Of a DNA stretch of 64,000 bases, positions 1 to 64,000 are shown in pieces (positions within the stretch are counted from its first letter, which is position 1; each line of letters opens with the position of its first letter). A program made the position numbers and the translations under genes. The notes under the pieces were generated by a model. The model had not been told where the DNA came from. It did no database searches and worked only from the letters and a program-made list of their open reading frames with translations. The stretch lies in contig NZ_LMDC01000001.1 in NCBI RefSeq assembly GCF_001425705.1, forward strand, positions 124,001 through 188,000, in the 5' to 3' direction. The DNA comes from Pelomonas sp. Root1217 (GTDB taxonomy: Bacteria; Pseudomonadota; Gammaproteobacteria; Burkholderiales; Burkholderiaceae_C).

Positions 1-642
1 GCGCACCAGATGATTGCCAAGCTGCCGGCCAATGTGGAGGTGGATGACCTGATCCAGGTCGGGCTGATCGGCCTGACCGACGCGCTGTCGCGCTTCGATG
101 CCGAGCAGGGCGTGCAGTTCGAGACCTTCGCCACCCAGCGCATCCGCGGCGCCATGCTCGACGAGTTGCGCGGCGGTGACTGGATGAGCCGCGGCACACG
201 CCGCCAGCAGCGCGAGATCGAAGTCGCGGTGCACAAGGTCGAGCAGCGCCTCGGCCGTGCGCCGCGCGAGGATGAGATCGCTGCCGAGATGGGCCTGCCG
301 CTGGCGGAATACCAGGAGCTGCTTGGCAAGGTGCGAGGTACCCAGCTGGTCTATCTGGAAGACATGTCGGGCGCCGACGGCGACAACGACTATCTCGACC
401 GCCATGTGGCCGACGAGGGCGCCAACCCGGTCGCCCAGCTGCAGGACCACCGCATGCGCGAGGCGCTGGTGGCCGCCATCAAGAACCTGCCCGAACGCGA
501 GCAGTTCGTCATGAGCATGTACTACGAGCACGACATGAATCTCAAGGAGATTGCGGCCGTGCTCAAGGTCACGGAGTCCCGCGTGTGCCAGTTGCACAGT
601 CAGTCGATTGCAAGGTTGCGCGTTAAGCTGCGTGACTGGTAA
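1..642 (+). CDS. fliA: RNA polymerase sigma factor FliA (sigma-28), 5' end missing
   Basis: Flagellar sigma factor that directs RNA polymerase to late flagellar and chemotaxis promoters. The reading frame is open from base 1, so the start lies outside the window; 213 residues are visible. The first residues (MIAKLPANVEVDDLIQ) match the region 2 core-binding part of FliA, followed by the region 3 segment and a region 4 helix-turn-helix near the C-terminus (LKEIAAVLKVTESRVCQLHS). Only the first 25-30 residues should be missing compared with the family length of about 240. A soluble chemoreceptor gene follows 51 bases downstream on the same strand. The cognate anti-sigma factor FlgM is encoded at 31384, and a promoter matching the sigma-28 consensus precedes it. 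Identification is firm. Confidence 0.96.
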   Translation, partial: AHQMIAKLPANVEVDDLIQVGLIGLTDALSRFDAEQGVQFETFATQRIRGAMLDELRGGDWMSRGTRRQQREIEVAVHKVEQRLGRAPREDEIAAEMGLPLAEYQELLGKVRGTQLVYLEDMSGADGDNDYLDRHVADEGANPVAQLQDHRMREALVAAIKNLPEREQFVMSMYYEHDMNLKEIAAVLKVTESRVCQLHSQSIARLRVKLRDW

Positions 643-693
643 TCCACGGGGCCGCTTCTTGCCGAGCCCCGGCCAATAAGCGGGGACAAATGC

Positions 694-2040
694 ATGTTCA
701 AGTGGCCCAAGGGCGGGAGTTCTTCCCCCGCCATCACTCGGGATGAGCCGGTCCGGCGAGATGACAGTGCGGCGTTGAATGTCGTCAAGCGGCTGGCCCG
801 CTCGATTTCCACGGTCGGCAAGGATGCCGCGGAAGTGCGCGGTGCCCTGGAAGATACCCAGCGCATCGTGCAGGCCCAGAGCCAGGCCATGCAGGCCCTG
901 GCCCAGCAGCTCAACCAGATCGGTCAGGCGCAGACCGCCATCACCACCGCCACCGCCCAGAGCACCGCCGCCGTTCAGCGGGCCCGTGGAGCACTCGGCG
1001 TCGTCGGTGGCGAGGTCGTCGGCATGGCGTCCACGCTGGCCCAGGTGTCAGGCGCCGCGGCCGAGATCACCAAGATTTCGTTGCAGACCCGGCTGGTCGC
1101 CTTCAATGCCGCCGTCGAGGCCAAGCATGCGGGCGATGCTGGGCGCGGTTTCGCTGTCGTTGCCGAGGCGGTCAAAGCCCTGGCCGGCCAGGTCGAGTCC
1201 TCGTCCAAGGCCATCGTCAGCGCCATCGCCAGCCTGCAGGAGCGTATCGACCGCTTCAGCGCCGAGCTGACCGAGAACCCGTCCAAGCCCAGCCAGATCC
1301 ACGCCGCCTTCCATGAGGTCGAGCAGGACGTGCAGCGCATTTCTGCATCGGCCGGCGAGAGCGGCCAGCAGATGAGCCTGCTCAATGAGCGCGCCCATGA
1401 GCTGGAGCGCGAGGTGTCCCAGGCCTCGCACGGGCTCAAGGTGGCCTTCGACGGCAGCGACCGTTTCCTGCGCATGTCCGAGGAGCTGGTCGAGCAGATC
1501 GCCGAGAGCGGTGTCGAGGTCGACGACATGCCCTTCATTCGCACGGCACAGGCCGCCGCCGCGGAGATCAGCGGGCTCCTCGAAGAGGCGCTGCGCAGCG
1601 GCCAGATCAGCCAGGCCGACCTGTTCGACGACAAATATCGCCCCATCGACGGCACCAGCCCGCAGCAGCACACGACGCGCTTCTGCCAGTTGACCGACCG
1701 CCTCTTCCCCGCCGTGCAGGAGAAGATGCTGGCCTTCAGCGACAAGGTGGTGTTCTGCATTGCGGCCGACCGCAATGGGTATATCGCGACGCACAACCGC
1801 AAGTACTGCCAGCCGCAGCGCCCGGGCGACACAGTCTGGAACACGGCCAACAGCCGCTACCGCCGCATCTTCAACGACCGCACCGGCCTGGCGTCGGCGC
1901 GCAACACGCGCCCTTTTCTGCTGCAGACCTATCGCCGCGACATGGGGGGTGGCCGCTTCGTCATCCTGAAGGAAGCCGCGGCGCCCATCATCGTCGCCGG
2001 CAAGCACTGGGGCGGCTTGCGCCTGGCGTTCAATTTCTGA
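694..2040 (+). CDS. Soluble methyl-accepting chemotaxis protein with C-terminal Cache-like domain
   Basis: Cytoplasmic chemoreceptor of 448 residues. No transmembrane segment is visible. The N-terminal two thirds is a helical coiled coil with the signalling hairpin tip at about residues 130-165 (LVAFNAAVEAKHAG, GRGFAVVAEAVKAL), which binds CheA and CheW. The C-terminal part, from about residue 310, looks like a small PAS/Cache-type sensor (FCIAADRNGYIATHN, then FVILKEAAAPIIV near the end), so sensing and signalling are in the reverse of the usual order. The hairpin tip and its contact residues are what the MCP family requires; the sensor assignment is an inference from pattern. It lies 51 bases downstream of fliA and probably shares its transcription. 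The ligand is unknown. Confidence 0.9.
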   Translation: MFKWPKGGSSSPAITRDEPVRRDDSAALNVVKRLARSISTVGKDAAEVRGALEDTQRIVQAQSQAMQALAQQLNQIGQAQTAITTATAQSTAAVQRARGALGVVGGEVVGMASTLAQVSGAAAEITKISLQTRLVAFNAAVEAKHAGDAGRGFAVVAEAVKALAGQVESSSKAIVSAIASLQERIDRFSAELTENPSKPSQIHAAFHEVEQDVQRISASAGESGQQMSLLNERAHELEREVSQASHGLKVAFDGSDRFLRMSEELVEQIAESGVEVDDMPFIRTAQAAAAEISGLLEEALRSGQISQADLFDDKYRPIDGTSPQQHTTRFCQLTDRLFPAVQEKMLAFSDKVVFCIAADRNGYIATHNRKYCQPQRPGDTVWNTANSRYRRIFNDRTGLASARNTRPFLLQTYRRDMGGGRFVILKEAAAPIIVAGKHWGGLRLAFNF

Positions 2041-2047
2041 TCGGAAG

Positions 2048-4090
2048 CTACTGCACGGTGACGAAGAAGCTCGATGCATCCTGCCCAGCCACCACGGTCG
2101 CCCCATTGCTGCTGATCGAGCTGAACGCACCGCTGAGGCCGCCGCTGGCCTGGATCAGCACGAGCTTCTGCCCCCGGGCGTAGCTGCCGCTGAAGTTCAG
2201 CACCAGGCTGCCACCGAGCATGGCGGGCCCGGCAACGCTGACATGGTCGTGGGTGACGCCGGGTGCAGTGCCGGCGATAGAGAGCGTGAGCTGGCCGGTC
2301 GCGCCCTGCCGGAAGCTACCCACCAGCGCCAGTTCATGCTGGCCGCTGGCCAGCCCCAGGGCCGCGTTGCTGACGACGTCGCCCGTGCCCATCGCATTGG
2401 CGCTGCCAGCCCAGGTGGTGCCCCCATTGAGCAGCGTGGTACCTCTGTAGCTGTTGTTCTGCAGCGTGAGCGCAGCAGCGCCGTTGTGAGCTAGGCTGCC
2501 ACTGCCGCTGATGTTGGACAGCGTGATTGCGGTCGTGGTGTTCTGGACGATCAACTTGCCGTCGTTGACGATGGCATTGCTCGCCAGGCCATTGGGCGAC
2601 TCGGCCGTCAGCAGGCTGGCGTCACCGCTGTAGGTAGCCTGCAGGAAGGTCGATTTGCCCTTGCTCGCATTGACGGTGATGTAGTTCAGCGGCACGGGTG
2701 TTCCTGTGCCCAGGCGCAGGATGGCGTTGGCGCCGATGGTCGTGGTGCCGTTGTAGTTCTGTGGTTGGGCGAAGGTCACGTCGTTGCCTGGCGTCGGCAT
2801 GATCTTGACGTTGCCCGTACCGACCGCGCCGTCCCGGTGCGGGCCTCCCCCGCCGCCGGTGATGCCCACGTGCAGCGTCACCGGTCCGTTGTAGTTGAAG
2901 GCCAGCGTGCCGCTGCGCAGGTTGATATAGGCGTTCTTCTTGCCAAGCGGCGGGTAGGGGTCGGCCGGCGACGGTGCCGACGGCAGAAAGAAGTTGGCAT
3001 GTGTGCCGTCGCCCCATTGGACGATGCCGGCGCCGCGCTCGATGTTGATGCCGCGGTAGCTGCCGTCGTTGCCGTTGACGTCGTTCGCGCCGCCCCGGTA
3101 GATGACCTTGGCGAAGTTCAGGCTGGGGTCGCTCAGGCCCGGGTCGAGCAGGTTGGGATGGTTGTGCGGGCTGTTGTCGGTGTGGCTGTAGACGCCCGAC
3201 ATGACGATGGTCGACGGGCCGATGGCGTGGAAGTTGATGTCGTTCCCGTAGGCCGCTTCATAGATGTTCTGCGTCACCGTGACGACGCTGCCTGGCGGGC
3301 TCCAGACCAGCCATGAGCCTTCGTTGAGGACCGCCTTGGCATTGGCCAGCGATGCAGCGACATGGTTGCTGCCGAAATCCTGCCCCACGGTGAGAGCGAG
3401 CACACCCGAGTAGGTATTGACGCCACCCGATGAGTTGCCGCCCCAGACGTCCGGGGCCTGGACGATGCTGCCGCTGCCGCTGATCTGGCCCAGCAGCACG
3501 AACTGCGCACTGCTGAGGATGATCGTGCCGTTGTTCAGGATGTTGTTGAGGTTGATCTCCCCGTTGATCAGACTCGCGTCATTCTTGCTGTCGGACGTCG
3601 CGATGACGTTGGGGGAGCTGTCGGCACTGGTGTTGGTGCCGATCTGCAACGTGACGCCGGGATCGATGGTCAGCACCGGCGGGTTCAAGCCGGTGCGGGT
3701 CAGCGCGTAGCCCGCGCCGGGATAGATGGTCTTTTTGATGACCTGGACTTGCTGGGCCGCCGGTAGCGTGAACGTGCTGGTGCGCGTGATGGTCAGCGTG
3801 CCCGTGCCGGCGGCGGGCATGAGGCGCAACGTGCCTTGTCCGCTGATGACACCGGAATAAGTCGTCGTGCCCGCGGGCAGCTTGATGACGGCGCTACCGT
3901 CCAGCGTGATGTCGCGATTGGCGAGAACGTCCGCTGTGATATCTCTGGTGGCCTGGACCGCCTGGGCGGAGGCGTCCGCTGTCGAGCTCGTGCTCTGGGC
4001 GTCCCCACCGCCGCCACAGGCCGTCGTGAGGACGGCGCAGCCGGCCAACAAGATTCCGCGCCGGCTGGCGCCAGTAAAGGTCGAACGCAA
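2048..4090 (-). CDS. Predicted outer-membrane lipoprotein with autotransporter-type beta-strand repeats
   Basis: Exported protein of 680 residues. It begins with a basic segment, a hydrophobic core and a lipobox (LTTAC) with the cysteine at about residue 25 followed by a glycine run, as in many lipoproteins. The body has several glycine/threonine/asparagine-rich units of the autotransporter-associated beta-strand type (YSGVISGQGTLRL, YNGTTTIGANAILRLG, YRGTTLLNGGTTW), which predict a right-handed beta-helix. No C-terminal beta-barrel translocator is present; the chain ends in a short strand-rich segment (SFFVTVQ). It therefore looks like a lipid-anchored passenger rather than a classical autotransporter. 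It is convergent with the chemoreceptor gene, seven bases apart. Function unknown; adhesion or a surface role is only a guess. Confidence 0.8.
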   Translation of the reverse strand: MRSTFTGASRRGILLAGCAVLTTACGGGGDAQSTSSTADASAQAVQATRDITADVLANRDITLDGSAVIKLPAGTTTYSGVISGQGTLRLMPAAGTGTLTITRTSTFTLPAAQQVQVIKKTIYPGAGYALTRTGLNPPVLTIDPGVTLQIGTNTSADSSPNVIATSDSKNDASLINGEINLNNILNNGTIILSSAQFVLLGQISGSGSIVQAPDVWGGNSSGGVNTYSGVLALTVGQDFGSNHVAASLANAKAVLNEGSWLVWSPPGSVVTVTQNIYEAAYGNDINFHAIGPSTIVMSGVYSHTDNSPHNHPNLLDPGLSDPSLNFAKVIYRGGANDVNGNDGSYRGINIERGAGIVQWGDGTHANFFLPSAPSPADPYPPLGKKNAYINLRSGTLAFNYNGPVTLHVGITGGGGGPHRDGAVGTGNVKIMPTPGNDVTFAQPQNYNGTTTIGANAILRLGTGTPVPLNYITVNASKGKSTFLQATYSGDASLLTAESPNGLASNAIVNDGKLIVQNTTTAITLSNISGSGSLAHNGAAALTLQNNSYRGTTLLNGGTTWAGSANAMGTGDVVSNAALGLASGQHELALVGSFRQGATGQLTLSIAGTAPGVTHDHVSVAGPAMLGGSLVLNFSGSYARGQKLVLIQASGGLSGAFSSISSNGATVVAGQDASSFFVTVQ

Positions 4091-4253
4091 GGAGGCTCCT
4101 GCTGCATGGTCTGCGAGCGCCGGTTGCCGCGCCCGCGCGCATCATGCCGGCGAGCCCGCTCTCGGTCGGAGCGCCAATTGCAACTTTCCGTTCACTCCAG
4201 GGGAACCGCGTCAAAGTTGGCGTGCAGCCTGTTTTGGCACGCGCCCGTGCAAA

Positions 4254-6110
4254 TCACTCCGCGATACACGCCCGGTTCTTGCCGGTGTGCTTGGCCTCGT
4301 ACAGGGCCACGTCGGCGCGGTCCAATGCGGCCTCCAGCGTCTCGCCGGGGCGGTAAAGCGTGACGCCGGCCGAGAAGGTCACGAAGACATCCTTGCCTTC
4401 GTGGTTGAACAGCGCGCTGGACAACGAGCGCTGCAGCCGCACGAGCACCTGCTGGGCCTCGTCCAGCGGCGTGTTGGGCAGCATCAGCACGAACTCTTCG
4501 CCACCGTAGCGAGCCACCATGTCGCCAGGGCGGAGGGACGCCTGGGTGCGCTCGGCCAGCGACTTCAGCGCGATGTCGCCGGCGTGGTGGCCGAGGCTGT
4601 CATTGAGCTTCTTGAAGTTGTCGATGTCCAGCAAAGCCAGGGCCACGCGAGTTGACTCCCGTTCGGCCTTGGCCTGCTCGATGCCAAAGGCCTGGATCAG
4701 GCCGCGGCGGTTGGCCACTTGTGTGAGCTGGTCGGTGTGGACTTCGTTGGACAGGCGGCGCAGTTCGCCCTCCAGCTCGTCGACACGCTGGTTCAGCGCG
4801 GCCGCGCGGTCGTGCTCGAGCGTCAGGCGCGCCTGAGTCTGGGACACCAGGCTCTGCACGCTGCGGCTCTCCTCGACCATCTCGCGCACGGTGCCGGTCA
4901 GGCTTTCCAGCGAATCGGCCTGCTCGATGGCCTCGGCATAGCGGCCGACACTGCTCTGGAAGCGGTCGGTGTGCTGGCCCAGCTCACCGAGTTCGGCCAG
5001 CATGCGCTGGATGAGGCCCTTCAATGAGTCTCGCGCCTTGGAGCGTTCCTCGCGCAGCGCGCGCTGGCGCTCGCGTGTGCCCGACAGCAGTTCGGACACG
5101 GTGCGCACGCCGCGGCCCGACAGGCCTTGGGCGAGTGTGTTGTTCATCGCCTCGGCCTGGCCTCGGGCCCAGGAGTCGTCCTCGGCCAGATCGACGAGGC
5201 TGCCGCTGAGTTCGCGGCACAGGCCGCCCAGTTCATCGAAGAGATGGCGGCGGTGGTCCAGCAGGTGGCGCGCGCGCAGGCACAGCGCCGCCATCTGCGT
5301 GGCGCGCTCAGGGCTGGCACCATGAGATTTCAGTTCGGCCTGTGCGGCGTCGAGCTCGCGCATCAACGCGTCGGCCGGCGTTGCCTCGGTCTGCGGCGAG
5401 CGCAGCGCATGGCGCACGGTGCCGTTCAGCTCGCTGCTGACGTCGGCCCAGTGGGGGCTGGTATCGACCGGCGCCGGCGTGTCGCGCAGGCCGGTGCGGC
5501 TCAGCTCCCCAAATCCAGTGCTCTCGCGGAATCCCGTCTCGGCAAAGGTGCTCTCGGAGAAGAACTGGCTGGGTGTGCCACCGTCCTCATCCGTCTCCAC
5601 GCCGCTGCCGTCGCCGTCCTTGTCCCAGCTCGCGACGAGCTGGCCCAGGCGCTTGACGAGTTTGCCGCTGTCGTTGCGGCCCAGCTCCAGCACGCGGCTG
5701 ACGCCATCCTTCTTGCGCGCCAGCGTCCAGTGCTTGCCACCGCGCTCCAGGCCGCGCACCAGGCGCTCGATGGCCTGGGCCAGGGCCTCGGCCTGGGCCG
5801 CGGGACCGGCCACGTCGAGCAGCTTGTCGACCTGGCGTTGCAACTCGTCGAGCTTTTGCTCACGCAAGGCGGTCTGCAGCTCCTGGCGCGTGCTGCCCGA
5901 GGGCAGGGCCAGGCTGATCAGCTTGGACATCAGCTGCTGGAGGCGCTCGGAGACGGCGCTGTTGGCGCCGCCGGCGGCCGGTGCCGGCTCGCCGCCATTT
6001 TCGATGGCGTAGGCACGCGCGTAGTTTTCGGGGGTAGGTTCCAGCCGGGCCTGGGCGAGGCGTTGCAGCGCGGCCTTGGCCAGTTGGGCCGGCGGCAGTT
6101 GCGAACGCAT
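4254..6110 (-). CDS. Diguanylate cyclase (GGDEF domain)
   Basis: Makes cyclic di-GMP from two GTP. The 618-residue protein has a long helical N-terminal half, starting with a segment common in burkholderial cyclases (LEPTPENYARAYA), then coiled coil, then a C-terminal GGDEF domain. The active-site motif GGEEF is intact at about residue 535 and an inhibitory RxxD site (RPGD) stands five residues before it, so product feedback inhibition is expected. No membrane segment is visible, so it should be cytoplasmic. Its start codon overlaps the stop of the upstream REC-GGDEF-EAL gene (TAATG), which points to translational coupling in a three-gene operon with the Hpt gene. The input signal is unknown. 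Confidence 0.93.
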   Translation of the reverse strand: MRSQLPPAQLAKAALQRLAQARLEPTPENYARAYAIENGGEPAPAAGGANSAVSERLQQLMSKLISLALPSGSTRQELQTALREQKLDELQRQVDKLLDVAGPAAQAEALAQAIERLVRGLERGGKHWTLARKKDGVSRVLELGRNDSGKLVKRLGQLVASWDKDGDGSGVETDEDGGTPSQFFSESTFAETGFRESTGFGELSRTGLRDTPAPVDTSPHWADVSSELNGTVRHALRSPQTEATPADALMRELDAAQAELKSHGASPERATQMAALCLRARHLLDHRRHLFDELGGLCRELSGSLVDLAEDDSWARGQAEAMNNTLAQGLSGRGVRTVSELLSGTRERQRALREERSKARDSLKGLIQRMLAELGELGQHTDRFQSSVGRYAEAIEQADSLESLTGTVREMVEESRSVQSLVSQTQARLTLEHDRAAALNQRVDELEGELRRLSNEVHTDQLTQVANRRGLIQAFGIEQAKAERESTRVALALLDIDNFKKLNDSLGHHAGDIALKSLAERTQASLRPGDMVARYGGEEFVLMLPNTPLDEAQQVLVRLQRSLSSALFNHEGKDVFVTFSAGVTLYRPGETLEAALDRADVALYEAKHTGKNRACIAE

Positions 6111-8332
6111 TACCGTTGCCCGCGAGATGCCGCGTCGGTACTGCCGTCGGCCTGCGTGATCCAGGGGGCCTTGCGTGGCAGCACGGTCTGGGCGATCCAG
6201 CGCTCCAGCTCATCCGCCGGTAGCGCCTTGCTGAACAGGAAGCCCTGCATCAGCGAGCAGCCCAGGCGGTGCAGCACTTCCATCTGGCGCAGCGTCTCGA
6301 CGCCCTCGGCAATGACGCGCAGGCCCAGCGCCCGCGCCAGCGCAATGATGGCCGTGACGACGGCCGAGCTCTGCGGCGTGATGCCGAGATCGCGCACAAA
6401 GGTGCGGTCGACCTTGACCTCGGAGATGGGCAGCGTCGTCAGATAGGCGAGTGATGAATAGCCGGTGCCGAAGTCGTCGATGGAGATCTCGACGCCCACT
6501 TCGTTCAGGCGGTGCAGGGACGGGATGACGTTCTGCAGGTCCTTCATCAGGTTGTTCTCGGTGATCTCAAGCTGGATCGACCGGTGCGGCACGCCATAGG
6601 CGCTGACGCACTGGTGGATGTGCTCGACGAGATCGGTGCGCTCGAACAGCCTGCTGGGCAGGTTGACGGCGATGGAGTCGCTGAAGCCGAACTGCAGCGA
6701 CCACAGCTTGGCTTGGCGGGCCGCCTCCTTCAGCGCCCATTCGGACAGCGGCACGATGAGGCCGGTTTCCTCGGCCAGCGGGATGAAGTCGGCCGGCGGT
6801 ACCAGCACATTACCGCGCTGCCAGCGCATCAGCGCCTCGGCGCCCACCATGCGGGCGGCGCGCACGTCGATCTTGGGCTGGTAGTGCAGCACGATCTCGT
6901 TGCGCTCCAGCGCCTTGTGCAGGGCGCTTTCCAGCTCGAGCTTTTGCTTGCCGTGGCCGGCCAGCTGCGGCGAATAGACGGCCGAGGCGTTGCGGCCCTG
7001 GCTCTTGACCGCGTACATGGCCACGTCGGAGTTGCGCAGCAGGTCGGCCATGGTCTGGCCGTCGCGCGGGTACAGGGCAATGCCGACGCTGGCCGTGACG
7101 AAGCATTCCTGGCCGCCGACGAAGATGGGTTCGCGCAGGGCGTCAAGCACGCGCTGGGCGACGCGCTCGGCATCGCGCTCATCGGTCACCTCGGGCAGCA
7201 GGGCGACGAACTCGTCGCCACCCAGGCGCCCCACGGCCTCCAGGCCGCGGTGGCTGCGGTTGCCCAGGCCGTCGAGCACGCCTTCCAGGATCTGGTCGGA
7301 ATGGCGCACGCAGCTGCGCAGGCGCCGGCCCACCTCGACGAGGAGTTCGTCGCCGGCGGCGTGACCCAGGGTGTCGTTGATGACCTTGAAGCGGTCGAGG
7401 TCGATCAGCAGCAGGCCCACCTCGTGGCCGCCGCGGCGCGCGCTCTCGATGGCGCGCTCGACACGGTAGATCAGCTGGCGGCGATTCGGCAGGCCGGTCA
7501 GCGCGTCGAAATGGGCGAGCTGGCGGATGCGGTCCTCGGCCTGGCGACGGTCGGTCACGTCCTGCAGGATGCCGGTGTAGCCGTTGACGCCGCCCTGTTC
7601 ATTGAATTCGGGCTCGGCCTCGATGTGGACGACGCGCTGGCGACCGTCGGGCAGGATCAGCGGCAGGTCGGTGACCAGCACCGAGGTATGGGCGATGACG
7701 TCGCGCAGCAGGCGCAGGAAGACATGGCGGTCATCGGCCGGCACCATGCGCATGACGCCGATGAAGTCCAGCCGGTCCTGCGGGCCGCGGCCGAAGACGC
7801 GCAGGCCCTCGGCGGAAATGACGAAGCTGGCGGCCGTGTCGCGCCACCATTCAAAGCTGCCCATGCGCGCCAGATCCTGGGCGCGCGCCAGCTTGGCCTT
7901 GCTGCGCTCCAGCTCCAGCCGCGTGCGCGAGCTGCGCAGCAGATAGCGCAGCCGGCCGTCGAGCAGGCTCCACTGCGGCGACTTGACGAAGAAGTCGGTC
8001 GCACCGGCCTGGTAGGCGCGGTTGATGGAGGCCTCGTCGTCCAGACCGGTCAGCATCAGCACGGGCAGGGATTCGAAGCCAGGCGTGGCGCGCAGCAGCG
8101 AGCAGGTTTCGAAGCCGTCGAGTTCAGGCATCAGCGCGTCCAGCACGACGACGTCGGGCGTGCGTGCGGACAGCAGCCCCAGGGCCTCGCTGCCGCTGGA
8201 GGCTTCGGTGACTTCAAAGCCGCGCTCGCGCAGCGCGGCGGCGGTCAACAGCAGATTGACCTCGTCGTCGTCCACCAACAGCACGCGCGGGCGCGGCGGG
8301 AGGTCGTCGAGGGCTTGACCGGTAGGCAGCAT
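6110..8332 (-). CDS. Response regulator with PAS-like, GGDEF and EAL domains
   Basis: Predicted 740-residue protein that could both make and break cyclic di-GMP. Order: receiver domain at residues 14-130 (VLLVDDDEVN, phosphoacceptor in VVVLDALMPELDG), a PAS-like region at about 150-285, a GGDEF domain with intact GGDEF at about 371, and an EAL domain with the EAL signature (AEALMRW) near 498 and a DDFGTGYSSL loop. Between the RHSD inhibitory site and the GGDEF motif there is an extra stretch of about 19 residues not present in typical GGDEF domains. I chose the ATG at 8332 because it directly precedes the receiver domain and lies 7 bases after the Hpt gene; a longer reading upstream would overlap that gene. 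Phosphotransfer from the adjacent Hpt protein is an inference from position. Confidence 0.92.
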   Translation of the reverse strand: MLPTGQALDDLPPRPRVLLVDDDEVNLLLTAAALRERGFEVTEASSGSEALGLLSARTPDVVVLDALMPELDGFETCSLLRATPGFESLPVLMLTGLDDEASINRAYQAGATDFFVKSPQWSLLDGRLRYLLRSSRTRLELERSKAKLARAQDLARMGSFEWWRDTAASFVISAEGLRVFGRGPQDRLDFIGVMRMVPADDRHVFLRLLRDVIAHTSVLVTDLPLILPDGRQRVVHIEAEPEFNEQGGVNGYTGILQDVTDRRQAEDRIRQLAHFDALTGLPNRRQLIYRVERAIESARRGGHEVGLLLIDLDRFKVINDTLGHAAGDELLVEVGRRLRSCVRHSDQILEGVLDGLGNRSHRGLEAVGRLGGDEFVALLPEVTDERDAERVAQRVLDALREPIFVGGQECFVTASVGIALYPRDGQTMADLLRNSDVAMYAVKSQGRNASAVYSPQLAGHGKQKLELESALHKALERNEIVLHYQPKIDVRAARMVGAEALMRWQRGNVLVPPADFIPLAEETGLIVPLSEWALKEAARQAKLWSLQFGFSDSIAVNLPSRLFERTDLVEHIHQCVSAYGVPHRSIQLEITENNLMKDLQNVIPSLHRLNEVGVEISIDDFGTGYSSLAYLTTLPISEVKVDRTFVRDLGITPQSSAVVTAIIALARALGLRVIAEGVETLRQMEVLHRLGCSLMQGFLFSKALPADELERWIAQTVLPRKAPWITQADGSTDAASRGQR

Positions 8333-8339
8333 GCTTCTC

Positions 8340-8708
8340 TTAGAGCAACGCGGCCAGGGCCGCGCGTACCTGTTGGATGTCTTGGAGCATAGCGTCCAAC
8401 TGTTCGGAAAGGCCGTCCACGCGGCCATCGCGCACCATGGTTTCGATGTCGGCGCAGCGCGCAGACAGCGCCATGGCGCCCAGGCTCGCCGACGAGGATT
8501 TCAGCGTGTGGCTCACGTGGCGCACGACGGTGAGGTCAGGTGTGGCGCCTTCACGGGCACGGGCGAGGTCGGGCAGCAAACGGTCCAGTGAGTTGGAGAA
8601 CGCCGCCACGACGCGTTCCAGCAGCTTGTTGCCGCCGCTCGGGTCGAGCTCCCGCAGGCGACGAATCGCCTCGGGATCGAGCAGGGCTGCGGGCTGTGAG
8701 GCGGTCAT
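8340..8708 (-). CDS. Hpt domain phosphotransfer protein
   Basis: Single-domain histidine phosphotransfer protein of 122 residues. The phosphorylatable histidine lies in the classical motif HTLKSSSASLG at about residue 67, inside a helical bundle. Such proteins shuttle phosphoryl groups between hybrid kinases and response regulators. It is first in an operon with the REC-GGDEF-EAL gene (7-base gap) and the GGDEF cyclase, and is divergent from a membrane histidine kinase at 8873. A relay from that kinase through Hpt to the receiver of the next gene is plausible, but the kinase has no receiver domain of its own, so this remains a hypothesis. Confidence 0.9.
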   Translation of the reverse strand: MTASQPAALLDPEAIRRLRELDPSGGNKLLERVVAAFSNSLDRLLPDLARAREGATPDLTVVRHVSHTLKSSSASLGAMALSARCADIETMVRDGRVDGLSEQLDAMLQDIQQVRAALAALL

Positions 8709-8743
8709 GGACTGGTCTGCGGGTCAGGGACTCGGCACGCCTA

Positions 8744-8771
8744 AATGTATCTCGGGTGGGAGGGGGGTCAA
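8744..8771 (-). promoter_or_regulatory. Candidate sigma-70 promoter for the Hpt operon
   Basis: On the minus strand a TTGACC box (8766-8771) and a TACATT box (8744-8749) are separated by 16 bases, about 36 bases upstream of the Hpt start codon. This resembles a vegetative promoter. It is a pattern match only. Confidence 0.3.
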
Positions 8772-8872
8772 ACGCGAAGGAATGCACACTTTCGGCCGGC
8801 CGCGCTGTGGTTATTGACATCGGGCGACACCGGGCATGCCCAGGCCCTGTTGCCGGGGAAGCGCTGCCTACA

Positions 8873-10219
8873 ATGAAGCGCATGAACAGCCTCAGCGACG
8901 ACAGCGCGCTCATCTCGCGCCGCCAGGAGCGACGACTGCCGATGCGGCTGCTGATGCTGACCCTGGCCACGGTCTCCATCCTGATGCTGGTGTTGGGCGG
9001 CCTGGTGGTGCTGGCGTTGATGCGGGTCTGGGGCGGCGAGGTTGGCCTCGTGCACGCGGCGCTGGTGCTGACGGCATTCTTCACCGGAGTCCTGCTGCTG
9101 GTTGCGGCCGCGTTGGGTTGGCACGCCGGCGTGCGGTTGACGCGACAGCGCCTGACCGAGCCCCTGCGCGAAGTGCGCCAGCAGTTGCTGATGCAGACCC
9201 AGTTGCAGCGTGACTGGCAATGGGCCACCGATGCCGAGCACCGCCTGGTGCGCTGGCAGGCGCCGCAGGGGGCACCGTCATCGAGCTGGGTGGGTGTGGG
9301 CGCCAGCACCCAGCAGCTGTGGGAGCGCTTCGAGGTTGCCGAGCCGGCCGCCCAGTTGCGCGAGCGCCTCGATGCCCATCAGCCCTTTGCCGACTTGCTG
9401 ATCACCGCTGCCGATGGCGGCACCGCCTGGCGCCTGCGCGGTCTGCCCTGCATCGACTCGCACGGCCATTTCTCTGGTTATCTCGGCACGGCCCGCCCCG
9501 ACCAGCCTGCTGAGGCGGCGCCAGCGCCCCAGCCGGCGCAGGCCGGCGACCTGGCCGCCGAGCACGAGTCCTTCAGCTACACGGTTTCCCATGATCTGCG
9601 CGCGCCACTGCGCGTTGTCGAGGGATTTGCGCGCATCCTCAAGGAAGACTACGGCGCGCGGCTGGATCGCGTCGGCAATGACCATCTCGACCGCGTCATG
9701 AGCGCGGCCGCTCGCATGAACAGCATGATCGACGCGCTGCTGTCGCTGAGCCAGTTGTCGACCCGGCCACTGGCCTGCCAGCCTGTCAACCTGTCACAGC
9801 AGGCCGGCTATGTGATGGAAGAGCTCAGGCGTGGGGCGCCGCAGCGCGAACTGCTGCTGGACATCGAGCCGGGCCTGACGGTGCAGGGCGACCCGACGCT
9901 GCTGCGCATGGTGCTGGAGAACCTGCTGGGCAATGCGTGGAAGTACAGCGGCAAGGTCGAGTGCCCGCAGATCGGTTTCGGCTGCGTGCAGCAGGGCGGG
10001 CGGCGCGTCTTCGTCGTGTCGGACAACGGCGCGGGCTTTGACATGCGCTTTGCCGAGCGTCTGTTTGGCGTCTTCCAGCGCCTGCACAGTGCCAGCGACT
10101 TCCAGGGCACCGGTGTCGGCCTGGCCCTGGTGCGGCGCATCGTCCGCCGCCATGGTGGTGACATCTGGGCCGAATCCGCCGTGGGCGAAGGGTCCCGTTT
10201 CTACTTTACGCTGGGCTGA
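8873..10219 (+). CDS. Membrane sensor histidine kinase
   Basis: Two-component sensor kinase of 448 residues. Two adjacent transmembrane helices lie at about residues 25-50 and 58-85 with almost no periplasmic loop between them, so the signal is probably membrane-borne or cytoplasmic. A PAS-like segment follows (WQWATDAEHRLVRW). The HisKA phosphoacceptor box is SYTVSHDLRAPLR, then the ATPase boxes: N (NLLGNAWKYSG), G1 (DNGAGFD) and G2 (GTGVGLALVRR). No receiver domain is attached. The ATG at 8873 was chosen because it precedes the first helix; an ATG three codons later is also possible. It is divergent from the Hpt operon and convergent with the ANTAR regulator, from which it is separated by a dispersed repeat. 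Its partner regulator is not certain. Confidence 0.92.
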   Translation: MKRMNSLSDDSALISRRQERRLPMRLLMLTLATVSILMLVLGGLVVLALMRVWGGEVGLVHAALVLTAFFTGVLLLVAAALGWHAGVRLTRQRLTEPLREVRQQLLMQTQLQRDWQWATDAEHRLVRWQAPQGAPSSSWVGVGASTQQLWERFEVAEPAAQLRERLDAHQPFADLLITAADGGTAWRLRGLPCIDSHGHFSGYLGTARPDQPAEAAPAPQPAQAGDLAAEHESFSYTVSHDLRAPLRVVEGFARILKEDYGARLDRVGNDHLDRVMSAAARMNSMIDALLSLSQLSTRPLACQPVNLSQQAGYVMEELRRGAPQRELLLDIEPGLTVQGDPTLLRMVLENLLGNAWKYSGKVECPQIGFGCVQQGGRRVFVVSDNGAGFDMRFAERLFGVFQRLHSASDFQGTGVGLALVRRIVRRHGGDIWAESAVGEGSRFYFTLG

Positions 10220-10223
10220 GTAG

Positions 10224-10363
10224 GCCCCTCGTCCGGTCTCGCACCGCTGAACGCGGGCGCGCCCAGCCGGTCCCCCGAGGCAACGGCGATGCATGCGGCG
10301 TTGAGCCGCATGCACATCGCCTGAGCGGGCCGGCCAGGGAGCGGCCCGGCGCTCGGCCCGCAG
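10224..10363 (-). repeat. Dispersed structured intergenic repeat, copy 1
   Basis: About 140 bp that recurs at 18180-18300 and 45664-45799. In its own orientation (minus strand here) it starts with GCGGGCCGAGCGCCGGGCC and ends with GACGAGGGGC. It holds a GC-rich stem (CGGGCCG with CGGCCCG), then a 37 bp hairpin at 10285-10321 whose arms match perfectly except for a two-base TG bulge, then a weaker third stem. It fills the gap between two convergent genes, so it could act as a transcription end for either side, although no run of T follows. No known element name is assigned. Confidence 0.85.
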
Positions 10364-10393
10364 AAGGGCACTACGGCCACCCAAATTAGCGGG

Positions 10394-11023
10394 TCAGCGT
10401 GCGCCTGGCCTGGCCAGCAGTTCCAGCGCATCCACGACACGCCGAGCCTGCTCGGGCAGGCTGTGGCCGTCGGCAGAGGCCAGGCTCATCAAGCGGGCGA
10501 GGGCCTCGTCGCGTGGCAGGGAATAGCGGTGCATCAACACGCCGACGGCCAGGGCCGTCACGTCCATTGACGGCATTTCGGAAGGCGCCTCAAAGGCCTC
10601 GGCCATCGCGGCCGGTGCCGCCGGGGCTGAGGTGGCGACGGGCGTCGTCGAACGCGTGGTTGAACGTGCAAAAGCGGCCTCGACGGCCGGCACGATCTGC
10701 GAGATGTCCAGCGGCTTGACGAGGTAGGCGACGGCGCCCAGCTCCTTGACCTTGGCCACTGTCGCCTCATCCGCGAAGGCGGACAGGAACATGAAAGGCG
10801 TCTGCAGGAATTCGCGCAGATAGGCGGCCACATCGAAGCCGGTCAGGCCTTCCATGCGGATGTCCAGCAGCGCCAGTTCGGGCCGGTGTTCGCGGGCGAG
10901 CAGGATGGCGTCGTCGCCGTTGTCGGCGTCGATGACCTCGAAGCCGGCCTGCGTGAGCCCATAGCTCAGCGTCGCCAGTACCAGACGGTCGTCATCGACG
11001 ACCAGGATCTTGCCCTTGCTCAC
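10394..11023 (-). CDS. Response regulator with ANTAR RNA-binding output domain
   Basis: Protein of 209 residues: an N-terminal receiver domain (ILVVDDDRLV, phosphoacceptor in LALLDIRMEG, conserved lysine in YLVKPLD), a variable alanine/threonine/proline linker at about 125-150, and a C-terminal ANTAR three-helix domain (VGVLMHRYSLPRDEAL, with downstream alanine and leucine positions typical of the family). ANTAR proteins bind paired hairpins in leader RNA and prevent termination, so this regulator probably acts after transcription starts. It sits 9 bases downstream of a HisKA_2-type multi-PAS kinase, the usual partner class for ANTAR regulators, and the two almost certainly form a system. Its RNA targets are not known from this window. 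Confidence 0.92.
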   Translation of the reverse strand: MSKGKILVVDDDRLVLATLSYGLTQAGFEVIDADNGDDAILLAREHRPELALLDIRMEGLTGFDVAAYLREFLQTPFMFLSAFADEATVAKVKELGAVAYLVKPLDISQIVPAVEAAFARSTTRSTTPVATSAPAAPAAMAEAFEAPSEMPSMDVTALAVGVLMHRYSLPRDEALARLMSLASADGHSLPEQARRVVDALELLARPGAR

Positions 11024-11032
11024 CGTGCCCCT

Positions 11033-13498
11033 CTATCCAGAACTTGGTTTTGTGGCCGGATTGTGAACCACGCTGGGTGGAATCAGTTCCAGCCGGCAGA
11101 CCACGTCCTCGCCTTGCTGTTCCAAGCTCAGGATGGCGCTGCGCCGCGGCAGCAGGGCACGCACCAGGCCCAGGCCCGACACGCCGCTCTTGACGTTCTG
11201 CAGCAGGAAGCCCTCGGGCAGGCGCCCAGGGTTGGTGATCTCGACGGTGATGCCTGCCGTGTCGCAGATGAGCTGGCAGCGCACCTGGGCGCCGTTGCTG
11301 TGCCGCAGTGCATTGCCGAGCAGTTCGTTGAGGCTGAGCGCGATCGGGATGGCCTCGGCCTCGGGCAGGCACCAATCCTCCAGCAACGCGCCGCCCTCGG
11401 TGGCCGTGGTGATGACGCGGCCCTGCATGCGTTGCACCGAGCCGACGATGGCGTCGAACACCCGCTTGAGCACCAGCGGCCCGGCGGCGCCGACCTGCAG
11501 GCCGTAGACCTGCGCGATGGCCTGCACCTGGCCCACCGCCTCCTTCAGCACCCCGGCCACCTCGGGCCGACGCACGGCAATCTGCTGCAGCAGCCCGGCC
11601 ACGCCCTGCAGGTTGTTCTTGATGCGGTGGTGTACCTCGCGCACCAACAGCTCGCGCTGCGAGATGGCGGCCTGCAGCCTGGCCTGCTCGGCGGCACGCT
11701 GCTCGGTGACGTCGCTGGCCACCAGCAGCAGCAGTTCGGGCGTGTCGTCGCCGCCGACACCGGCCAGGTGCAGCAGCCGCGCGTCCCAGATGCGCGTCGA
11801 GTTGCCGGCCGGCACGTGGTATTCCCGCTGCACGACGGTCTGGGATTCCAGGGCCTCGCGCATGTCGGCGACCACCTGCGCCCCCTGTTCGTCGCCGAAG
11901 AGCTGCGCCGGCGTGCCGCCCAGCATCGCGGCCTCGGGGCGGCCGGCGAGCGTGGCGGCAGCATGGTTGAGCTTGACGATGCGCAGGCTCTGCGCCTCGT
12001 GCAGCGTGATGGCCAGCGGCGCGCCTTCGATGATGCGGGCCAGTGACGCCTGGGCCAGCCGGCTCTGGGCCTCGGCCTGGCGGCGGCGGTCGATGTCCAG
12101 CAGGGCATAGGTCAGCTGCGTCTGACCGTCTTCGCGCGGCGTCTGCACCGCATTGCCGATGACCCAGAACTCGCGCCCGTCGCGGCCGCGCAGCCGGCAC
12201 TCGAAGACATCGGCGCCGGGTTCCGTGTGAAAGGCGTGTTCGTCATCCTCCGGCGCCAGCACGCCCATGGGCTGGCCCTGCACGTCCTCGAGTTCGCAGC
12301 CGAACATGCGCCGCGCCGAGCGGTTCATCCACTCGATGCCATCAGGCCCGACGGTGACGATGCCCACCAGCACCGAGTCCAGCACCGCGCGCTCGCTCTC
12401 GGCGCGCAGCAGCAGCGCGTTCTCGGCCTGGGCCTGGGCCGTCACGTCGAGCGTGACGACCGACGTGGAGCGCCGCCCGCCGGCCAGCAGGCCCGGCGCG
12501 ACGCGGGTCAGCAGCCAGCGCCGGCCGAGCTCGGGGTGGCGCACGGCATAGCGAACCTCGACGGCGTCGCCCTTCTTGAGCGCGCGCTGCAGGCGCTCGA
12601 ACTCGGGCAGGGAGGCGGGCTCGACGATCTCACGGCTGATGCCCTGCAGCGAGCCGGCCGTACCTGTCGTGCCACCTGGCTGTTTGCTGCCGGTCTTGAA
12701 GGGCGAGCCCTTGCGATGGGCCTTGAGCCAGCCGGCTTCGGGCTGGAAGGTGGCCAGGCCCACAGCTGCGGTGTCCATCAGCGCGTCGAGCTGCTGATGG
12801 GCGAGGTCGCGCTCATGCAGCGTGCTGTGGTCCTCCAGCACGGCCAGCAGCAGGGCGCGGCCGGCATGGCGCCACAGGCGCAGCCGCGCCTGCAGCCAGC
12901 GGTGCTGGCCCTGCGGGTCGACGTACTCGGCCTCGGTGATCAGCGGCCCGTCCTGCGGGCGCTGCGCCGTCAGCGCCGGCAGCGGTGTGCCGCGATGCCA
13001 ACCCAGCAGGGCCTGCAGCAGATCGGGCAGGTCGTTGAGGTGGCGGGGTGCGCCGGCGTAGAGGCCGGCAAAAGCGGCGTTGTGGCGCAAAAGCGTGCCG
13101 CTGGCGGCGTCGGCCAGCAGGGCGGGCAGCGGCAGCAGGGCCAGCCACTCGGCCAGCGGTGGCTCGCCGGGGTCGGTGGCGCTGAGGCGGGCATGCAGCA
13201 CCCAATTGGGCCGTTCGCGCAGCAGGTGCAGGGTGGCACGCTGGCCGTCGGCGAGCTTGAGCGGTGGCGCAAGTGGCGGCGCGCGACCGGCGTCGATGGC
13301 ATGGGCCGCCTCGCGCAGCCAACTCTCCAGCCGCGCTCCGGCGGCATGGCGAAGCAGCCGCCAGCCTTCGGCGGCGTCGGCGCCCAGCCATTCGCGTGCC
13401 GCTGGATTGGCGCGCAGTGCGGACAGATCCGCCCGCAGCGTCAGCACCGGGTCGCCGACGAGGTCGAGCAGGGCTGTGGAGGCGGGCGGGCCGAACAT
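11033..13498 (-). CDS. Multi-PAS sensor histidine kinase, HisKA_2 type
   Basis: Large soluble kinase of 821 residues without clear membrane helices. Several PAS-type sensor modules precede a HisKA_2/HWE-like dimerization box (REVHHRIKNNLQG) at about residue 620, in which the first histidine is the expected phosphoacceptor. The ATPase domain follows (ALSLNELLGNALRHSNG). Kinases of this class often pair with ANTAR or similar regulators, and here an ANTAR response regulator starts 9 bases downstream in the same operon. An HDOD gene lies 62 bases upstream in the same direction. The PAS ligands cannot be read from the sequence. Confidence 0.92.
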   Translation of the reverse strand: MFGPPASTALLDLVGDPVLTLRADLSALRANPAAREWLGADAAEGWRLLRHAAGARLESWLREAAHAIDAGRAPPLAPPLKLADGQRATLHLLRERPNWVLHARLSATDPGEPPLAEWLALLPLPALLADAASGTLLRHNAAFAGLYAGAPRHLNDLPDLLQALLGWHRGTPLPALTAQRPQDGPLITEAEYVDPQGQHRWLQARLRLWRHAGRALLLAVLEDHSTLHERDLAHQQLDALMDTAAVGLATFQPEAGWLKAHRKGSPFKTGSKQPGGTTGTAGSLQGISREIVEPASLPEFERLQRALKKGDAVEVRYAVRHPELGRRWLLTRVAPGLLAGGRRSTSVVTLDVTAQAQAENALLLRAESERAVLDSVLVGIVTVGPDGIEWMNRSARRMFGCELEDVQGQPMGVLAPEDDEHAFHTEPGADVFECRLRGRDGREFWVIGNAVQTPREDGQTQLTYALLDIDRRRQAEAQSRLAQASLARIIEGAPLAITLHEAQSLRIVKLNHAAATLAGRPEAAMLGGTPAQLFGDEQGAQVVADMREALESQTVVQREYHVPAGNSTRIWDARLLHLAGVGGDDTPELLLLVASDVTEQRAAEQARLQAAISQRELLVREVHHRIKNNLQGVAGLLQQIAVRRPEVAGVLKEAVGQVQAIAQVYGLQVGAAGPLVLKRVFDAIVGSVQRMQGRVITTATEGGALLEDWCLPEAEAIPIALSLNELLGNALRHSNGAQVRCQLICDTAGITVEITNPGRLPEGFLLQNVKSGVSGLGLVRALLPRRSAILSLEQQGEDVVCRLELIPPSVVHNPATKPSSG

Positions 13499-13560
13499 GG
13501 CTCAGCCGGCGTGCGGACGGGTTCGCACGGAGCGGCACGCTCCTGGAAAAGGCGCCCCGC

Positions 13561-14745
13561 TCATTCGAGCTGAGTGGCCTTGTGCAAGGCCCGCAGCACG
13601 CAGGCATTGATCTCGCCGGCGCCCAGCATCAGCGCGTCGGCGCGTTCGCGGTAGTCGAACACGCTCTCGGACTCGATGGCGCGCACCAGCTCCAGATAGG
13701 GATGGAAGGGGCCGGCATCGTCCACCAGGGCCTGGCGAACCCGCTCGGGCACGGGAATGCTCTGCAGCAGCTTCTCGAACGGCGCCTTGAGCATGTGGTC
13801 CAGCAGCGAGAACAGGCCACAGATGAACATCTCGTCGCGCTGCTCGCGGTCTTCCATGCCGGCGGCGAATTCCTCCATCAGCAGGCCGCGGCGCACGGCG
13901 CCGAACATGATGGGACGCATGCTGTGGTCCTTGCTGGCCGTCGTCAGCAGCAGGGCCAGCCAGCGCTTCAGCCGCGCATAGCCGAGCAGCATGATGGCGT
14001 GGCGAAAGCTCGACACCTCCACCGGCAGGCCGAAGGCGGCCGAGTTCATGTAGCGCAGCAGCTTGAAGGCGAGGCTGGGGTCGCGCTTCAAGGTCTGCTC
14101 CAGGCGCTCGACGTCCTCGCCCTCGTCGACGCGTGAAATGAGCTCCATGATGACCTGCAGGTCGGCCGCGATCTCGGTCTTGGGCGCGCCGGCGGTCGCT
14201 TCGTAGGGGCCGTCCATCGGCCAGCCGATGACGATTTCAGCGCCGGCCTTGAAGCTGGCGTCGATGGCTTCGGCGCCACGCACGCCGGCATGCACGACGG
14301 CAACGCCGGCCGGCGCGGCCTGGCCGGGCTCCAGCACCACCTGCCTGAAGGCGGCGCCCACAGCGGCCGGCAGCGGTGCATTGGGCAGGCCCTTGAGCAG
14401 GCCGGTGTGGCCAGCCGCCTTCAGCGCGGCGATGGCGTCGGCGTGGGCGGCGTCGGCGGCGATGAAGGCCGGTACCTCGATCTGCGTCGGCTCGGCCGGC
14501 GGCTGGGCCAGCAGGGCGGACAGCAGGGCCTCGCCCTGGGCGCTGATGACGGCGCCACCCTTGGGCCAGGTCGCGGCCAGCGCGGCCAGCAGTTCGGCGT
14601 GGTCGATCCGGGCATCGGCACGCAGCGGCACCAAGGTCAGCCTGGTGCCGGCAATGTTGCGCTGGCGGTCAATGACCGGGGCATAGCCCAGGGCGACACC
14701 TGGCAGGATGGCGTGATCGAGGGCGGCGGGGGAGTTGTCGGGCAT
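13561..14745 (-). CDS. HDOD domain signalling protein (YuxH-like)
   Basis: Protein of 394 residues. The C-terminal half is an HDOD domain (LKRDPSLAFKLLRYMNSAAF, then SFRHAIMLLGYARLKRWLAL); HDOD proteins are non-hydrolytic relatives of HD phosphohydrolases found in bacterial signalling. The N-terminal half has the layout of the degenerate EAL-like domain in YuxH-type proteins but no EAL signature, so phosphodiesterase activity is unlikely. I chose the ATG at 14745, before MPDNSPAALDHAIL, because the 15 residues before it look unlike protein sequence. It lies upstream of the multi-PAS kinase in the same direction and may be cotranscribed. Its function is likely regulatory, with no identifiable target. 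Confidence 0.88.
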   Translation of the reverse strand: MPDNSPAALDHAILPGVALGYAPVIDRQRNIAGTRLTLVPLRADARIDHAELLAALAATWPKGGAVISAQGEALLSALLAQPPAEPTQIEVPAFIAADAAHADAIAALKAAGHTGLLKGLPNAPLPAAVGAAFRQVVLEPGQAAPAGVAVVHAGVRGAEAIDASFKAGAEIVIGWPMDGPYEATAGAPKTEIAADLQVIMELISRVDEGEDVERLEQTLKRDPSLAFKLLRYMNSAAFGLPVEVSSFRHAIMLLGYARLKRWLALLLTTASKDHSMRPIMFGAVRRGLLMEEFAAGMEDREQRDEMFICGLFSLLDHMLKAPFEKLLQSIPVPERVRQALVDDAGPFHPYLELVRAIESESVFDYRERADALMLGAGEINACVLRALHKATQLE

Positions 14746-14850
14746 GGCGCGGCGCGGGGGGCGATGAATGCGGCAGTCTGCCACGCCCACCCGGACTCCA
14801 TGACGCCAAATCGTGACAGCTTCACGCGCAGCTGCCCGTGAAACGCGTGA

Positions 14851-16134
14851 TCAACCCTGGATGTACTGGAACAGCGTCATGCGCTGGACCATGGCATAGG
14901 TCTTGAGCGCCGTCTCGTAGCCGGTCTGCTGGTTCTGGAAATCGGAAATGCCTTGCACCATGTCCAGATCCTCGGCGGCGCTCTTTTCCTCGGCGCTGTA
15001 CTGCTTCAAGGCGGCCAGGCGGCTTTCGGTGCCGTCGAGGTTGTTCAGCCGCTCGCCCACCTGGCTGCGCATGCTCTGCATATTGCCCATGACCGCGTCG
15101 ATGTCGCGGATGCTGGCCGTGTTGGCCTGGGTCACCTGCGTGGGGGTGCGCTGGGTGGTGTTGAGGTCGGCGATGGCCTTGTCGATGACGTCGAAGACCT
15201 TGAGGCCGTTCCTCGAGCCGGCGATGGCGAAGGCGTCGCCGTCGACCGGCGTGCCTGAAACGGTGAAGGCCATGCCGTCGCCCGTGATGGCCTGGCCCGG
15301 CTTGAAGCTGCCGCTGGAGACGACGCTGCCGAGGTCGGTGTCGGTCAGCGTGTAGGTCTGCGAGGGCGTGGCGCCGGCGATGTCGACACGGTAGTTGTGG
15401 CCGGTCAGCAGTTTGGGGTCGATGGTGCGGCCGCTGTCGATCCAGCCCGAGGCCACATTGCCGGTGATGCCGTTGACCAGCGGGCCGCCGGTGGCGGGGT
15501 CGATCAACTGCACGACGGACTTGCCGGTTGTGGGGTCGGTGGTCAGCGTGCGCGGCGCCGTCTCGAACGAGCCATTGCCACTGCCCGCCTGCTCCCAGGA
15601 TGCGCGGCCATCGATGGTCAGCTGGAAGTTGTCGAGGTTGCCGGTCTGGATGTTGCCGGGCACGCCGATGTAGCTGACGCCGCCGGCTTGATCCAGGAAG
15701 GGCGGGGTGGAGGCGCCCTGGCCGGAGAAGATGTAGCCGCCGGAGCCGTCGGGCCGGTTGGCAATGGCCAGCAACTGGTCGCGGATGCCCTTGAGCTTGG
15801 TGGCCAGCCCCTGGCGTTCGGCGTCGGAATAGCTGGCATTGCCGGCCGAAACCATGGTTTCACGGGCCTGCTGCAGCAGCTCGTTGGCGTCGCCCAGGGC
15901 CGATTCGCCCAGGGTCATGCTGTTGCGGCTGGCCTCCAGTGCGCGCTGGTTGGCCTCGACGCGGCCGATGGAGGCCAGAGCCCGCTCGGCACGCGCGGCG
16001 CCGGTGGGGTCGTCGCTGGCCAGGGCGATGCGCTTGCCCGAGGTCAGCTGCTCCTGCTGGGTCTGCATCGCGGTCTGACGGCGCTGCAGATTGGCGATGG
16101 ACGCGTCGAAGAGGTTGGCGGTAGCGAGTCTCAT
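14851..16134 (-). CDS. flgL: Flagellar hook-filament junction protein FlgL (HAP3)
   Basis: Second hook-filament junction protein, exported by the flagellar type III system and needed before flagellin can polymerize. It has 427 residues. The N-terminus (MRLATANLFDASIANL) and the C-terminal helix (ALKTYAMVQRMTLFQYIQG) show the flagellin-like terminal coiled-coil regions; the middle is variable and strand-rich, which explains a length above that of the enterobacterial protein. It is last in the minus-strand flgI-flgJ-flgK-flgL series, 15 bases after flgK. No T-rich terminator is visible in the 105 bases that follow. Confidence 0.96.
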   Translation of the reverse strand: MRLATANLFDASIANLQRRQTAMQTQQEQLTSGKRIALASDDPTGAARAERALASIGRVEANQRALEASRNSMTLGESALGDANELLQQARETMVSAGNASYSDAERQGLATKLKGIRDQLLAIANRPDGSGGYIFSGQGASTPPFLDQAGGVSYIGVPGNIQTGNLDNFQLTIDGRASWEQAGSGNGSFETAPRTLTTDPTTGKSVVQLIDPATGGPLVNGITGNVASGWIDSGRTIDPKLLTGHNYRVDIAGATPSQTYTLTDTDLGSVVSSGSFKPGQAITGDGMAFTVSGTPVDGDAFAIAGSRNGLKVFDVIDKAIADLNTTQRTPTQVTQANTASIRDIDAVMGNMQSMRSQVGERLNNLDGTESRLAALKQYSAEEKSAAEDLDMVQGISDFQNQQTGYETALKTYAMVQRMTLFQYIQG

Positions 16135-16149
16135 GATTTACCTCTGCGC

Positions 16150-18132
16150 CTAGCGCTGAGCAATACGCATCAGTTCGTCGAACAGGGTCTGGGCCGTCTG
16201 CAGCACCTTGGCGGCGGCCTGATAGCCCTGCTGGAACTGCATCAGCCGCGAGGCTTCCTCGTCGAGGTTGACGCCGGCCTGGCCGGCGCGGCTGGTCTCG
16301 GCATCGCCGGCGACGCTGGTGGACACGTCGGACAGGTAGTTGGCGCTCTGCACCCGTGCGCCGATGTCGCTCATCGCCGCGGCGTAGGTGTCGTTGATGG
16401 TCGAACCCGGCGTGAAGCCGCCACCAGCCAGCACCTGGCGGCCGACGAAGGTCTCGCTCTGGATGTTGAGGAAGGCCTTGGCGTTGCCGTTGTTCGTGGC
16501 CGTATAGATCGTCGGGTCGATGGCGATCTTGTCGCCGCTGCGCGGCACGCCGTTGGTGCGCAGCTCGAAGCCGAGGTCGATGCCGGCGGCCGGTTGGTTG
16601 CCGATGGGCTGGCCAGAGCTCCAGATGCCGCTGAGCACGCTGCCGTTGGCCAACGTCAGCGTGTACTGCACATTGTTGGCGTTGGCCGGATCGGGGGCGC
16701 CGAACTGCACGGTCATCGGCGCATTCGCTGGATCGAAGTTCTGGTTGACCGCGTAGATGCTGTCGACGCTGAGAGTGCCGGTGTTGTTGACGTTCGTGGA
16801 GGCGGTCAGCGGCGAGGCAGCAGCAATGCCGGTGGGGGCATCCAGCACGCGCTTCATGTTGACGGCGGCGGAACCCACGGGCTCGATGAGGAAGCTCTCG
16901 CCCGCGGCCGGCACCCCAGGCGTAAAGACGATCTTGAAACCGTCGATGGTGTCGCCGTCGTTGACGGTGCGCACCAGCCCGTCGGACAGGCGGGTCAGCT
17001 CATAGCTGCCGGGCGTGCTGGAGCTCAGCTTGTAGCTGCTGGCCTGCAACTGGCTGGCGTCGACGATGCTGGCCGCCACGCCGTTGGTGAAGCCACCGCC
17101 GGGGTTGCGCTGGTTGCTGGCCGCCGGTAGTACGTTCGGCACGGCGACGCTGAAGATGGCGGCACCCTTGCCGGGCGGATTGGACAGGTCCAGGCCGAGG
17201 GCGTTCTGGTCGTTGACGCGCGTGCCGATGGCGGCTGCGAGCTGGCCCAGCAGGTTCTTGGCGTCCTGCAGATCCTTGTTCTGGAAGCCCAGCAGCGCGG
17301 TCACGGAGCCGCCGGTCAGCACGCTCTCGTCCAGCGGCCGGCTCTGGCCACCTTCGTTGAGCGACACCACGGCGCGCAGCGGGTCGTAGGCGTCGGCCGA
17401 GACCTGCAGCGACGAGGCCTGGTTGCCGAGCACGAGGCGCTGGCCGCCGCCGATGAAGACGCCAACGGTGTCGTCGTCAGCGGCCAGCGTCGTGACAGCC
17501 ACATGCTCGCCGAGCTGTGAGATCAGCTGTTCGCGCTGGTCCATCAGGTCGTTGGGTGTGTGGCCGCTGCCGCGGGTCTTGGAAATCTGGTCGTTGATGT
17601 TGGCGATCTGCCGCGCGAGCTGATTGACGACGACGACATTGGCCTTGAGGTCGCTGACGACGCCGGCCTGCAGATCGGTGACCTGCTGGCCGGCGTTGGA
17701 GAAGCGCACGGCCAGCTCGTTGGCGCGGCCCAGGGCGACCTGGCGTGCCGACGGGTCGTTGGGGCGGCTGGTCACGTCGACCATGGCGTTCAGGAACTGG
17801 CTGGCGGCATAGCCCAGGCCCTCGGTGCCGGGCGGGAAGATCTTCTCCATGCGCGCCAGCTGCTCGGCGCGGGTGGAGTCAGCCATGGCGGTGGCCTTGG
17901 AAGAGGCGGCCTCCTTGGTCAGGAACTCGTTGTGCGAGCGCACGACGGTCTGCACGTCCACGCCCTTGCCGAAGAAGCCCGCACCGGTGTATTGGCCGGC
18001 CGAGGTCGTCAGCACCACGGACTGGCGCGAGTAGCCCGGCGTGTTGGCGTTGGCGATGTTCTGGCCGATGGTCTGCAATGCCGCCTGGTTGGCGAACATC
18101 GCGCGGGCGCCGAGAGTAAGCAAGCCGGCCAT
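16150..18132 (-). CDS. flgK: Flagellar hook-associated protein FlgK (HAP1)
   Basis: First hook-filament junction protein, 660 residues. The N-terminus carries the rod/hook family signature (NQAALQTIGQNIANANTPGYSRQ) and the C-terminus the matching helix (LMQFQQGYQAAAKVLQTAQTLFDEL, quoted here only by its ends LMQFQQGY and LFDEL). The centre is strand-rich and variable. It lies 15 bases upstream of flgL. Between flgJ and this gene there are 173 bases holding the second copy of the dispersed structured repeat, so any effect of that repeat on readthrough would alter flgK and flgL expression. Confidence 0.96.
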   Translation of the reverse strand: MAGLLTLGARAMFANQAALQTIGQNIANANTPGYSRQSVVLTTSAGQYTGAGFFGKGVDVQTVVRSHNEFLTKEAASSKATAMADSTRAEQLARMEKIFPPGTEGLGYAASQFLNAMVDVTSRPNDPSARQVALGRANELAVRFSNAGQQVTDLQAGVVSDLKANVVVVNQLARQIANINDQISKTRGSGHTPNDLMDQREQLISQLGEHVAVTTLAADDDTVGVFIGGGQRLVLGNQASSLQVSADAYDPLRAVVSLNEGGQSRPLDESVLTGGSVTALLGFQNKDLQDAKNLLGQLAAAIGTRVNDQNALGLDLSNPPGKGAAIFSVAVPNVLPAASNQRNPGGGFTNGVAASIVDASQLQASSYKLSSSTPGSYELTRLSDGLVRTVNDGDTIDGFKIVFTPGVPAAGESFLIEPVGSAAVNMKRVLDAPTGIAAASPLTASTNVNNTGTLSVDSIYAVNQNFDPANAPMTVQFGAPDPANANNVQYTLTLANGSVLSGIWSSGQPIGNQPAAGIDLGFELRTNGVPRSGDKIAIDPTIYTATNNGNAKAFLNIQSETFVGRQVLAGGGFTPGSTINDTYAAAMSDIGARVQSANYLSDVSTSVAGDAETSRAGQAGVNLDEEASRLMQFQQGYQAAAKVLQTAQTLFDELMRIAQR

Positions 18133-18179
18133 CTCAGTTCTCCGTTCCGCGCTCGCGGCAGTTGCGATGCATCAGGTTT

Positions 18180-18300
18180 GCGGGCCGAGCGCCGGGCCGC
18201 TCCCTAGCCGGCCCGCGCTGGCGATGTGCTTGCCGGTCGAGCGGGCAAGCATCGCCGTCCCCGCGGGGGACCGACCAAGATTCTTCTTGGGCGAGGGGCT
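18180..18300 (+). repeat. Dispersed structured intergenic repeat, copy 2
   Basis: Second copy of the repeat, on the plus strand, between flgJ and flgK. It starts with GCGGGCCGAGCGCCGGGCC and ends at GAGGGGC. The first stem (CGGGCCG/CGGCCCG) is identical to copy 1. The 37 bp central hairpin is at 18220-18256; its arms read CTTGCC and GGCAAG where copy 1 reads CATGCGGC and GCCGCATG, a compensated change, and the TG bulge is kept. A third stem pairs GTCCCC with GGGGAC. The 3' tail is about 15 bases shorter than in the other copies. Confidence 0.85.
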
Positions 18301-18305
18301 TCATG

Positions 18306-19178
18306 TCAGGCCATCAGCGTGCTTTGCACGCGCTGGGTGGTTTGGATGGTCTTCGCCAGCTTCTCGGCGTAGGCCGGGTCGGTGGCGTAGCCCGCCTGCT
18401 GCAGGCCGCGGGCGAAGCCGGCGGCGTTGCCGTTCTGGGCCTGGGCGACGACCTTGGCATAACGGTCGTTGCCGCTGATCAGCTTGGCGTAGTCCTTGAA
18501 AGCCTCGTCGTAGCTGCCGTAGGCGCGGAACTTGGCCGTGACCTTGACGGCCTGGCCGTTGATGACCTCGGTGGTCTTCACGTCGACGGTCTTGCCCTTC
18601 CAGCTCGGCGTCGCCTTGATGCCGAAGATGTTGTGCGAAGGAGTGCCGTCTGCGCCAGTGATCTCACGCTTGCCCCAGCCGCTCTCGTGGGCGGCCTGGG
18701 CCACCATGAAGCTGGCCGGGATGCCGGTGGCGGCGGACGCGGCACGGGCCGCGGCGTCGTGCTTCTGGATGAAGCCTTGCACGTGGTTGGGAATGCCCTT
18801 GGTGGCCAATGCAGGCAGCGCCTGAGCCAGCGTCGTCTGGCTGTTCTTCTTGATGTTCTCGGGCGACAGGTCCTGGATGCCCATCTGGCGCTGCAGCTGC
18901 TTCTGGATGGCCTCCGACAGGCCGCCGGGCAGGCCACTCATCTTGCCGGCGAACTGCGTGTCCAGCATTTCGGTACCGAGTTGGGTTGCGTTGTTGTCCA
19001 GCATGCCGCTGGACAGCGTGGACGCACGCATGCTCTTCATGACCTCCTGCATGAAGAGCGACTCGAACTGCTTGGCCGTCTCGCGGATGCTCGCCTTGGG
19101 GTCGCGTGAGGCCTGGGCCTTCAGCGAATCGAGGCTGCCCAGGCTCTGGCCGGAAATGGACTGGAACGACGACGACAT
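18306..19178 (-). CDS. flgJ: Flagellar rod assembly protein / peptidoglycan hydrolase FlgJ
   Basis: Rod cap and muramidase that opens the cell wall for the growing rod. It has 290 residues. The N-terminal rod-binding domain is at about residues 30-110 (AKQFESLFMQEVMKSMR, LLDTQFAGKMSG-like segment). The C-terminal glucosaminidase-type domain runs from about 150 to the end, with the catalytic glutamate in AAHESGWGKREI. Both domains are present, as is usual in beta- and gammaproteobacteria. Its start overlaps the flgI stop by one base (TGATG), which indicates translational coupling. The dispersed repeat follows it directly. Confidence 0.95.
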   Translation of the reverse strand: MSSSFQSISGQSLGSLDSLKAQASRDPKASIRETAKQFESLFMQEVMKSMRASTLSSGMLDNNATQLGTEMLDTQFAGKMSGLPGGLSEAIQKQLQRQMGIQDLSPENIKKNSQTTLAQALPALATKGIPNHVQGFIQKHDAAARAASAATGIPASFMVAQAAHESGWGKREITGADGTPSHNIFGIKATPSWKGKTVDVKTTEVINGQAVKVTAKFRAYGSYDEAFKDYAKLISGNDRYAKVVAQAQNGNAAGFARGLQQAGYATDPAYAEKLAKTIQTTQRVQSTLMA

Positions 19179-20284
19179 CAGATCACCTCGAGCTCGGCAT
19201 TCAAGGCGCCCGCGCTCTTCATGGCCTGCAAGATCGCGAGCAGATCCTGTGGTGTCGCGCCGAGGGAGTTCAGGGCCTTGACCACGTCCGCCAGGCGCGC
19301 ACCGGCGGCCAGCTGGATGAGGCTGCCGGGCTCCTGGCGGATGGAGATGTCGGCCTTCTCGGCCACCGTGGTCTGTCCGCCGGACAGTGCATTGGGCTGG
19401 CTGATGATGGGCGTTGAGCTGATCGTCACCGACAGGCTGCCGTGGGCGACGGCGCAGGACGACAGCGTGACGGCCTGGTTCATGACGATGGAGCCGGTGC
19501 GCGCGTTGATGACGATGCGGGCCGCAGGTGTCGCCATGTCGATGGCGAGGTTCTCGACGTCGGCCAGGAAGCCGACGCGTTCGTCCGGCGTGGATGGCGC
19601 CTTCACGCGCACGACGCGGCCGTCCAACGCCTGGGCGATGCCCGCGCCCTTGGCCTTGTTGATGGCCTGGGCGACGGCGCGCGCGGTGGCGTAGTCGCTG
19701 CTGTTCAGGTCGAGCTGGATGCTGTCGCCCTGGGACAGGGGCGTGGGCACCGAGCGCTCGACCAGAGCGCCTGCGGGGATGCGGCCGGCGCTGAGGTGGT
19801 TGATCTGCACCTTGGAGCCGCCGGCGGAAGCGCCCGCGCCGCCGACCACGAGGTTGCCCTGCGCGATGGCGTAGATCTGGCCGTCCGCGCCGCGCAGCGG
19901 CGTGGCGACCAGCGTGCCGCCGCGCAGGCTCTTGGCATTGCCGATGGAGGAGACGTTGATGTCCAGCTGCTGGCCGGGCTGGGCAAAAGGCGGCAGCGAG
20001 GCCGTCACCATGACGGCGGCGATATTGCGCGGCTGCATCGTGACGCCCTGGGGCAGCAGCACGCCGAACTGCTGCAGCATGGCCGTCAGGCTCTGGCCGG
20101 TGAAAGGCGCCTGCGTCGTCTGGTCGCCCGTGCCGTCCAGACCGACGATCAGGCCGTAGCCGGTCAACGGGTTGGAACGCACGCCGGCGACCGAGGCGAC
20201 TTCCTTGATGCGGGCGGCCCGGGCAGGAGCGACGGGCGCCAGCACGATGGCCAGGCTGAGGAGGAGGGCTTGCAGGTACTTCAC
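19178..20284 (-). CDS. flgI: Flagellar P-ring protein FlgI
   Basis: Forms the P-ring around the rod in the peptidoglycan layer. The protein has 368 residues with a Sec signal peptide (a hydrophobic stretch ending APARAA) and the FlgI signatures RIKEVASVAGVRSNPLTGYG and GLDGTGDQTTQAPFTGQSL. I chose a GTG start at 20284 because it opens the signal peptide (read as MKYLQALLLS); the open frame extends about 190 codons further but that part has no homology signal and opposes the gene at 20510. It is the first gene of the flgI-J-K-L segment and is separated from flgH by 5 kb of non-flagellar genes, which is unusual. Confidence 0.94.
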   Translation of the reverse strand: MKYLQALLLSLAIVLAPVAPARAARIKEVASVAGVRSNPLTGYGLIVGLDGTGDQTTQAPFTGQSLTAMLQQFGVLLPQGVTMQPRNIAAVMVTASLPPFAQPGQQLDINVSSIGNAKSLRGGTLVATPLRGADGQIYAIAQGNLVVGGAGASAGGSKVQINHLSAGRIPAGALVERSVPTPLSQGDSIQLDLNSSDYATARAVAQAINKAKGAGIAQALDGRVVRVKAPSTPDERVGFLADVENLAIDMATPAARIVINARTGSIVMNQAVTLSSCAVAHGSLSVTISSTPIISQPNALSGGQTTVAEKADISIRQEPGSLIQLAAGARLADVVKALNSLGATPQDLLAILQAMKSAGALNAELEVI

Positions 20285-20509
20285 TCGACCGATTCTGCGG
20301 ATCCTTGAGCGCGCGAAGCCGTCGAAAAGGACGTGGTCAGCCCCGCTTTTCCAAACCACTGGTCGTGGCTGCGGCGAAGGGCGGGGATTTTTCACACCCC
20401 GCCGGGGCTGTAAGGCCGGCGACCTTTGCCCGACCACTGACCACCTGTGAGCACTGAGGCGCCCAGTCAGCACAGCAACTCTCTTCCACCATCCTTTCTG
20501 GAGACTGAT

Positions 20510-20908
20510 ATGACACGCCTTTCCCTGCTGACCCTTGTGCTGGCCACAGCCCTCACCGCCGTCTCGGCGCCCGTCCAGGCCCAGGGCCTGACTCGCGAAC
20601 AGGTCAAGATGGAGCGCGACAGTTTTCTGGCGTTGATGCGCTGGGACGAACTCACCGGCATGTGGGTGCTGAAGTCCGGCATGGAGCCGCCCAAGGGTGT
20701 CATGTCCCGCGCCGAGGTTCTGGCGATGCGCGACCAGTTCCTGCGCATGAATGTCTACGACGACACCGTCGGCAGCTGGGTGCCGATCAAGGCGCCACGC
20801 GACATGAGCACGTTGACGCGTGAGCAGGTCAACATGGAAACGCTGCGCTTTTTGATGATGCATCGCTACGACGAGCAGCGCAACGAGTGGGTCAGCAAGA
20901 TGCGCTGA
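20510..20908 (+). CDS. Exported protein made of three 37-38 residue repeats
   Basis: Protein of 132 residues with a Sec signal peptide (cleavage probably after APVQA at residue 24). The mature part consists of three tandem units at residues 27-64, 65-101 and 102-132. Each follows the pattern [LM][ST]R-x-x-V-x-x-M, then FL-x-[ML], then [WY]D[ED] and a closing WV: LTREQVKME...MWV, MSRAEVLAM...SWV, LTREQVNME...EWV. I do not recognise the family; the TREQV beginning faintly recalls DUF4148-type small exported proteins. The start has a GGAGAC ribosome site about seven bases upstream. A strong terminator follows. It sits in the block that separates flgI from flgH. Confidence 0.85.
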   Translation: MTRLSLLTLVLATALTAVSAPVQAQGLTREQVKMERDSFLALMRWDELTGMWVLKSGMEPPKGVMSRAEVLAMRDQFLRMNVYDDTVGSWVPIKAPRDMSTLTREQVNMETLRFLMMHRYDEQRNEWVSKMR

Positions 20909-20939
20909 GCCCCAGCCCTGTCAGAGCAAACAGGAAATG

Positions 20940-20968
20940 GATGCCCGACCGCTTGGTCGGGCATCTTT
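20940..20968 (+). terminator. Rho-independent terminator after the repeat protein
   Basis: Perfect 11 bp stem (GATGCCCGACC with GGTCGGGCATC) and a GCTT loop, followed by TTT. It lies 31 bases after the stop codon at 20908. Confidence 0.85.
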
Positions 20969-21208
20969 CGTGGACGTCTCCGTGGACGTCTGCAAGGTCC
21001 CGCTAAGCCCTTGGGCAAGCGTGCGTGAGATCCTGTCAATCCCGACTTTCGGCCCGCCGTCGATAGCTGGCGGCCACGACGTCCGCGCCGGCTCAGCGGC
21101 GCTGATAAACGTTTTCCCGCATTGGAGCCAATTGCAGCCGTTTGAGAGCAATTAGCGGTTAAGCGGCACCCGTTTGGGGAGTGACGTGACAGGTTTCTGA
21201 ATGTGTAT

Positions 21209-21232
21209 ATCGGTAAAGTTTTGCTTACCGAT
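21209..21232. promoter_or_regulatory. Palindromic operator-like site upstream of the glycosyltransferase
   Basis: Perfect 8 bp inverted repeat ATCGGTAA / TTACCGAT with an 8-base spacer, 29 bases upstream of the glycosyltransferase start codon, in locally AT-richer DNA. Spacing and position fit a dimeric regulator site; an RNA hairpin in the leader is the alternative. No regulator can be named. Confidence 0.45.
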
Positions 21233-21261
21233 TCGAGCTGCATTCAGTTGCCAGACCTGCC

Positions 21262-22353
21262 ATGCCCCCGCCCTTCGAACCGTTGACCCTGGTTCATGTC
21301 GTGTTTTCATCCCGCATTGCGGGCGGTGAGCGGCATTGCATCGACCTCGCCAATGCCCAGGCCGCGCTGGGCCATCGTGTCCACGTCATTGGCACGGCCA
21401 ATTCCGCTGTTGCCGCTGCGCTGGCCCCCGCCGTGCGCTTCCATGGGTTGAAACTGCCGCTGCTGCGCGGCTGGCGCGTGGCCACCCTGGCGCGCCGGCT
21501 GAAGGCCGACGTCTGCCATGGCCACCTCGGCCCGGCCTGCAAGGCCGTCGCTCACGCCCGGCCTGCGACCCGCATCGGCACCCTGCATGTCGGCTACAAG
21601 GCCCATCACCATGCACGCCTGGACGGCCTCATCTGCGTGAACCGCGCTCAGTACGAGAGCCTGCCAGAGGGTGACCCGCTGGCCAGCGTCATCTACAACT
21701 GGGCGCCGGAGCGCGACGCCGCTGCCGCCGCCCGTCACACCGATCTGCGCGCTGAACTGCGCCTGGCGCCCGGCCAGCTGCTGGTCGGCAGCGTTGGCCG
21801 CCTGCACCGCAGCAAGGGCATGGACTTGCTGATAGCCGGCTTCAAGGCCCATGCGCCGGCCGACGCCGTGCTGGCCATCCTGGGCGAAGGGCCGGACGAG
21901 GCCGCGCTGAAGCAACTCGCGGAGGGCGACTCGCGCGTGCGCCTGCTGGGCTATCGCGGTGATGTCGATCAGGCGTTGAAATCCTTTGATCTCTTCGTGT
22001 CGCCGTCGCGCGAGGAGGCTTTTCCGCTCGCCATCCTGGAGGCCATGCGCGCCGGGTGCGCCGTGCTGTCCAGTGCCACCCAGGGCCCACGGGAGATGCT
22101 GGCCGGGCAGCCTGCCCGGTTGGTGCCGGTGGGGGATGCCCACGCTCTGGGCTACGCGATGGCCGAGGAACTGGCGCGGTTGCGCAGCCTGCTGCCTCAG
22201 GAGCGCGGCGTGCGTTACGCGACGGCGGCCTACGACCGCATCAATGCGGTTGCCCGCACGCTGGGCTTCTATCGCGACGTGATGCTGCATCAGTCTGGCC
22301 GGGCCAGGGGCTTCGACGCCGAGGGTGAGGTCCACGCCGCCTGGCACGTTTGA
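21262..22353 (+). CDS. Glycosyltransferase, GT4 family
   Basis: Predicted sugar transferase with a GT-B fold, 363 residues. The N-terminal half begins with a strand and glycine-rich loop (VHVVFSSRIAGGERH); the C-terminal nucleotide-sugar domain starts near residue 175 (VGSVGRLHRSKGMDLLI) and has the GT4 E-x7-E motif in SREEAFPLAILEAMRAG at about 250-265. No membrane helix is visible, so it is cytoplasmic or peripheral. Its stop overlaps the start of the next gene (TGATG), which fixes a two-gene unit. The sugar and acceptor are unknown; context suggests a surface glycan or lipid. Confidence 0.88.
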   Translation: MPPPFEPLTLVHVVFSSRIAGGERHCIDLANAQAALGHRVHVIGTANSAVAAALAPAVRFHGLKLPLLRGWRVATLARRLKADVCHGHLGPACKAVAHARPATRIGTLHVGYKAHHHARLDGLICVNRAQYESLPEGDPLASVIYNWAPERDAAAAARHTDLRAELRLAPGQLLVGSVGRLHRSKGMDLLIAGFKAHAPADAVLAILGEGPDEAALKQLAEGDSRVRLLGYRGDVDQALKSFDLFVSPSREEAFPLAILEAMRAGCAVLSSATQGPREMLAGQPARLVPVGDAHALGYAMAEELARLRSLLPQERGVRYATAAYDRINAVARTLGFYRDVMLHQSGRARGFDAEGEVHAAWHV

Positions 22354-23282
22354 TGTTCAAGCGGCCGCGCACCGACTTCTGGCAGGTCGGCATCGTCCCT
22401 GTTCCCATTGAAGACATCGATGCCGGCCGGCTGAGCGCCGCCAGGGAGCGCATCACATGGTTGCCCGATGCCGGCCGCTGGCGCTACCTGGCCGACCCTT
22501 TCGGCCTGGTGCGTGGAGACGCCCTGCACGTGTTCGTCGAGGCCTTCGACTACCGCGTCAAGCGTGCCACCATCGAGCGCCACGAGTTCGGCCTGCCGGA
22601 CCTGGCCTGGCGCCGCCACTCGACAGTGCTGGACCGGCCCTTCCACCTGTCCTATCCCCAGGTCTTCGAGCATGACGGCGAGACCTGGATGGTGCCGGAG
22701 AGCTACCAGGCCGGTGAGATTGCCCTCTACCGCGCCTGCGACAGCTCCCTCGATCACTGGGAACGCGAATGTGCCTTGCTGAGCGGCCTGCCCGGGGCGG
22801 ATGCGTCCGTCATCGAGCATGAGGGGCGTTGGTGGATGTTCTACACCCTGGTCGGGCCGGGAGCGCGCGACCAGCGTGAGCTGCACATCGCCCATGCACC
22901 TGCATTGGTCGGGCCCTGGGTGCCACTGCCCGCCAACCCGGTGCGCGTGAACCGCGAAGGTGCCCGCCCGGCCGGCCGGCCCTTCATCGGCCGTGACGGC
23001 GTGCTGACCCTTCCGGTGCAGGACTGCTCCACCGGCTATGGCGGCGCGACGCGCCTGCTGCGTTTTCCGCGCCTGACGCCCGGGCAGGTCGAGATCGAGG
23101 CGGGCCCTGAGCGGCTGACGGGCGATCTGGTCAGCGACAGCCACCAGGCCGGCCTGCACACACTGACGGGCTGCGGCGGTTACACGCTCATCGACGTGAA
23201 GCGCATCGACCGCTCGCGGGGCAAGCAGTGGTTGGATCTGAAACGTCGCTTTACACGGATAGGGCGCCTGTTGGATCGCTGA
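22353..23282 (+). CDS. GINT1-like beta-propeller domain protein, probable glycan enzyme
   Basis: Protein of 309 residues that resembles the N-terminal domain of glucosamine inositolphosphorylceramide transferase-like proteins, a five-bladed propeller related to glycosyl hydrolase folds. Recurrent blade-like segments are visible: YLADPFGLVRGDALHVFVE, LSYPQVFEHDGETWMVPES, ASVIEHEGRWWMFYT. No signal peptide. The ATG at 22353 overlaps the stop of the glycosyltransferase, so the pair is translationally coupled and should act in the same glycan pathway. In other genomes this domain is often attached to formyltransferase or glycosyltransferase modules; here it stands alone. The reaction is not known. 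Confidence 0.72.
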   Translation: MFKRPRTDFWQVGIVPVPIEDIDAGRLSAARERITWLPDAGRWRYLADPFGLVRGDALHVFVEAFDYRVKRATIERHEFGLPDLAWRRHSTVLDRPFHLSYPQVFEHDGETWMVPESYQAGEIALYRACDSSLDHWERECALLSGLPGADASVIEHEGRWWMFYTLVGPGARDQRELHIAHAPALVGPWVPLPANPVRVNREGARPAGRPFIGRDGVLTLPVQDCSTGYGGATRLLRFPRLTPGQVEIEAGPERLTGDLVSDSHQAGLHTLTGCGGYTLIDVKRIDRSRGKQWLDLKRRFTRIGRLLDR

Positions 23283-23330
23283 GACGCCGCCCGCACACAC
23301 CTGGGCCGCGCAGGTCTACCATGGCTCTTC

Positions 23331-24596
23331 ATGAGCCCCCAGCCCCCTTTTAGCGAGCGCATCGCCGCGCTGACGGCGGCCCTGGAGCCCCAGGTCATCG
23401 CCTGGCGGCGCGACCTGCACCAGCACCCCGAGCTCGGCAACCGCGAATTCCGCACCGCATCCGTCGTCGCCGAGCATCTGCGCAGCCTGGGCTTTGACGA
23501 GGTCAAGACGGGCATCGCCCACACGGGTGTCGTCGGCCTGCTCAAGGGGGGCCTGGCCGGTGGTGTCGTCGCGCTGCGGGCCGACATGGATGGCCTGCCG
23601 GTCACCGAAGAAGTGGAGCTGCCGTTCGCATCCAAGGCCCGCGCGGTATGGAACGGTGAGGAGGTCGGCGTCATGCATGCCTGCGGGCATGACTGCCACG
23701 TCGCCATCCTGATGGGCGTTGCCAGCATCCTGGCCAGCCTGCGCGCCGACCTTCCCGGCACGGTCAAATTCATCTTCCAGCCGGCCGAGGAGATGCCACC
23801 CGAAGGCGAGGAGGGCGGGGCGGCGCTGATGATCAAGGAAGGCGTGCTGGAAAGCCCGACGCCCAGCGCCATCTTTGGGCTGCATGTCACCTCGCGCCAG
23901 CCGGCCGGTGTCATCGGCTACCGGCCCGGGCCGACGATGGCGAGCAGCGACAGGCTCAAGATCACCGTGCAGGGCAAGCAGACCCATGGCGCCGCGCCGT
24001 GGCTGGGCATCGATCCCATCGTCACGTCCGCGCAGATCGTGCTGGGCCTGCAAACCATCGTCAGCCGCACGCTCGACCTGAACCGCGAACCGGCCGTCGT
24101 GACCATCGGCGCGATCAAGGGCGGCGTGCGCGAGAACATCATCCCGGACTCGGTCGAGATGCGCGGCACGATCCGCAGCTTCGACGAGGGCATGCGCGAG
24201 GCCATCCATGAGCGCGTGACCCAGCTGGCCGAGGGCATCTCGGCCGCGTCACGCGCGACGTGCAAGGTCTGCATCACGCGCAACTACCCCGTCACGCGCA
24301 ACGATCCGGTGCTCACCGAGCAGATGGTGCCGACGCTGACCCGCGTCGCCAGCACCGGCCCGAGGCCCATGGGCATCGAGGTCGTGCCCAAGGCGACGGG
24401 CGCGGAGGACTTCTCCTTCTTCCAGCGCCTGATCCCCGGCCTGTTTTTCTTCGTTGGCGTGACGCCGCCGGACATTGAGCCTAGCAAGGCCTACTCCAAC
24501 CATTCGCCGCGATTCATCGTCGATGAACGTGGGCTGGAGGTGGGCGTGCGCGCACTGGCCAATCTGGCGGTCGACTACCTGGCCAGCAAGGCTTGA
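23331..24596 (+). CDS. M20 family metallo-amidohydrolase (hippurate hydrolase-like)
   Basis: Zinc-dependent amidase of 421 residues that should hydrolyse N-acyl amino acids or similar amides in the cytoplasm. Metal-site motifs are visible: RADMDGLPV, MHACGHDCHVA, the acidic PAEEMPPEGEEGG segment and the late AEDFSFF. The dimerization domain lies between about residues 190 and 310 (TVQGKQTHGAAPWLGIDP). Length and motifs fit the amidohydrolase/HipO subfamily; substrate cannot be assigned. It starts 48 bases after the GINT1-like gene on the same strand. Its last 22 bases overlap the 3' end of the convergent gene at 24575. Confidence 0.92.
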   Translation: MSPQPPFSERIAALTAALEPQVIAWRRDLHQHPELGNREFRTASVVAEHLRSLGFDEVKTGIAHTGVVGLLKGGLAGGVVALRADMDGLPVTEEVELPFASKARAVWNGEEVGVMHACGHDCHVAILMGVASILASLRADLPGTVKFIFQPAEEMPPEGEEGGAALMIKEGVLESPTPSAIFGLHVTSRQPAGVIGYRPGPTMASSDRLKITVQGKQTHGAAPWLGIDPIVTSAQIVLGLQTIVSRTLDLNREPAVVTIGAIKGGVRENIIPDSVEMRGTIRSFDEGMREAIHERVTQLAEGISAASRATCKVCITRNYPVTRNDPVLTEQMVPTLTRVASTGPRPMGIEVVPKATGAEDFSFFQRLIPGLFFFVGVTPPDIEPSKAYSNHSPRFIVDERGLEVGVRALANLAVDYLASKA

Positions 24597-25027
24597 TCAG
24601 GTGATTCTTGCGAGGCGCCGTTATCACGCAGGCGTCTCAGTTTATCGAGCGTCTCGACCGTCTTTTCATCCGGTTCAGGCGCATCCCACCGCCACGTCAT
24701 TGATCCGCCGCAGAGCCCTACATGACGATTCTCTTGAATAAAGAAGAGATACGTTTGACCTGGACTCAGTGCAATGTCGTGCACCTCCGACGTGGAGTAG
24801 ACGTCATCCCGATTGACCCCAGACTGCTTGAAGGACTCTAAGACTACGTACTTAGCTATGTACTTCGCACCGTATCGCCCCTCACCTTCCTTTTTCGTCT
24901 CGGTGACGCGAACAATCATCACTTCTTGAGCGCGCTGGAATTGTCTCTCCAGGGTCATCGAAATGCACATGGCCGAAGCGGTGCCCTGGTTTAGAAATAG
25001 GGCCAAAGCAATCGCGATGTACTTCAT
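24575..25027 (-). CDS. Small exported protein, possible TIMP/NTR-like fold
   Basis: Protein of 150 residues with a signal peptide ending near SASAM-type residues (GTASAMCIS), so a cysteine sits almost at the mature N-terminus. The pattern of an N-terminal cysteine, a VMIVRVTET strand, a VLESFKQSG segment, TYLFFIQ and a later CGGS resembles bacterial proteins with a netrin/TIMP-like domain; this is a weak fold guess. Base composition is clearly less GC-rich than the neighbours, suggesting recent acquisition. Its 3' end overlaps the end of the amidohydrolase gene by 22 bases in opposite orientation. Function unknown. Confidence 0.7.
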   Translation of the reverse strand: MKYIAIALALFLNQGTASAMCISMTLERQFQRAQEVMIVRVTETKKEGEGRYGAKYIAKYVVLESFKQSGVNRDDVYSTSEVHDIALSPGQTYLFFIQENRHVGLCGGSMTWRWDAPEPDEKTVETLDKLRRLRDNGASQESPDQALLAR

Positions 25028-25045
25028 TGGGTGTCAACGCTTGAG

Positions 25046-25086
25046 TGCAGCCGACCAGCCAGCGGGGTTGGCGCTGGTCGGCTGCA
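25046..25086. other. Strong 14 bp hairpin between flgH and the small exported protein
   Basis: Perfect 14 bp stem (TGCAGCCGACCAGC with GCTGGTCGGCTGCA) around a 13-base loop. It lies downstream of flgH and 19 bases upstream of the exported-protein start. No T-run follows on the minus strand, so it could be an imperfect end signal for the flgB-H transcript or a leader structure. Confidence 0.6.
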
Positions 25087-25291
25087 ATGAATGGTGAGAC
25101 CGCCGCATGAAGTGCCTCAGACCCGCCCTTGATGACCGGACTTTGCCGAGCACCGATGCTGGTCACCGCATCGTAGTCGCGAAGGGTGGACCGGTCCTGG
25201 CAGCGAACTACCACCCGTGGCCTGCGCGCTGATCAGCGGCAATGGCAAGGGCTGCGCAGAGGGCACTTCTGAGCGTGCCTGCGCCGCCCGC

Positions 25292-25960
25292 TCAGCTCGG
25301 CGCAATATTGAGGAAGAAGCGCGACAGCCAACCCACCGCGTGAGCGTCCGCCGCCGCGCCGCGACCGCGCTGTTCGATGCGCACATTGGCCACCGACGTC
25401 GATGGCACGGCATTGCCCTGGGCAATCATGCGCGGGTCAACCTGGCCGGAGAAGCGCAGCACGTCGACATTGCGGTTCACGCCGATCTGCTTTTCGCCGC
25501 TGATCATCAGGTGGCCGTTGGGCAGCACACCGGTCACGACGGCCGTGATGGCGCCGGTGAACTCGTTGGTGTTCTGGTTGCTGCCCTTGCCCTTGTTGTC
25601 GTTGGAGGAGGTTGCCTCGGCGGTGGCTCGGGCGAAGGCCTTGGGCGAGATGCCCGGCACGGCGCTGATGCCGGCCGACAGGCCGCCGGTCTTGCTCAGC
25701 TCGCTGGTGCTCGTCTGCGAAGCCGAGACGCGTTCGGTGATGTTGACGGTCAGCGTGTCGCCGACGAGGCGTGCGCGGTGGTCTTCGAACAGCGGACGGT
25801 AGGCGGCGGCCTGGTAGATGGAGCCGTTGGTGGGCACCATGGCCTGGACCGGCGGCAGGTTGACGACCGGCGTGTGGGCCAGTTCGACCTGGGGCTCGGG
25901 GTAGGGCGTGGCGCAGCCGGCGAGCAGGGCGGGGATGGCGATCAGGGCGAGGTACTTCAT
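25292..25960 (-). CDS. flgH: Flagellar L-ring lipoprotein FlgH
   Basis: Outer-membrane lipoprotein that forms the L-ring bushing around the rod. It has 222 residues, a lipobox LLAGC with the cysteine at residue 15, and FlgH signatures (GSIYQAAAYRPLFEDHRAR, VGDTLTVNITE, MISGEKQIGVN, FSGQVDPRMI). It lies 10 bases downstream of flgG at the end of the flgB-to-flgH run. In most relatives flgI follows directly; here the next gene on this strand is an unrelated small exported protein and flgI is about 5 kb away. Confidence 0.96.
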   Translation of the reverse strand: MKYLALIAIPALLAGCATPYPEPQVELAHTPVVNLPPVQAMVPTNGSIYQAAAYRPLFEDHRARLVGDTLTVNITERVSASQTSTSELSKTGGLSAGISAVPGISPKAFARATAEATSSNDNKGKGSNQNTNEFTGAITAVVTGVLPNGHLMISGEKQIGVNRNVDVLRFSGQVDPRMIAQGNAVPSTSVANVRIEQRGRGAAADAHAVGWLSRFFLNIAPS

Positions 25961-25970
25961 GGCGATTGCC

Positions 25971-26753
25971 TTAGATCTGGGCGAGCTTCTGCAGCATCTG
26001 GTCGGAGGTCTGCACGGCCTTGGAGTTCAGCTCATAGGCGCGCTGGGTCTGGATCATCTGCACCAGTTCCTCGACGACGTTGACGTTGGAAGTCTCGACG
26101 AAGCCCTGTTGCACCGCGCCAATGCCGTTGTTGTTGGGTGAGCCGGTGTTGGGCGTGCCGCTGGCGGCCGTTTCGGTGAACAGGTTCTGGCCCTTGGGGT
26201 CCAGGCCGGCCGGATTCACGAAGGTGGCGAGCTGCAACTGGCCGACGGTCTGCGGCGCAGCTTGGCCGGGCAGCGTGACGCTGACGGTGCCGTCGTTGCC
26301 GATGGTCAGGCTTTGCGCGTTCTGCGGGATCGTGATGCCGGGCAGCAGCGTGTAGCCGTTGTTGGTGACCATCTGGCCATTGGCATTGAGCTGGAACGAC
26401 CCGTCGCGCGTGTAGGCGGTCGTGCCGTCTGGCTGTTGGATCTGGAAGAAGCCATCGCCCTTGATGGCCAGGTCCAGGTTGTTGCTGGTCTGCTGCAGAT
26501 TGCCCTGCGTGTAGATGCGGGCAGTGGCCACCGGGCGCACGCCCAGGCCGACTTGCAGGCCGGTGGGCAGCGTGGTCTGGTCGGTGCTGTTGGCACCGGC
26601 CTGGCGCATGTTCTGGTAGATCAGGTCCTCGAAGACGGCGTGCGAGCGCTTGTAGCCATTGGTGGCGACGTTGGCGAGGTTGTGCGAGATGTTGTCCAGC
26701 TGGGTTTGCTGGGCTTCCATGCCGGTCTTGGCGATCCAGAGCGAGCGCATCAT
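25971..26753 (-). CDS. flgG: Flagellar distal rod protein FlgG
   Basis: Forms the distal rod. It has 260 residues, the usual size. The N-terminal rod motif ([18 protein letters not shown]) and the C-terminal motif ([20 protein letters not shown]) are intact, and the central strand-rich domain contains [20 protein letters not shown]. It lies two bases from flgF and ten bases from flgH and is exported through the flagellar type III apparatus. Confidence 0.97.
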
Positions 26754-26755
26754 GG

Positions 26756-27487
26756 TCAGGTACTCCCTAAAAGTTTGGCGGACTGCTGACCCTGGGTCTG
26801 CGCGATCTGCAAGAGCTTCATCTGCTGCTCGAACTGGCGGCCCGCGGCGATCATGGCGACCATGGTCTCGACCGGGCTGACATTCGAGCCTTCCAGCGCA
26901 CCGTCCTGCAGGCGGGCGGCCTGGTTGGCAGGCAGGTCGCCCTCTAGAGCGCGGAACAAGCCGTCGTCCCCGCGCGCGAGTTGGTTGGCCGCTTCGGGCG
27001 TGACGAGCTTGAGCCTGCCCACCGTCGTCGGTTTCTGGTTCGGTGCCTTGGCGCTGACGGTGCCGTCGCTGCCGATGGCCACCTCGCTGTTGGCTGGCAC
27101 GTTGATCGGCCCGCCGTCCCCAAGCACTGGCATGCCGTTGCGCATGACGAGGATGCCTTCGGCGTTCACGTCCAGCGAGCCGGCACGGGTGTAGGCCTCG
27201 GTGCCGTCATTGGCCTGCACGGCCAGCCAGGCATTGCCCTGCATGGCCACGTCGAGGTTGCGGCCGGTGGGCGTGAGCGGCCCCTGGGCGTCGTTGTAGC
27301 CGATGGTGGTCTCCAGCGCGAAGGCGCGCGTGGAGGCGCCGTCGCCGCGCACCGGCACGGCGCGAAAGGCCTGCAGCTCCGCGCGAAAACCATTCGTGGT
27401 GACGTTGGCAAGATTGTGCGAGAGCACGTCCTGCCGCTGCATGGCCGCCTTGGCGCCGGCCATCGAGAGGTAGATCATGCGGTCCAT
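26756..27487 (-). CDS. flgF: Flagellar proximal rod protein FlgF
   Basis: Proximal rod component of 243 residues. It carries the shared rod/hook N-terminal motif ([19 protein letters not shown]), the central [20 protein letters not shown] segment, and a C-terminal helix ([20 protein letters not shown]). It is distinguished from FlgG by the [13 protein letters not shown] start and shorter length. The gene is 22 bases after flgE and two bases before flgG. Confidence 0.96.
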
Positions 27488-27509
27488 CGCGCGTCCTCAG
27501 TCGTCGTGA

Positions 27510-28856
27510 TCAGCGCAGGTTGACGATGGTCTGCAGGACCTGGTCCTGCGTTTTGATCGTCTGCGCATTGGCCTGGTAGGCGCGCTGGGCCGTCACCATG
27601 TTGACGAGCTCGGCGGTCAGGTCGACGTTGCTTTCCTCGAGCGCGCCGGATTGCAGCGCACCCATGTTGCCGTCGCCCGGCACGCCGACGACCGCGTCAC
27701 CCGAGGCCACCGTGCGGATCCAGACGTTGCCGCCCATGGTCTGCAGGCCTTGCGGGTTGCGGAAGCTGGCGAGTTCGACCTGGCCGGCCGGCTTGCTCTG
27801 GCCGTTGGAATAGCGAGCCTGGACGATGCCGTCGTTGGCGACCTGGATGCCGGTCAGCTGGCCCGGGGCATAGCCGTCCTGGGTCAGGTTGGTGACCGCG
27901 AAGCTGCTGCCGTTCTCGGTCGCGCCGGTCAGGTTGAGCTGGATGCCGGGAATCGCCAGCGTCGGGTTGCCGCGCGTGCTGGTGCCGGCCGGCACGGACA
28001 TGGAGATCGTGCCGGGCGGTGTCGTCGCGCTGCCGGCGATGGCCGAAGGCGCGCCGCCGGTGGGCGGGAAGGTGACGGTGGTGTAGGGGATCGTCGGGTT
28101 GCCGTTGGCGTCCAGCGGGATGGCGTTGCCGGAAGCATCGGTATCGAAGGGCGTGCCGTTGGCGGTCGCGTAGACGTTCCAGACGTCATTGGGCGGCACG
28201 GCGCCACTGGGGTCGGTCGCGCGCTGGAAGTAGAAGGTCACGGCGACGTCCTGGCCCTTGGCGTCGTAGGCCGTCATGGACGTCGCGTTGTTGTAGGTCG
28301 TGCTGTCCTTCAGGTCCATGCCGGTGCCCGTGCCGCCACCCGGGGCGGTGGCCTTCAGGCGGGAGTCGAGGTTGAACTCCATGCTGACCTTGGTCGTCAC
28401 GGCGGGCGGGATGCCGCCGGTGGGCAGTTGCAGCGGCTGAGCGGTACCGGGCTGGATGACACCAGCGCCATTGGCCGGATAGCCCATCAGCTTGAGGCCT
28501 TCGTTGTTGACGATGAAGCCATCCTTGCTGACCTTGAACTGGCCGTTGCGGGTGTAGCGCGTCGGGTTCACGCCGTCGCTGACCTGGAAGAAGCCGCCAC
28601 CGTTGATGGCGAGGTCCATCGGGTTTTCGGTCGTCGTGATATTGCCCTGGGTGAACTGCTGGGCGACGGACTGCAGGCTGGTGCCGATGCCGACCTGGTT
28701 CGCGCCGGCGCCGTTCAGCGCGGCGGCGTAAACGTCGGAGAACTCGGCCCGCGAACCCTTGGCACCAAAGGTGCCGGAGTTGGCGATGTTGTTGCCGATG
28801 ACGTCCAGGTTCTTGGAGGCGGCATTGAGCCCGGAAAGGCCTTGCTGGAAGCTCAT
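27510..28856 (-). CDS. flgE: Flagellar hook protein FlgE
   Basis: Structural subunit of the hook, 448 residues. The N-terminus MSFQQGLSGLNAASKNLDVI and the C-terminal helix (LVNMVTAQRAYQANAQTIKT) are typical, with a long variable middle domain rich in glycine, threonine and alanine. It lies 29 bases after flgD, which encodes the hook scaffold that caps its assembly. Hook length and exposed-domain sequence vary among species, which accounts for its size. Confidence 0.97.
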   Translation of the reverse strand: MSFQQGLSGLNAASKNLDVIGNNIANSGTFGAKGSRAEFSDVYAAALNGAGANQVGIGTSLQSVAQQFTQGNITTTENPMDLAINGGGFFQVSDGVNPTRYTRNGQFKVSKDGFIVNNEGLKLMGYPANGAGVIQPGTAQPLQLPTGGIPPAVTTKVSMEFNLDSRLKATAPGGGTGTGMDLKDSTTYNNATSMTAYDAKGQDVAVTFYFQRATDPSGAVPPNDVWNVYATANGTPFDTDASGNAIPLDANGNPTIPYTTVTFPPTGGAPSAIAGSATTPPGTISMSVPAGTSTRGNPTLAIPGIQLNLTGATENGSSFAVTNLTQDGYAPGQLTGIQVANDGIVQARYSNGQSKPAGQVELASFRNPQGLQTMGGNVWIRTVASGDAVVGVPGDGNMGALQSGALEESNVDLTAELVNMVTAQRAYQANAQTIKTQDQVLQTIVNLR

Positions 28857-28885
28857 GAGGAGTCCTTGCTATGCAGGAGGGGTGA

Positions 28886-29527
28886 TCAGTTGACCGAGGA
28901 GACGGCCGTGTAGTCCACGGGACCGAGGCGTTCGAGATTGAGCTTGAGGCTGCCGTTCTCGCTGTAGACGGCGTCCACCTTGTCGTGGGCGTAGAGCGTG
29001 GACGTGACGGCCTTGGCGCCGTTGGCGGCCGTGATGCGGTACTTGACCTCGGTGCCCTCAGGCACCTTGGTGCCGGCGGGCCAGGAGAAGGTCTGGCGGC
29101 CCGAGCCCTGGGCACCCAGCTGCACGGTGTCGATGACGTTGCCGGCCCCGCCGAGGATCTCCAGCTTCACGGTCTGGGCCGCGCCGTCGAGCTCATAGCT
29201 GCCGTCGGCAGCGCCGTTCTCGACCTGGATCTTGTCGCTGGGCACACTGACCTCGCGGCCCACCAGCGAGATGGATTGCAAGGCCTGCATCTGGCCGAGC
29301 TGGCCGCCTAGGCTCTTGATGCTGGTGTCCAGTGTGGACAGGCTCGTCACCTGCTGGATCTGCGCCATCTGGCTCGTCACCTGGGCGTTGTCCATGGGGT
29401 TGAGCGGGTCCTGGTTGTTCATCTGCGCGACGAGCAGCTTCAGGAAGCGGTCCTGGGTTTCGGCGGCGTTCTTGGCGGAAACGGTGGGCGTGCCCGTCGT
29501 GCTGCCGTTGAGTGCGGTGATGTCCAT
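28886..29527 (-). CDS. flgD: Flagellar hook capping protein FlgD
   Basis: Hook scaffold protein of 213 residues, needed for polymerization of FlgE and absent from the finished hook. The family motif is near the N-terminus (DRFLKLLVAQMNNQDPLNPM), and the C-terminal Tudor/fibronectin-like domain includes FSWPAGTKVPEGTEVKYRI. It lies between flgC and flgE, as usual, 16 bases after flgC. Confidence 0.96.
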   Translation of the reverse strand: MDITALNGSTTGTPTVSAKNAAETQDRFLKLLVAQMNNQDPLNPMDNAQVTSQMAQIQQVTSLSTLDTSIKSLGGQLGQMQALQSISLVGREVSVPSDKIQVENGAADGSYELDGAAQTVKLEILGGAGNVIDTVQLGAQGSGRQTFSWPAGTKVPEGTEVKYRITAANGAKAVTSTLYAHDKVDAVYSENGSLKLNLERLGPVDYTAVSSVN

Positions 29528-29543
29528 GGCGGGCTTTCAGCGG

Positions 29544-29960
29544 TCAGGACTGGCCGAGTTGCAAGGTCTTGAGCAGCAGGTTCTTGGCCGTGCTCATCAC
29601 CTCGATGTTGTTCTGGTAGGAGCGCGACGCCGAGATCATGTTGACCATCTCTTCCACCGGGTTCACGTTGGAATAGGTCACATAGCCGTCGGCATCGGCC
29701 TGCGGATGCTTGGGGTCGTGCACGCGGCGGCCGGGGGTCTGGTCCTCGGTGACGCTGGTCACGCGCACGCCGGCGCTGCCGCTGTCGTTGCCGGCGCCCA
29801 TCAATTGGGTCTGGAAGACGACCTGGCGCGCCTTGTAGGCCTGGCCATCCGGGCCGGCCACGGTGTCGGCATTGGCCAGGTTGCTGGCCACGACGTTGAG
29901 GCGCTGGCTCTGGGCGCTGACCGCGCTGCCGGCGACGTGAAAGATCTGGAACATGGACAT
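29544..29960 (-). CDS. flgC: Flagellar proximal rod protein FlgC
   Basis: Proximal rod component of 138 residues, the normal length. Motifs: MSMFQIFHVAGSAVSAQSQR, ASNLANADTVAG and a C-terminal helix (EEMVNMISASRSYQNNIEVM). It lies 13 bases after flgB and, with FlgB, FlgF and FlgG, builds the rod. Confidence 0.96.
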   Translation of the reverse strand: MSMFQIFHVAGSAVSAQSQRLNVVASNLANADTVAGPDGQAYKARQVVFQTQLMGAGNDSGSAGVRVTSVTEDQTPGRRVHDPKHPQADADGYVTYSNVNPVEEMVNMISASRSYQNNIEVMSTAKNLLLKTLQLGQS

Positions 29961-29973
29961 GGTTCAGCTCTCC

Positions 29974-30387
29974 TCAGCTCTGGTTGTGCGACTTCATCGC
30001 ATCCAGCGTCGTGCGTACGGCGCCGTTGATGAAGCGCAGCGTCGCCTCGTACTTCACCGAGTTGTCCGCGAAGCTGGCGCGTTCGCGGTCCATGTCGACA
30101 CCGTTGCTGTCCAGGCTGGTCTGGGACTGCAGAGCGTATTCCTTACCGCTCTCGCCGCGCGCACCGGCCAGCGGCGCGATGTGACCGCGCTGCGTGGCGG
30201 CAAGAGCGCCGGGCGTGCCGATCTCGCCAGTGGCTTCGCGCAGGGCCTTGGCGAAGTCCATGTCGCGAGCCTGATAGCCAGGCGTGTCGGCATTGGCGAT
30301 GTTGCTGGCGAGCTGGCGCTGACGCTCCGCCCGCAGCGTGAGCGCCTGGGTCTGGAAGTTCAGCGTGTCTGTCAATCGGTTCAACAT
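29974..30387 (-). CDS. flgB: Flagellar proximal rod protein FlgB
   Basis: First gene of the flgB-C-D-E-F-G-H run; 137 residues. The family motif ASNIANADTPGYQARDMDF is present. It encodes the innermost rod subunit. Its upstream region (159 bases) is shared with the divergent flgA gene, so both promoters lie there; a weak sigma-28-like site is listed separately. Confidence 0.96.
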   Translation of the reverse strand: MLNRLTDTLNFQTQALTLRAERQRQLASNIANADTPGYQARDMDFAKALREATGEIGTPGALAATQRGHIAPLAGARGESGKEYALQSQTSLDSNGVDMDRERASFADNSVKYEATLRFINGAVRTTLDAMKSHNQS

Positions 30388-30447
30388 CTGGGGGCCTCTT
30401 TCGAGGTTGCTTTCGAGCTGAAGGGCCGGGATGGCTCTTCTCGCAAA

Positions 30448-30474
30448 TTGTCTGGAGCTGACCCGAAAACATGA
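30448..30474 (-). promoter_or_regulatory. Weak sigma-28-like promoter for flgB
   Basis: On the minus strand TCATGTTT (30467-30474) and CCAGACAA (30448-30455) are 11 bases apart, the sigma-28 spacing. The -35 box agrees well but the -10 box matches only about five of eight positions. The bases just upstream (AATCCCGCTCA) are the same as those upstream of the good flgM promoter, which gives some support. Confidence 0.35.
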
Positions 30475-30546
30475 GCGGGATTAGCGGCAGCAAAGCAGCT
30501 CAATTCCGACCTAGGGAGCGCCCCTGCTCTCTCTAGAGTTGCGGCC

Positions 30547-31245
30547 ATGCTGCGTCGAACTGCGTTCCTGTCTTGCTTGCTGCTCACCGGGCTGGGTGCC
30601 CGGGGACAGACCGTGCTCGACCCGGCACTGTTGGAGCGTGTGCGGATGCTGGCCGAGACCGCCGCCCGCGCTGCAGCACCACCCAACACCCGCGTTGCCG
30701 TCGAGATCGGCGCGCTCGACGCCCGCCTGCGCTTGGCGCCCTGCCAGCAGATCCAGCCCTATCTGCCGCCTGGCATGGCCGTTTGGGGCAAGAGCCGCAT
30801 CGGCCTGCGCTGCACCGATGGCATGGCGCGCTGGAATGTCACGCTGCCGGTACGCGTTGCCGTCTTCGGCCGCGCCGTTGTCGCCAGCGGCCCGCTGCCG
30901 GCCGGTGTGAATTTGTCTCAAGAACAGCTGGCCGTGGCCGATATCGACATCGCTGCCGAGCCCGGCGCCGTCTTCACCGATCCGGCCCTGTTGATCGGCC
31001 GCACGCTGGCCCGGCCGCTGGGCGCCGCCGAGGCGGTGCGCGCGCCGGCGCTGAAGTCGCGCCAATGGTTTGCCGCCGGAGAGACCGTGCAGGTCCGGGT
31101 TGCGGGTGAGGGATTTGCTGTCGCCTCCGAGGCGCAGGCTCTGTCGGCCGGCATCGAGGGCCAGGAGGTCAGGGTGAGGTTTGAGAGTGGTCGCGTCGCC
31201 AGCGGCCGGCCGGTCGGCGAACGCCGGGTGGATGTGCTGCTATGA
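30547..31245 (+). CDS. flgA: Flagella basal body P-ring formation protein FlgA
   Basis: Periplasmic chaperone for P-ring assembly, 232 residues. It has an N-terminal signal peptide (FLSCLLLTGLGARG) and a C-terminal SAF-type domain (VNLSQEQLAVADIDIA, LIGRTLARPLGAAEAV, AGETVQVRVAGEGFAV). It is divergent from flgB, as in many proteobacteria. A 7 bp stem with an A5 loop (31271-31289) follows it but has no T-run. flgM and flgN follow on the same strand. Confidence 0.95.
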   Translation: MLRRTAFLSCLLLTGLGARGQTVLDPALLERVRMLAETAARAAAPPNTRVAVEIGALDARLRLAPCQQIQPYLPPGMAVWGKSRIGLRCTDGMARWNVTLPVRVAVFGRAVVASGPLPAGVNLSQEQLAVADIDIAAEPGAVFTDPALLIGRTLARPLGAAEAVRAPALKSRQWFAAGETVQVRVAGEGFAVASEAQALSAGIEGQEVRVRFESGRVASGRPVGERRVDVLL

Positions 31246-31297
31246 GCAAACTGCCACGAATCTTGAGAACTGGCCGGAAAAACCGGCCAAATCCCGC

Positions 31298-31324
31298 TCA
31301 AGTTCCTAGGCCTGGGGCCGATAC
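31298..31324 (+). promoter_or_regulatory. Sigma-28 (FliA) promoter for flgM
   Basis: TCAAGTTC (31298-31305) and GCCGATAC (31317-31324) are separated by exactly 11 bases. Both boxes are close to the FliA consensus TCAAGTTT/GCCGATAA. The site is 59 bases upstream of the flgM start, which also has a GGAGA ribosome site. FlgM is normally expressed from a FliA promoter, so biology and sequence agree. Confidence 0.85.
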
Positions 31325-31383
31325 AGGAGGAAACTCCCCTGCAATGCCCTCTGCGGGGCCCGCCCCGCACCCTGGAGAAGCTC

Positions 31384-31713
31384 ATGAAGATCGGTAACAG
31401 CCCAGACGGCACCGCCAGCCCGCCCAAGGCCGAGCGCCCCGCCTCGCGCAAACCCGAGGCCAGCACGGCCGACGTCGTCCGTCAGACCGCCCAGGCCGCC
31501 ACCTCCGCGCCCAGCGCCCAGGTCGCCATTTCCAACACCGCCAAGCTGGCTGCCAGTGGCAGCGCCGACGACGGCAGCTTTGACGCCGCCAAGGTCGCAC
31601 GCATCTCCAAGGCCATCAGTGAGGGTAAGTTCACGGTCAACGCGAACGCCATCGCCGACAAGCTGGTCTCAAATGCGCAAGAATTGCTGGACAGCCGCGT
31701 CAATAAGCACTGA
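31384..31713 (+). CDS. flgM: Negative regulator of flagellin synthesis FlgM (anti-sigma-28)
   Basis: Binds FliA and holds it inactive until the hook is finished and FlgM is exported. The protein has 109 residues, mostly disordered and alanine/serine-rich at the N-terminus, with the FliA-binding helices toward the C-terminus (DAAKVARISKAISEGKFTVN, then ADKLVSNAQELL). The start MKIGNSP is typical. The FliA gene is at the left edge of this window, so both partners are encoded here. flgN begins three bases after the stop. Confidence 0.94.
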   Translation: MKIGNSPDGTASPPKAERPASRKPEASTADVVRQTAQAATSAPSAQVAISNTAKLAASGSADDGSFDAAKVARISKAISEGKFTVNANAIADKLVSNAQELLDSRVNKH

Positions 31714-31716
31714 ACC

Positions 31717-32106
31717 ATGACCGCCATCGCTCCGTCCAACCTTGGCACCGAACTCGAACAGCCTCTGCTGGCTGTCGAGGCCGCGCTGAACCAGCTCGGT
31801 GATGCGCTGGCCCGCCGCGACGCGATGGCCATCGAACAGCATGCCGCCGAGCTGCACCAGCACCTGGCCCGCGCTGTGCAGAGCTTCAGCGAAGCCGCCC
31901 GCACCGGCAGCGTGCCCAGCGCCTTGCGCAACCGCCTCGTGCGTGCCGGCGGCCTGCTGGCTGCCCAGCGTGAAACCCTGGCCCGCGGCAACGCCTCGCT
32001 GGACCGCGCGCTGGACGTGCTGATCCCGAGCGAGCCCACCGGCCTGTATGGCGCTGGCGGCAAGGCCGAGCGCCGCAGCGTCGGCGGCGGCAGCTACCAG
32101 GCCTGA
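31717..32106 (+). CDS. flgN: Flagellar export chaperone FlgN
   Basis: Helical chaperone of 129 residues for export of the hook-filament junction proteins FlgK and FlgL, both encoded in this window. The sequence is almost entirely helical with heptad character (LLAVEAALNQLGDALARRD) and an extended glycine/serine-rich tail. Identification rests on position after flgM and on the helical pattern more than on strict motifs, since FlgN diverges quickly. A terminator follows its stop codon. Confidence 0.86.
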   Translation: MTAIAPSNLGTELEQPLLAVEAALNQLGDALARRDAMAIEQHAAELHQHLARAVQSFSEAARTGSVPSALRNRLVRAGGLLAAQRETLARGNASLDRALDVLIPSEPTGLYGAGGKAERRSVGGGSYQA

Positions 32107-32125
32107 TCGGTCGCTGAATACAGGA

Positions 32126-32149
32126 AGCCACCTGCGGGTGGCTTTTTTT
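32126..32149 (+). terminator. Rho-independent terminator after flgN
   Basis: A 7 bp stem (AGCCACC with GGTGGCT), a TGCG loop and a run of seven T, 19 bases after the flgN stop. Confidence 0.9.
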
Positions 32150-32172
32150 CGCCTTGTCGCCCCACAAGCGCC

Positions 32173-32202
32173 AAAAAGAAGAGCGGCCCCGGAGGGCCGC
32201 TC
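32173..32202 (-). terminator. Rho-independent terminator after the small exported protein
   Basis: On the minus strand a 9 bp stem (GAGCGGCCC with GGGCCGCTC) is followed by TTCTTTTT. It lies just past the stop of the gene at 32223-32579. Confidence 0.88.
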
Positions 32203-32222
32203 GTCATGGTGCAGGGCTCCGC

Positions 32223-32579
32223 TTACTTGGCTGCCAGCGCAGTGGCGCGGCGCACGACCGGGGCCGGGAAATCGCCCAGCTCGCGAGCGGCGTTCTCGCC
32301 ATGGTCGGCGGCCAGCGCAGCGGTCTGCTCGACTTGCAGTTCGGTGGCCTTGACTGTCAGGATGGCCTGACGGGGCAGCTTGACGGTTGCAACGGCGGCA
32401 GCCTTGGCGGTGGCCGGTGCGGTCGTTTCGACACCCTTCTCACCTTGGAGGGCGGCCAGTTCGCCACTGTTGCGAGCGGCCGCCAGGTCGGCGATGACGG
32501 CTTCGCGGGTCGTTTGTGCGGAGGCGGCGCCGGCGGCGATCAGCAGGGCGGCGGCAAAAACGGTAGACAGCTTGTTCAT
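32223..32579 (-). CDS. Small exported protein, DUF4148-like
   Basis: Predicted periplasmic protein of 118 residues. Signal peptide MNKLSTVFAAALLIAAGAAS with cleavage before AQTTREA. The mature N-terminus (TTREAVIADLAAARNSGELA) resembles the short DUF4148-type motif found in many burkholderial exported proteins; the rest is alanine/valine/threonine-rich and unassigned. The start was placed at the ATG that opens the signal peptide; an AAGGAAA ribosome site is nearby. A terminator follows. Function unknown. Confidence 0.82.
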   Translation of the reverse strand: MNKLSTVFAAALLIAAGAASAQTTREAVIADLAAARNSGELAALQGEKGVETTAPATAKAAAVATVKLPRQAILTVKATELQVEQTAALAADHGENAARELGDFPAPVVRRATALAAK

Positions 32580-32789
32580 GATGATTTCCTTCAAGTTCCG
32601 TGGCGGATCGTTCCGCCTGGTTTGCTTGGGCATCGCGACCGCGGTGTCCATGGGCTGAACTCTAGGCAGTGCGACTCGGTAGAAACACCAGGGGCGCAGC
32701 AACGCGTCGTTCAGAAAAGGAAAACAATCAACGAACCGAATTGGCTGTTGTGCCGAAAAAATATGGAATTTCTCCGGTGCTGACCGGGC

Positions 32790-33221
32790 TCAGCGAGTCG
32801 CCGCCTGGCGCACCTTGTCCAGATAGGCGTGCCCATCGGGCGGCAAGCCGCTTCGCTGGGACGCCCACACCATTTCCCCTAGTGCTTCCATGGCCACATG
32901 GTGGGCCTCGTGGCGGGAACTTCGCTTGGCGGCCAGAAGGTCGACGGCCTGGCGGATGCCCGAGGGCTGGTCGATGGCGTGTTGCTCGGTGATGGTCAGG
33001 TGCATGGACAGGTGCAGGAAGGGATTGGTGCGGCCTTCCTCCACCGTGTAGACCTTCTCCAGCGCAGCGGCTTCGTCGGCGAGATCGGCGTGGTACTCCG
33101 GATGCTCGGCAATCCAGTCCGCGGCGATCGCTTCCATCGGGATCAACGGCGCGCCGTCGCGCCACTTGCGGTAGGTGGCGCAGAAGAAGCGCCGGACTTC
33201 GAGCTGGGAGGGGGCGAACAT
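32790..33221 (-). CDS. DUF1841 family protein
   Basis: Protein of 143 residues. The features I associate with DUF1841 are visible: MFAPSQLEVRRFFCATYRKW at the start, NPFLHLSMHLTITEQ in the middle and an alpha-helical C-terminal part with HHVAMEALGEMVWASQ. No signal peptide or membrane segment. I chose the ATG at 33221 rather than one seven codons upstream because the family starts close to MFAPS. Molecular function is not known. Confidence 0.85.
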   Translation of the reverse strand: MFAPSQLEVRRFFCATYRKWRDGAPLIPMEAIAADWIAEHPEYHADLADEAAALEKVYTVEEGRTNPFLHLSMHLTITEQHAIDQPSGIRQAVDLLAAKRSSRHEAHHVAMEALGEMVWASQRSGLPPDGHAYLDKVRQAATR

Positions 33222-33257
33222 GATTCGATTGTCGCCGCGCACCTTCCAACCCTGCGC

Positions 33258-35105
33258 TCAAGGAGGCGGTGCGGCGTCCTGCCTGTCCCAGCCGCCGCGC
33301 TGCGCCTTGCGGTGGGCGTCCTCGGCCTCGCGCTCGGCGGCGATCAGCTGCTCGAACTGCTGGCGGCCCAATCGGGCGGCAGCGATCAGCGCGCCTTCGT
33401 CGCCCTGCAACGGCACCATGGTGTTGAGCACGTCGATGTTGTGGCGCCGGAAGCGCATGGCCTGGCGGCGTGCGGCGTGCGGTTCCATGCCGGTCAGCTC
33501 CAGCACGCTGCGCGCGCTCATCAGCGCGGCGTCGAAGGTTTCACGTTCGATGTGGCGCACGCCGGCCTCGTGCAGCTGGTAGTAGTGCTGCACATTGCGC
33601 GCCCGGGCGACGACGGTGAGCTGCGGGAAATGCTCGCGCGCCAGCTCGGCGATCTCGACGCTCTGGGCGATGTCGTCAATGGCGATGACCAGGATGCGGG
33701 CCGTCTGTGCGCCGGCCGTCTTGAGCATGTCCAGCCGCGTGGCGTCGCCGTAGTAGACCGTCCAGTCGAAGCGGCGCAGGCTCTCGATGGCTTCGGAGTC
33801 ATGGTCCAGCACCGTGGCCTCCAGGCCGTTGGTGCGCAGCATGCGGGCAACGACCTGGCCGTAGCGGCCGCTGCCGGCAATGATGATGGGCGAGGGCGGC
33901 GGTGGCGTCGCCTCGGCGCGCTTCTTGAGGCCGCGGCGGGCAAGCTTTTGCGACATCAATCGGTCGCCGCCGGTCAGCAGCAGCGGCGTCAGCGCCAGTG
34001 ACAAGGCCACGGCTGCCACCAGGGCCGAGTTCTGCGCCGCGCTGATCATGCCTTCGCTCTGCGCGAGCTGGAAGACGACGAAGCCGAACTCACCGCCCTG
34101 GGCCAGCAGGATGACGAAGGCCGGGCGCTCGACCAGAGGAATCTTCATGGCCTTGGACATGGCCACGAGCACGAAGATCTTGCAACCCAGCAGGGCCAGC
34201 ACCAGCAGCGCCACGAAGCCGGGCTGGGCGGCGACGGCCTTCAGGTCCAGTCCCATCCCGACGGCAATGAAGAACAGGCCCAGCAGCAGGCCCTTGAAGG
34301 GCTCCAGGTCGGTCTCCAGTTCGCGGCGGTATTCGCTTTCGGCGAGCAGCACCCCGGCAAGGAAGGCGCCTAGGGCCATGGACAGGCCGACCAGCTGCAT
34401 CAGCGCTGCCGTGCCCAGCACCAGCAGAAGCGCCGCGGCGGTGAAGATTTCGGGCGTCTTGCTCTGGGCAATCCAGCGCAGCGCCGGGCGCAGCAGCAGG
34501 CGGCCACCGAAGACGATGACGACGATGGCGCCGATGGCCTTGGCCGCAGCCAGCCAGGTCTTGCCGGCGCCGTCGTCAGGAGCGCCGCTCAGCGCCAGCA
34601 CCGGGACGAGGGCCAGCACGGGAATGGCTGCAATGTCCTGCAGCAGCGCCACCGACAGGATGCTCTCGCCCGCCGTCGTGCGGCCAAGGTTGCGCTCGGC
34701 CATGACCGCTAGCGCCACGGCGGTGGACGACATCGCCAGGCCCAGGCTGACGACGACGGTCAATCGCCATGGGTAGCCCAGCAGCAGGCCCACGGCTGCC
34801 AGCGCCGCCGCGCAGCCCAGCAGCTGTACGCTGCCCCAGCCGAAGATGGGCCGGCGCATGGCCCACAGCCGCTTGGGCTCCAGCTCCAGGCCGACGAGAA
34901 AGAGCATCAGTACCACGCCGAGCTCGGCGACCTCGGGGATGGCCGTTGATTCAGGGATCAACCCGAGCACGGCAGGGCCGATCAGCAGGCCGGCCACGAG
35001 GTAGCCGAGGATGGAGCCCAGACGCAGCCAGCGCGCCAGCGGCACCGCCAGCACCGCGGCGGCGAGGAAGACGAGAGGCAGTTGCAGCCAGTTGCCATGG
35101 CTCAT
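33258..35105 (-). CDS. CPA2-type cation:proton antiporter (KefC-like)
   Basis: Predicted glutathione-gated or related potassium efflux antiporter of the inner membrane. The 615-residue protein has 12 or so hydrophobic segments over the first 390 residues, followed by a cytoplasmic TrkA-N domain with a nucleotide-binding loop (IIIAGSGRYGQVVARML) at about 400-420. A charged, arginine-rich end follows. Its start overlaps the stop of the upstream oxidoreductase gene by four bases (ATGA), as expected for a KefF-KefC-type pair. Assignment to KefC rather than KefB or a generic CPA2 member is from context. Confidence 0.9.
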   Translation of the reverse strand: MSHGNWLQLPLVFLAAAVLAVPLARWLRLGSILGYLVAGLLIGPAVLGLIPESTAIPEVAELGVVLMLFLVGLELEPKRLWAMRRPIFGWGSVQLLGCAAALAAVGLLLGYPWRLTVVVSLGLAMSSTAVALAVMAERNLGRTTAGESILSVALLQDIAAIPVLALVPVLALSGAPDDGAGKTWLAAAKAIGAIVVIVFGGRLLLRPALRWIAQSKTPEIFTAAALLLVLGTAALMQLVGLSMALGAFLAGVLLAESEYRRELETDLEPFKGLLLGLFFIAVGMGLDLKAVAAQPGFVALLVLALLGCKIFVLVAMSKAMKIPLVERPAFVILLAQGGEFGFVVFQLAQSEGMISAAQNSALVAAVALSLALTPLLLTGGDRLMSQKLARRGLKKRAEATPPPPSPIIIAGSGRYGQVVARMLRTNGLEATVLDHDSEAIESLRRFDWTVYYGDATRLDMLKTAGAQTARILVIAIDDIAQSVEIAELAREHFPQLTVVARARNVQHYYQLHEAGVRHIERETFDAALMSARSVLELTGMEPHAARRQAMRFRRHNIDVLNTMVPLQGDEGALIAAARLGRQQFEQLIAAEREAEDAHRKAQRGGWDRQDAAPPP

Positions 35106-35758
35106 TGCTCGCTCCCTCCGTCCAGCGTCGAGAACAGCGCTGGCCGCTCGTCCAGCGCGACGTCCTCCTCATCACCCACAGCCGGCTCGGCCAGGTGCTC
35201 GCACCACTCGGGGTAATGCGTCAGCCGCTTCACGAACAGCTCGGCATGGGCGGTGATCTCGGCGTCCGTCGCGCGGTGCGCGCCTTGCAGGATCTGCGGC
35301 GGCAGGTAGTTCATGCCGCAGGTGTGGGCTGACTGCCGGTAAGGCAGCAGGAATTCGTCGATGGGATGGTGGTTGTGGCCGCCCGGAGCATAGGCCTCGG
35401 CGCCGCCGCCGGTGGAGGCGACCAGCCAGAAGTCCTTGCCGTGCAGGGCCGTGCCGCCGGGGCCATAGGCCCAGCCCAGGCGCGGCACGTCGTCCAGCCA
35501 GAGCTTTTGCAGCGCCGGCATGCTGTACCAGTAGATGGGATGCAGCATGACGACCAGCTTGGCGGCTTCGAGGGCGCGTTGTTCGGCGTCGATGTGGATG
35601 TGGAAGTCCGGGTAGAGGCGGTAGAGGTCACGCAGATCGACGCGGTCGGCCGCGGGCGAGGCGCGCAGTGCGTCGAGCACGCTGCGGGTCGCATGGGAGC
35701 GGGCCAGGTCGGGATGGGCGGCGAGGACGAGGATGTCGCGAGCGGTACTGTCAGGCAT
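35102..35758 (-). CDS. NAD(P)H oxidoreductase, KefF/KefG-like antiporter accessory
   Basis: Flavodoxin-fold protein of 218 residues. The N-terminal flavin-phosphate loop is in ILVLAAHPDLARSHATR, and the family motif VVMLHPIYWYSMPALQKLW is at about 85-105, with STGGGAEAY later. Such proteins bind FMN and act as regulatory subunits needed for full activity of KefB/KefC antiporters. The gene immediately precedes and overlaps the antiporter gene, which supports that role strongly. Confidence 0.9.
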   Translation of the reverse strand: MPDSTARDILVLAAHPDLARSHATRSVLDALRASPAADRVDLRDLYRLYPDFHIHIDAEQRALEAAKLVVMLHPIYWYSMPALQKLWLDDVPRLGWAYGPGGTALHGKDFWLVASTGGGAEAYAPGGHNHHPIDEFLLPYRQSAHTCGMNYLPPQILQGAHRATDAEITAHAELFVKRLTHYPEWCEHLAEPAVGDEEDVALDERPALFSTLDGGSEQ

Positions 35759-35809
35759 GGCCGGCTAGGTTACCGTCCCTGGACGACACATCCACCCAGG
35801 TCAGCCCGA

Positions 35810-36265
35810 ATGCGCATCTTCGAGACCCTTGCCGACCTTCAAGCCCTGATCGGCCAGCCCCTGGGCCACAGCGACTGGATCACCGTCGACCAGGACCGCG
35901 TGAACGCCTTTGCCGAGGCGACTGAGGACAGGCAGTGGATCCACGTCGACCCCGAGCGCGCCAGGGCGGGGCCTTTCGGCGGACCGATTGCGCATGGCTT
36001 TCTGACGCTGTCGCTGATTCCCTATTTTTTCGAGACGGGATTTGCGGTGCGTGAGTCGCGCATGGTCGTCAACTACGGCCTCAACAAGGTGCGCTTCACG
36101 AAGCCGGTGCCGGTGGGCAGCCGGTTGCGCGCCGGCTTCAAACTGCTGGCCATGGACGACGTGGCCGGCGGCGCCAAGCAACTGACGGTGGAAGTGGCCA
36201 TCGAGGCCGAGGGCAGCCCGAAGCCGGTCTGCGTGGCGGAGAGCCTCGCGCGGCATTACCGCTGA
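35810..36265 (+). CDS. MaoC-like hot-dog dehydratase
   Basis: Predicted (R)-specific enoyl-CoA hydratase-like protein of 151 residues with a single hot-dog fold. The hydratase motif is visible: FAEATEDRQWIHVDPERA, with the aspartate and histidine expected in the catalytic pair, followed by GPIAHGFLTLSLIPY. Start at 35810 because MRIFETLADLQALIG is the family-like beginning. It is divergent from the kefF-like gene (51-base gap). Substrate chain length is unknown; a role in fatty-acid or polyhydroxyalkanoate metabolism is possible. Confidence 0.88.
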   Translation: MRIFETLADLQALIGQPLGHSDWITVDQDRVNAFAEATEDRQWIHVDPERARAGPFGGPIAHGFLTLSLIPYFFETGFAVRESRMVVNYGLNKVRFTKPVPVGSRLRAGFKLLAMDDVAGGAKQLTVEVAIEAEGSPKPVCVAESLARHYR

Positions 36266-36313
36266 CCGGCCAGCTAGCATGGCGGTCTCTTAACGACCGC
36301 TCCGCGCTGTTCC

Positions 36314-37219
36314 ATGGCCTCCAGCCTCCTCGTCCTGCTCGACGACATCGCGACCATCCTTGACGATGTGGCGACCATGACCAAGGTCGCCGCCAAGAAG
36401 ACCGCCGGCGTGCTGGGCGACGACCTGGCGCTCAATGCCCAGCAGGTCACCGGCGTCAATGCCGACCGCGAGCTGCCGGTGGTGTGGGCCGTGGCCAAGG
36501 GCTCGCTGCTGAACAAGGCCATCCTCGTCCCCGCCGCCCTGGCGATCTCGGCGTTCGCGCCGTGGGCCATCACGCCGCTGCTGATGCTGGGCGGCGCCTA
36601 CCTGTGCTTCGAGGGCTTCGAGAAGCTGGCGCACAAGTTCCTGCACAGCACTGAAGAGGACAAGGCCCACCACGAGGAGCTGGTGAAAGCCATCGCCGAC
36701 CCGCAGGTAGACATGGCCACCTTCGAGCGTGACAAGGTCAAGGGCGCCATCCGCACCGATTTCATCCTGTCAGCCGAGATCATTGTCATTGCGCTCGGCA
36801 CGGTGGCCAGCGCGCCGCTGCAGACCCAGCTGGCCGTCCTGGTGGCGGTGTCCATCGCGATGACGGTGGGCGTCTATGGCTTCGTGGCGGGCATCGTGAA
36901 GATGGACGACGTCGGGCTGTGGCTGTCTCGCAAGCCCGGCGCGGCGGCACGGGCGGTGGGCCGCTTCCTGCTGGCCGCCGCGCCGCGGCTGATGAAGCTG
37001 CTCACGGTGCTGGGCACGGCGGCGATGTTCCTCGTCGGCGGCGGCATCCTCGTGCATGGCATTGCGCCACTGCATCACGTCATTGCACATCTGGCTGAGG
37101 GCCAGGCTTGGGTTGTTGGTCTGGTGCTGGAGAACGGCGCGAACGCGCTGCTCGGCGTCATCGCCGGCGCACTGGTGCTGGCTGTCGTGACGGCGGTGCA
37201 GAAGCTGCGCCGGCGCTGA
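36314..37219 (+). CDS. DUF808 family inner-membrane protein (YedI-like)
   Basis: Integral membrane protein of 301 residues. The conserved start ([37 protein letters not shown]) defines DUF808/YedI. Several hydrophobic helices follow: about 75-100, 160-195 and two near the C-terminus. A charged loop ([17 protein letters not shown]) lies after the first hydrophobic stretch. Function is unknown. It follows the MaoC gene after 48 bases on the same strand and is convergent with the DUF6714-like gene. Confidence 0.9.
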
Positions 37220-37224
37220 GGGGC

Positions 37225-37734
37225 TTACAGGAATCGCGACCAGTATTTGTCCAGCGGTTCCTTGGCGTGGGAAAAGCCTTCCTTGTCCAGTACCTCGTAC
37301 ACGTAGAGCAGGTACATCGCAATAGCCTGGCACTGCGATGGGGAGAAGATTTCGTGTGGTTGGAGCCATCGATCGCTATCGCGCCTTCCCTGCGCGGGGA
37401 ACGCCAATTGCGCCTCGGCCGCAGAGTTCCATTCGGTGGCATGGCCGGTACGCAATAGCCAGCACATGTAGGCAGGCGCATAGAAGACGTAGCCCGTGAG
37501 GTCAAGAAACGAGAGGACGGCCTCATGGCGTCCGAGGTGTTCGTCGGGGACATCCTGCCAGTGCTGCGCCGTGTCCAACCGTCTGGCAGCCTGCCGCTCG
37601 GTTGCTGAAGCGCCATCATCGATAGCTAACGCCTCGTGCAGCGTCACGCCATCGCCTAGCCTCACGTCGCGGAACGCTTCGTGAATCTGCTGCAGAACTC
37701 GGTCCCGGCGATTCACGGCGCGTCGGTGCCTCAA
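37225..37734 (-). CDS. DUF6714-like protein
   Basis: Soluble protein of about 169 residues that resembles DUF6714 (IHEAFRDVRLGDGVTLHEA, with FYAPAYMCWLLRTGH in the middle). No catalytic motif is recognised. The TTG at 37734 overlaps the scpA stop (TTGA) and would couple translation; a GTG at 37716 is the main alternative and I cannot decide between them. It is downstream of scpA in the same direction; scpB is not in this position. Confidence 0.72.
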   Translation of the reverse strand: MRHRRAVNRRDRVLQQIHEAFRDVRLGDGVTLHEALAIDDGASATERQAARRLDTAQHWQDVPDEHLGRHEAVLSFLDLTGYVFYAPAYMCWLLRTGHATEWNSAAEAQLAFPAQGRRDSDRWLQPHEIFSPSQCQAIAMYLLYVYEVLDKEGFSHAKEPLDKYWSRFL

Positions 37735-38570
37735 TTGGCCGAGTAGGCCAACCTCACATAGATCGGCGCAAACGCCTCGGCCTGCGTGATTTCGAGCAGG
37801 CGCTCCTTGGCGAGCTCCAGCATGGCGATGAAGGTCACGACGAGCACGGCCTGACCGCGAGTGACGTCGAACAGGGCCTCGAACTCGACGAAGCGCTGGC
37901 CCTGCAGGCGGCGCAGCACGATGCTCATGTGCTCGCGCACCGACAACTGCTCACGGCTGATCTTGTGGTGCTGGTTGAGCTTGGCACGCTTGAGGATGTC
38001 GAGCCAGGCTTCGCGCAGATCGTCGGCGTTGACGTCAGGGAAGTGGGGCGTCAGCGACTGCTCGATGTGCACCTGGGCGCGCAGGAAGTCTCGGCCCAGC
38101 TGGGGCAGGCGGTCCAGCCGCGCGGCGGCGAGCTTCATCTGCTCGTACTCCAGCAGGCGCCGCACCAGCTCGGCACGCGGATCCTCGGCCTCCTTGCCAT
38201 CCTCGCTCTTCTTGGGCGGCAACAGCATGCGCGACTTGATCTCGATCAGCATCGCGGCCATCAAGAGGTATTCGCTGGCCAGCTCGAGGTTGTGCTTGCG
38301 GATCTGCTCGACATAGCTCAGGTACTGGCGGGTCACGTCGGCCAGCGGGATGTCGAGGATGTTGAAGTTCTGCTTGCGGATGAGGTACAGCAGCAGGTCC
38401 AGCGGGCCCTGGAAGGCCTCAAGGAAGACTTCCAGCGCATCCGGCGGGATGTAGAGGTCCAGCGGCATCTGGAACAGCGGCTCGCCGTACAGGCGCGCCA
38501 CTGCGACCGCGTCGACCACCTCGGGAAGGTCAGACGCGGCTTGGCTGGATTCCTCAGCCATGGCCGTCAA
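37731..38570 (-). CDS. scpA: Segregation and condensation protein A
   Basis: ScpA kleisin subunit of the SMC condensin complex, 279 residues. The N-terminal SMC-binding region is visible (FQGPLDLLLYLIRKQNFNIL, DIPLADVTRQYLSYVEQI) and the C-terminal winged helix follows (VTFIAMLELAKERLLEITQ). It works with SMC and ScpB in chromosome compaction and segregation. It lies three bases after a DUF3460 gene, an association common in Burkholderiales. An ATG three codons downstream of the chosen one is equally possible. Confidence 0.94.
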   Translation of the reverse strand: MTAMAEESSQAASDLPEVVDAVAVARLYGEPLFQMPLDLYIPPDALEVFLEAFQGPLDLLLYLIRKQNFNILDIPLADVTRQYLSYVEQIRKHNLELASEYLLMAAMLIEIKSRMLLPPKKSEDGKEAEDPRAELVRRLLEYEQMKLAAARLDRLPQLGRDFLRAQVHIEQSLTPHFPDVNADDLREAWLDILKRAKLNQHHKISREQLSVREHMSIVLRRLQGQRFVEFEALFDVTRGQAVLVVTFIAMLELAKERLLEITQAEAFAPIYVRLAYSAN

Positions 38571-38573
38571 CGC

Positions 38574-38777
38574 TTACTTGCCGGACGTTTGATAGACGTA
38601 GGGCTGCTGCGGCACGCGGGCGTCGTCGAAACCGGCCTGGGCGTTGCGGTCCTGCTCCTTGTCCCACAGCAGGGCACGGCCGGCGCGCTGTTCGGCCTCC
38701 AGCGTGGGGCGCTGGGCCTTGAGTTGCTCAATGAAGTTCGTGACTTCGGACTTGTAGGGCTTCCAGAACAGCGGCAT
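38574..38777 (-). CDS. DUF3460 family protein
   Basis: Conserved protein of 67 residues: MPLFWKPYKSEVTNFIEQL, then EQRAGRALLWDK. Small, charged and soluble. The DUF3460 family is found almost only in betaproteobacteria and frequently precedes scpA, as here. Function unknown. Confidence 0.88.
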   Translation of the reverse strand: MPLFWKPYKSEVTNFIEQLKAQRPTLEAEQRAGRALLWDKEQDRNAQAGFDDARVPQQPYVYQTSGK

Positions 38778-38791
38778 GGGGGTCTCTTTGA

Positions 38792-40441
38792 CTAAGGGGC
38801 TGATTTTAGATCGGCGATGCTGGGCACGATGGCGGCGTCGCCCAATTCGGCCGCCAGACCGGAGCGGCGCAGCAGATCCAGGGGCTGGGCGTTGATGTTC
38901 GCGAGCACCAGGGCGACGCTGCGCTTGGCCAGCGTGCGGTGCAGTTCGCGCAGGGCCTCCACGCCCGAGGTGTCCATCACGATGAGGCGGCGCATCTCGA
39001 AGACGACGGCCCGCGTGCCAGCGGGCAGCTGCTCGGCCAGCGCCTCGATCTTGCCGACCGCGCCAAAGAACAGGGCGCCATAGAGCTCGTAGGCCACCAC
39101 GCCCTCGGGCAGGACGCCGGCGTCGAAGCGGCTGATCGTGAACAGCTGGCCCATGCGCCAGACGAAGAACACGCAGGACGCGATCAGGCCCACCTCCACC
39201 GCCACGGTCAGGTCGGTCACGACCGTCAGCATGAAGGTGCCGACCAGCAGCGTACGGTAGGTGAAGTTGAAGCGCCGCAGCCGCGCGAACTCGTGCCAGT
39301 CGCCCATGTTCCAGGCGACGACGAGCAGGATGCCGGCCAGGGCCGCGAGCGGCACATGCACGGCCAGCGGCGCGGCCACCAGCAGGATGATCAGCAGGCT
39401 CAGCGCATGCACGACGCCGGCGATCGGGCTGGTCGCGCCGGCACGGATGTTGGTCACCGTGCGGGCGATGGTGCCCGTGGCCGGCATGCCGCCGAACAGC
39501 GGCGCCACCAGGTTGGCGATGCCTTGCGCCATCAACTCCTGGTTGGGGTCATGGCGAGGCAGCTCAGGTGTGAGCTTGTCGGCCACGCGGGCGCAGAGCA
39601 GGGATTCGATGGCACCCAGCAGCGCCAGCGTGAGCGTCGGGATGACGAGCTGGCGCAGGCCCTCCCAACTCGCGTCCGGCCAGGCCAGGGCTGGCAGGCT
39701 GCGCGGAATGCCACCGAAACGGCTGCCGATGGTTTCCAGCGGCATGTCCAGCAGCGCGGTAGCCAGCGTCGCCGCCACCAGCACGATGACGGTACTGGGC
39801 AGCAAGGCCAGCCAGCGCCGCAGGCCGCTCAGGGCCTGCTGGCCGATGTTCTTCGGCCAGACGAGCACCACGGCGACCGCCGCGGCGGCCGTGGCGACGG
39901 CCCACGGATTGAAGCCGGCGGCGTGCGCGCCGAGCACGCCGACCTGGCCGAAGAAGTCGGCCGGCATGGGCACGTGGGACAGGCCCAGCGCGTCCTTCAG
40001 CTGCGCCAGCGCGATCAGCACGGCGATGCCGTTGGTAAAGCCGGTGACGATAGCCACCGGGATATAGCGCACCAGCACGCCGAGCCTGAGCGCGCCCATG
40101 GTGAACAGCAGCACGCCAGCGCCCATGGTTGCCAGGAGCAGATTGGCCAGACCGTGGCGCTGCAGGATGCCGTAGACGACGACGATGAAGGCGCCGGCCG
40201 GCCCGCCGATCTGCACGCTGGAGCCACCGAAGACGGAGATCAGCAAGCCGGCGACGATCGCCGTGGCCAGGCCCTGTTCGGGGCGCAAACCGGAGGCGAT
40301 GGCGAAGGCCAGCGCCAGCGGCAGCGCGACGATGCCGACCGTCAGGCCGGCGCCGAGATCAGCGAGGAAGCGCTGCCGCGAATAACCCGCCCGCAGCGCG
40401 AGCAAGCGGGGGCGGAAGGGGTGCAATTGGGGCAGTGGCAT
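38792..40441 (-). CDS. SulP family anion transporter with STAS domain
   Basis: Inner-membrane transporter of 549 residues. The N-terminal half has the SulP signature (ADLGAGLTVGIVALPLALAF) and about 10-12 hydrophobic helices; the C-terminal STAS domain is at about 440-540 (VFEMRRLIVMDTSGVEALRE). Substrate could be sulfate, bicarbonate or another anion. I chose the ATG at 40441 because it has an almost ideal ribosome site (GGAGGTTCC) and opens the family-like N-terminus; a longer frame upstream has no supporting signal. It is on the same strand as metG, upstream, and the DUF3460 gene, downstream. Confidence 0.93.
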   Translation of the reverse strand: MPLPQLHPFRPRLLALRAGYSRQRFLADLGAGLTVGIVALPLALAFAIASGLRPEQGLATAIVAGLLISVFGGSSVQIGGPAGAFIVVVYGILQRHGLANLLLATMGAGVLLFTMGALRLGVLVRYIPVAIVTGFTNGIAVLIALAQLKDALGLSHVPMPADFFGQVGVLGAHAAGFNPWAVATAAAAVAVVLVWPKNIGQQALSGLRRWLALLPSTVIVLVAATLATALLDMPLETIGSRFGGIPRSLPALAWPDASWEGLRQLVIPTLTLALLGAIESLLCARVADKLTPELPRHDPNQELMAQGIANLVAPLFGGMPATGTIARTVTNIRAGATSPIAGVVHALSLLIILLVAAPLAVHVPLAALAGILLVVAWNMGDWHEFARLRRFNFTYRTLLVGTFMLTVVTDLTVAVEVGLIASCVFFVWRMGQLFTISRFDAGVLPEGVVAYELYGALFFGAVGKIEALAEQLPAGTRAVVFEMRRLIVMDTSGVEALRELHRTLAKRSVALVLANINAQPLDLLRRSGLAAELGDAAIVPSIADLKSAP

Positions 40442-40565
40442 GGAACCTCCGGAGTGGCGACGGCGCGAGGAGCGAGGTCGCGGCCGGAGGCCCGCAGTGA
40501 TAGCGCTCTGCAATGAAGCGCCGGCGCCGCGACAGACCCAGGGGCAGCCGCGGCGAATCGCTCAC

Positions 40566-42611
40566 TCAGCGCACCCGCATGCCGGGCTGGGCGCCGGGGA
40601 AGGGCTCCAGCACGAAGATGCCCGGGTGGGCTTTCTCGTCGGCATGGCTGGCGGCCAGCACCATGCCCTCGCTGATGCCAAACTTCATCTTGCGCGGCGC
40701 GAGGTTGGCGACCAGGACGGTCAGCTTGCCTTCCAGGGCCTCGGGTTTGTAGGCGCTCTTGATGCCGCTGAAGACATTGCGCAGGCGACCTTCGCCGGCG
40801 TCCAGCGTCAGGCGCAGCAGCTTGTCGGAGCCTTCAACATGCTCGGCCTTGACGATCCTGGCGATGCGCAGGTCGACCTTGGCGAAGTCGTCGATCTTGA
40901 TTTCTGCCGCAAGGTCCTCGCCACCTGGGCTGACGTGCACCGGCGCGGGAGCTTCGAACAGCTGCTCCACCTTGGTCAGGTCGACGCGCTGCATCAGGTG
41001 CTGGTAGACGCCGATCTGGTGGGCGCCCAGGGCGCGGGCACTGTCGCTCCACTTCAGCGGCGCAATCTTCAAGAAGGCCTCGACCTGGGCGGCCAGCGCC
41101 GGCAGCACCGGCTTGAGGTAGAGGGTCAGCAGGCGGAAGGCTTCGATGCAGACGCTGCAGACGTCGTGCAGGGCAGCGTCCATGCCTTCCTGCCTGGCCA
41201 GCTCCCAGGGCTTGTGCTGGTCGACGAACTCGTTGACCCTGTCGGCCAGCAGCATGATCTCGCGGATGGCCTTGCCGAACTCGCGGTCCTCATAGAGCTG
41301 GGCGATCGAATCGCTCTGGCCGCGCAGCGCGTCCAGCAGCATGCGGCCTTCCACGCCAAGGTCGCCGCTGAGGTGGCCGTCGAAACGCTTGGTCAGGAAG
41401 CCCGCGGCGCGCGAGGCGATGTTGATGAACTTGCCGACCAGGTCGCTGTTGACGCGGGCCGCGAAGTCCTCGGGGTTGAAGTCGATGTCCTCGACCTTGG
41501 CATTGAGCTTGGCGGCGATGTAGTAGCGCAGCCACTCGGCATTCAGGCCCAGCGCGAGGTACTTCAGCGGGTCCAGGCCCGTGCCGCGGCTCTTGCTCAT
41601 CTTCTCGCCGCCGTTGACGGTCATGAAGCCGTGCACGAAGACGTGGTTGGGCGTCTTGCGGCCGCTGAAATGCAGCATCGCCGGCCAGAACAGCGTGTGG
41701 AAGTAGGTGATGTCCTTGCCGATGAAGTGGATCTGCTCCACCGTTGGGTCGGCCATGAAGGCGTCATAGTCTTTGCCCACCTTGCCGAAGTAGTTCTTCA
41801 GCGAGGCGAGGTAGCCGATGGGCGCGTCCAGCCAGACGTAGAAATACTTGCCCGGCGCGTCGGGGATCTCGATGCCGAAATAAGGCGCGTCACGGCTGAT
41901 GTCCCAGTCGCTGAGCTTGTTGTTGCCGTCCTCGTCGGTCTCGAACCACTCGCGGATCTTGTTCAGCACCTCGGGCTGCAGGCGTCCCGGCTCCTGCGTC
42001 CACTGCGTCAGGAAGTCGACGCAGCGCGGGTCGCTCAGCTTGAAGAAGTAATGCTCGCTGGTCTTGAGCACCGGCGTCGCACCCGACAGCACCGAGTAGG
42101 GATTCTTCAACTCGGTCGGCGCATAGACGGCGCCACAGACTTCGCAGGAGTCGCCGTACTGGTCCTTGGCACCGCACTTCGGGCATTCGCCCTTGATGAA
42201 GCGGTCCGGCAGGAACATCGACTTCGCCGGGTCGAAGAACTGCTCGATGGTCTTGGTCGCGATCAGCTCGTTGTGGCGAAGGGCCAGGTAGACGGCCTTG
42301 GACAGCTCATGGTTCTCCGGCCCGTCCGTCGAATGCCAGTTGTCGAAGCTGATGTGAAAGCCGTCGAGGTATTGCTTGCGGCCCGCGGCGATGCCCGCGA
42401 CGAACTCCTGCGGCGACTTTCCGGCCTTCTCGGCCGAGATCATGATCGGCGCGCCGTGGGCGTCGTCCGCGCAGACGAAGTGCACGTCGTGGCCCGCCAT
42501 GCGCTGGAAGCGCACCCAGGTGTCGGCCTGGGTGTACTCCATGATGTGGCCGATGTGGAAACCGGCGTTCGCATAGGGCAGGGCGGTGGTGACGAAGAGC
42601 TGGCGGGGCAT
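40566..42611 (-). CDS. metG: Methionine-tRNA ligase
   Basis: Charges initiator and elongator tRNA with methionine. The protein has 681 residues. The class I motif HIGH is in [14 protein letters not shown] near residue 15, a zinc knuckle with four cysteines (CPKCGA, CEVCGA) lies near 145-165, and KMSKS is in EKMSKSRGT at about 340. A C-terminal EMAPII/tRNA-binding domain is present ([23 protein letters not shown]). The ATG at 42611 gives the usual beginning [15 protein letters not shown]. All key residues appear intact. Confidence 0.97.
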
Positions 42612-42651
42612 GGGCGCGAGTGACGGGGGGCTGCAGGCGGAACTGCGGATT

Positions 42652-42834
42652 CTAGGTTTGCGGGTCAGCGGGAGCGGCCGGGTCGGTTGCGGCCTCGCCA
42701 TCGGCCTGAGGCTCGTCGGGTGCATCCGGTTCGTCGGGCTTGCCGCTGGCCTTGCGCTGGCGCTTTTCTTCGGCCTTGCGCTTCTTGGCCAGCTCACGCT
42801 GGCGTTTTTCATAGCTGTAGTTCGGGGTAGCCAA
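42652..42834 (-). CDS. Small lysine-rich conserved protein
   Basis: Protein of 60 residues with a basic helix ([20 protein letters not shown]) followed by a Pro/Asp/Ala-rich acidic tail. Similar short proteins lie next to metG or other housekeeping genes in Burkholderiales; function unknown. The start is TTG at 42834, supported by an AAGGAG ribosome site seven bases upstream; no ATG or GTG is well placed. Confidence 0.68.
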
Positions 42835-43422
42835 ATGGACTCTCCTTGAGGTGGCCGGCCCAATGTAGCTTGCGATGGCGCATCGAGCGCTCCCAAGTTG
42901 CAGCCGAAAGCTCCACGGCGCCTCAAGGATCTCGCTTAAGTCACTGATTTGTAACGCTTCTGAAAGCTATCCACCGAGTCTGTGGAAAACTTTGTGGAGA
43001 ACCCCCCGCCATCGCGGCCAAGCCCTTATGGAATGCGGGTCCGCTTAGGTTGCTCAATTTCTAGGCAGTCTCGGTTCACTTATATGAATCAATAACTTAG
43101 CGACATGGCAGGGCGAGCTCACGGGCCAGGGCGCATGAAGGCTGGCGGGGCTTGACGCCTTCCAGATTTGGGGATAAGTCAAGGCACCAAGTGCGGATGT
43201 CACGGTTTGGAAGGACATTTCGACGCGGTTTGTCCCCGTCCGCTGTGGACAAGTCTGTGGGCCATCTGACCACAGCGCCGCTAAGTGCTTGATCGGCATG
43301 CCCGTCAGCTCCCGTGCCCGTTTTTGAGGCGCCGGGATGGTTGGCCCTGGGGGCAGTCCCCAGCAGCCTTGACGGGAGCGGCGGCTAAACTCGCGCCCTT
43401 TTGAACGGGCGGCAGCGGCGCA
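42835..43422. other. 588-base gene-free stretch upstream of minC with DnaA-box-like sites
   Basis: No convincing coding frame is seen. The stretch holds four sequences close to the DnaA box TTATCCACA: CTATCCACC at 42967-42975 (two differences) and, on the other strand, TGTGGAAAA at 42981-42989, TGTGGAGAA at 42993-43001 and TGTGGACAA at 43244-43252 (one difference each). An AT-richer patch lies at about 43060-43105. dnaA and dnaN are not nearby. Confidence 0.5.
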
Positions 43423-44256
43423 ATGGCGGATTTGACGAAGGAAAGTGGCGGGCGCGGCAAGAGCGCAGCGCGCGCCGGCACTTTCGAATTGAAATCGCGC
43501 CGCTTCAGCCTTTTGGGCCTGGTACTGCACAGCGCCGACATGACCGAGCTGGCGGCCGACTGGGCCCAGCGCGCCGGCGCCGGCGGCTTCGAGCATGAGC
43601 CGGTCGTCATCGACCTGAGCCAGCTGGCGCGCGCGCCGGCTGCCGTCACTGAGCCGATCGAAGGCCAGGCGCCTCTGGCCCTGGATGGCCCGGCGCCTGT
43701 CGACCTGCGGGCCCTTGTCGAGCTGCTGCGCAACAGCCAGCTCCAACCGGTGGCCGTGGCCGGTGCGACGGCCGAAGAGCTGGCCGTTGCGCATGAGCTG
43801 GGCCTGGCCGACGCGGCCGACGAGCCGAGCAGTGACCGCAGCCTCGCTCCCGTCGAGAGCGTGCGCGAGGTGGTGCGCGAGATCACCGTCGAGAAGATCA
43901 TCGAGAAGCCCGCCGCGCCAGCGCCAACCATGGTCATCGACAAGCCGCTGCGCTCCGGCCAGCGCATCTATGCCAAGGGCGGCGACCTCGTCGTGCTGGC
44001 GCTCGTCAACCATGGCGCGGAGGTCATCGCCGACGGCAGCGTGCATGTCTACGCCCCGCTGCGCGGCAAGGCCATCGCTGGAGCCCGCGGCGACACGTCG
44101 GCGCGCATCTACGCGCACAGCCTGGAGGCGGAGCTGCTGTCGATTGCCGGCATCTACCGCACGACCGAGAACCCGCTGCCGGCCGACGTGGCGGGCAAGC
44201 CCGCACAGGTCCTGCTGGATGGCGAGAAGCTGCTGATGCAGCCGCTGGCCTTCTGA
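43423..44256 (+). CDS. minC: Septum site-determining protein MinC
   Basis: Inhibitor of FtsZ ring formation at the cell poles, 277 residues. The N-terminal domain binds FtsZ; the C-terminal beta-helix domain is clear ([60 protein letters not shown]) and contacts MinD and the division ring. A longer linker ([16 protein letters not shown]) joins the two. It is first in the minCDE operon, 36 bases before minD, with a long unoccupied upstream region. Confidence 0.96.
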
Positions 44257-44292
44257 ACACCCGATTGAACTGAACGAACAGGAAAGCTCCAG

Positions 44293-45108
44293 ATGACCAA
44301 GATCGTCGTCGTCACCTCCGGCAAGGGCGGGGTCGGCAAGACCACCACCAGCGCGAGCTTCGCCACCGGCCTCGCCATGCGCGGCCACAAGACCTGCGTC
44401 ATCGACTTCGACGTCGGCCTGCGCAACCTCGACCTCATCATGGGCGTCGAGCGCCGTGTGGTGTACGACCTCATCAACGTCGTCAACGAAGAGATCAAGC
44501 TGACCCAGGCCTTGATCAAGGACAAGCAGCTCGACAAGCTCTACATCCTGGCCGCCTCGCAGACGCGCGACAAGGATGCGCTGAAGCAGGAAGGCGTCGA
44601 GCGCGTGCTGAACGAACTCAAGGCGATGGAGTTCGACTTCATCGTCTGCGACTCGCCGGCCGGCATCGAGACGGGCGCGTTGATGGCCATGCACTACGCC
44701 GACGAGGCGCTGGTCGTGACCAACCCCGAGGTCTCCTCGGTGCGCGACAGCGACCGCATCCTCGGCATGCTGAGCAGCAAGACCAAGCGGGCCATCGAAG
44801 GCGGCGAGCCGGTCAAGGAGCATCTGCTCATCACGCGCTACAACCCGAACCGTGTCGAAGGCGGCCAGATGCTGAGCCTGGACGACATCCACGAGATCCT
44901 GCGCACGCCGCTGATCGGTGTCATCCCCGAGAGCGAGAGCGTGCTGCAGGCCTCCAACCAGGGCACACCGGCCATCCACCTGGCCGAGACCGATGTGGCC
45001 GAGGCGTACAAGGACGTCGTCGCGCGCTTCCTCGGCGAGGACAAGCCGATGCGCTTCACCGAAGCCGTGAAGCCCAGCTGGTTCAAGCGCGTCTTCGGCG
45101 CCAAGTGA
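44293..45108 (+). CDS. minD: Septum site-determining protein MinD
   Basis: Membrane-associated ATPase of 271 residues that recruits MinC. The deviant Walker A motif [13 protein letters not shown] is at residues 10-22, and the C-terminal membrane-targeting amphipathic helix (WFKRVFGAK) is intact. MinE stimulates its ATPase and makes it oscillate from pole to pole. Ribosome site AGGAAAG precedes the start; minE begins 13 bases after the stop. Confidence 0.97.
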
Positions 45109-45121
45109 TGGGAGCCGCGCA

Positions 45122-45385
45122 ATGGGATTCCTGAACTTTTTCCTCGGCGAAAAGAAGAGCTCGGCCAGCGTCGCCAAGGAGCGGCTGCAGCTCATCCTCG
45201 CCCACGAGCGCAATGGCCGCAGCAGCAGCCCCGACTACCTGCCGCAACTCCAGCGTGAGCTGGTGGCCGTCATCAGCAAATACGTGTCGATCAACCCCGA
45301 CGACATCAAGGTGCACATGGAGCGTCAGGGCGACCTGGAAGTGCTCGAGGTCAAGATCGAGCTTCCGGAACCTGGCGGTCGCTAA
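45122..45385 (+). CDS. minE: Cell division topological specificity factor MinE
   Basis: Protein of 87 residues that stimulates MinD ATPase and restricts MinCD to the poles. The N-terminal membrane-binding segment [12 protein letters not shown], the MinD-contact helix ([13 protein letters not shown]) and the C-terminal dimerization strand region ([20 protein letters not shown]) are typical. Its stop overlaps the end of the convergent VF530 gene by four bases. Confidence 0.97.
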
Positions 45386-45630
45386 CCAGCGGGTCGCGCG
45401 GCGCGGGCCTGCTCGCGCCGCATGAAGAGATAAAGGCTCTCGACCTTGGCGCGCGCCCACGGCGTCTTGCGCAGGAACTTCAGGCTCGACGCCACGCTGG
45501 GGTCGATGCGAAAGCACTTGATCTCGATGCGCTGGCCAAGTTCGGCCCAACCGAAGTGCTCGACCAGCGCGGTCACGATGGCCTCGAGGGTGAGGCCGTG
45601 CAGCGGATCTTTGGGCAGGTTCGTTGGCAT
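45382..45630 (-). CDS. VF530 family DNA-binding protein
   Basis: Small protein of 82 residues: [20 protein letters not shown], then [20 protein letters not shown] and [13 protein letters not shown]. These are the signatures of the VF530 family, whose Vibrio member has a DNA-binding-like fold (DUF2132). Start at 45630, [12 protein letters not shown], because the longer frame upstream crosses the dispersed repeat. The gene overlaps the end of minE by four bases on the other strand. Confidence 0.88.
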
Positions 45631-45663
45631 GGCAGCACTGTGCGAAGTAGGTGTTTCGGTATT

Positions 45664-45799
45664 CGGGCCGAGCGCCGGGCCGCCCCAAGCCGGCCCGCGC
45701 AGGCGATGTGCGAGCGGCTCAATGCCGCGAGCATCGCCGTCCCCTCGGGGGACCGGCTGGGGTTGCCCGCGTACAGCGGGGCAAGACCAGACGAGGGGC
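45664..45799 (+). repeat. Dispersed structured intergenic repeat, copy 3
   Basis: Third copy, on the plus strand, between the VF530 gene and the acyltransferase gene. It starts with CGGGCCGAGCGCCGGGCC and ends with GACGAGGGGC. Stem 1 is CGGGCCG/CGGCCCG; the central 37 bp hairpin is at 45702-45738 with the same TG bulge but two mismatched pairs; stem 3 is GTCCCC/GGGGAC. The 3' tail is shared with copy 1. Confidence 0.85.
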
Positions 45800-45802
45800 G
45801 CA

Positions 45803-46393
45803 TTATTCGTGGGTGAACTGGTCTGAATTCTTGCCCTTGTACTGGGCGTAGTAGCGCTTGATCTCGGCCATGTCGGCGTCGACGTCGCCGGTGGGCCGGA
45901 ACAGCGGGCCCAGGCCGACGAGCTTGCTTGGGTAGTCCATGTGCGCCATGACGATGGGCAGCTTGGCCGTGACGGCGATCCAGTAGAAGCCGGTCTTCCA
46001 GTAGATGGTCTTGCTGCGCGTGCCCTCGGGCGGCACGATGAGCTGCACCGGGCCGTCGGCGGCCTGCAAGGCTTCGGCCGAGGCGGCAACGAGATTGCTG
46101 GACTTGCTGCGGTCCACCGGGATGCCGCCCAGCCAGCGCATCAGCCCGCCAAACGGGAAGCGGAAGATCGAAGCCTTGCCCATCCAATAGGGCGTCAGGC
46201 GCAGCGCAAAGGAAGCGAACAGCGTGTAGGGCAGGTCCCAGTTGCTGGTGTGCGGAGCGGCGATGAAGACGCTCTTGCGCGCCTCGGGCTGCAGTTCACC
46301 CTGAACGGTCCAGCCGGCCAGCCTCAGCCAGGCCACGGACAAACCACGCAACAGGGTGCTGAGCCCCGGCGTGGTGAAGATGGTGCGATGCAT
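45803..46393 (-). CDS. PlsC-like acyltransferase
   Basis: Predicted 1-acyl-glycerol-3-phosphate acyltransferase-type enzyme of 196 residues. The catalytic H-x4-D motif is in [11 protein letters not shown], and the second acyltransferase motif in [17 protein letters not shown] (P-E-G-T-R) is intact. A hydrophobic N-terminal segment probably anchors it to the inner membrane. The start [11 protein letters not shown] at 46393 was chosen because the longer open frame upstream has no similarity. The acyl acceptor is not determined. Confidence 0.88.
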
Positions 46394-46499
46394 GGCCGCG
46401 ATTGTCCGGCCGGGCCGTGCTGCCTCAATCTGCGGCAGCGCAAGAAAAGCGCTGTAGCGCCAAGGACTTGGGCTTGCGGCCCGCAGGCTGTGCACGCAG

Positions 46500-46519
46500 T
46501 TGTCCACAGATGCTGTGGA
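46500..46519. promoter_or_regulatory. Inverted DnaA-box-like pair
   Basis: Contains TTGTCCACA (one difference from the DnaA box) and a perfect 6 bp inverted repeat TCCACA / TGTGGA with a five-base spacer, in the 233-base gap between the divergent acyltransferase and serine hydrolase genes. It may be a DnaA-type or other dimeric protein site. Confidence 0.35.
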
Positions 46520-46626
46520 TGGCCGTTGCGGCTCATGCCTTCTTTCGTGCCGTTCGTCGCACGGCGGCTTGCCGGGCCGCGCGCCAAACGCCATGCTGCG
46601 CGGCGTCTCACCACCTGCCCACTGCC

Positions 46627-48294
46627 ATGCGCCAACACGCCACGCCCGCCTTCGCTCTGTCTGTTTTGCTGGTCGGCACGGCCCACGCCGGCCAACCCGC
46701 CACGCCCGCGGCCATGGCAGCCTATGCCGACCAGGTGCTCGACGCGCAAAAGCTCAACCGCGACGGCCCCGGCGTCACCGTGCTGGTCGCTCGCGGCGAC
46801 CAACTGCTCTACAAGGGCGCCCGCGGCATGGCCAGCATCGAACTCGGCGTGCCCATGCAGCCCGACCAGCTGATGCGCATCGGCTCGGTCACAAAGCAGT
46901 TTGCCGCCGCAGCGCTGCTCAAGCAGATCGACGAAGGCAAGGCCAGGCTTGACGACCCGCTGTCCAAATACCTGCCCGACTATCCGGGCGGCAGCCGGAT
47001 CACGCTGCTGCAACTGCTCAACCACACCTCGGGCGTCAAGAGCTACACCGGCATTCCTGGATATATGGGCAACCCCGTGCGCCGCGACCTCAGCACGGCC
47101 GAGCTGGTCAAGGAATTCAAGGATCTGCCGGTGGACTTCCAGCCCGGCGAGAAGTGGGCCTACAACAACTCCGGCTATGTGCTGCTCGGCGCCGTCGTCG
47201 AGGCCATCTCGGGCAAGAGCTGGTACCAGTCCGTCGACGATCTTTTGCTCAAGCCCGCGCAGATCACCAGCGTGCATTACCAGGCCGGCGACAAGCTCTT
47301 CAAGGGCATGGCCCAGGGCTACACGCTCAATGCCCAGCGCGAGGTGGCGCCGGCCGGCCTGCTGAGCATGACCCAGCCGCATGCGGCGGGCGCGCTGATC
47401 GCCAACACCGAAGGCCTGTGGCGCTGGAACCAGGCGCTGCATGGCGGCAAGCTCATCAGCCAGGCGAGCTACCAGCGCATGACCACGCCGGAAGGCCCGG
47501 CCAAGGCGCATCACTATGGCTTTGGGATCGGCACTGACGTGCTGCGCGACCAGCCCGTGCTGGCCCACAACGGCGGCATCCACGGTTTTGGGTCGCTGCT
47601 GAACTACCTCCCCAAGAGTCAGACTACCGTCGTCATCCTGCGCAACAGCGACGCCCCTGGCTTCGCGACGGACCTGGTGGCGCGCAAGCTCGCGGCTTTT
47701 GCCATCGGCGAGCCCTTTGCCGAGCACAAGCCCGTGGCGGTGCCGACCGAGCAGCTTGCGAGCGCCGAGGGCGTCTATACCCGTGAGGACAAGCGGTCGC
47801 GCACGCTGCGGTTGAAGGACGGCGTTCTGCAAGGGCAGCGTGCCGGTGGCGGCACCGCGGCTTTGATCCCGCTCGGGCAGGACCGCTTCGCTTTTCCCGA
47901 TTCCGTCGACGAGCTGCAGCTTGAACGCACGGCCGACGGCAAGGTCATCGGCATGCGGGTGTTCAACAACGGCGAGAAGGAAGGCGGGCGCTGGGCGCGC
48001 AGTGGCGAGCTGCCGCCCGAGCCCGCCTTCATCACGCTCAACCCGGCGCAAATGCAGGCTTTGGTGGGCGACTACAGCTCGCCGCAGTTCTCCATCAAGG
48101 TCTTCATCGACGACAAGGGCCGCCTGCAGGGCCAGGCACCAGGCCAGCCGGCGTTTGAACTGATGGCCACCTCTCCTCGCCAGGTCCATGTGCCGCAGGT
48201 CGCGGCGCAGCTCGACTTCAGCGCCGAGGAGGGCAAAGCCGCTTCGGTGACGCTGAACCAGGGCGGCAACAAGCTCGTCATGCCCAGGAAGTAG
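46627..48294 (+). CDS. Serine hydrolase, class C beta-lactamase family
   Basis: Exported protein of 555 residues with a signal peptide (MRQHATPAFALSVLLVGTAH, cleavage near AHAG). The catalytic motifs of the beta-lactamase/DD-peptidase family are visible: S-x-x-K in GSVTKQF, Y-x-N in KWAYNNSGY, and H-x-G in LAHNGGIHGFG. A C-terminal beta-rich extension of about 170 residues follows (DUF3471-type, probably lipocalin-like). Such proteins are more often esterases or peptidases than true beta-lactamases, so no resistance claim is made. It is divergent from the acyltransferase gene and convergent with the ferredoxin gene, whose stop codon directly adjoins its own. Confidence 0.88.
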   Translation: MRQHATPAFALSVLLVGTAHAGQPATPAAMAAYADQVLDAQKLNRDGPGVTVLVARGDQLLYKGARGMASIELGVPMQPDQLMRIGSVTKQFAAAALLKQIDEGKARLDDPLSKYLPDYPGGSRITLLQLLNHTSGVKSYTGIPGYMGNPVRRDLSTAELVKEFKDLPVDFQPGEKWAYNNSGYVLLGAVVEAISGKSWYQSVDDLLLKPAQITSVHYQAGDKLFKGMAQGYTLNAQREVAPAGLLSMTQPHAAGALIANTEGLWRWNQALHGGKLISQASYQRMTTPEGPAKAHHYGFGIGTDVLRDQPVLAHNGGIHGFGSLLNYLPKSQTTVVILRNSDAPGFATDLVARKLAAFAIGEPFAEHKPVAVPTEQLASAEGVYTREDKRSRTLRLKDGVLQGQRAGGGTAALIPLGQDRFAFPDSVDELQLERTADGKVIGMRVFNNGEKEGGRWARSGELPPEPAFITLNPAQMQALVGDYSSPQFSIKVFIDDKGRLQGQAPGQPAFELMATSPRQVHVPQVAAQLDFSAEEGKAASVTLNQGGNKLVMPRK

Positions 48295-48585
48295 TCAAAC
48301 GCACTGCAGCGTCACGTCGCTGCGCGGGCAGGCCACGCAGGGCAGCACCCAGCCCTGCGCCTTCTCTTCAGCGGAGAGGCCGGGCCAGGGAATGTTGTGC
48401 TCGATGCGGCCCTGCAGCAGCTGCGAGATGCAGGTGCGGCAGGTGCCGTTGCGACAGGACCAGGGCAACGCGACCCCGGCGGCCAGGCCGGCCAGCATCA
48501 GGGGTTGATCGGCGGCGCAGTCGAAGGTCTCGCCACCGGGCAGCAGGGTCACGCGGAAGACGGGTTGCGGAGCTGTCTCGGACAT
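48295..48585 (-). CDS. 2Fe-2S ferredoxin
   Basis: Plant-type ferredoxin of 96 residues. The cluster ligands are C-x4-C-x2-C in SCRNGTCRTC and a later cysteine in LPCVACP, with family features ALPWSCRNG and GWVLPCVA. I selected MSETAPQP at 48585 as the start; two methionines a few codons upstream are also possible. Its promoter region is shared with, and divergent from, the FMN riboswitch. An electron-transfer role is secure; the partner enzyme is unknown. Confidence 0.9.
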   Translation of the reverse strand: MSETAPQPVFRVTLLPGGETFDCAADQPLMLAGLAAGVALPWSCRNGTCRTCISQLLQGRIEHNIPWPGLSAEEKAQGWVLPCVACPRSDVTLQCV

Positions 48586-48643
48586 GACCGTCATCATGCC
48601 CGGCCGCCCGTTAGCATCCGCGTGCCGGTTCGCAAGACCGGCA

Positions 48644-48790
48644 GCGTTCTCAGGGCGGGGCGGAATTCCCCACCGGCGGTATGTGCGCAAGCACGAGCCC
48701 GCGAGCGCCTTCGCCGCGAAAGCGGCAAAGGGTCAGCAGACCTGGTGCGATGCCAGGGCCGACGGTCACAGTCCGGATGAAAGAGATCGC
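48644..48790 (+). promoter_or_regulatory. FMN riboswitch (RFN element)
   Basis: The conserved RFN blocks are all present in order: TTCTCAGGGCGGGG, the GGAATTCCCCACCGGCGGT segment, GAGCCCGCGAGCG, GGTCAGCAGACCTGGTG, then CCAGGGCCGACGGTCACAGT and CCGGATGAAAGAGA. The outer helix pairs bases at 48644-48650 with 48784-48790. The element precedes the lumazine synthase gene by 89 bases. That downstream part holds an imperfect GC-rich hairpin near 48822-48840 but no T-run, so control may act at translation or through another structure. Confidence 0.95.
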
Positions 48791-48879
48791 GTGGCGACGG
48801 CGTGCCTGTGTTGAGCAGGCGCGCCGCTGCGGCGTGCGCTTGCCCTGATTCTGGAAAAACCGTCTTTCAAGAGGACACC

Positions 48880-49371
48880 ATGAATCAGCCCCTCAATCCC
48901 GGCTTCAACCTGACCCGCCTGCCGCGCGTGGCCATCGTGGCCGCGAGTTGGCACAAGGACATCGTCGGCGTGGCCGTGTGGGCCATCCGCCATGAGTTCG
49001 ACCGATGTCGAATCCCGCCTGACCAGGTCAGCGTCATCGACGTCCCCGGCGCCTTCGAGATCCCGCTGCATGCCAGGCGCCTCGCGCGCAGCGGCCGCTT
49101 CGATGCCGTCATCGCCTGCGGCCTTGTCGTCGACGGCGGCATCTACCGGCATGACTTCGTCGCCCAGACCGTCATCCAGGCGCTGATGGACGTGCAACTG
49201 GAAACTGACGTGCCGGTGTTCTCCGCCGTGCTGACACCGCACCACTTCCACGAGCATGGCGAGCACAAGCGCTTCTTCGCCGAGCATTTCTCCACCAAGG
49301 GCGTGGAGGTGGCGCGCGCCTGCCTCGCGACAATAGCGAGCCTGGACAGCCTTGATGCGCTGACCACCTGA
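48880..49371 (+). CDS. ribH: 6,7-dimethyl-8-ribityllumazine synthase, RibH2 type
   Basis: Catalyses the penultimate step of riboflavin synthesis. The 163-residue protein matches the second lumazine-synthase class known from Brucella and Mesorhizobium more closely than the common class: AAASWHKDIV-like start (VAASWHKDIVGVAV), DVPGAFEIPLHARRLA, VVDGGIYRHDFVAQTVIQ, LETDVPVFSAVLTPHHFHE. An FMN riboswitch stands upstream, so expression should fall when flavin is plentiful. Ribosome site AAGAGGA precedes the chosen ATG. No other rib genes are adjacent, so a second, primary ribH may exist elsewhere in the genome. Confidence 0.93.
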   Translation: MNQPLNPGFNLTRLPRVAIVAASWHKDIVGVAVWAIRHEFDRCRIPPDQVSVIDVPGAFEIPLHARRLARSGRFDAVIACGLVVDGGIYRHDFVAQTVIQALMDVQLETDVPVFSAVLTPHHFHEHGEHKRFFAEHFSTKGVEVARACLATIASLDSLDALTT

Positions 49372-49420
49372 CCTCGCCCCGCGCGGCGCCTTCGTGACGT
49401 CGCGCCTTTTGAATCGATCC

Positions 49421-49915
49421 ATGCTCGCCGCCCGCTACCTCGCCGGCTATCCCGCCGAACTCATCCAGCAGGCCGAACAGCTGCGCCTGGACGGCCGCTT
49501 GGCCGATCACCTGGCTCGCCGGCTGCCTGACGCCCACGAGGTGCGCAGCGACTCGGCCCTGTTCGACTATGTGCAGGAGCTGAAGAACCGCCATCTGCGC
49601 AACGCCGGCCCGCTGAACTTCGTCGGCTTCGACGCCAAGCTGCGCGTGCTGCAGCAGGCGCTGGGCACGCACACCCGCCGCACCCAGGTGCAGGGCGCCA
49701 AGCTCAAGACCCGTCGCGAGATCCGCGTCGCCACCTTGTTCAAGGAGGCACCGGCTGCGCTGCTGAACATGATCGTCGTGCACGAACTGGCCCACCTGCG
49801 CGAGCTGGACCACAACAAGGCCTTCTACCAACTCTGCCAGCACATGGAGCCGGACTACTTCCAGCTGGAGTTCGACCTGCGTCTTTACCTGATGCACCTG
49901 GAGGAGAGCAAATGA
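49421..49915 (+). CDS. YgjP-like metal-dependent hydrolase (DUF45)
   Basis: Protein of 164 residues with the zinc-peptidase-like motif HELAHL (MIVVHELAHLRELDHNKA) and a further histidine in the expected place (YQLCQHMEPDYFQ). This fits the YgjP/DUF45 family. Its exact substrate is uncertain. A GTG nine codons earlier (49394) could be an alternative start. The stop overlaps the dusC start by four bases (ATGA), which suggests translational coupling. Confidence 0.85.
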   Translation: MLAARYLAGYPAELIQQAEQLRLDGRLADHLARRLPDAHEVRSDSALFDYVQELKNRHLRNAGPLNFVGFDAKLRVLQQALGTHTRRTQVQGAKLKTRREIRVATLFKEAPAALLNMIVVHELAHLRELDHNKAFYQLCQHMEPDYFQLEFDLRLYLMHLEESK

Positions 49916-50844
49916 TCTTGCTCGCCCCAATGGAGGGCCTGCTCGACCACATCCTGCGCGACGTGCTGACCCGCGTCGGCGGCGTGGACCGCTGCGTGTC
50001 CGAGTTCATCCGCGTGACCGACCAGCTATTGCCCAAGCGCGTCTTCACGCGCATCGTGCCGGAGTTGCACACCGGCGGCCGCACCTTGGCTGGCGTGCCG
50101 GTGCACCCGCAGCTGCTTGGCTCCGACGTGACTTGCCTTGCCGAAAACGCCGCGCGGCTTGCGGAGTTGAAGCCCGAGGGCATCGACCTGAACTTCGGTT
50201 GCCCGGCCAAATGCGTGAACCGCCACCGCGGCGGCGCCGTGCTGCTGGACGAGCCCGAGCTGATCCACGAGATCGTGTCCGCCGTGCGCCGTGCCGTGCC
50301 CGCCGACGTCATGGTGTCGGCCAAGATGCGCCTCGGCTACATGGACGCGAGCCGCACGCTCGACGTCGCCCGTGCCATCCACGCTGCCGGTGCGCAGGAG
50401 ATCGTCGTGCATGCGCGCACCAAGGCCGATGGTTACAAGCCGCCGGCCTATTGGGAGCGCATCTCCGCCGTCCGCGAGGCCGTGCCCCTGACCATCATCG
50501 CCAACGGCGAGATCTGGACCGTCGAGCACGCTGCGCTCGCCCGCGAACGCAGCGGCTGCGAGCACCTGATGCTGGGCCGCGGCATGGTGGCCGACCCGGG
50601 CCTGGCGCTGCGCGTGGCCGGTGCGCGCGCCGAGCCAGTGCCCTGGCGCGAGCTGCTGCCGCTGATGCAGGTCTTCTTCGACCAGGTCCGCGCCACGGTC
50701 GCTGCCAAGCATCAGGGAGGGCGGCTCAAGCAGTGGCTGCACTACCTGAAGCGCGCCTACCCGGAAGCCGAGGCGGCCTATGCCGAGTTGCGCACGGTGA
50801 ACGCGGCCGACGAATTGGCGGCCCGCCTGTTCTTGGCTGCCTGA
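49912..50844 (+). CDS. dusC: tRNA-dihydrouridine(16) synthase DusC
   Basis: FMN enzyme that reduces uridine 16 in tRNA. It has 310 residues. The FMN-binding TIM-barrel start MILLAPMEGLLDHI, the family core motif NFGCPAKCVNRHRGGA with the catalytic cysteine, and VVHARTKADGY are typical of DusC. The C-terminal helical tRNA-binding part is present. It overlaps the YgjP-like gene by four bases and is convergent with a STAND regulator that ends two bases later. FMN dependence may be a link to the nearby riboflavin gene. Confidence 0.93.
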   Translation: MILLAPMEGLLDHILRDVLTRVGGVDRCVSEFIRVTDQLLPKRVFTRIVPELHTGGRTLAGVPVHPQLLGSDVTCLAENAARLAELKPEGIDLNFGCPAKCVNRHRGGAVLLDEPELIHEIVSAVRRAVPADVMVSAKMRLGYMDASRTLDVARAIHAAGAQEIVVHARTKADGYKPPAYWERISAVREAVPLTIIANGEIWTVEHAALARERSGCEHLMLGRGMVADPGLALRVAGARAEPVPWRELLPLMQVFFDQVRATVAAKHQGGRLKQWLHYLKRAYPEAEAAYAELRTVNAADELAARLFLAA

Positions 50845-50845
50845 G

Positions 50846-53293
50846 TCAGAGCTCGAAGGCCGCCCGCATCGCATCGGCCAGGCTCATGCGCCGGCCTTCC
50901 TGCGCCAGCCGCTCGACGTCGCCGGCGGGCAGCCGATCGGCCAGGCCCTGGGCCAGCGCGGCGCGGTCGGCCGCCTCGTTGGGCTGGCGCTGCATCTGCC
51001 CATGGGCCTCGAACTCGCGGTCCGCGGTACCGGCCAACTGTGCCGCCAGTTCCGTGCGGCCGGCCTGCAGATGCAGCAGCGCCAGCGCGTCCAGCGACAC
51101 CCACAGCTGGTCGTCCAGCGTCAGCCGCCCCAGCCTGACCGGTGCTTGCAAGGCCACCTCGCGAGCCCGCTCCCAGCGGCCCTGGGCGATCAGCGCGCCG
51201 ATCAGGTTGCCCATGATGGACGCCAGGCAGGCCAGGTCGCCCGCATCGCCCGGCTCGGCCAGCAGCGCTTCGCCCAGCTGCACGGCCAGGTCCAACTCGC
51301 CGGCGGCCCGCGCCTGGTCGGCCAAATTCAGCCGCGCGCGGATGACGCCGGCATCAAAGCCGCCGCGCTCGCACAGCGCCAGCGCCGCCTGGTAGCAGCG
51401 GCGCGCCTCGTCGTGCCGGCCCGAGGTCAGGTGCAGCACGGCCTCGGTCGTCAGGCCGCGCTCCAGCACGGCGGCGGGCCAGCCGGGGCTTTCCAGCAGG
51501 CGGGCAGCAGCCAGCGTGGCGCGCGCCTCGGGGCCGTCCACGCGCCAGTTGAAGGCGTGCTCGACCAGGGCCAGGTACTCGCCGCGTTCGTCGCCCAGCT
51601 CGCGGTACAGGCACGCGGCGCGCTCGGCGGCCTCGCGCGCCAGGCCCGGATGCACGACGCTGTGGCAGCGCGCGCAGGCCCACCAGAAGCGGGCCAGCTC
51701 TGGCTTTGCCAGATCGGCGCCCGCTATCACCCGTGCGGCCAGCGCCAGCGCATGCGGGCGGGCCTGGGTGGCGCGCGGCAGCCACAGCGGTGTGGCGGCG
51801 CCGAACAGCGAAACAGCGGCGGCGAGGTCGTGGGCCTCGCCCCAGGCCAGCGCCGCCCACAGGCCCGGCAGCTCGGGCTCGTAGCGCGCCTTCCAGCCGG
51901 CGTAGGGAACGCGCCAGGACTCCTCGTAGGCGTCGTCCAGCAGCCAGCCCAGGCCGGCGCAATGGCGCGCCTCGGCCAGCGCCGTCTCGCCGGCGGCGGC
52001 GAGCTTGTCCAGCGCGAACAGGCGCATGGTCTCCAGCAGCCGAAAGCGCCGCTGCGCCGCGCCCCGGTCGATGCTGACGAGGGAGCGCTCGAGCAGGCTC
52101 AGCACCGCGGCCACCGCCGCGGCGGCCGGCAGCGCGTCGTCGGCCAGCACCAGGGCCGCACCTTCGAGCGAGAAGCTGCCCGGGAAGACGGCCAGGCGGC
52201 GCAGCACCCGGCGTTCGCGCTCGGCCAGCAGGTCGTGCGACCAGCTCAGCGCCTCGGCCAGGGCGTTGCGTCGCGAGGGCGCGCGGGCGTCACTCGGGGC
52301 CAGCAGCGTCAGCCGCTGGTGCAGCCGCGCGGCCAGGCCGTCCAGCCCTAGCACGTCCAGGCGCGACGCGGCCAGCTCGATGGCCAGCGGGTTGCAGTCC
52401 AGCGCCTCGCAGATCTCCTCGGCCCGGGGGGTGTCGGCCGCGTCGGCCTCCCCCGTGCGCGCTGCCAGCAGGCGCACCGCATCGGGCAGCGGCAGCGGCG
52501 CCAGGCGGACGACGCGCTCGCCCGGCGCCTGCAGCGGCAGCTGGCTGGTGACAAGCAGGCTGACGCGCTCGGTGTCGCGCACCAACGTCGCGGCGAGTTC
52601 GGCCACGTCGGCGGCGCGGTGCTCGGCGTTGTCCAGCACGATCAGCAGCGCCAGCGCCGACAGCCTCGCCGCCAGTGCCGCCAGCGGATCGGGGCCGGTC
52701 GGCAGGCCCAGCGCACGAGCCACGGCGGCGGCGACGGGCTCGTCCTCGCGCAGCAGCGTCAGGTCCACCCACCAGGCACCGTCGGCTTGGTCGCCGCGCA
52801 GGCGCAGCGCCAGCTCCTGCGCCAGCCGCGTCTTGCCGATACCGGGGCCGCCGCACAGCGTGACGATGGGCTGGCCGCGCAGCAGGGCCTGCAGCTCGCT
52901 CAGTTCGGCCTCGCGGCCGATCAGCGGTGGCAGGCGCACCGGCAGGCGGCCGCGGGCGCCCAGGCCGGGTTCGCCGGGCGCGGCCTCGGCCACTTCCAGC
53001 ACCGGCAGCGCGAAGCGGTAGCCGAAGCCGGGGAGGGTGGTAATGGCCTCGGCGCCGAGCAGCTTGCGCAGCACGCCCACCTGCACGGCGAGGTTGTTCT
53101 CCTCCACGACGACGCCGGCCCAGACGCGCTTCATTAGCTCGTCCTTGCCCAGCAACTGCCCCGCGCGCTCGACGAAGGCGACCAGCAGCTCGAAGGCGCG
53201 CGCCGTCAGCGCCACCTCGGCGCCGCGGCGGAACAGCAGGCGCTCGGTGGGCAGCAGCTTGAAGTCGCCGAAGCGGTATTGGGAAGTGGCCAT
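50846..53293 (-). CDS. Winged-helix STAND ATPase transcriptional regulator, copy A
   Basis: Large regulator of 815 residues. An OmpR/CadC-type DNA-binding domain occupies residues 1-100 (LTARAFELLVAFVERAGQ, ELMKRVWAGVVVEENNLAVQ). A STAND-like ATPase follows with Walker A in LCGGPGIGKTRLAQEL (about 145-160) and Walker B in ALLIVLDNAEH (about 225), then the sensor-type SLLVTSQLPL. The last 400 residues are helical and probably TPR-like. Such proteins fuse DNA binding and nucleotide switching. A second, related regulator is encoded at 56661. It is divergent from the DUF4242 gene (117-base gap) and convergent with dusC. The signal it senses is unknown. Confidence 0.87.
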   Translation of the reverse strand: MATSQYRFGDFKLLPTERLLFRRGAEVALTARAFELLVAFVERAGQLLGKDELMKRVWAGVVVEENNLAVQVGVLRKLLGAEAITTLPGFGYRFALPVLEVAEAAPGEPGLGARGRLPVRLPPLIGREAELSELQALLRGQPIVTLCGGPGIGKTRLAQELALRLRGDQADGAWWVDLTLLREDEPVAAAVARALGLPTGPDPLAALAARLSALALLIVLDNAEHRAADVAELAATLVRDTERVSLLVTSQLPLQAPGERVVRLAPLPLPDAVRLLAARTGEADAADTPRAEEICEALDCNPLAIELAASRLDVLGLDGLAARLHQRLTLLAPSDARAPSRRNALAEALSWSHDLLAERERRVLRRLAVFPGSFSLEGAALVLADDALPAAAAVAAVLSLLERSLVSIDRGAAQRRFRLLETMRLFALDKLAAAGETALAEARHCAGLGWLLDDAYEESWRVPYAGWKARYEPELPGLWAALAWGEAHDLAAAVSLFGAATPLWLPRATQARPHALALAARVIAGADLAKPELARFWWACARCHSVVHPGLAREAAERAACLYRELGDERGEYLALVEHAFNWRVDGPEARATLAAARLLESPGWPAAVLERGLTTEAVLHLTSGRHDEARRCYQAALALCERGGFDAGVIRARLNLADQARAAGELDLAVQLGEALLAEPGDAGDLACLASIMGNLIGALIAQGRWERAREVALQAPVRLGRLTLDDQLWVSLDALALLHLQAGRTELAAQLAGTADREFEAHGQMQRQPNEAADRAALAQGLADRLPAGDVERLAQEGRRMSLADAMRAAFEL

Positions 53294-53410
53294 CGCGGGC
53301 CCGAATTTAGCCAGATTTCAAGCCGGCTAAAGGACGTCACCCACCCCCAGGAAAGAGGATGACGCCAGGCCGGTCGGTGTCCGGCAGGCCGTTCAACCCA
53401 GGAGTTCCTC

Positions 53411-53686
53411 ATGCCCAAGTTCGTCATCGAAAGAAACATTCCCGGCGCCGGCCAGCTCACGCCCGAGCAGTTGCAAGGCATCTCCGCCACCTCCTGCGGC
53501 GTGCTGCGCGACCTGGGCCCCAGCATCCAGTGGGTGCACAGCTATGTGACCGACGACAAGATCTACTGCGTCTACAACGCGCCCGACGAGGCCAAGGTGC
53601 GTGAGCATGCGCGGCTGGGCGGCTTCCCGGCGGACCAGGTCAGCCAGGTGCGCCGCATCATCGACCCGGTGACGGCCGAGCTTTGA
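53411..53686 (+). CDS. DUF4242 family protein
   Basis: Small soluble protein of 91 residues, KFVIERNIPGAGQLTPEQLQ at the start and DDKIYCVYNAPDEAKVREHA in the middle, as in the DUF4242 family, whose characterised Streptomyces member binds nickel. Function here unknown. It is divergent from STAND regulator A, and may be under its control, and convergent with the DUF899 gene four bases away. Ribosome site AGGAG upstream. Confidence 0.87.
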   Translation: MPKFVIERNIPGAGQLTPEQLQGISATSCGVLRDLGPSIQWVHSYVTDDKIYCVYNAPDEAKVREHARLGGFPADQVSQVRRIIDPVTAEL

Positions 53687-53689
53687 AGC

Positions 53690-54388
53690 TCAATATTGCA
53701 GCTTGGGGTACCAGTCGGTGCCCCGCCCCTCGGGCGTCAGGTCCAGCACCGACCACAGCGCCGCGATGTCCGGCGCGTCGCGCGGGTCCTGATCGGGGTC
53801 GGCCATGTCCTTGGTCATCGCGCTGGACCAGAACAGCCGCACCTGGTCGCCGTCGCGCTTGAACACGACCAGGGCCGGGTTCTCGCTGCCGTCGGGGTTG
53901 AGCAGGCCCAGGTCCTTCGCGTAGTCGTCGCCGACCGTCTGCACGAAGTTGAGGTCGCGCCAGCCGCGCTGCTGGGCGAAGGCGTATTGCCGCTCGACCG
54001 GTGAGCGGCCGAGGATCTTCAGCGCCACGCGCTGCTTGATGTCGGCCGCATTGCCGTTGACGGCGCCCAACCAGTTGGTGCACATCGGGCAGGGCCGCTC
54101 GCGCTGCGGGCCGTACATCCAGAAGTAGGTCACCAGGGCCTGCTTGTCGCCGAACAGGTCGAGCAGCGTCGCATCGAAGCCCTGCTCGTCCTTGAACTTG
54201 TAGTCCTTCGTGATGACGGGGCCGGGCGGCAGTGCACGACGCTGCTCGGCCAGCCGCGTCATGTGGCGACGGAACTCGATCTCCTCGGCGAGCAGGGCCT
54301 TGCGTGCTTGCTCGTACTCGGCAGAGGCGCCGGGGAAGGGCGTCCTGGCCTGGGCGGCCAGTTCGGTGGCAGAAGTGAGCTGAGACAT
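53690..54388 (-). CDS. DUF899 family thioredoxin-like protein
   Basis: Protein of 232 residues with a thioredoxin-like fold as suggested by the family. The motif RERPCPMCTNWLGA supplies the CxxC pair (C-P-M-C), with YKFKDEQGFDATLLDLFGD upstream and RLFWSSAMTKDMADPDQD near the end. I chose MSQLTSATELAAQ at 54388 as the start. A redox role is likely; DUF899 has no firmly established substrate. It lies between the STAND regulators, divergent from the lipoprotein gene. Confidence 0.87.
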   Translation of the reverse strand: MSQLTSATELAAQARTPFPGASAEYEQARKALLAEEIEFRRHMTRLAEQRRALPPGPVITKDYKFKDEQGFDATLLDLFGDKQALVTYFWMYGPQRERPCPMCTNWLGAVNGNAADIKQRVALKILGRSPVERQYAFAQQRGWRDLNFVQTVGDDYAKDLGLLNPDGSENPALVVFKRDGDQVRLFWSSAMTKDMADPDQDPRDAPDIAALWSVLDLTPEGRGTDWYPKLQY

Positions 54389-54587
54389 GCGGTGACTCCC
54401 GCTGCGGACATCGCACGATGGTCGTCGCATCACTGTGGCAGGCAGCATCGGTCGCCGCCACGCCGGCGTGCAGGCCGGCGCCTACAGCCCGCAGGGCAAT
54501 AGCTCACGATGCATGCAATCTCAGACGCTTTGCCGCGCAGATGTGCCGCTAGCATCTCTGGCTTTCTACGTGGAGCGTCTCTTGCGA

Positions 54588-55085
54588 ATGATCAATCTCG
54601 GCCGGTTGCTGACAGCAGTCTTTGTAGGCTTGGTGCTGGCCGCGTGTGGCGGAGGCGGAGGCGGCGGCAGCGGCTGCGAGCAGACCGGCACTGTGGAATT
54701 CGTCTACACCCCGGCCGTTCGTACCGACGGCGATGACGCACTGACCTATCGCCTGGGCCAGGCCAACACCTGGACCCTGCAGTTGCGGGGCGTTTCGTCG
54801 GCTTGCCTGGCCGGCTTGAACGTGTCGGTCCCGAGCGGGCGCCCGGCGTTGCCGACGGGCTTCAGCCTCGATGCCGGCACGGGCGAGATCCGCACCGGCG
54901 TGTTGAACAACCATGTCGAGGGCTACTGCCACGTCAACGGCAGCATCAGCGGCCCGTCGGTCAACCGCAAGTGCGGCGCCGGCCTGACCTTCCAGGACGA
55001 GCGCTACGTGCTGGTGATCAAGACGAACACGGTCAACAACACGTCGCTGATCAATACGCCCATCACCTTCCAGCCCGCGCCGTAG
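54588..55085 (+). CDS. Small predicted lipoprotein
   Basis: Protein of 165 residues with a signal peptide and lipobox LVLAAC, followed by a glycine stretch and a possible second cysteine. The mature part is strand-rich and contains several cysteines (SACLAGLNV, EGYCHVNGS, VNRKCGAGL), so disulfides are likely in the periplasm. I do not recognise a family. It is flanked by DUF899 (divergent) and the peroxiredoxin gene (convergent). Confidence 0.75.
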   Translation: MINLGRLLTAVFVGLVLAACGGGGGGGSGCEQTGTVEFVYTPAVRTDGDDALTYRLGQANTWTLQLRGVSSACLAGLNVSVPSGRPALPTGFSLDAGTGEIRTGVLNNHVEGYCHVNGSISGPSVNRKCGAGLTFQDERYVLVIKTNTVNNTSLINTPITFQPAP

Positions 55086-55116
55086 CAACGCGGCTGCGCG
55101 GCGACGCGGCTTGCGA

Positions 55117-55776
55117 TCAGCCCGGCTGCTTGGTGATGCGCAGATAGGGCTTGGGCGCCTTCCAGCCGGCCGGGAACAGCGTCTTGGCATCCTCGTCGGA
55201 CACCGAGCCGGCAATGATGACGTCGTCGCCCTGCTTCCAGTTCACCGGCGTGGCGACCTTGTGCTTGGCGGTCAGTTGCATGCTGTCCAGCACGCGCAGG
55301 ATCTCGTCGAAGTTGCGGCCCGTGGTCATCGGGTAGGTCAGCATCAGCTTGATGCGCTTGTCGGGGCCGACGATGAAGACCGAGCGCACGGTGGCGTTGG
55401 TCGCCGCGGTACGTCCCTCGGACGTGCCCTCGATGTCGGCCGGCAGCATGTTGTAGAGCTTGGCCACCTTCAGGTCATGGTCGCCGATCATGGGGTACTT
55501 GGGCAGATGGCCCTGGGTCTCCTCGATGTCCAACGCCCATTTGTGGTGGTTGTCCACCGGGTCCACCGACAGGCCGATCAGCTTGGCGTTGCGCTTGGTG
55601 AACTCGGGCTCGATCTTGGCCATGTAGCCCAGCTCGGTCGTGCACACCGGCGTGAAGTCCTTGGGGTGGGAGAACAGCACGGCCCAGCTGTCGCCGATCC
55701 AGTCGTGGAACTTGATCTCGCCCTGGGTGGTCTGGGCGGTGAAGTCGGGGGCGATGTCGTTGATGCGCAGGGACAT
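55117..55776 (-). CDS. 1-Cys peroxiredoxin (Prx6 family)
   Basis: Thiol peroxidase of 219 residues. The peroxidatic cysteine is in the motif FTPVCTTELGYMAKI at about residue 45, preceded by the active-site threonine, and the Prx6-type motif GLSVDPVDNHHKWAL and long C-terminal part (PAGWKAPKPYLRI) support the 1-Cys class; no resolving cysteine is visible at the usual 2-Cys position. It reduces peroxides in the cytoplasm. The start MSLRINDIAPDF was chosen over a longer upstream frame that has no similarity. Confidence 0.94.
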   Translation of the reverse strand: MSLRINDIAPDFTAQTTQGEIKFHDWIGDSWAVLFSHPKDFTPVCTTELGYMAKIEPEFTKRNAKLIGLSVDPVDNHHKWALDIEETQGHLPKYPMIGDHDLKVAKLYNMLPADIEGTSEGRTAATNATVRSVFIVGPDKRIKLMLTYPMTTGRNFDEILRVLDSMQLTAKHKVATPVNWKQGDDVIIAGSVSDEDAKTLFPAGWKAPKPYLRITKQPG

Positions 55777-55873
55777 GGTGGCTCTCCTTGGGTGGCTGGG
55801 GGCGGGGGGTGAATGATAGGAAGTAAGCAAGGGCCTGTTCCGCATGAGCTTGATCGAAACAGGTCTATGGGAT

Positions 55874-56566
55874 TCAGTGGGCCAGGCTCGGTACTTCGGC
55901 CAGCACGGCCGACCAGACGTCGACCGGCGCCGCACGGCGGGCGACAGGCCCATAGCGCGCCCATTGCTCGGGCGTGCAGACGGTCTTGAGCGAATGCACG
56001 AACACGCGCGTGGCGCCGACGGGCGAGTTCTTGGTGCTGCCGAAGGCGGCCAGCGAGGCGACGCCGTGGGCCACGAGGTGGTCGAAGCCGCCGTGGGCGA
56101 TGCCGGCCGACACGCACCACTGGGCGAAGAGGGCGGCCTTGCCTTCCTTGGACAGGCGGTTGACCAAGGGCATCATGATGTCCTCCTCGTGCAGCAGGTG
56201 CGCCTCGGCGCAGGCGCGGTAGGCGGCGAAGGCATCTCGCAGCGCGCCGACGCCCAGCGGGATGGCACGCGTCACGGCGGCCTGCAGTTCGTGCTCGTCG
56301 ACATGCTCGGCGCGGAACAGGGCCGCGTTCGCGGCGCCGTCGAAATGCAGGTCCAGCATCGACGTGATGCCGCCGCCCGCGCCCTCGACGCCGTCCTCCA
56401 TGGCCGCATGCACGGCGATGGCGTCGACATACGCGGCCCAGGCCGGCGCGAAACCGCCCAGGTCGCCGCGCTCGGCCAGCGGCGCCAGCACCTTGGCCAG
56501 GTCGTTGCGCAGCACCTCGTGGTAGTTGCGCATGATGGCGGGCACGGAGACTTCGGGTTCGGTCAT
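55874..56566 (-). CDS. Hemerythrin-like domain protein
   Basis: Helical protein of 230 residues. Histidines and acidic residues spaced as in hemerythrin-type proteins appear in RNYHEVLRNDLAKV, HAAMEDGVEG, DEHELQAAV and AHLLHEEDIMM, with HGGFDHLVAHG later. These could hold a di-iron centre; the exact ligands need checking. It is divergent from STAND regulator B (94-base gap), probably its target, and on the same strand as the peroxiredoxin gene. A role in oxygen or nitric-oxide stress is plausible but unproved. Confidence 0.8.
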   Translation of the reverse strand: MTEPEVSVPAIMRNYHEVLRNDLAKVLAPLAERGDLGGFAPAWAAYVDAIAVHAAMEDGVEGAGGGITSMLDLHFDGAANAALFRAEHVDEHELQAAVTRAIPLGVGALRDAFAAYRACAEAHLLHEEDIMMPLVNRLSKEGKAALFAQWCVSAGIAHGGFDHLVAHGVASLAAFGSTKNSPVGATRVFVHSLKTVCTPEQWARYGPVARRAAPVDVWSAVLAEVPSLAH

Positions 56567-56660
56567 GGTCGGCTCCTGGGTGGCGTGTTGCTGTCGGACG
56601 AATGCTCGCGGCAGGCGCAGTTCGATGGTTGTTCAACGTTGTTAAACCGGCGGCTTTAAA

Positions 56661-59150
56661 GTGCCCGGCGCAATCACCGGAGCCGCCTTGCCCGCCACCG
56701 AACCTGCCCGCCCGCCGACCCAGCCGCTGCGCTTCGGCCCGGGCGGCCGTTTCGAGCTGCGCCCGGCCGAGTACCGGCTGCTGGTGGACGGCGAGCCCTC
56801 GGCCCTGGGTGGCCGCGCGCTGGACTTGCTGCTCACGCTGGCCGGCCGGCCCGCCGAGCTGTTCACCAAGGCCGAGCTGATCGAGCGCGTCTGGCCGGGG
56901 CTGGTGGTGGAAGAGGGCAACCTGCGCGTGCAGATCAACGCGCTGCGCCGCCTGCTGGGCGAGGACGCCATCGCCACCGTGCCCGGGCGCGGCTACCGCT
57001 TCACGGCCGCGCTGCACGACGACACCCAGGCCGCTGCAGCGCCGCCGCCCGCGCCCGCCACCACCACGCTGTTCGGCCGCGATGCCGACCTGGCCCGGGT
57101 GCGCCAGGCGCTGGCCACTCCGGGCTGCGTGAGCCTGGTCGGCAGCCCCGGCGTGGGCAAGAGCAGCCTGGCGCGCGAGGCGCTGGCGCGCTGGCCGGGC
57201 CGCAGTGCCTGGGTCGACCTGGCGCCGCTGACGCTGCCCGCACAACTGCCCGACGGCGTCGCCCGTGCCTTCGGCGGCCAGCTGAGCCCGGGCGAGGCGC
57301 TGCCCCAGCTGCTCAACCTCATCCCGGCCGACGACGACCTGCTGCTGGTGCTGGACAACGCCGAGCACCTCGCCGCGGCCTGCGCCGAGTGGGCCGCGCA
57401 CCTGACCGCGCTGCCCCGGCTGCGCCTGCTGGTCACCAGCCAGTTGCCGCTGGGCGTAGCCGGCGAACGGCTACTGCGCCTGGAGCCGCTGCCCGTGGCC
57501 GAGGGCGTCGACGGCCCCGACCCCCGTGAGGGTGCACTGGCGCTGCTGGTGGCCCGCATCCGGGCGGTGGACGCGCGCTTCGACGTGTCTGCCAGATCAT
57601 TGCCGGTGCTGGCCGCGCTGTGCCGGCAGCTCGACGGCCTGCCGCTGGCGCTGGAGCTGGCCGCCGCGCGCGTGCCGCTGATGGGCCTGCAGGCCGTGCA
57701 CGACGCGCTGGCCGAGCGCTTTGCGCTGCTGTCTCGCGGCCGGCGCGATTCGTCCGCCCGCCACCGCAACCTGCTCGACGCGCTGGACTGGAGCCATGGC
57801 CTGCTGGAGCCGGCCGAACAGCGCCTCTATCGCGCGTTGGGTGTGTTCGCCGGCGGCTTCACGCTGGACCTGGCCGTCACGCTCAGCAGCGACGAGCACA
57901 CCAGCCGCTGGGACGTCGTCGACGGCCTCGCAACGCTGGTGGAGCGCTCCCTCGTCAGTGTCGCCAGCGAAGACCCGCCGCGCTACCGTCTGCTGGAGAC
58001 GATGCGTGCCCACGCGCTGGCCCGGCTCGGCGACGCCGACGGCCATTCCGCGCGCCGCCGGCATGCCGCGGCCGTGCTCGCGCTGATCGCGCCCAGCGAC
58101 GACGCGGCACTGTGGCTGGCCGACATGCAGAACGTCCGCGAGGCCTTCCTGTGGGCCCGCGAGCACGACCTCGGCACCGCCGCGCAGATCGGCGCCCGCG
58201 CCGCGCGGGTGATGGTGTTCACCGTCTGGCGCCACGAGGTGACGCAGTGGCTGCTGTCGCTGCTGCCCGCCATGGAGGCGCGGGGCGAGGCGGTGCCACC
58301 GCAGGTGCAGGCGCTGTGGTGGTCCATGCTCGGCTACCTGCTGCTCATCCGCGCCGACCCGCGCGCCGTGCCGGTCTCGCGCAAGGCCGTCGACCTCTGG
58401 CGGCCGCTGGGCAACCCCGCCGAACTGCTCATCGCCGCGGCCCACTGGGTGCGCGCCTTCACCGAAGACGAGCCTGAGCTGGACGAGGCCTGCACGCTGC
58501 TGCGCGAGCTGGCCGCGGGCGACGACTCGGCAGCGACGCGGCTGCGCCTGAACGGCGCGCTGGCCGTGGTGGCCCGCCTGCGCGGCGACACCGCCGAACT
58601 GCTCGCCTGCATGGAGCGCGAGCAGCTCGCCGCCCGCGAACTCGGGCAGTCACAGCGCGTGCAGGTGGCCGAGAACAACATCTGCCTGACGCTGGTGCGC
58701 CTGGGCCGCTTCGAGGAAGGCGCCACGCGCACCCGCGCCCTGCTCGACGCGCTGGACGCCGACGGCAGCGGCAGCAACGGCAGCCTGCCCTGGGTGCTGA
58801 ACGCCCTCGTCGAGGCGCTCGTCGGTTTGGGCCGGCTGGACGAAGCGCAGGCCCTGCTGCCGCGGTCCCTGGCCGCGCAGCGGCGCTTCGGCACGACGGT
58901 GGCCTGGCTCGGCATCCTGCCGCTGCTGGTTGCCCAGGGCCGCATCGAAGCCGCCTGCCGCCTCGCCGGCCATGTGCGCGGCCGCTGGATGGCCAACGAC
59001 ACCACCCTGGACCCGCTGGAGCTGCGCGCATTGGACGGTGCGCTGGACGCCGGCCGAGCCTTGCTGGGCGGCGACATCACCGTGGCACTGGAGGCCGAGG
59101 GGAGGGCGCTGGGGGATGAGGCGGTGGAGGGGCTGGTGTTGCGGAGATAG
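56661..59150 (+). CDS. Winged-helix STAND ATPase transcriptional regulator, copy B
   Basis: Protein of about 829 residues, paralogous to regulator A. The OmpR-type DNA-binding domain is at about 30-120 (LGGRALDLLLTLAGRPAEL, ELIERVWPGLVVEEGNLRVQ). The ATPase has Walker A in LVGSPGVGKSSLAREAL (about 155-170) and Walker B in LLLVLDNAEHL, then RLLVTSQLPLGVAGERLL, a segment shared with A. A helical repeat region fills the rest. The GTG at 56661 is tentative; a TTG at 56688 could also serve. It is divergent from the hemerythrin-like gene. The IS66 element is inserted 75 bases beyond its stop codon and leaves the gene intact. Confidence 0.86.
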   Translation: MPGAITGAALPATEPARPPTQPLRFGPGGRFELRPAEYRLLVDGEPSALGGRALDLLLTLAGRPAELFTKAELIERVWPGLVVEEGNLRVQINALRRLLGEDAIATVPGRGYRFTAALHDDTQAAAAPPPAPATTTLFGRDADLARVRQALATPGCVSLVGSPGVGKSSLAREALARWPGRSAWVDLAPLTLPAQLPDGVARAFGGQLSPGEALPQLLNLIPADDDLLLVLDNAEHLAAACAEWAAHLTALPRLRLLVTSQLPLGVAGERLLRLEPLPVAEGVDGPDPREGALALLVARIRAVDARFDVSARSLPVLAALCRQLDGLPLALELAAARVPLMGLQAVHDALAERFALLSRGRRDSSARHRNLLDALDWSHGLLEPAEQRLYRALGVFAGGFTLDLAVTLSSDEHTSRWDVVDGLATLVERSLVSVASEDPPRYRLLETMRAHALARLGDADGHSARRRHAAAVLALIAPSDDAALWLADMQNVREAFLWAREHDLGTAAQIGARAARVMVFTVWRHEVTQWLLSLLPAMEARGEAVPPQVQALWWSMLGYLLLIRADPRAVPVSRKAVDLWRPLGNPAELLIAAAHWVRAFTEDEPELDEACTLLRELAAGDDSAATRLRLNGALAVVARLRGDTAELLACMEREQLAARELGQSQRVQVAENNICLTLVRLGRFEEGATRTRALLDALDADGSGSNGSLPWVLNALVEALVGLGRLDEAQALLPRSLAAQRRFGTTVAWLGILPLLVAQGRIEAACRLAGHVRGRWMANDTTLDPLELRALDGALDAGRALLGGDITVALEAEGRALGDEAVEGLVLRR

Positions 59151-59216
59151 GCGGGTGTGGCTTGTGGCAGCTGCTCAACGGTGGCAGGAACGCTGCATCG
59201 ATCAACTCCCACTGCC

Positions 59217-59224
59217 GCCGCAGC
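59217..59224. repeat. Target site duplication, left copy (IS66 element)
   Basis: GCCGCAGC, identical to the eight bases at 61778-61785 on the other side of the element. Eight-base duplications are typical of the IS66 family. Confidence 0.93.
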
Positions 59225-59251
59225 GTAAGCGCGCGGTGAACTCACCTTGAC
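59225..59251 (+). repeat. IS66 terminal inverted repeat, tnpC side
   Basis: 27 bp beginning GTAAGCGCGCGG. It matches the reverse complement of 61751-61777 at 18 of 27 positions. Confidence 0.88.
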
Positions 59252-59324
59252 GGGCAACAAGCGAGGCTGGTTGGCCTGTCCCCTGACACCGGGGATGGGA
59301 ATCGGCATCCGACGCGAAGAGGCT

Positions 59325-60890
59325 TCAGGTCGGTGACCAGCGGTGCGGTAGCAGTTCGTCGATGCGGCTGGCGGGGTGAGTCGGCAAGCGATCCAACACG
59401 TCCTTGAAGTAGGCGTACGGGTCGTGCCCGTTGATGCGGGCCGAGTGCAGCAAGCTCATGATGGCCGCGGCGCGCTTGCCCGCACGCAGGCTGCCGGCGA
59501 ACAACCAATTCGATCGTCCAACCGCAATCGGGCGGATCTGGTTCTCGACCCAATTGTTCGAGATCGGCACGTCGCCGTCGTTCACGAAGTGCGTGAGTTC
59601 CTTCCAGCGCTTCAAGCTGTAGTCGATCGCCTTGATGGTCGCGGAGCCGGGCGGCACGAGCTGTCGCTTCGCTAGCAGCCAGCGGTAGAACACGGCCAGA
59701 ACCCGTCGTGACTTGCGCTGCCGAATCCGCCGGCGCTCGTCACTGGTGAACTGCTCGGTCTGGCGCTCGATGCGGAACAGGGCTTGGTAGAAGCGCAGTG
59801 CTTGCTCGCCGACCTTGCTGCCGTGGTTGGCCCAGAGCTCGTGGAACTTCCTGCGGCTATGGGCCATGCATTGAGCGGAGGTGACCCCCTTGTCGACACA
59901 GGCCGAGTAGCCACTGAAGCCGTCAGTGACGAGCGTTCCTTGCCAGGCGTTGGGCGTGTCCAGGCGCAGGAAGTCTCGGACGTTCTCGCCACTGCGGGTC
60001 TCGCTGAACTCGAACACCACCGCCTTGACGGGGTTGGTGCTCGGCGTGCAGTACGACCAGATGTAGGCCTTGTGGGTCTTGCCGTTGCCCGGTTTGAGCA
60101 TGGCCACCGGCGTCTCGTCGGCGTGCAGCACCATGTGGCGCCGGAGTTCGTCGGCCAGGGCCTGCACCAGCGGCTGCAGCTGCGCGCCACAGGCGCCCAC
60201 CCACTCCGCCAGCGTCGAGCGGGCGATCACGTGGCCGGCCCGCGCGAACACGGCTTCCTGCCGGTACAAGGGCAAGTGATCCATGAACTTGGCCACCAGC
60301 ACGTGGGCCAGCAGGCCAGTCGTCGGGATGCCCTTGTCGATCACGTGTGCCGGCACCGGCGCCTGCACGATGCGCTCGCAGCACTTGCAGACCCACTTGC
60401 CGCGCACATGGCGCTCGACCGTGAACACGCCAGGCTGGTAGTCCAGCTTCTCGGACACGTCTTCGCCGATGCGCTGCATGGCCTGGCCGCAATTCGGTGT
60501 CGGGCAGCTCGTGTCTGTCGGCTCGTGCGGCACGTCGCGACGCGGCAGGTGGGCGGGGAGCTGGGCGCGCTTGGGTTGTTGCTTCTCGTCCTCGTCCTTC
60601 TTGTCGCTCTTCTTGCGATGGCGCTGCAGCTCGCCGTCGAGCTCATGGATGTCGGTGTCCAGCGTCTCCTCCAGCAGGCTTCGCTGCTCGGGTGAGAGGG
60701 TGCTCGCGAAGCGCTCACTGGTGGCAGCGAACTTCATCCGCTTGAGGATCGCCATCTCGTGCGTGAGCTTGTCGATCAGCGCCTGCTTGAAGGCGATCTC
60801 GTGGTCACGCTGCTGCACCTGGGCGAGCAGCGACTGCACGGCCTGCCGCGTCTGCGGGTCCAAGGCGTCCAGTTGCTGCGCACTGATCAT
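59325..60890 (-). CDS. tnpC: IS66 family transposase TnpC
   Basis: DDE transposase of 521 residues. Visible family features: an N-terminal leucine-zipper-like segment (SLLAQVQQRDHEIAFKQAL, then MAILKRMKFAATSER), a cysteine-rich zinc-finger region (TDTSCPTPNCGQAM and KWVCKCCERI), DDE catalytic parts (MVLHADETPVAML, GTLVTDGFSGYSA) and an ending helix (DVPISNNWVENQIRPIAVGR). The start was placed at MISAQQLDAL; the frame is open for 25 more codons toward tnpB. No frameshift is seen. Confidence 0.95.
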   Translation of the reverse strand: MISAQQLDALDPQTRQAVQSLLAQVQQRDHEIAFKQALIDKLTHEMAILKRMKFAATSERFASTLSPEQRSLLEETLDTDIHELDGELQRHRKKSDKKDEDEKQQPKRAQLPAHLPRRDVPHEPTDTSCPTPNCGQAMQRIGEDVSEKLDYQPGVFTVERHVRGKWVCKCCERIVQAPVPAHVIDKGIPTTGLLAHVLVAKFMDHLPLYRQEAVFARAGHVIARSTLAEWVGACGAQLQPLVQALADELRRHMVLHADETPVAMLKPGNGKTHKAYIWSYCTPSTNPVKAVVFEFSETRSGENVRDFLRLDTPNAWQGTLVTDGFSGYSACVDKGVTSAQCMAHSRRKFHELWANHGSKVGEQALRFYQALFRIERQTEQFTSDERRRIRQRKSRRVLAVFYRWLLAKRQLVPPGSATIKAIDYSLKRWKELTHFVNDGDVPISNNWVENQIRPIAVGRSNWLFAGSLRAGKRAAAIMSLLHSARINGHDPYAYFKDVLDRLPTHPASRIDELLPHRWSPT

Positions 60891-60966
60891 GGACGGCCAT
60901 CGTGCCGCATCGTCGCTCTCAGCACATCGGCACATCCAGCAATTGCCCGTGCCAGGGCACTGCACT

Positions 60967-61299
60967 TCAGATCGTGCGGATGACGCCGGCCTCGCCCAGG
61001 CGTTGCCACGGCAGGCCCAGCACCAGCGCGTCGAGCTGCACGCGCGTCAGGCTCAGCGTGCTCGCGCCGTCCTGCGGCCACACGAACTTGCCGGCGTTGA
61101 GCCGCCTGGCGGCGAGCCACACGCCGATGCCGTCATGCACAAGGCACTTCAGGCGGTTGGCGCGCCGGTTGGTGAACAGGTAGGCATGGTGGGGATGCGC
61201 GGCACCGAAGATGCCGACCACGCGGGCGAGCGCCGCTTCGGAGCCGAGTCGCATGTCCAGCGGCTGCACAGCCAGCCAGACGGCGTCGACGCGGATCAA
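60967..61299 (-). CDS. tnpB: IS66 family accessory protein TnpB
   Basis: Conserved IS66 protein of 110 residues required for transposition in several elements. The pattern IRVDAVWLAVQPLDMRLGSE, then HHAYLFTNRRANRLKCLVHD and GIGVWLAARRLNAGKFVWP is typical. The TTG start at 61299 overlaps the tnpA stop codon (TTGA), so its translation is probably coupled to tnpA. No ATG or GTG is in a suitable place. Confidence 0.93.
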   Translation of the reverse strand: MIRVDAVWLAVQPLDMRLGSEAALARVVGIFGAAHPHHAYLFTNRRANRLKCLVHDGIGVWLAARRLNAGKFVWPQDGASTLSLTRVQLDALVLGLPWQRLGEAGVIRTI

Positions 61300-61700
61300 C
61301 CCAGGACCTCGCGCAGCCAGGCGGCGCTGCGTGCGTCCATCGGCAACTCGGCGTGCACCGTGGCGCCGCCACGGCGGATCTCCACCGAGATGCAGCTGTG
61401 CACTTGCGCAGGTGCAGGCGCCAAGGAGGCCGGCACCTCTTGCGGCATGGGCAGTTGAACGAACGCCGGCACGGCCGCAGCGTCCTTGTGTGCACTGCTC
61501 AGCACGCACTCATCAGCTTCCCGCACCCAGCGGCGCAGCATGTTGGCGTTGAGGCCGTTGGCCAGAGCCACCGCCGCCGTCGAGACGCCAGGCTGGCGCG
61601 CCAACTCGATGACTCGTGCCTTGAACTCGGCCGAGTGCCGCCGCCAGCTACGCCCTGCAGGGGTTGCCGGTTTGTCGATGTCGAAATTTGAAGTGCTCAT
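61296..61700 (-). CDS. tnpA: IS66 family protein TnpA
   Basis: First gene of the element; 134 residues with a helix-turn-helix-like region (RRHSAEFKARVIELARQPGV, VALANGLNANMLRRWVREA), as in TnpA of IS66, and a variable C-terminal part. The chosen ATG at 61700 directly follows an inverted repeat; an in-frame ATG in that hairpin's loop (61712) is a possible alternative start. Its stop overlaps the start of tnpB. Confidence 0.9.
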   Translation of the reverse strand: MSTSNFDIDKPATPAGRSWRRHSAEFKARVIELARQPGVSTAAVALANGLNANMLRRWVREADECVLSSAHKDAAAVPAFVQLPMPQEVPASLAPAPAQVHSCISVEIRRGGATVHAELPMDARSAAWLREVLG

Positions 61701-61725
61701 GTGTCCACGCATTACTCGTGGACAC
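61701..61725 (-). promoter_or_regulatory. Hairpin abutting the tnpA start codon
   Basis: Perfect 9 bp inverted repeat GTGTCCACG / CGTGGACAC with a seven-base loop, immediately upstream of the tnpA ATG at 61700. It may hide the ribosome site or bind TnpA; both are inferences. Confidence 0.55.
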
Positions 61726-61750
61726 AAGCATCCAGGGCCGTTCACGCGAC

Positions 61751-61777
61751 TTCAAGATGACTTGGGCGGACGCCTAC
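61751..61777 (-). repeat. IS66 terminal inverted repeat, tnpA side
   Basis: 27 bp; read on the minus strand it begins GTAGGCGTCCGC and pairs with the repeat at 59225-59251. Confidence 0.88.
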
Positions 61778-61785
61778 GCCGCAGC
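61778..61785. repeat. Target site duplication, right copy (IS66 element)
   Basis: GCCGCAGC, identical to 59217-59224. Confidence 0.93.
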
Positions 61786-61988
61786 GGCTACCGCGCGAGC
61801 GGTTTAGTCCTCGGACAGGAAGCAGTCGTCGAGTCACCTGTCGACATGGCAGCAACGACTGCTTTCGAGCGGCGAGGGTGCGCCACACGCACCTCACCCC
61901 GACATCTCTGCAGCGGAAGCTGCAAGCAACCGTCCGATCGCTCAAGCGTCATCTGGGTATCCCTGAAAGAGCCTTCCTGCCGAAGGCA

Positions 61989-62906
61989 TCAGGGCAGTTC
62001 CCGCAGGGACTCCCAGGACTGTTTCAAGTGGTCAATGAACCACCTGCCCGCGGGCCCGGGCGGTTCGGAAGCCGGGTGATACGCGGACATGGTCAACATG
62101 AAGCCCGTCCGCGGCATGTCGTCCACATCGAGGACAACCAGGGTGCCGTCAGCGATGTCCTTCTCGACCATGTGCAGTGGCATGCCGCCCCAGCCGACGC
62201 AGTCCTTCAGGAAGGCGTACTTGGTCGACAGATCGGCTAGGCGCCAGGTCGACGGCGACACCACGCCGTAGTCGCGTCCTGCCATCAGGTCTGATCGGTC
62301 GGTGAGCACCAGCTGGACGTGCTTCGCCAGCTCGCTCCGGGGAATCCGATCTGCCCATGCCGCGAGCGGATGGTTCGCCGCGGCGACCGATACCAGGGGC
62401 AATTCGCCCAAGCGCTCGCTCACCAGCGACGGGAACGTCACAGCCGGCAAGGTCGAGAGAATGCCCAAACTGCACCGCCCATCCAGCACGGGCTGGTAAG
62501 CCGCTCCCAGGCCCTCCACGAACAGGCGCAACGGCGTAAGAGGGAATTGGCTCGCAAATGCCTTTGCGGCAGCGCTGACGAGCGCAGTGGGGAAGAACAC
62601 GTCAACCACCACCGAGAGCTCGGTCTCCTGGCCTGCCGCCATCAGCTTGGCTCGGGCCTTCAGCGTGTCCACACCAGACACGATGTTGCGGGCGTCGGCC
62701 AGCAGAAGCACACCCTCCGCGGTGAGCTTCGGAAACCGGCCTGAGCGGTCGAAGAGCACCACGCCGATTTGCTGCTCCAACCCGCTGACCCAGCCGCTCA
62801 CCGCTGACTGCACGCGGTTGAGCTTGCGTGCGGCGGCGGAAAAGCTGCCCTCGTCCACCGCGGCGATGAACGTCCTGAGCTGGTCCAAGGAAACGCCGTC
62901 GAGCAA
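61989..62906 (-). CDS. LysR family transcriptional regulator
   Basis: Regulator of 305 residues. The N-terminal winged helix is visible (LDQLRTFIAAVDEGSFSAAA, then RKLNRVQSAVSGWVSGLEQQ), followed by a substrate-binding domain from about residue 90. A TTG start at 62906 has an AAGGAG ribosome site seven bases upstream and fits the family length; no ATG is better placed. It is divergent from yceI (181-base gap), where LysR regulators usually bind. The downstream azoR partial gene is probably part of the same regulated unit. Confidence 0.93.
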   Translation of the reverse strand: MLDGVSLDQLRTFIAAVDEGSFSAAARKLNRVQSAVSGWVSGLEQQIGVVLFDRSGRFPKLTAEGVLLLADARNIVSGVDTLKARAKLMAAGQETELSVVVDVFFPTALVSAAAKAFASQFPLTPLRLFVEGLGAAYQPVLDGRCSLGILSTLPAVTFPSLVSERLGELPLVSVAAANHPLAAWADRIPRSELAKHVQLVLTDRSDLMAGRDYGVVSPSTWRLADLSTKYAFLKDCVGWGGMPLHMVEKDIADGTLVVLDVDDMPRTGFMLTMSAYHPASEPPGPAGRWFIDHLKQSWESLRELP

Positions 62907-62952
62907 TTGAGACTCCTTCCATCTCTTAAACAGATGGATCGAATCTCAATAT

Positions 62953-62978
62953 ACCGGCTTCTCAGAATGGAAGCCGGT
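62953..62978. promoter_or_regulatory. Inverted repeat in the LysR-yceI intergenic region
   Basis: Perfect 8 bp inverted repeat ACCGGCTT / AAGCCGGT with a ten-base spacer between the divergent genes, 47 bases from the LysR start. Position fits a LysR operator; a terminator is the other possibility. Confidence 0.45.
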
Positions 62979-63087
62979 CTCCATCATTCGTTCCCATGCA
63001 GTCATCGCTGCAAAGGATAGGAGGCAGCAGGGACTCATCTCTGTTTTAGCCCCAGTTCCTGCAAGCCACCCTCAAAGGACCCGTCCC

Positions 63088-63666
63088 ATGCGCAAGACCC
63101 TCATCGCGGCCGCACTGGCCGCCGCCACCGCACTCGTCGGCACTGCTCACGCGGAAGTCGCAACCTACAGCATCGACCCCACGCACACCTTCGTGACCTT
63201 CGAGGTCACCCACTTCGGCACTTCGACCAACCGCGGTCGGTTCGACAAGAAGGAAGGAACCGTTCAACTCGACAAGGCGGCCAAGACCGGCAAGGTCGAA
63301 CTGACGCTCGAGACCGGCTCCATCAGCACCGGCACGGCCGCGTTCGACCAGCACCTGCAGAGCGACAACTTCCTCAACGCCGCCGCGTTCCCGACCGCCA
63401 AGTTCGTCGCCAGCACGTTCAGCTTCAACGGCGACAAGGTCAGCGAAGTGGCGGGGCAACTCACGCTGCTGGGCAAGACCCTCCCCGTCGTGCTGAAGGC
63501 CTCCAACTTCAACTGCTACACGAACCCCATCCTCAAGCGCGAGGTGTGCGGCGGTGACTTCGAGACCACGATTCAGCGCAGCCAATGGGGCATCGGCTGG
63601 GGCATCAACTTTGGCATCCCCGACACCGTGAAGCTCGCCGTGCAGGTCGAAGCCGTCAAGCAGTAA
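63088..63666 (+). CDS. yceI: YceI family periplasmic lipocalin-like protein
   Basis: Exported protein of 192 residues with signal peptide MRKTLIAAALAAATALVGTA, cleaved near AHAE. The YceI core is visible: YSIDPTHTFVTFEVTHFGTS at the mature start, and FDQHLQSDNFLNAAAFPTAK in the middle. Family members bind isoprenoid-like lipids. It begins a unit with an azoreductase gene 39 bases downstream. A ribosome site (AAAGGA) precedes the ATG by about 8 bases. Confidence 0.94.
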   Translation: MRKTLIAAALAAATALVGTAHAEVATYSIDPTHTFVTFEVTHFGTSTNRGRFDKKEGTVQLDKAAKTGKVELTLETGSISTGTAAFDQHLQSDNFLNAAAFPTAKFVASTFSFNGDKVSEVAGQLTLLGKTLPVVLKASNFNCYTNPILKREVCGGDFETTIQRSQWGIGWGINFGIPDTVKLAVQVEAVKQ

Positions 63667-63705
63667 GCCCGCTGCGAACCACCCCCACCCACTTCGAGAC
63701 CCAAC

Positions 63706-64000
63706 ATGCAACTCCTTCATCTTGACTCCAGCGCCCTCGGCGCCGCGTCCGTCAGCCGCCAGCTGACTGCTGAAATCGTCGCTCGCCAGAAGGCGCTGCA
63801 CCCTGACATCGCCGTGACCTATCGCGACCTGGCGGCCGACCCCGCTTTGCACCTGACCGGCGCTCACATGGCCGCGCGCATGGGTGCCACCAGCGATGAC
63901 GCCACCATCAACGCCGACCTGGTCAAGGGCAACGCCTACATGGATGAGCTGTTCGCCGCGGACGTCCTCGTCATCGGCGCCCCCATGTACAACCTGTCGA
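63706..64000 (+). CDS. azoR: FMN-dependent NADH-azoreductase, 3' end outside the window
   Basis: First 98 residues of a flavodoxin-fold quinone or azo reductase. Start MQLLHLDSSALGAASVSRQL matches AzoR, with the FMN phosphate loop near residues 8-18 and the later VLVIGAPMYNLS segment. It reduces azo compounds and quinones with NADH. The gene runs off the window at base 64000. It follows yceI by 39 bases in the same direction, opposite the LysR gene, so the two are likely induced together. Confidence 0.93.
   Translation, partial: MQLLHLDSSALGAASVSRQLTAEIVARQKALHPDIAVTYRDLAADPALHLTGAHMAARMGATSDDATINADLVKGNAYMDELFAADVLVIGAPMYNLS

Follow-up and report, generated by a model that had tools for sequence, protein, structure and literature searches.

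Co-expression usually keeps the flg genes in one cluster. Genomic islands integrate in the 3' ends of protein-coding genes, such as icd and guaA; we know of no report of such an island in a flagellar operon. Among the enzyme families that matter here, the glycosyltransferases of CAZy family GT4 share an E-x7-E motif, and plant GINT1 (glucosamine inositolphosphorylceramide transferase) has an additional C-terminal GT64 catalytic part. Judged by titles and the opening lines of abstracts, none of the papers listed in our literature searches describes a GT4-GINT1 gene pair or this insertion between flgH and flgI.

In the window, by which we mean the whole 64,000-nucleotide stretch of Pelomonas sp. 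Root1217 that was analysed, flgB to flgH (30387-25292) and flgI to flgL (20284-14851) lie on the minus strand with 5,007 nt between them (Table 1). Open reading frames and Pfam matches confirmed two statements of the first-pass annotation, that the run is split between flgH and flgI and that the insert is mostly antisense to it: genes for a DUF4148-like exported protein (whose three repeats are visible in the translation), a GT4 glycosyltransferase, a GINT1_N propeller protein, and an M20 amidohydrolase are on the plus strand, and a gene for a small low-GC exported protein is on the minus strand. The remaining flagellar genes, flgK, flgL, and flgG to flgB (all minus strand), were named from their order and by eye.

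Table 1. Features of the divided flg run and its insert, in window coordinates
Feature	Position	Strand	Basis
flgJ	18306-19178	-	TIGR02541, 271 bits
flgI, first gene past the split	19178-20284	-	Pfam FlgI, 462 bits
Retained pre-insertion flgH-flgI junction element	20284-20309	-	Matches outgroup junctions
Conserved flgI leader, 75 nt	20285-20359	-	Column conservation, 19 genomes
Insertion between flgH and flgI, 5,007 nt	20285-25291		Size against the gap in relatives
Probable relic, last 15 codons of ancestral flgH	20308-20352	-	Consensus match to outgroup flgH ends
DUF4148-like exported protein, 153 aa, three repeats	20447-20908	+	DUF4148, 23.9 bits, under the 27-bit cut-off
Genus-conserved element upstream of GT4 (GACAGGTTTCTGAATGTG...TAAAGTTT)	21188-21221	+	Genus cassettes
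GT4 glycosyltransferase	21262-22353	+	Glyco_trans_1_4, 97.6 bits, cut-off 27; model pLDDT 89
GINT1_N-type five-bladed propeller, 310 aa	22350-23282	+	PF24793, 109.4 bits, cut-off 27; model pLDDT 92
M20 amidohydrolase (YxeP/ILR1-like)	23331-24596	+	Pfam, 130 bits; TIGR01891, 321.4 bits, cut-off 153.75
Small low-GC exported protein, 150 aa	24575-25027	-	No Pfam family
flgH, last gene ahead of the split	25292-25960	-	Pfam FlgH, 187 bits

A probable single insertion shared by the genus

Comparison of the best 80 loci among the candidates listed, 12 on contigs of genus genomes and 68 elsewhere, separated the Pelomonas/Roseateles genus from its relatives. Outside the genus, flgH and flgI were 19 to 859 nt apart in all 63 testable loci and at most 196 nt apart in 62 of them; the other five fell outside this count, three having flgI near a contig end (L048, L066, and L071) and two an interval from flgG to flgI without a called flgH (L062 and L102). 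Inside the genus, the two genes were split in 19/19 genomes carrying both on one contig, by 2,389 to 9,474 nt as estimated by projection, while the fragmented assembly of the 20th genome, G019, places them on separate contigs. Three genus genomes (G012, G015, and G018) also have a second, close flgH-flgI pair, with 88 to 258 nt between profile matches. Adjacency in most relatives, as first proposed, thus holds outside the genus but not within it.

The first-pass annotation had read the block as either a recent acquisition or a rearrangement, and neither idea survived these comparisons. A recent horizontal acquisition by this strain might be suggested by the small exported protein, which has low GC (0.53, with GC3 0.61) and, among 19 genomes, is present at the site in just two (G000 and G009). 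However, close relatives share the split arrangement, the site being filled in all 19 testable genus genomes, the four plus-strand genes (DUF4148, GT4, GINT1, and M20) have a GC3 of 0.83 to 0.89 against 0.85 to 0.93 for flg genes, and GT4, GINT1, and M20 diverge in step with the flg genes under purifying selection. For the block as a whole a recent origin is refuted, and we regard it as very improbable; the small protein alone could be recent. A chromosomal rearrangement that placed flgI to flgL beside other genes is barely credible, having nothing in its favor except the split itself. Beyond flgL, genes for an HDOD protein, a PAS kinase, and a response regulator stand in the same order around the intact flg run of outgroup loci L038, L044, and L047, with a further kinase also in place in L038 and L047; beyond flgB, the succession of flgA (assigned by position), flgM, and further genes is likewise preserved in these three loci, except that flgM is unmatched in L044. 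Because gene order on both flanks is intact in these outgroups, the event was a clean insertion and not a rearrangement.

Most likely, then, a single old insertion is common to the whole genus, and its content has since diverged between lineages. The GT4 and GINT1 genes occupy the site in 17 of 19 genomes, M20 in 18, and the DUF4148 gene in 8, and shared genes have identical order wherever they are present. Distances for GT4, GINT1, and M20 correlate with flg distances (Mantel r of 0.79, 0.56, and 0.77, respectively), and with dN/dS values of 0.04 to 0.32 over five pairs, these main insert genes are, judging from their divergence, still under selection. By parsimony, the ancestral insert would have read DUF4148, GT4, propeller, CMD-like, GntR-ABC module, M20, and one more gene for an exported protein, an arrangement that G013 retains; lineages would then have shed different parts, the window retaining DUF4148-GT4-propeller-M20. 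Pfam searches of the five insert proteins of the window and nine representatives from other genomes detected no integrase or transposase, and a search for repeats marking the ends of the insert returned nothing convincing.

If the gap were instead a hot spot for repeated uptake of cargo, and not the site of a single island later trimmed, genes specific to single lineages would be at home there, as seen in G003 and G004. The distances of DUF4148, c5, and c3, which do not clearly agree with those of flg genes, point the same way, as does G019, where the GntR-ABC part is present and GT4, the propeller, and M20 were not seen on the stretches read. Against repeated uptake stand the one gene order throughout, the full gene set that G013 retains apart from the small protein, and the monophyly of the flg-site cassettes, and we consider a hot spot unlikely, although it keeps more weight than either of the readings above. 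Within the single-insertion reading, GT4 may have entered after G019 branched; this genome is basal with a support of only 0.63.

The flgI leader and other putative control regions

The leader of flgI offers a clue to where the insertion landed. Across 19 genomes (G019 left out), 38 of its 75 columns are at least 90% conserved, compared with none of the 125 columns further upstream. The part next to flgI resembles the flgH-flgI junction of outgroups: in 20/20 loci from L036 to L056 (less L048), none of 100 shuffles matched as well, and in 19 of these the element begins 1 to 2 nt ahead of the flgH stop codon, while the match is clear (at most 5 of 100 shuffles as good) in only 6 of 43 more distant loci. 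A second copy of the junction was not found downstream of flgH.

Immediately upstream, with the retained junction setting the register, the genus consensus agrees with outgroup flgH ends at 26/45 positions, a score that none of 252 other registers and none of 20,000 shuffles reached; the next blocks score 6/15, 10/15, and 4/15. Compared with the genus's own flgH end, agreement is only 16/45, and 14 to 20 of 48 in an earlier test, not above the null. Genome by genome, matches to outgroup flgH ends average 20.9 to 24.0 of 45, and for some outgroups the best wrong register along flgH scores at least as high. The G019 leader matches outgroup flgH at 20/45 (1 of 354 registers as high) and the genus consensus also at 20/45, which is at chance level (7 of 354 registers as high). 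Because the genome-by-genome matches are weaker, we stop at calling it quite probable that the leader carries a displaced remnant of the flgH 3' end. With the old junction and this relic both lying before flgI, the flgH 3' end is the probable point of entry. The insertion would have kept flgH functional on one side, with the old junction plus the displaced flgH end on the other, and this remnant would now form the leader of flgI, presumably its promoter region.

The idea that flgI now needs its own promoter is borne out to the extent that the conserved 75-nt leader makes a control region of its own probable, but the promoter itself is putative. A sigma-28-like sequence, TCAAG-N14-GTCGA (20285-20308), falls short of the stronger site at flgM (31298), and the -10 of the sigma-28-like candidate at flgI would overlap the flgI start codon. 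Sigma-70-like sites between 19000 and 26500 numbered 0, with 0.9 expected. Strong hairpins occur within 260 nt after flgH in 19/19 genomes, the best 45-nt window having an uncalibrated dG of -20.9 to -30.0, and terminator-like sites in the window are no more frequent than chance predicts (3 found, 3.3 expected); we do not count the hairpins as evidence for a terminator. On the other strand, the TAAAGTTT part of the element upstream of GT4 is exact in 17/17 genus cassettes, 37 to 48 nt before the projected GT4 start, and its GACAGG part is found in 11/17 by a strict pattern. Neither part turned up in any of 14 cassettes from outside the genus, which lends no support to the idea that the element travels with the GT4-propeller pair.

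A glycosyltransferase-propeller pair inside the flg run

The propeller gene, starting at 22350 (TTG) or 22353 (ATG), overlaps the end of the GT4 gene, and the two form a coupled unit, with the partner gene present wherever close orthologues were examined. The GT4 protein is predicted to adopt a GT-B fold (among the fold matches listed, Z of 33.9, rmsd of 3.0, 332 residues, and 21% identity to Staphylococcus aureus BshA, 6n1x), and in 25 sequences of its E-x7-E stretch, E252 is conserved in at least 90% and E260 is invariant. Among the matches listed, the predicted propeller fold best resembles 5b0q of GH130 (Z of 21.5, rmsd of 3.1, 247 residues), with GH62 at a Z of about 20 and GH43 at about 19; the 50 matches listed, Z of 18.2 to 21.5, are mostly glycoside hydrolases or phosphorylases (GH130, GH62, GH43, and GH117). 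Its only Pfam domains are GINT1_N and a sub-threshold GH43 match, and residues D49, E64, E117, D174, D225, and D282, invariant in 25 sequences, are candidate catalytic carboxylates. Most likely, as the modeled folds suggest, GT4 would act in the cytoplasm, using a nucleotide sugar to form a glycosidic bond. Its propeller partner, with a GH130/GH43-type fold, would trim, phosphorolyse, or transfer the glycan made by GT4. The M20 protein, which matches the yxeP structure 1ysj with an E value of 1e-72, would hydrolyse an N-acyl or peptide bond independently of this pair. Of the proposal that the block supplies glycan functions linked to the cell surface, the first half is thus likely for two genes on the grounds of family and fold, but the link to the surface is unsupported.

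Could the genes of the insert act for the flagellum or the cell surface, for example by glycosylating flagellar parts, and be kept in place by selection? GT4 and GINT1 have stayed inside the flg run in 17/19 genus genomes, and in a sample of 250 genomes flgI is found in 10/10 non-genus carriers compared with 191/250 overall, a weak excess that depends on phylogeny. Yet the same pair occurs at other sites in 10 of the 20 nearest outgroup genomes, all ten with a flgH-flgI gap of 50 to 196 nt, and in the ten cassette contexts read, the immediate neighbours did not look flagellar by eye. In total, 15 non-genus cassettes occupy about 10 sites, none of them between flgH and flgI. Genomes G004 and G008, moreover, retain flgH and flgI with no PF24793 match genome-wide, and inspection by eye of the GT4 and propeller proteins revealed no signal peptide. 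As the pair lives at other sites and follows the phylogeny of its carriers, a flagellar role is unlikely, and we give it less credence than a hot spot; the insert is probably without a direct one. The flg-site cassettes themselves form one clade, the branch to the rest having a support of 0.998.

We therefore favor, as the probable account, one insertion into the flgH 3' end, in the ancestor of the genus. The flagellum would be a bystander whose flgI to flgL genes were decoupled from the flgB promoter, and the GT4-propeller unit would be antisense to flg, with its own genus-conserved upstream element. A bolder proposal, which we offer tentatively and rate only a little above the hot spot, sees the pair as nomadic: a two-gene unit that passes down by lineage in the Roseateles group yet has been re-sited repeatedly without a recognizable recombinase, often lying antisense to the genes on either side. 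With GT4 and a GH130-like partner, it would carry out an undescribed glycoconjugate step, and in one genus its arrival at the flgH 3' end would have split the operon and made the displaced flgH end a promoter for flgI.

In this whole genus an antisense block parts the L-ring gene flgH from the P-ring gene flgI, which allows a natural test of how far flagellum assembly depends on operon integrity; the displaced flgH end, if truly a leader, would show how a split operon can be rescued. Even if the insertion is an ordinary one, it is now placed in time, most likely in the genus ancestor, and no longer reads as a recent acquisition. As a conserved couple of enzymes, GT4 and the propeller protein offer a clear experimental handle.

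Comparison with known systems

The window GT4 resembles retaining CAZy GT4 enzymes (BshA, HepE, PimA/PimB', and WaaG) in its GT-B fold and E-x7-E stretch; it differs from them in its coupling to a propeller gene in close orthologues, and it scores far under the cut-off of each NCBIfam GT4 model listed, at best 71 bits against a cut-off of 409. With GINT1 the propeller protein shares the N-terminal domain PF24793, but it is a stand-alone protein of 310 aa in which Pfam did not find the GT64 catalytic domain. It has the five-bladed fold of GH130, GH62, and GH43 enzymes at a sequence identity of 7 to 16% in the matches listed. The M20 protein scores above the cut-off of the TIGR01891 group (YxeP, ILR1-like, and the carboxypeptidase CpsA) but under the CpsA equivalog cut-off (393 versus 500 bits). 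As in islands that enter the 3' ends of protein genes, an intact target lies on one side and, opposite it, what is probably a displaced 3' end; unlike in them, no integrase was seen among the insert proteins scanned, the repeat is strongly decayed, and the site is a flagellar operon.

Age and nature of the flgH-flgI split

The first-pass annotation was right that extra genes separate flgH from flgI in the window: a block of 5,007 nt runs from the flgH stop to the start of flgI and holds five genes, four on the plus strand and one on the minus strand, and most of its length is coded on the strand opposite to flg. Names in the flg run other than flgH, flgI, flgJ and flgM rest on gene order and on reading of the translations. 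No tRNA was found in a search of the whole window. Sigma-28-like sites with at most two mismatches number four in the whole genome, the site upstream of flgM being one of them, and a reversed control pattern gave 1.

Features of the flg run and block (window positions)
Feature	Position	Strand	Basis or remark
flgM	31384		Pfam
Sigma-28-like site, TCAAGTT...GCCGATAC	31298-31324	plus	upstream of flgM; 2 mismatches
flgB-C-D-E-F-G-H	30387 to 25292	minus	order and translations; flgH by family models
Inverted repeat, strong	25041-25091		between flgH and small protein; 19-nt arms, 89% complementary, 13-nt spacer; best 45-nt window dG -30.0
Small 150-aa protein	block	minus	
M20/small gene overlap	24575-24596		tail to tail
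M20 amidohydrolase	block	plus	family models
GT4/GINT1 frame overlap	22350-22353		
GINT1_N propeller protein	block	plus	family models
GT4 glycosyltransferase	block	plus	family models
Element GACAGGTTTCTGAATGTG...TAAAGTTT	21188-21221		upstream of GT4
DUF4148-like exported protein, three repeats	block	plus	sub-threshold family match
flgI-J-K-L	20284 to 14851	minus	flgI, flgJ by family models; others by order and translations

The nearest loci by name place the genome in the Pelomonas/Roseateles group, and its genus is represented here by 20 genomes ("the genus"). Nineteen carry flgH and flgI on one contig, and in all 19 the genes lie 2,389-9,474 nt apart by tblastn projection. In the remaining genome, G019, whose assembly is fragmented, flgH is on a different contig and GntR-ABC genes come after flgI; at this locus (L123) these genes are followed by a small antitoxin/toxin-like pair and ilvD-like and xanthine-dehydrogenase-like genes, all named by eye. 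Relatives' loci were the best 80 of a longer candidate list, 12 on genus-genome contigs and 68 others. An flgH was located in 63 of these 68, and its gap to flgI is 19-859 nt (at most 196 nt in 62 of the 63); three of the five loci lacking a gap value (L048, L066, L071) have flgI close to a contig end. At L062 (Scleromatobacter humisilvae) and L102 (Curvibacter sp. CHRR-16), flgI follows flgG with no flgH called between. Second flgH-flgI pairs occur elsewhere in G012, G015 and G018, where 88-258 nt separate the profile matches. Because all 19 testable genomes are split while other loci and the second pairs are close, the split is old, shared by every genus member that could be tested, and confined to one flagellar set, which overturns the proposal of a recent acquisition. 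Rearrangement, which had been offered as the other choice, fares no better: in three outgroup loci (L038, L044, L047) queried with the window genes, gene order is the same on both flanks, from flgA and beyond on one side to an HDOD protein, PAS kinase and response regulator past flgL on the other, and the block alone is missing. Judged by gene order, the split is an insertion and rearrangement is ruled out.

The join at flgI

The sequence immediately preceding flgI in the genus has a matching 26-nt element at or near the flgH-flgI junction in all 20 nearest non-genus loci with flgH (L036-L056 less L048), and in each, 0/100 shuffles were as good. This element begins 1-2 nt ahead of the flgH stop codon in 19 of these loci and 151 nt after it in L050; among more distant loci, the element reached 5/100 shuffles or better in only 6/43. 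With the element at or near the junction in every nearest locus, the sequence adjoining genus flgI is the old flgH-flgI junction. Many of the L036-L056 junctions also carry a hairpin-like GGTCG...CGACC before the flgI ATG that, by eye, seems lost in the genus. Within the 75-nt leader before flgI, 38/75 columns are at least 90% conserved, and beyond it 0/125 (19 genomes, without G019). A putative flgI promoter would most naturally lie in this conserved leader, and flgI is predicted to have its own transcript start; a search for the flgI promoter gave no convincing consensus site.

Upstream of the junction, 45 nt match the outgroup flgH 3' end at 26/45 positions, consensus against consensus in the register dictated by the junction, a score reached by 0/252 other registers and 0/20,000 shuffles. 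For single genomes the mean match is 20.9-24.0 of 45, which exceeds what the best alternative register along the leader usually gives, but for some outgroups a wrong register along flgH scores at least as well. The next blocks upstream match at 6/15, 10/15 and 4/15, with nothing clear past 45 nt. The G019 leader matches outgroup flgH at 20/45 (1/354 registers as high), and the genus's own flgH end matches the stretch at only 16/45 (14-20 of 48 when genomes are compared singly). We consider it fairly likely that the 45-nt stretch is a displaced remnant of the ancestral flgH. On this reading, the insertion would have landed in the flgH 3' end, with flgH made whole on the far side of the insert, and the displaced end probably rescues flgI. 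Just after flgH, 5/19 genomes (G002, G005, G010, G017, G018; loci L106, L109, L114, L121, L122) carry a GC-rich CCCCCT...CCCCCTC-AGGGGG, as if it were a dispersed repeat.

Descent of the block genes

By gene calling and a tblastn matrix of 19 genus genomes, the flgH-flgI site holds GT4 and GINT1 in 17 (absent from G004 and G008), M20 in 18 (absent from G012), DUF4148 in 8, a GntR regulator and ABC ATPase in 5, sequence of a third gene, permease-like and without a Pfam match (c4), in those same 5, another exported protein (c5) in 5, a CMD-like protein (c6, a sub-threshold match) in 3, and the small protein of the window in 2. G004 has three extra genes, for 5'-nucleotidase-like, PEP-CTERM and phosphoesterase-like proteins. 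Strand and order of the shared genes are constant wherever present, G013 has every one except the small protein, and loss of parts from a single larger insert would explain this most simply. Some cargo may instead have been gained separately: distances for DUF4148, c5 and another insert gene, c3 (8, 5 and 5 genomes), show no clear match to flg distances, and G019 has the GntR-ABC part alone, with a basal placement whose support is only 0.63. Distances for GT4, GINT1 and M20 do track those of flg (Mantel r 0.79, 0.56 and 0.77; at most 2/2,000 permutations as high), and dN/dS is 0.04-0.32 in the five pairs computed, so these genes descend vertically and selection keeps them.

The GT4-GINT1 pair also occurs elsewhere. 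Proteins with PF24793 (GINT1_N) were found in 20/250 sampled family genomes, including 4 from the genus, and a close GT4 adjoins the propeller gene in 10 of the other 16. Ten of 20 outgroup genomes tested have the propeller gene, always beside GT4 and never at flgH-flgI, and ten have no match; a search of 321 genomes of the class added 15 genomes with a propeller match, all far weaker and mostly in open frames >500 aa. Combining the family sample and outgroup set (five genomes common to both), 15 non-genus cassettes occupy about ten sites, of which three recur (in 3, 3 and 2 genomes, with one flank matching only in part) and seven are single. Immediate neighbours in ten cassettes look housekeeping or regulatory by eye, and 9 of the 14 with both neighbours visible are antisense to both. 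In the element upstream of GT4, TAAAGTTT is exact in 17/17 genus cassettes and GACAGGTTTCTGAATGTG present by a strict pattern in 11/17; neither was found in 14 non-genus cassettes examined. The flg-site cassettes form one clade, and because cassette distances track flg distances (r 0.93 in 27 genomes, 0.87 in 10 outgroups; 0/2,000 permutations as high), vertical descent with re-siting is favored over transfer between distant lines. The M20 gene probably came from another source: a close copy is nearly absent from the 20 outgroups (1/20 at E 1e-100 or better, 48% identity), yet 11 other genomes in the family sample have one at 69-75%.

Function and comparison with genomic islands

The GT4 model (pLDDT 89) aligns best to BshA (Z 33.9), then to HepE, PimB', PimA and WaaG, and the propeller model (pLDDT 92), with invariant acidic residues, matches GH130 mannoside phosphorylases as well as enzymes of the GH62 and GH43 families (Z about 19-21.5). 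The M20 protein fits TIGR01891 amidohydrolases, with YxeP its best match among solved structures. On these models, GT4 and the propeller protein most likely act on one glycoconjugate in the cytoplasm, the first making it and the second processing it. Flagellar involvement is unlikely, because the pair sits at other sites and G004 and G008 keep flgH and flgI yet have no PF24793 match in the genome.

Two things about the block are out of the ordinary: flgI was probably rescued by the displaced flgH end, and the enzyme pair roams between sites. Genomic islands that use gene 3' ends are known, and the landing proposed here would be similar, with the difference that no integrase was seen among the insert proteins scanned (the window's block proteins and representatives from other genomes). 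The block is an old insertion under selection, a variant of a familiar kind.
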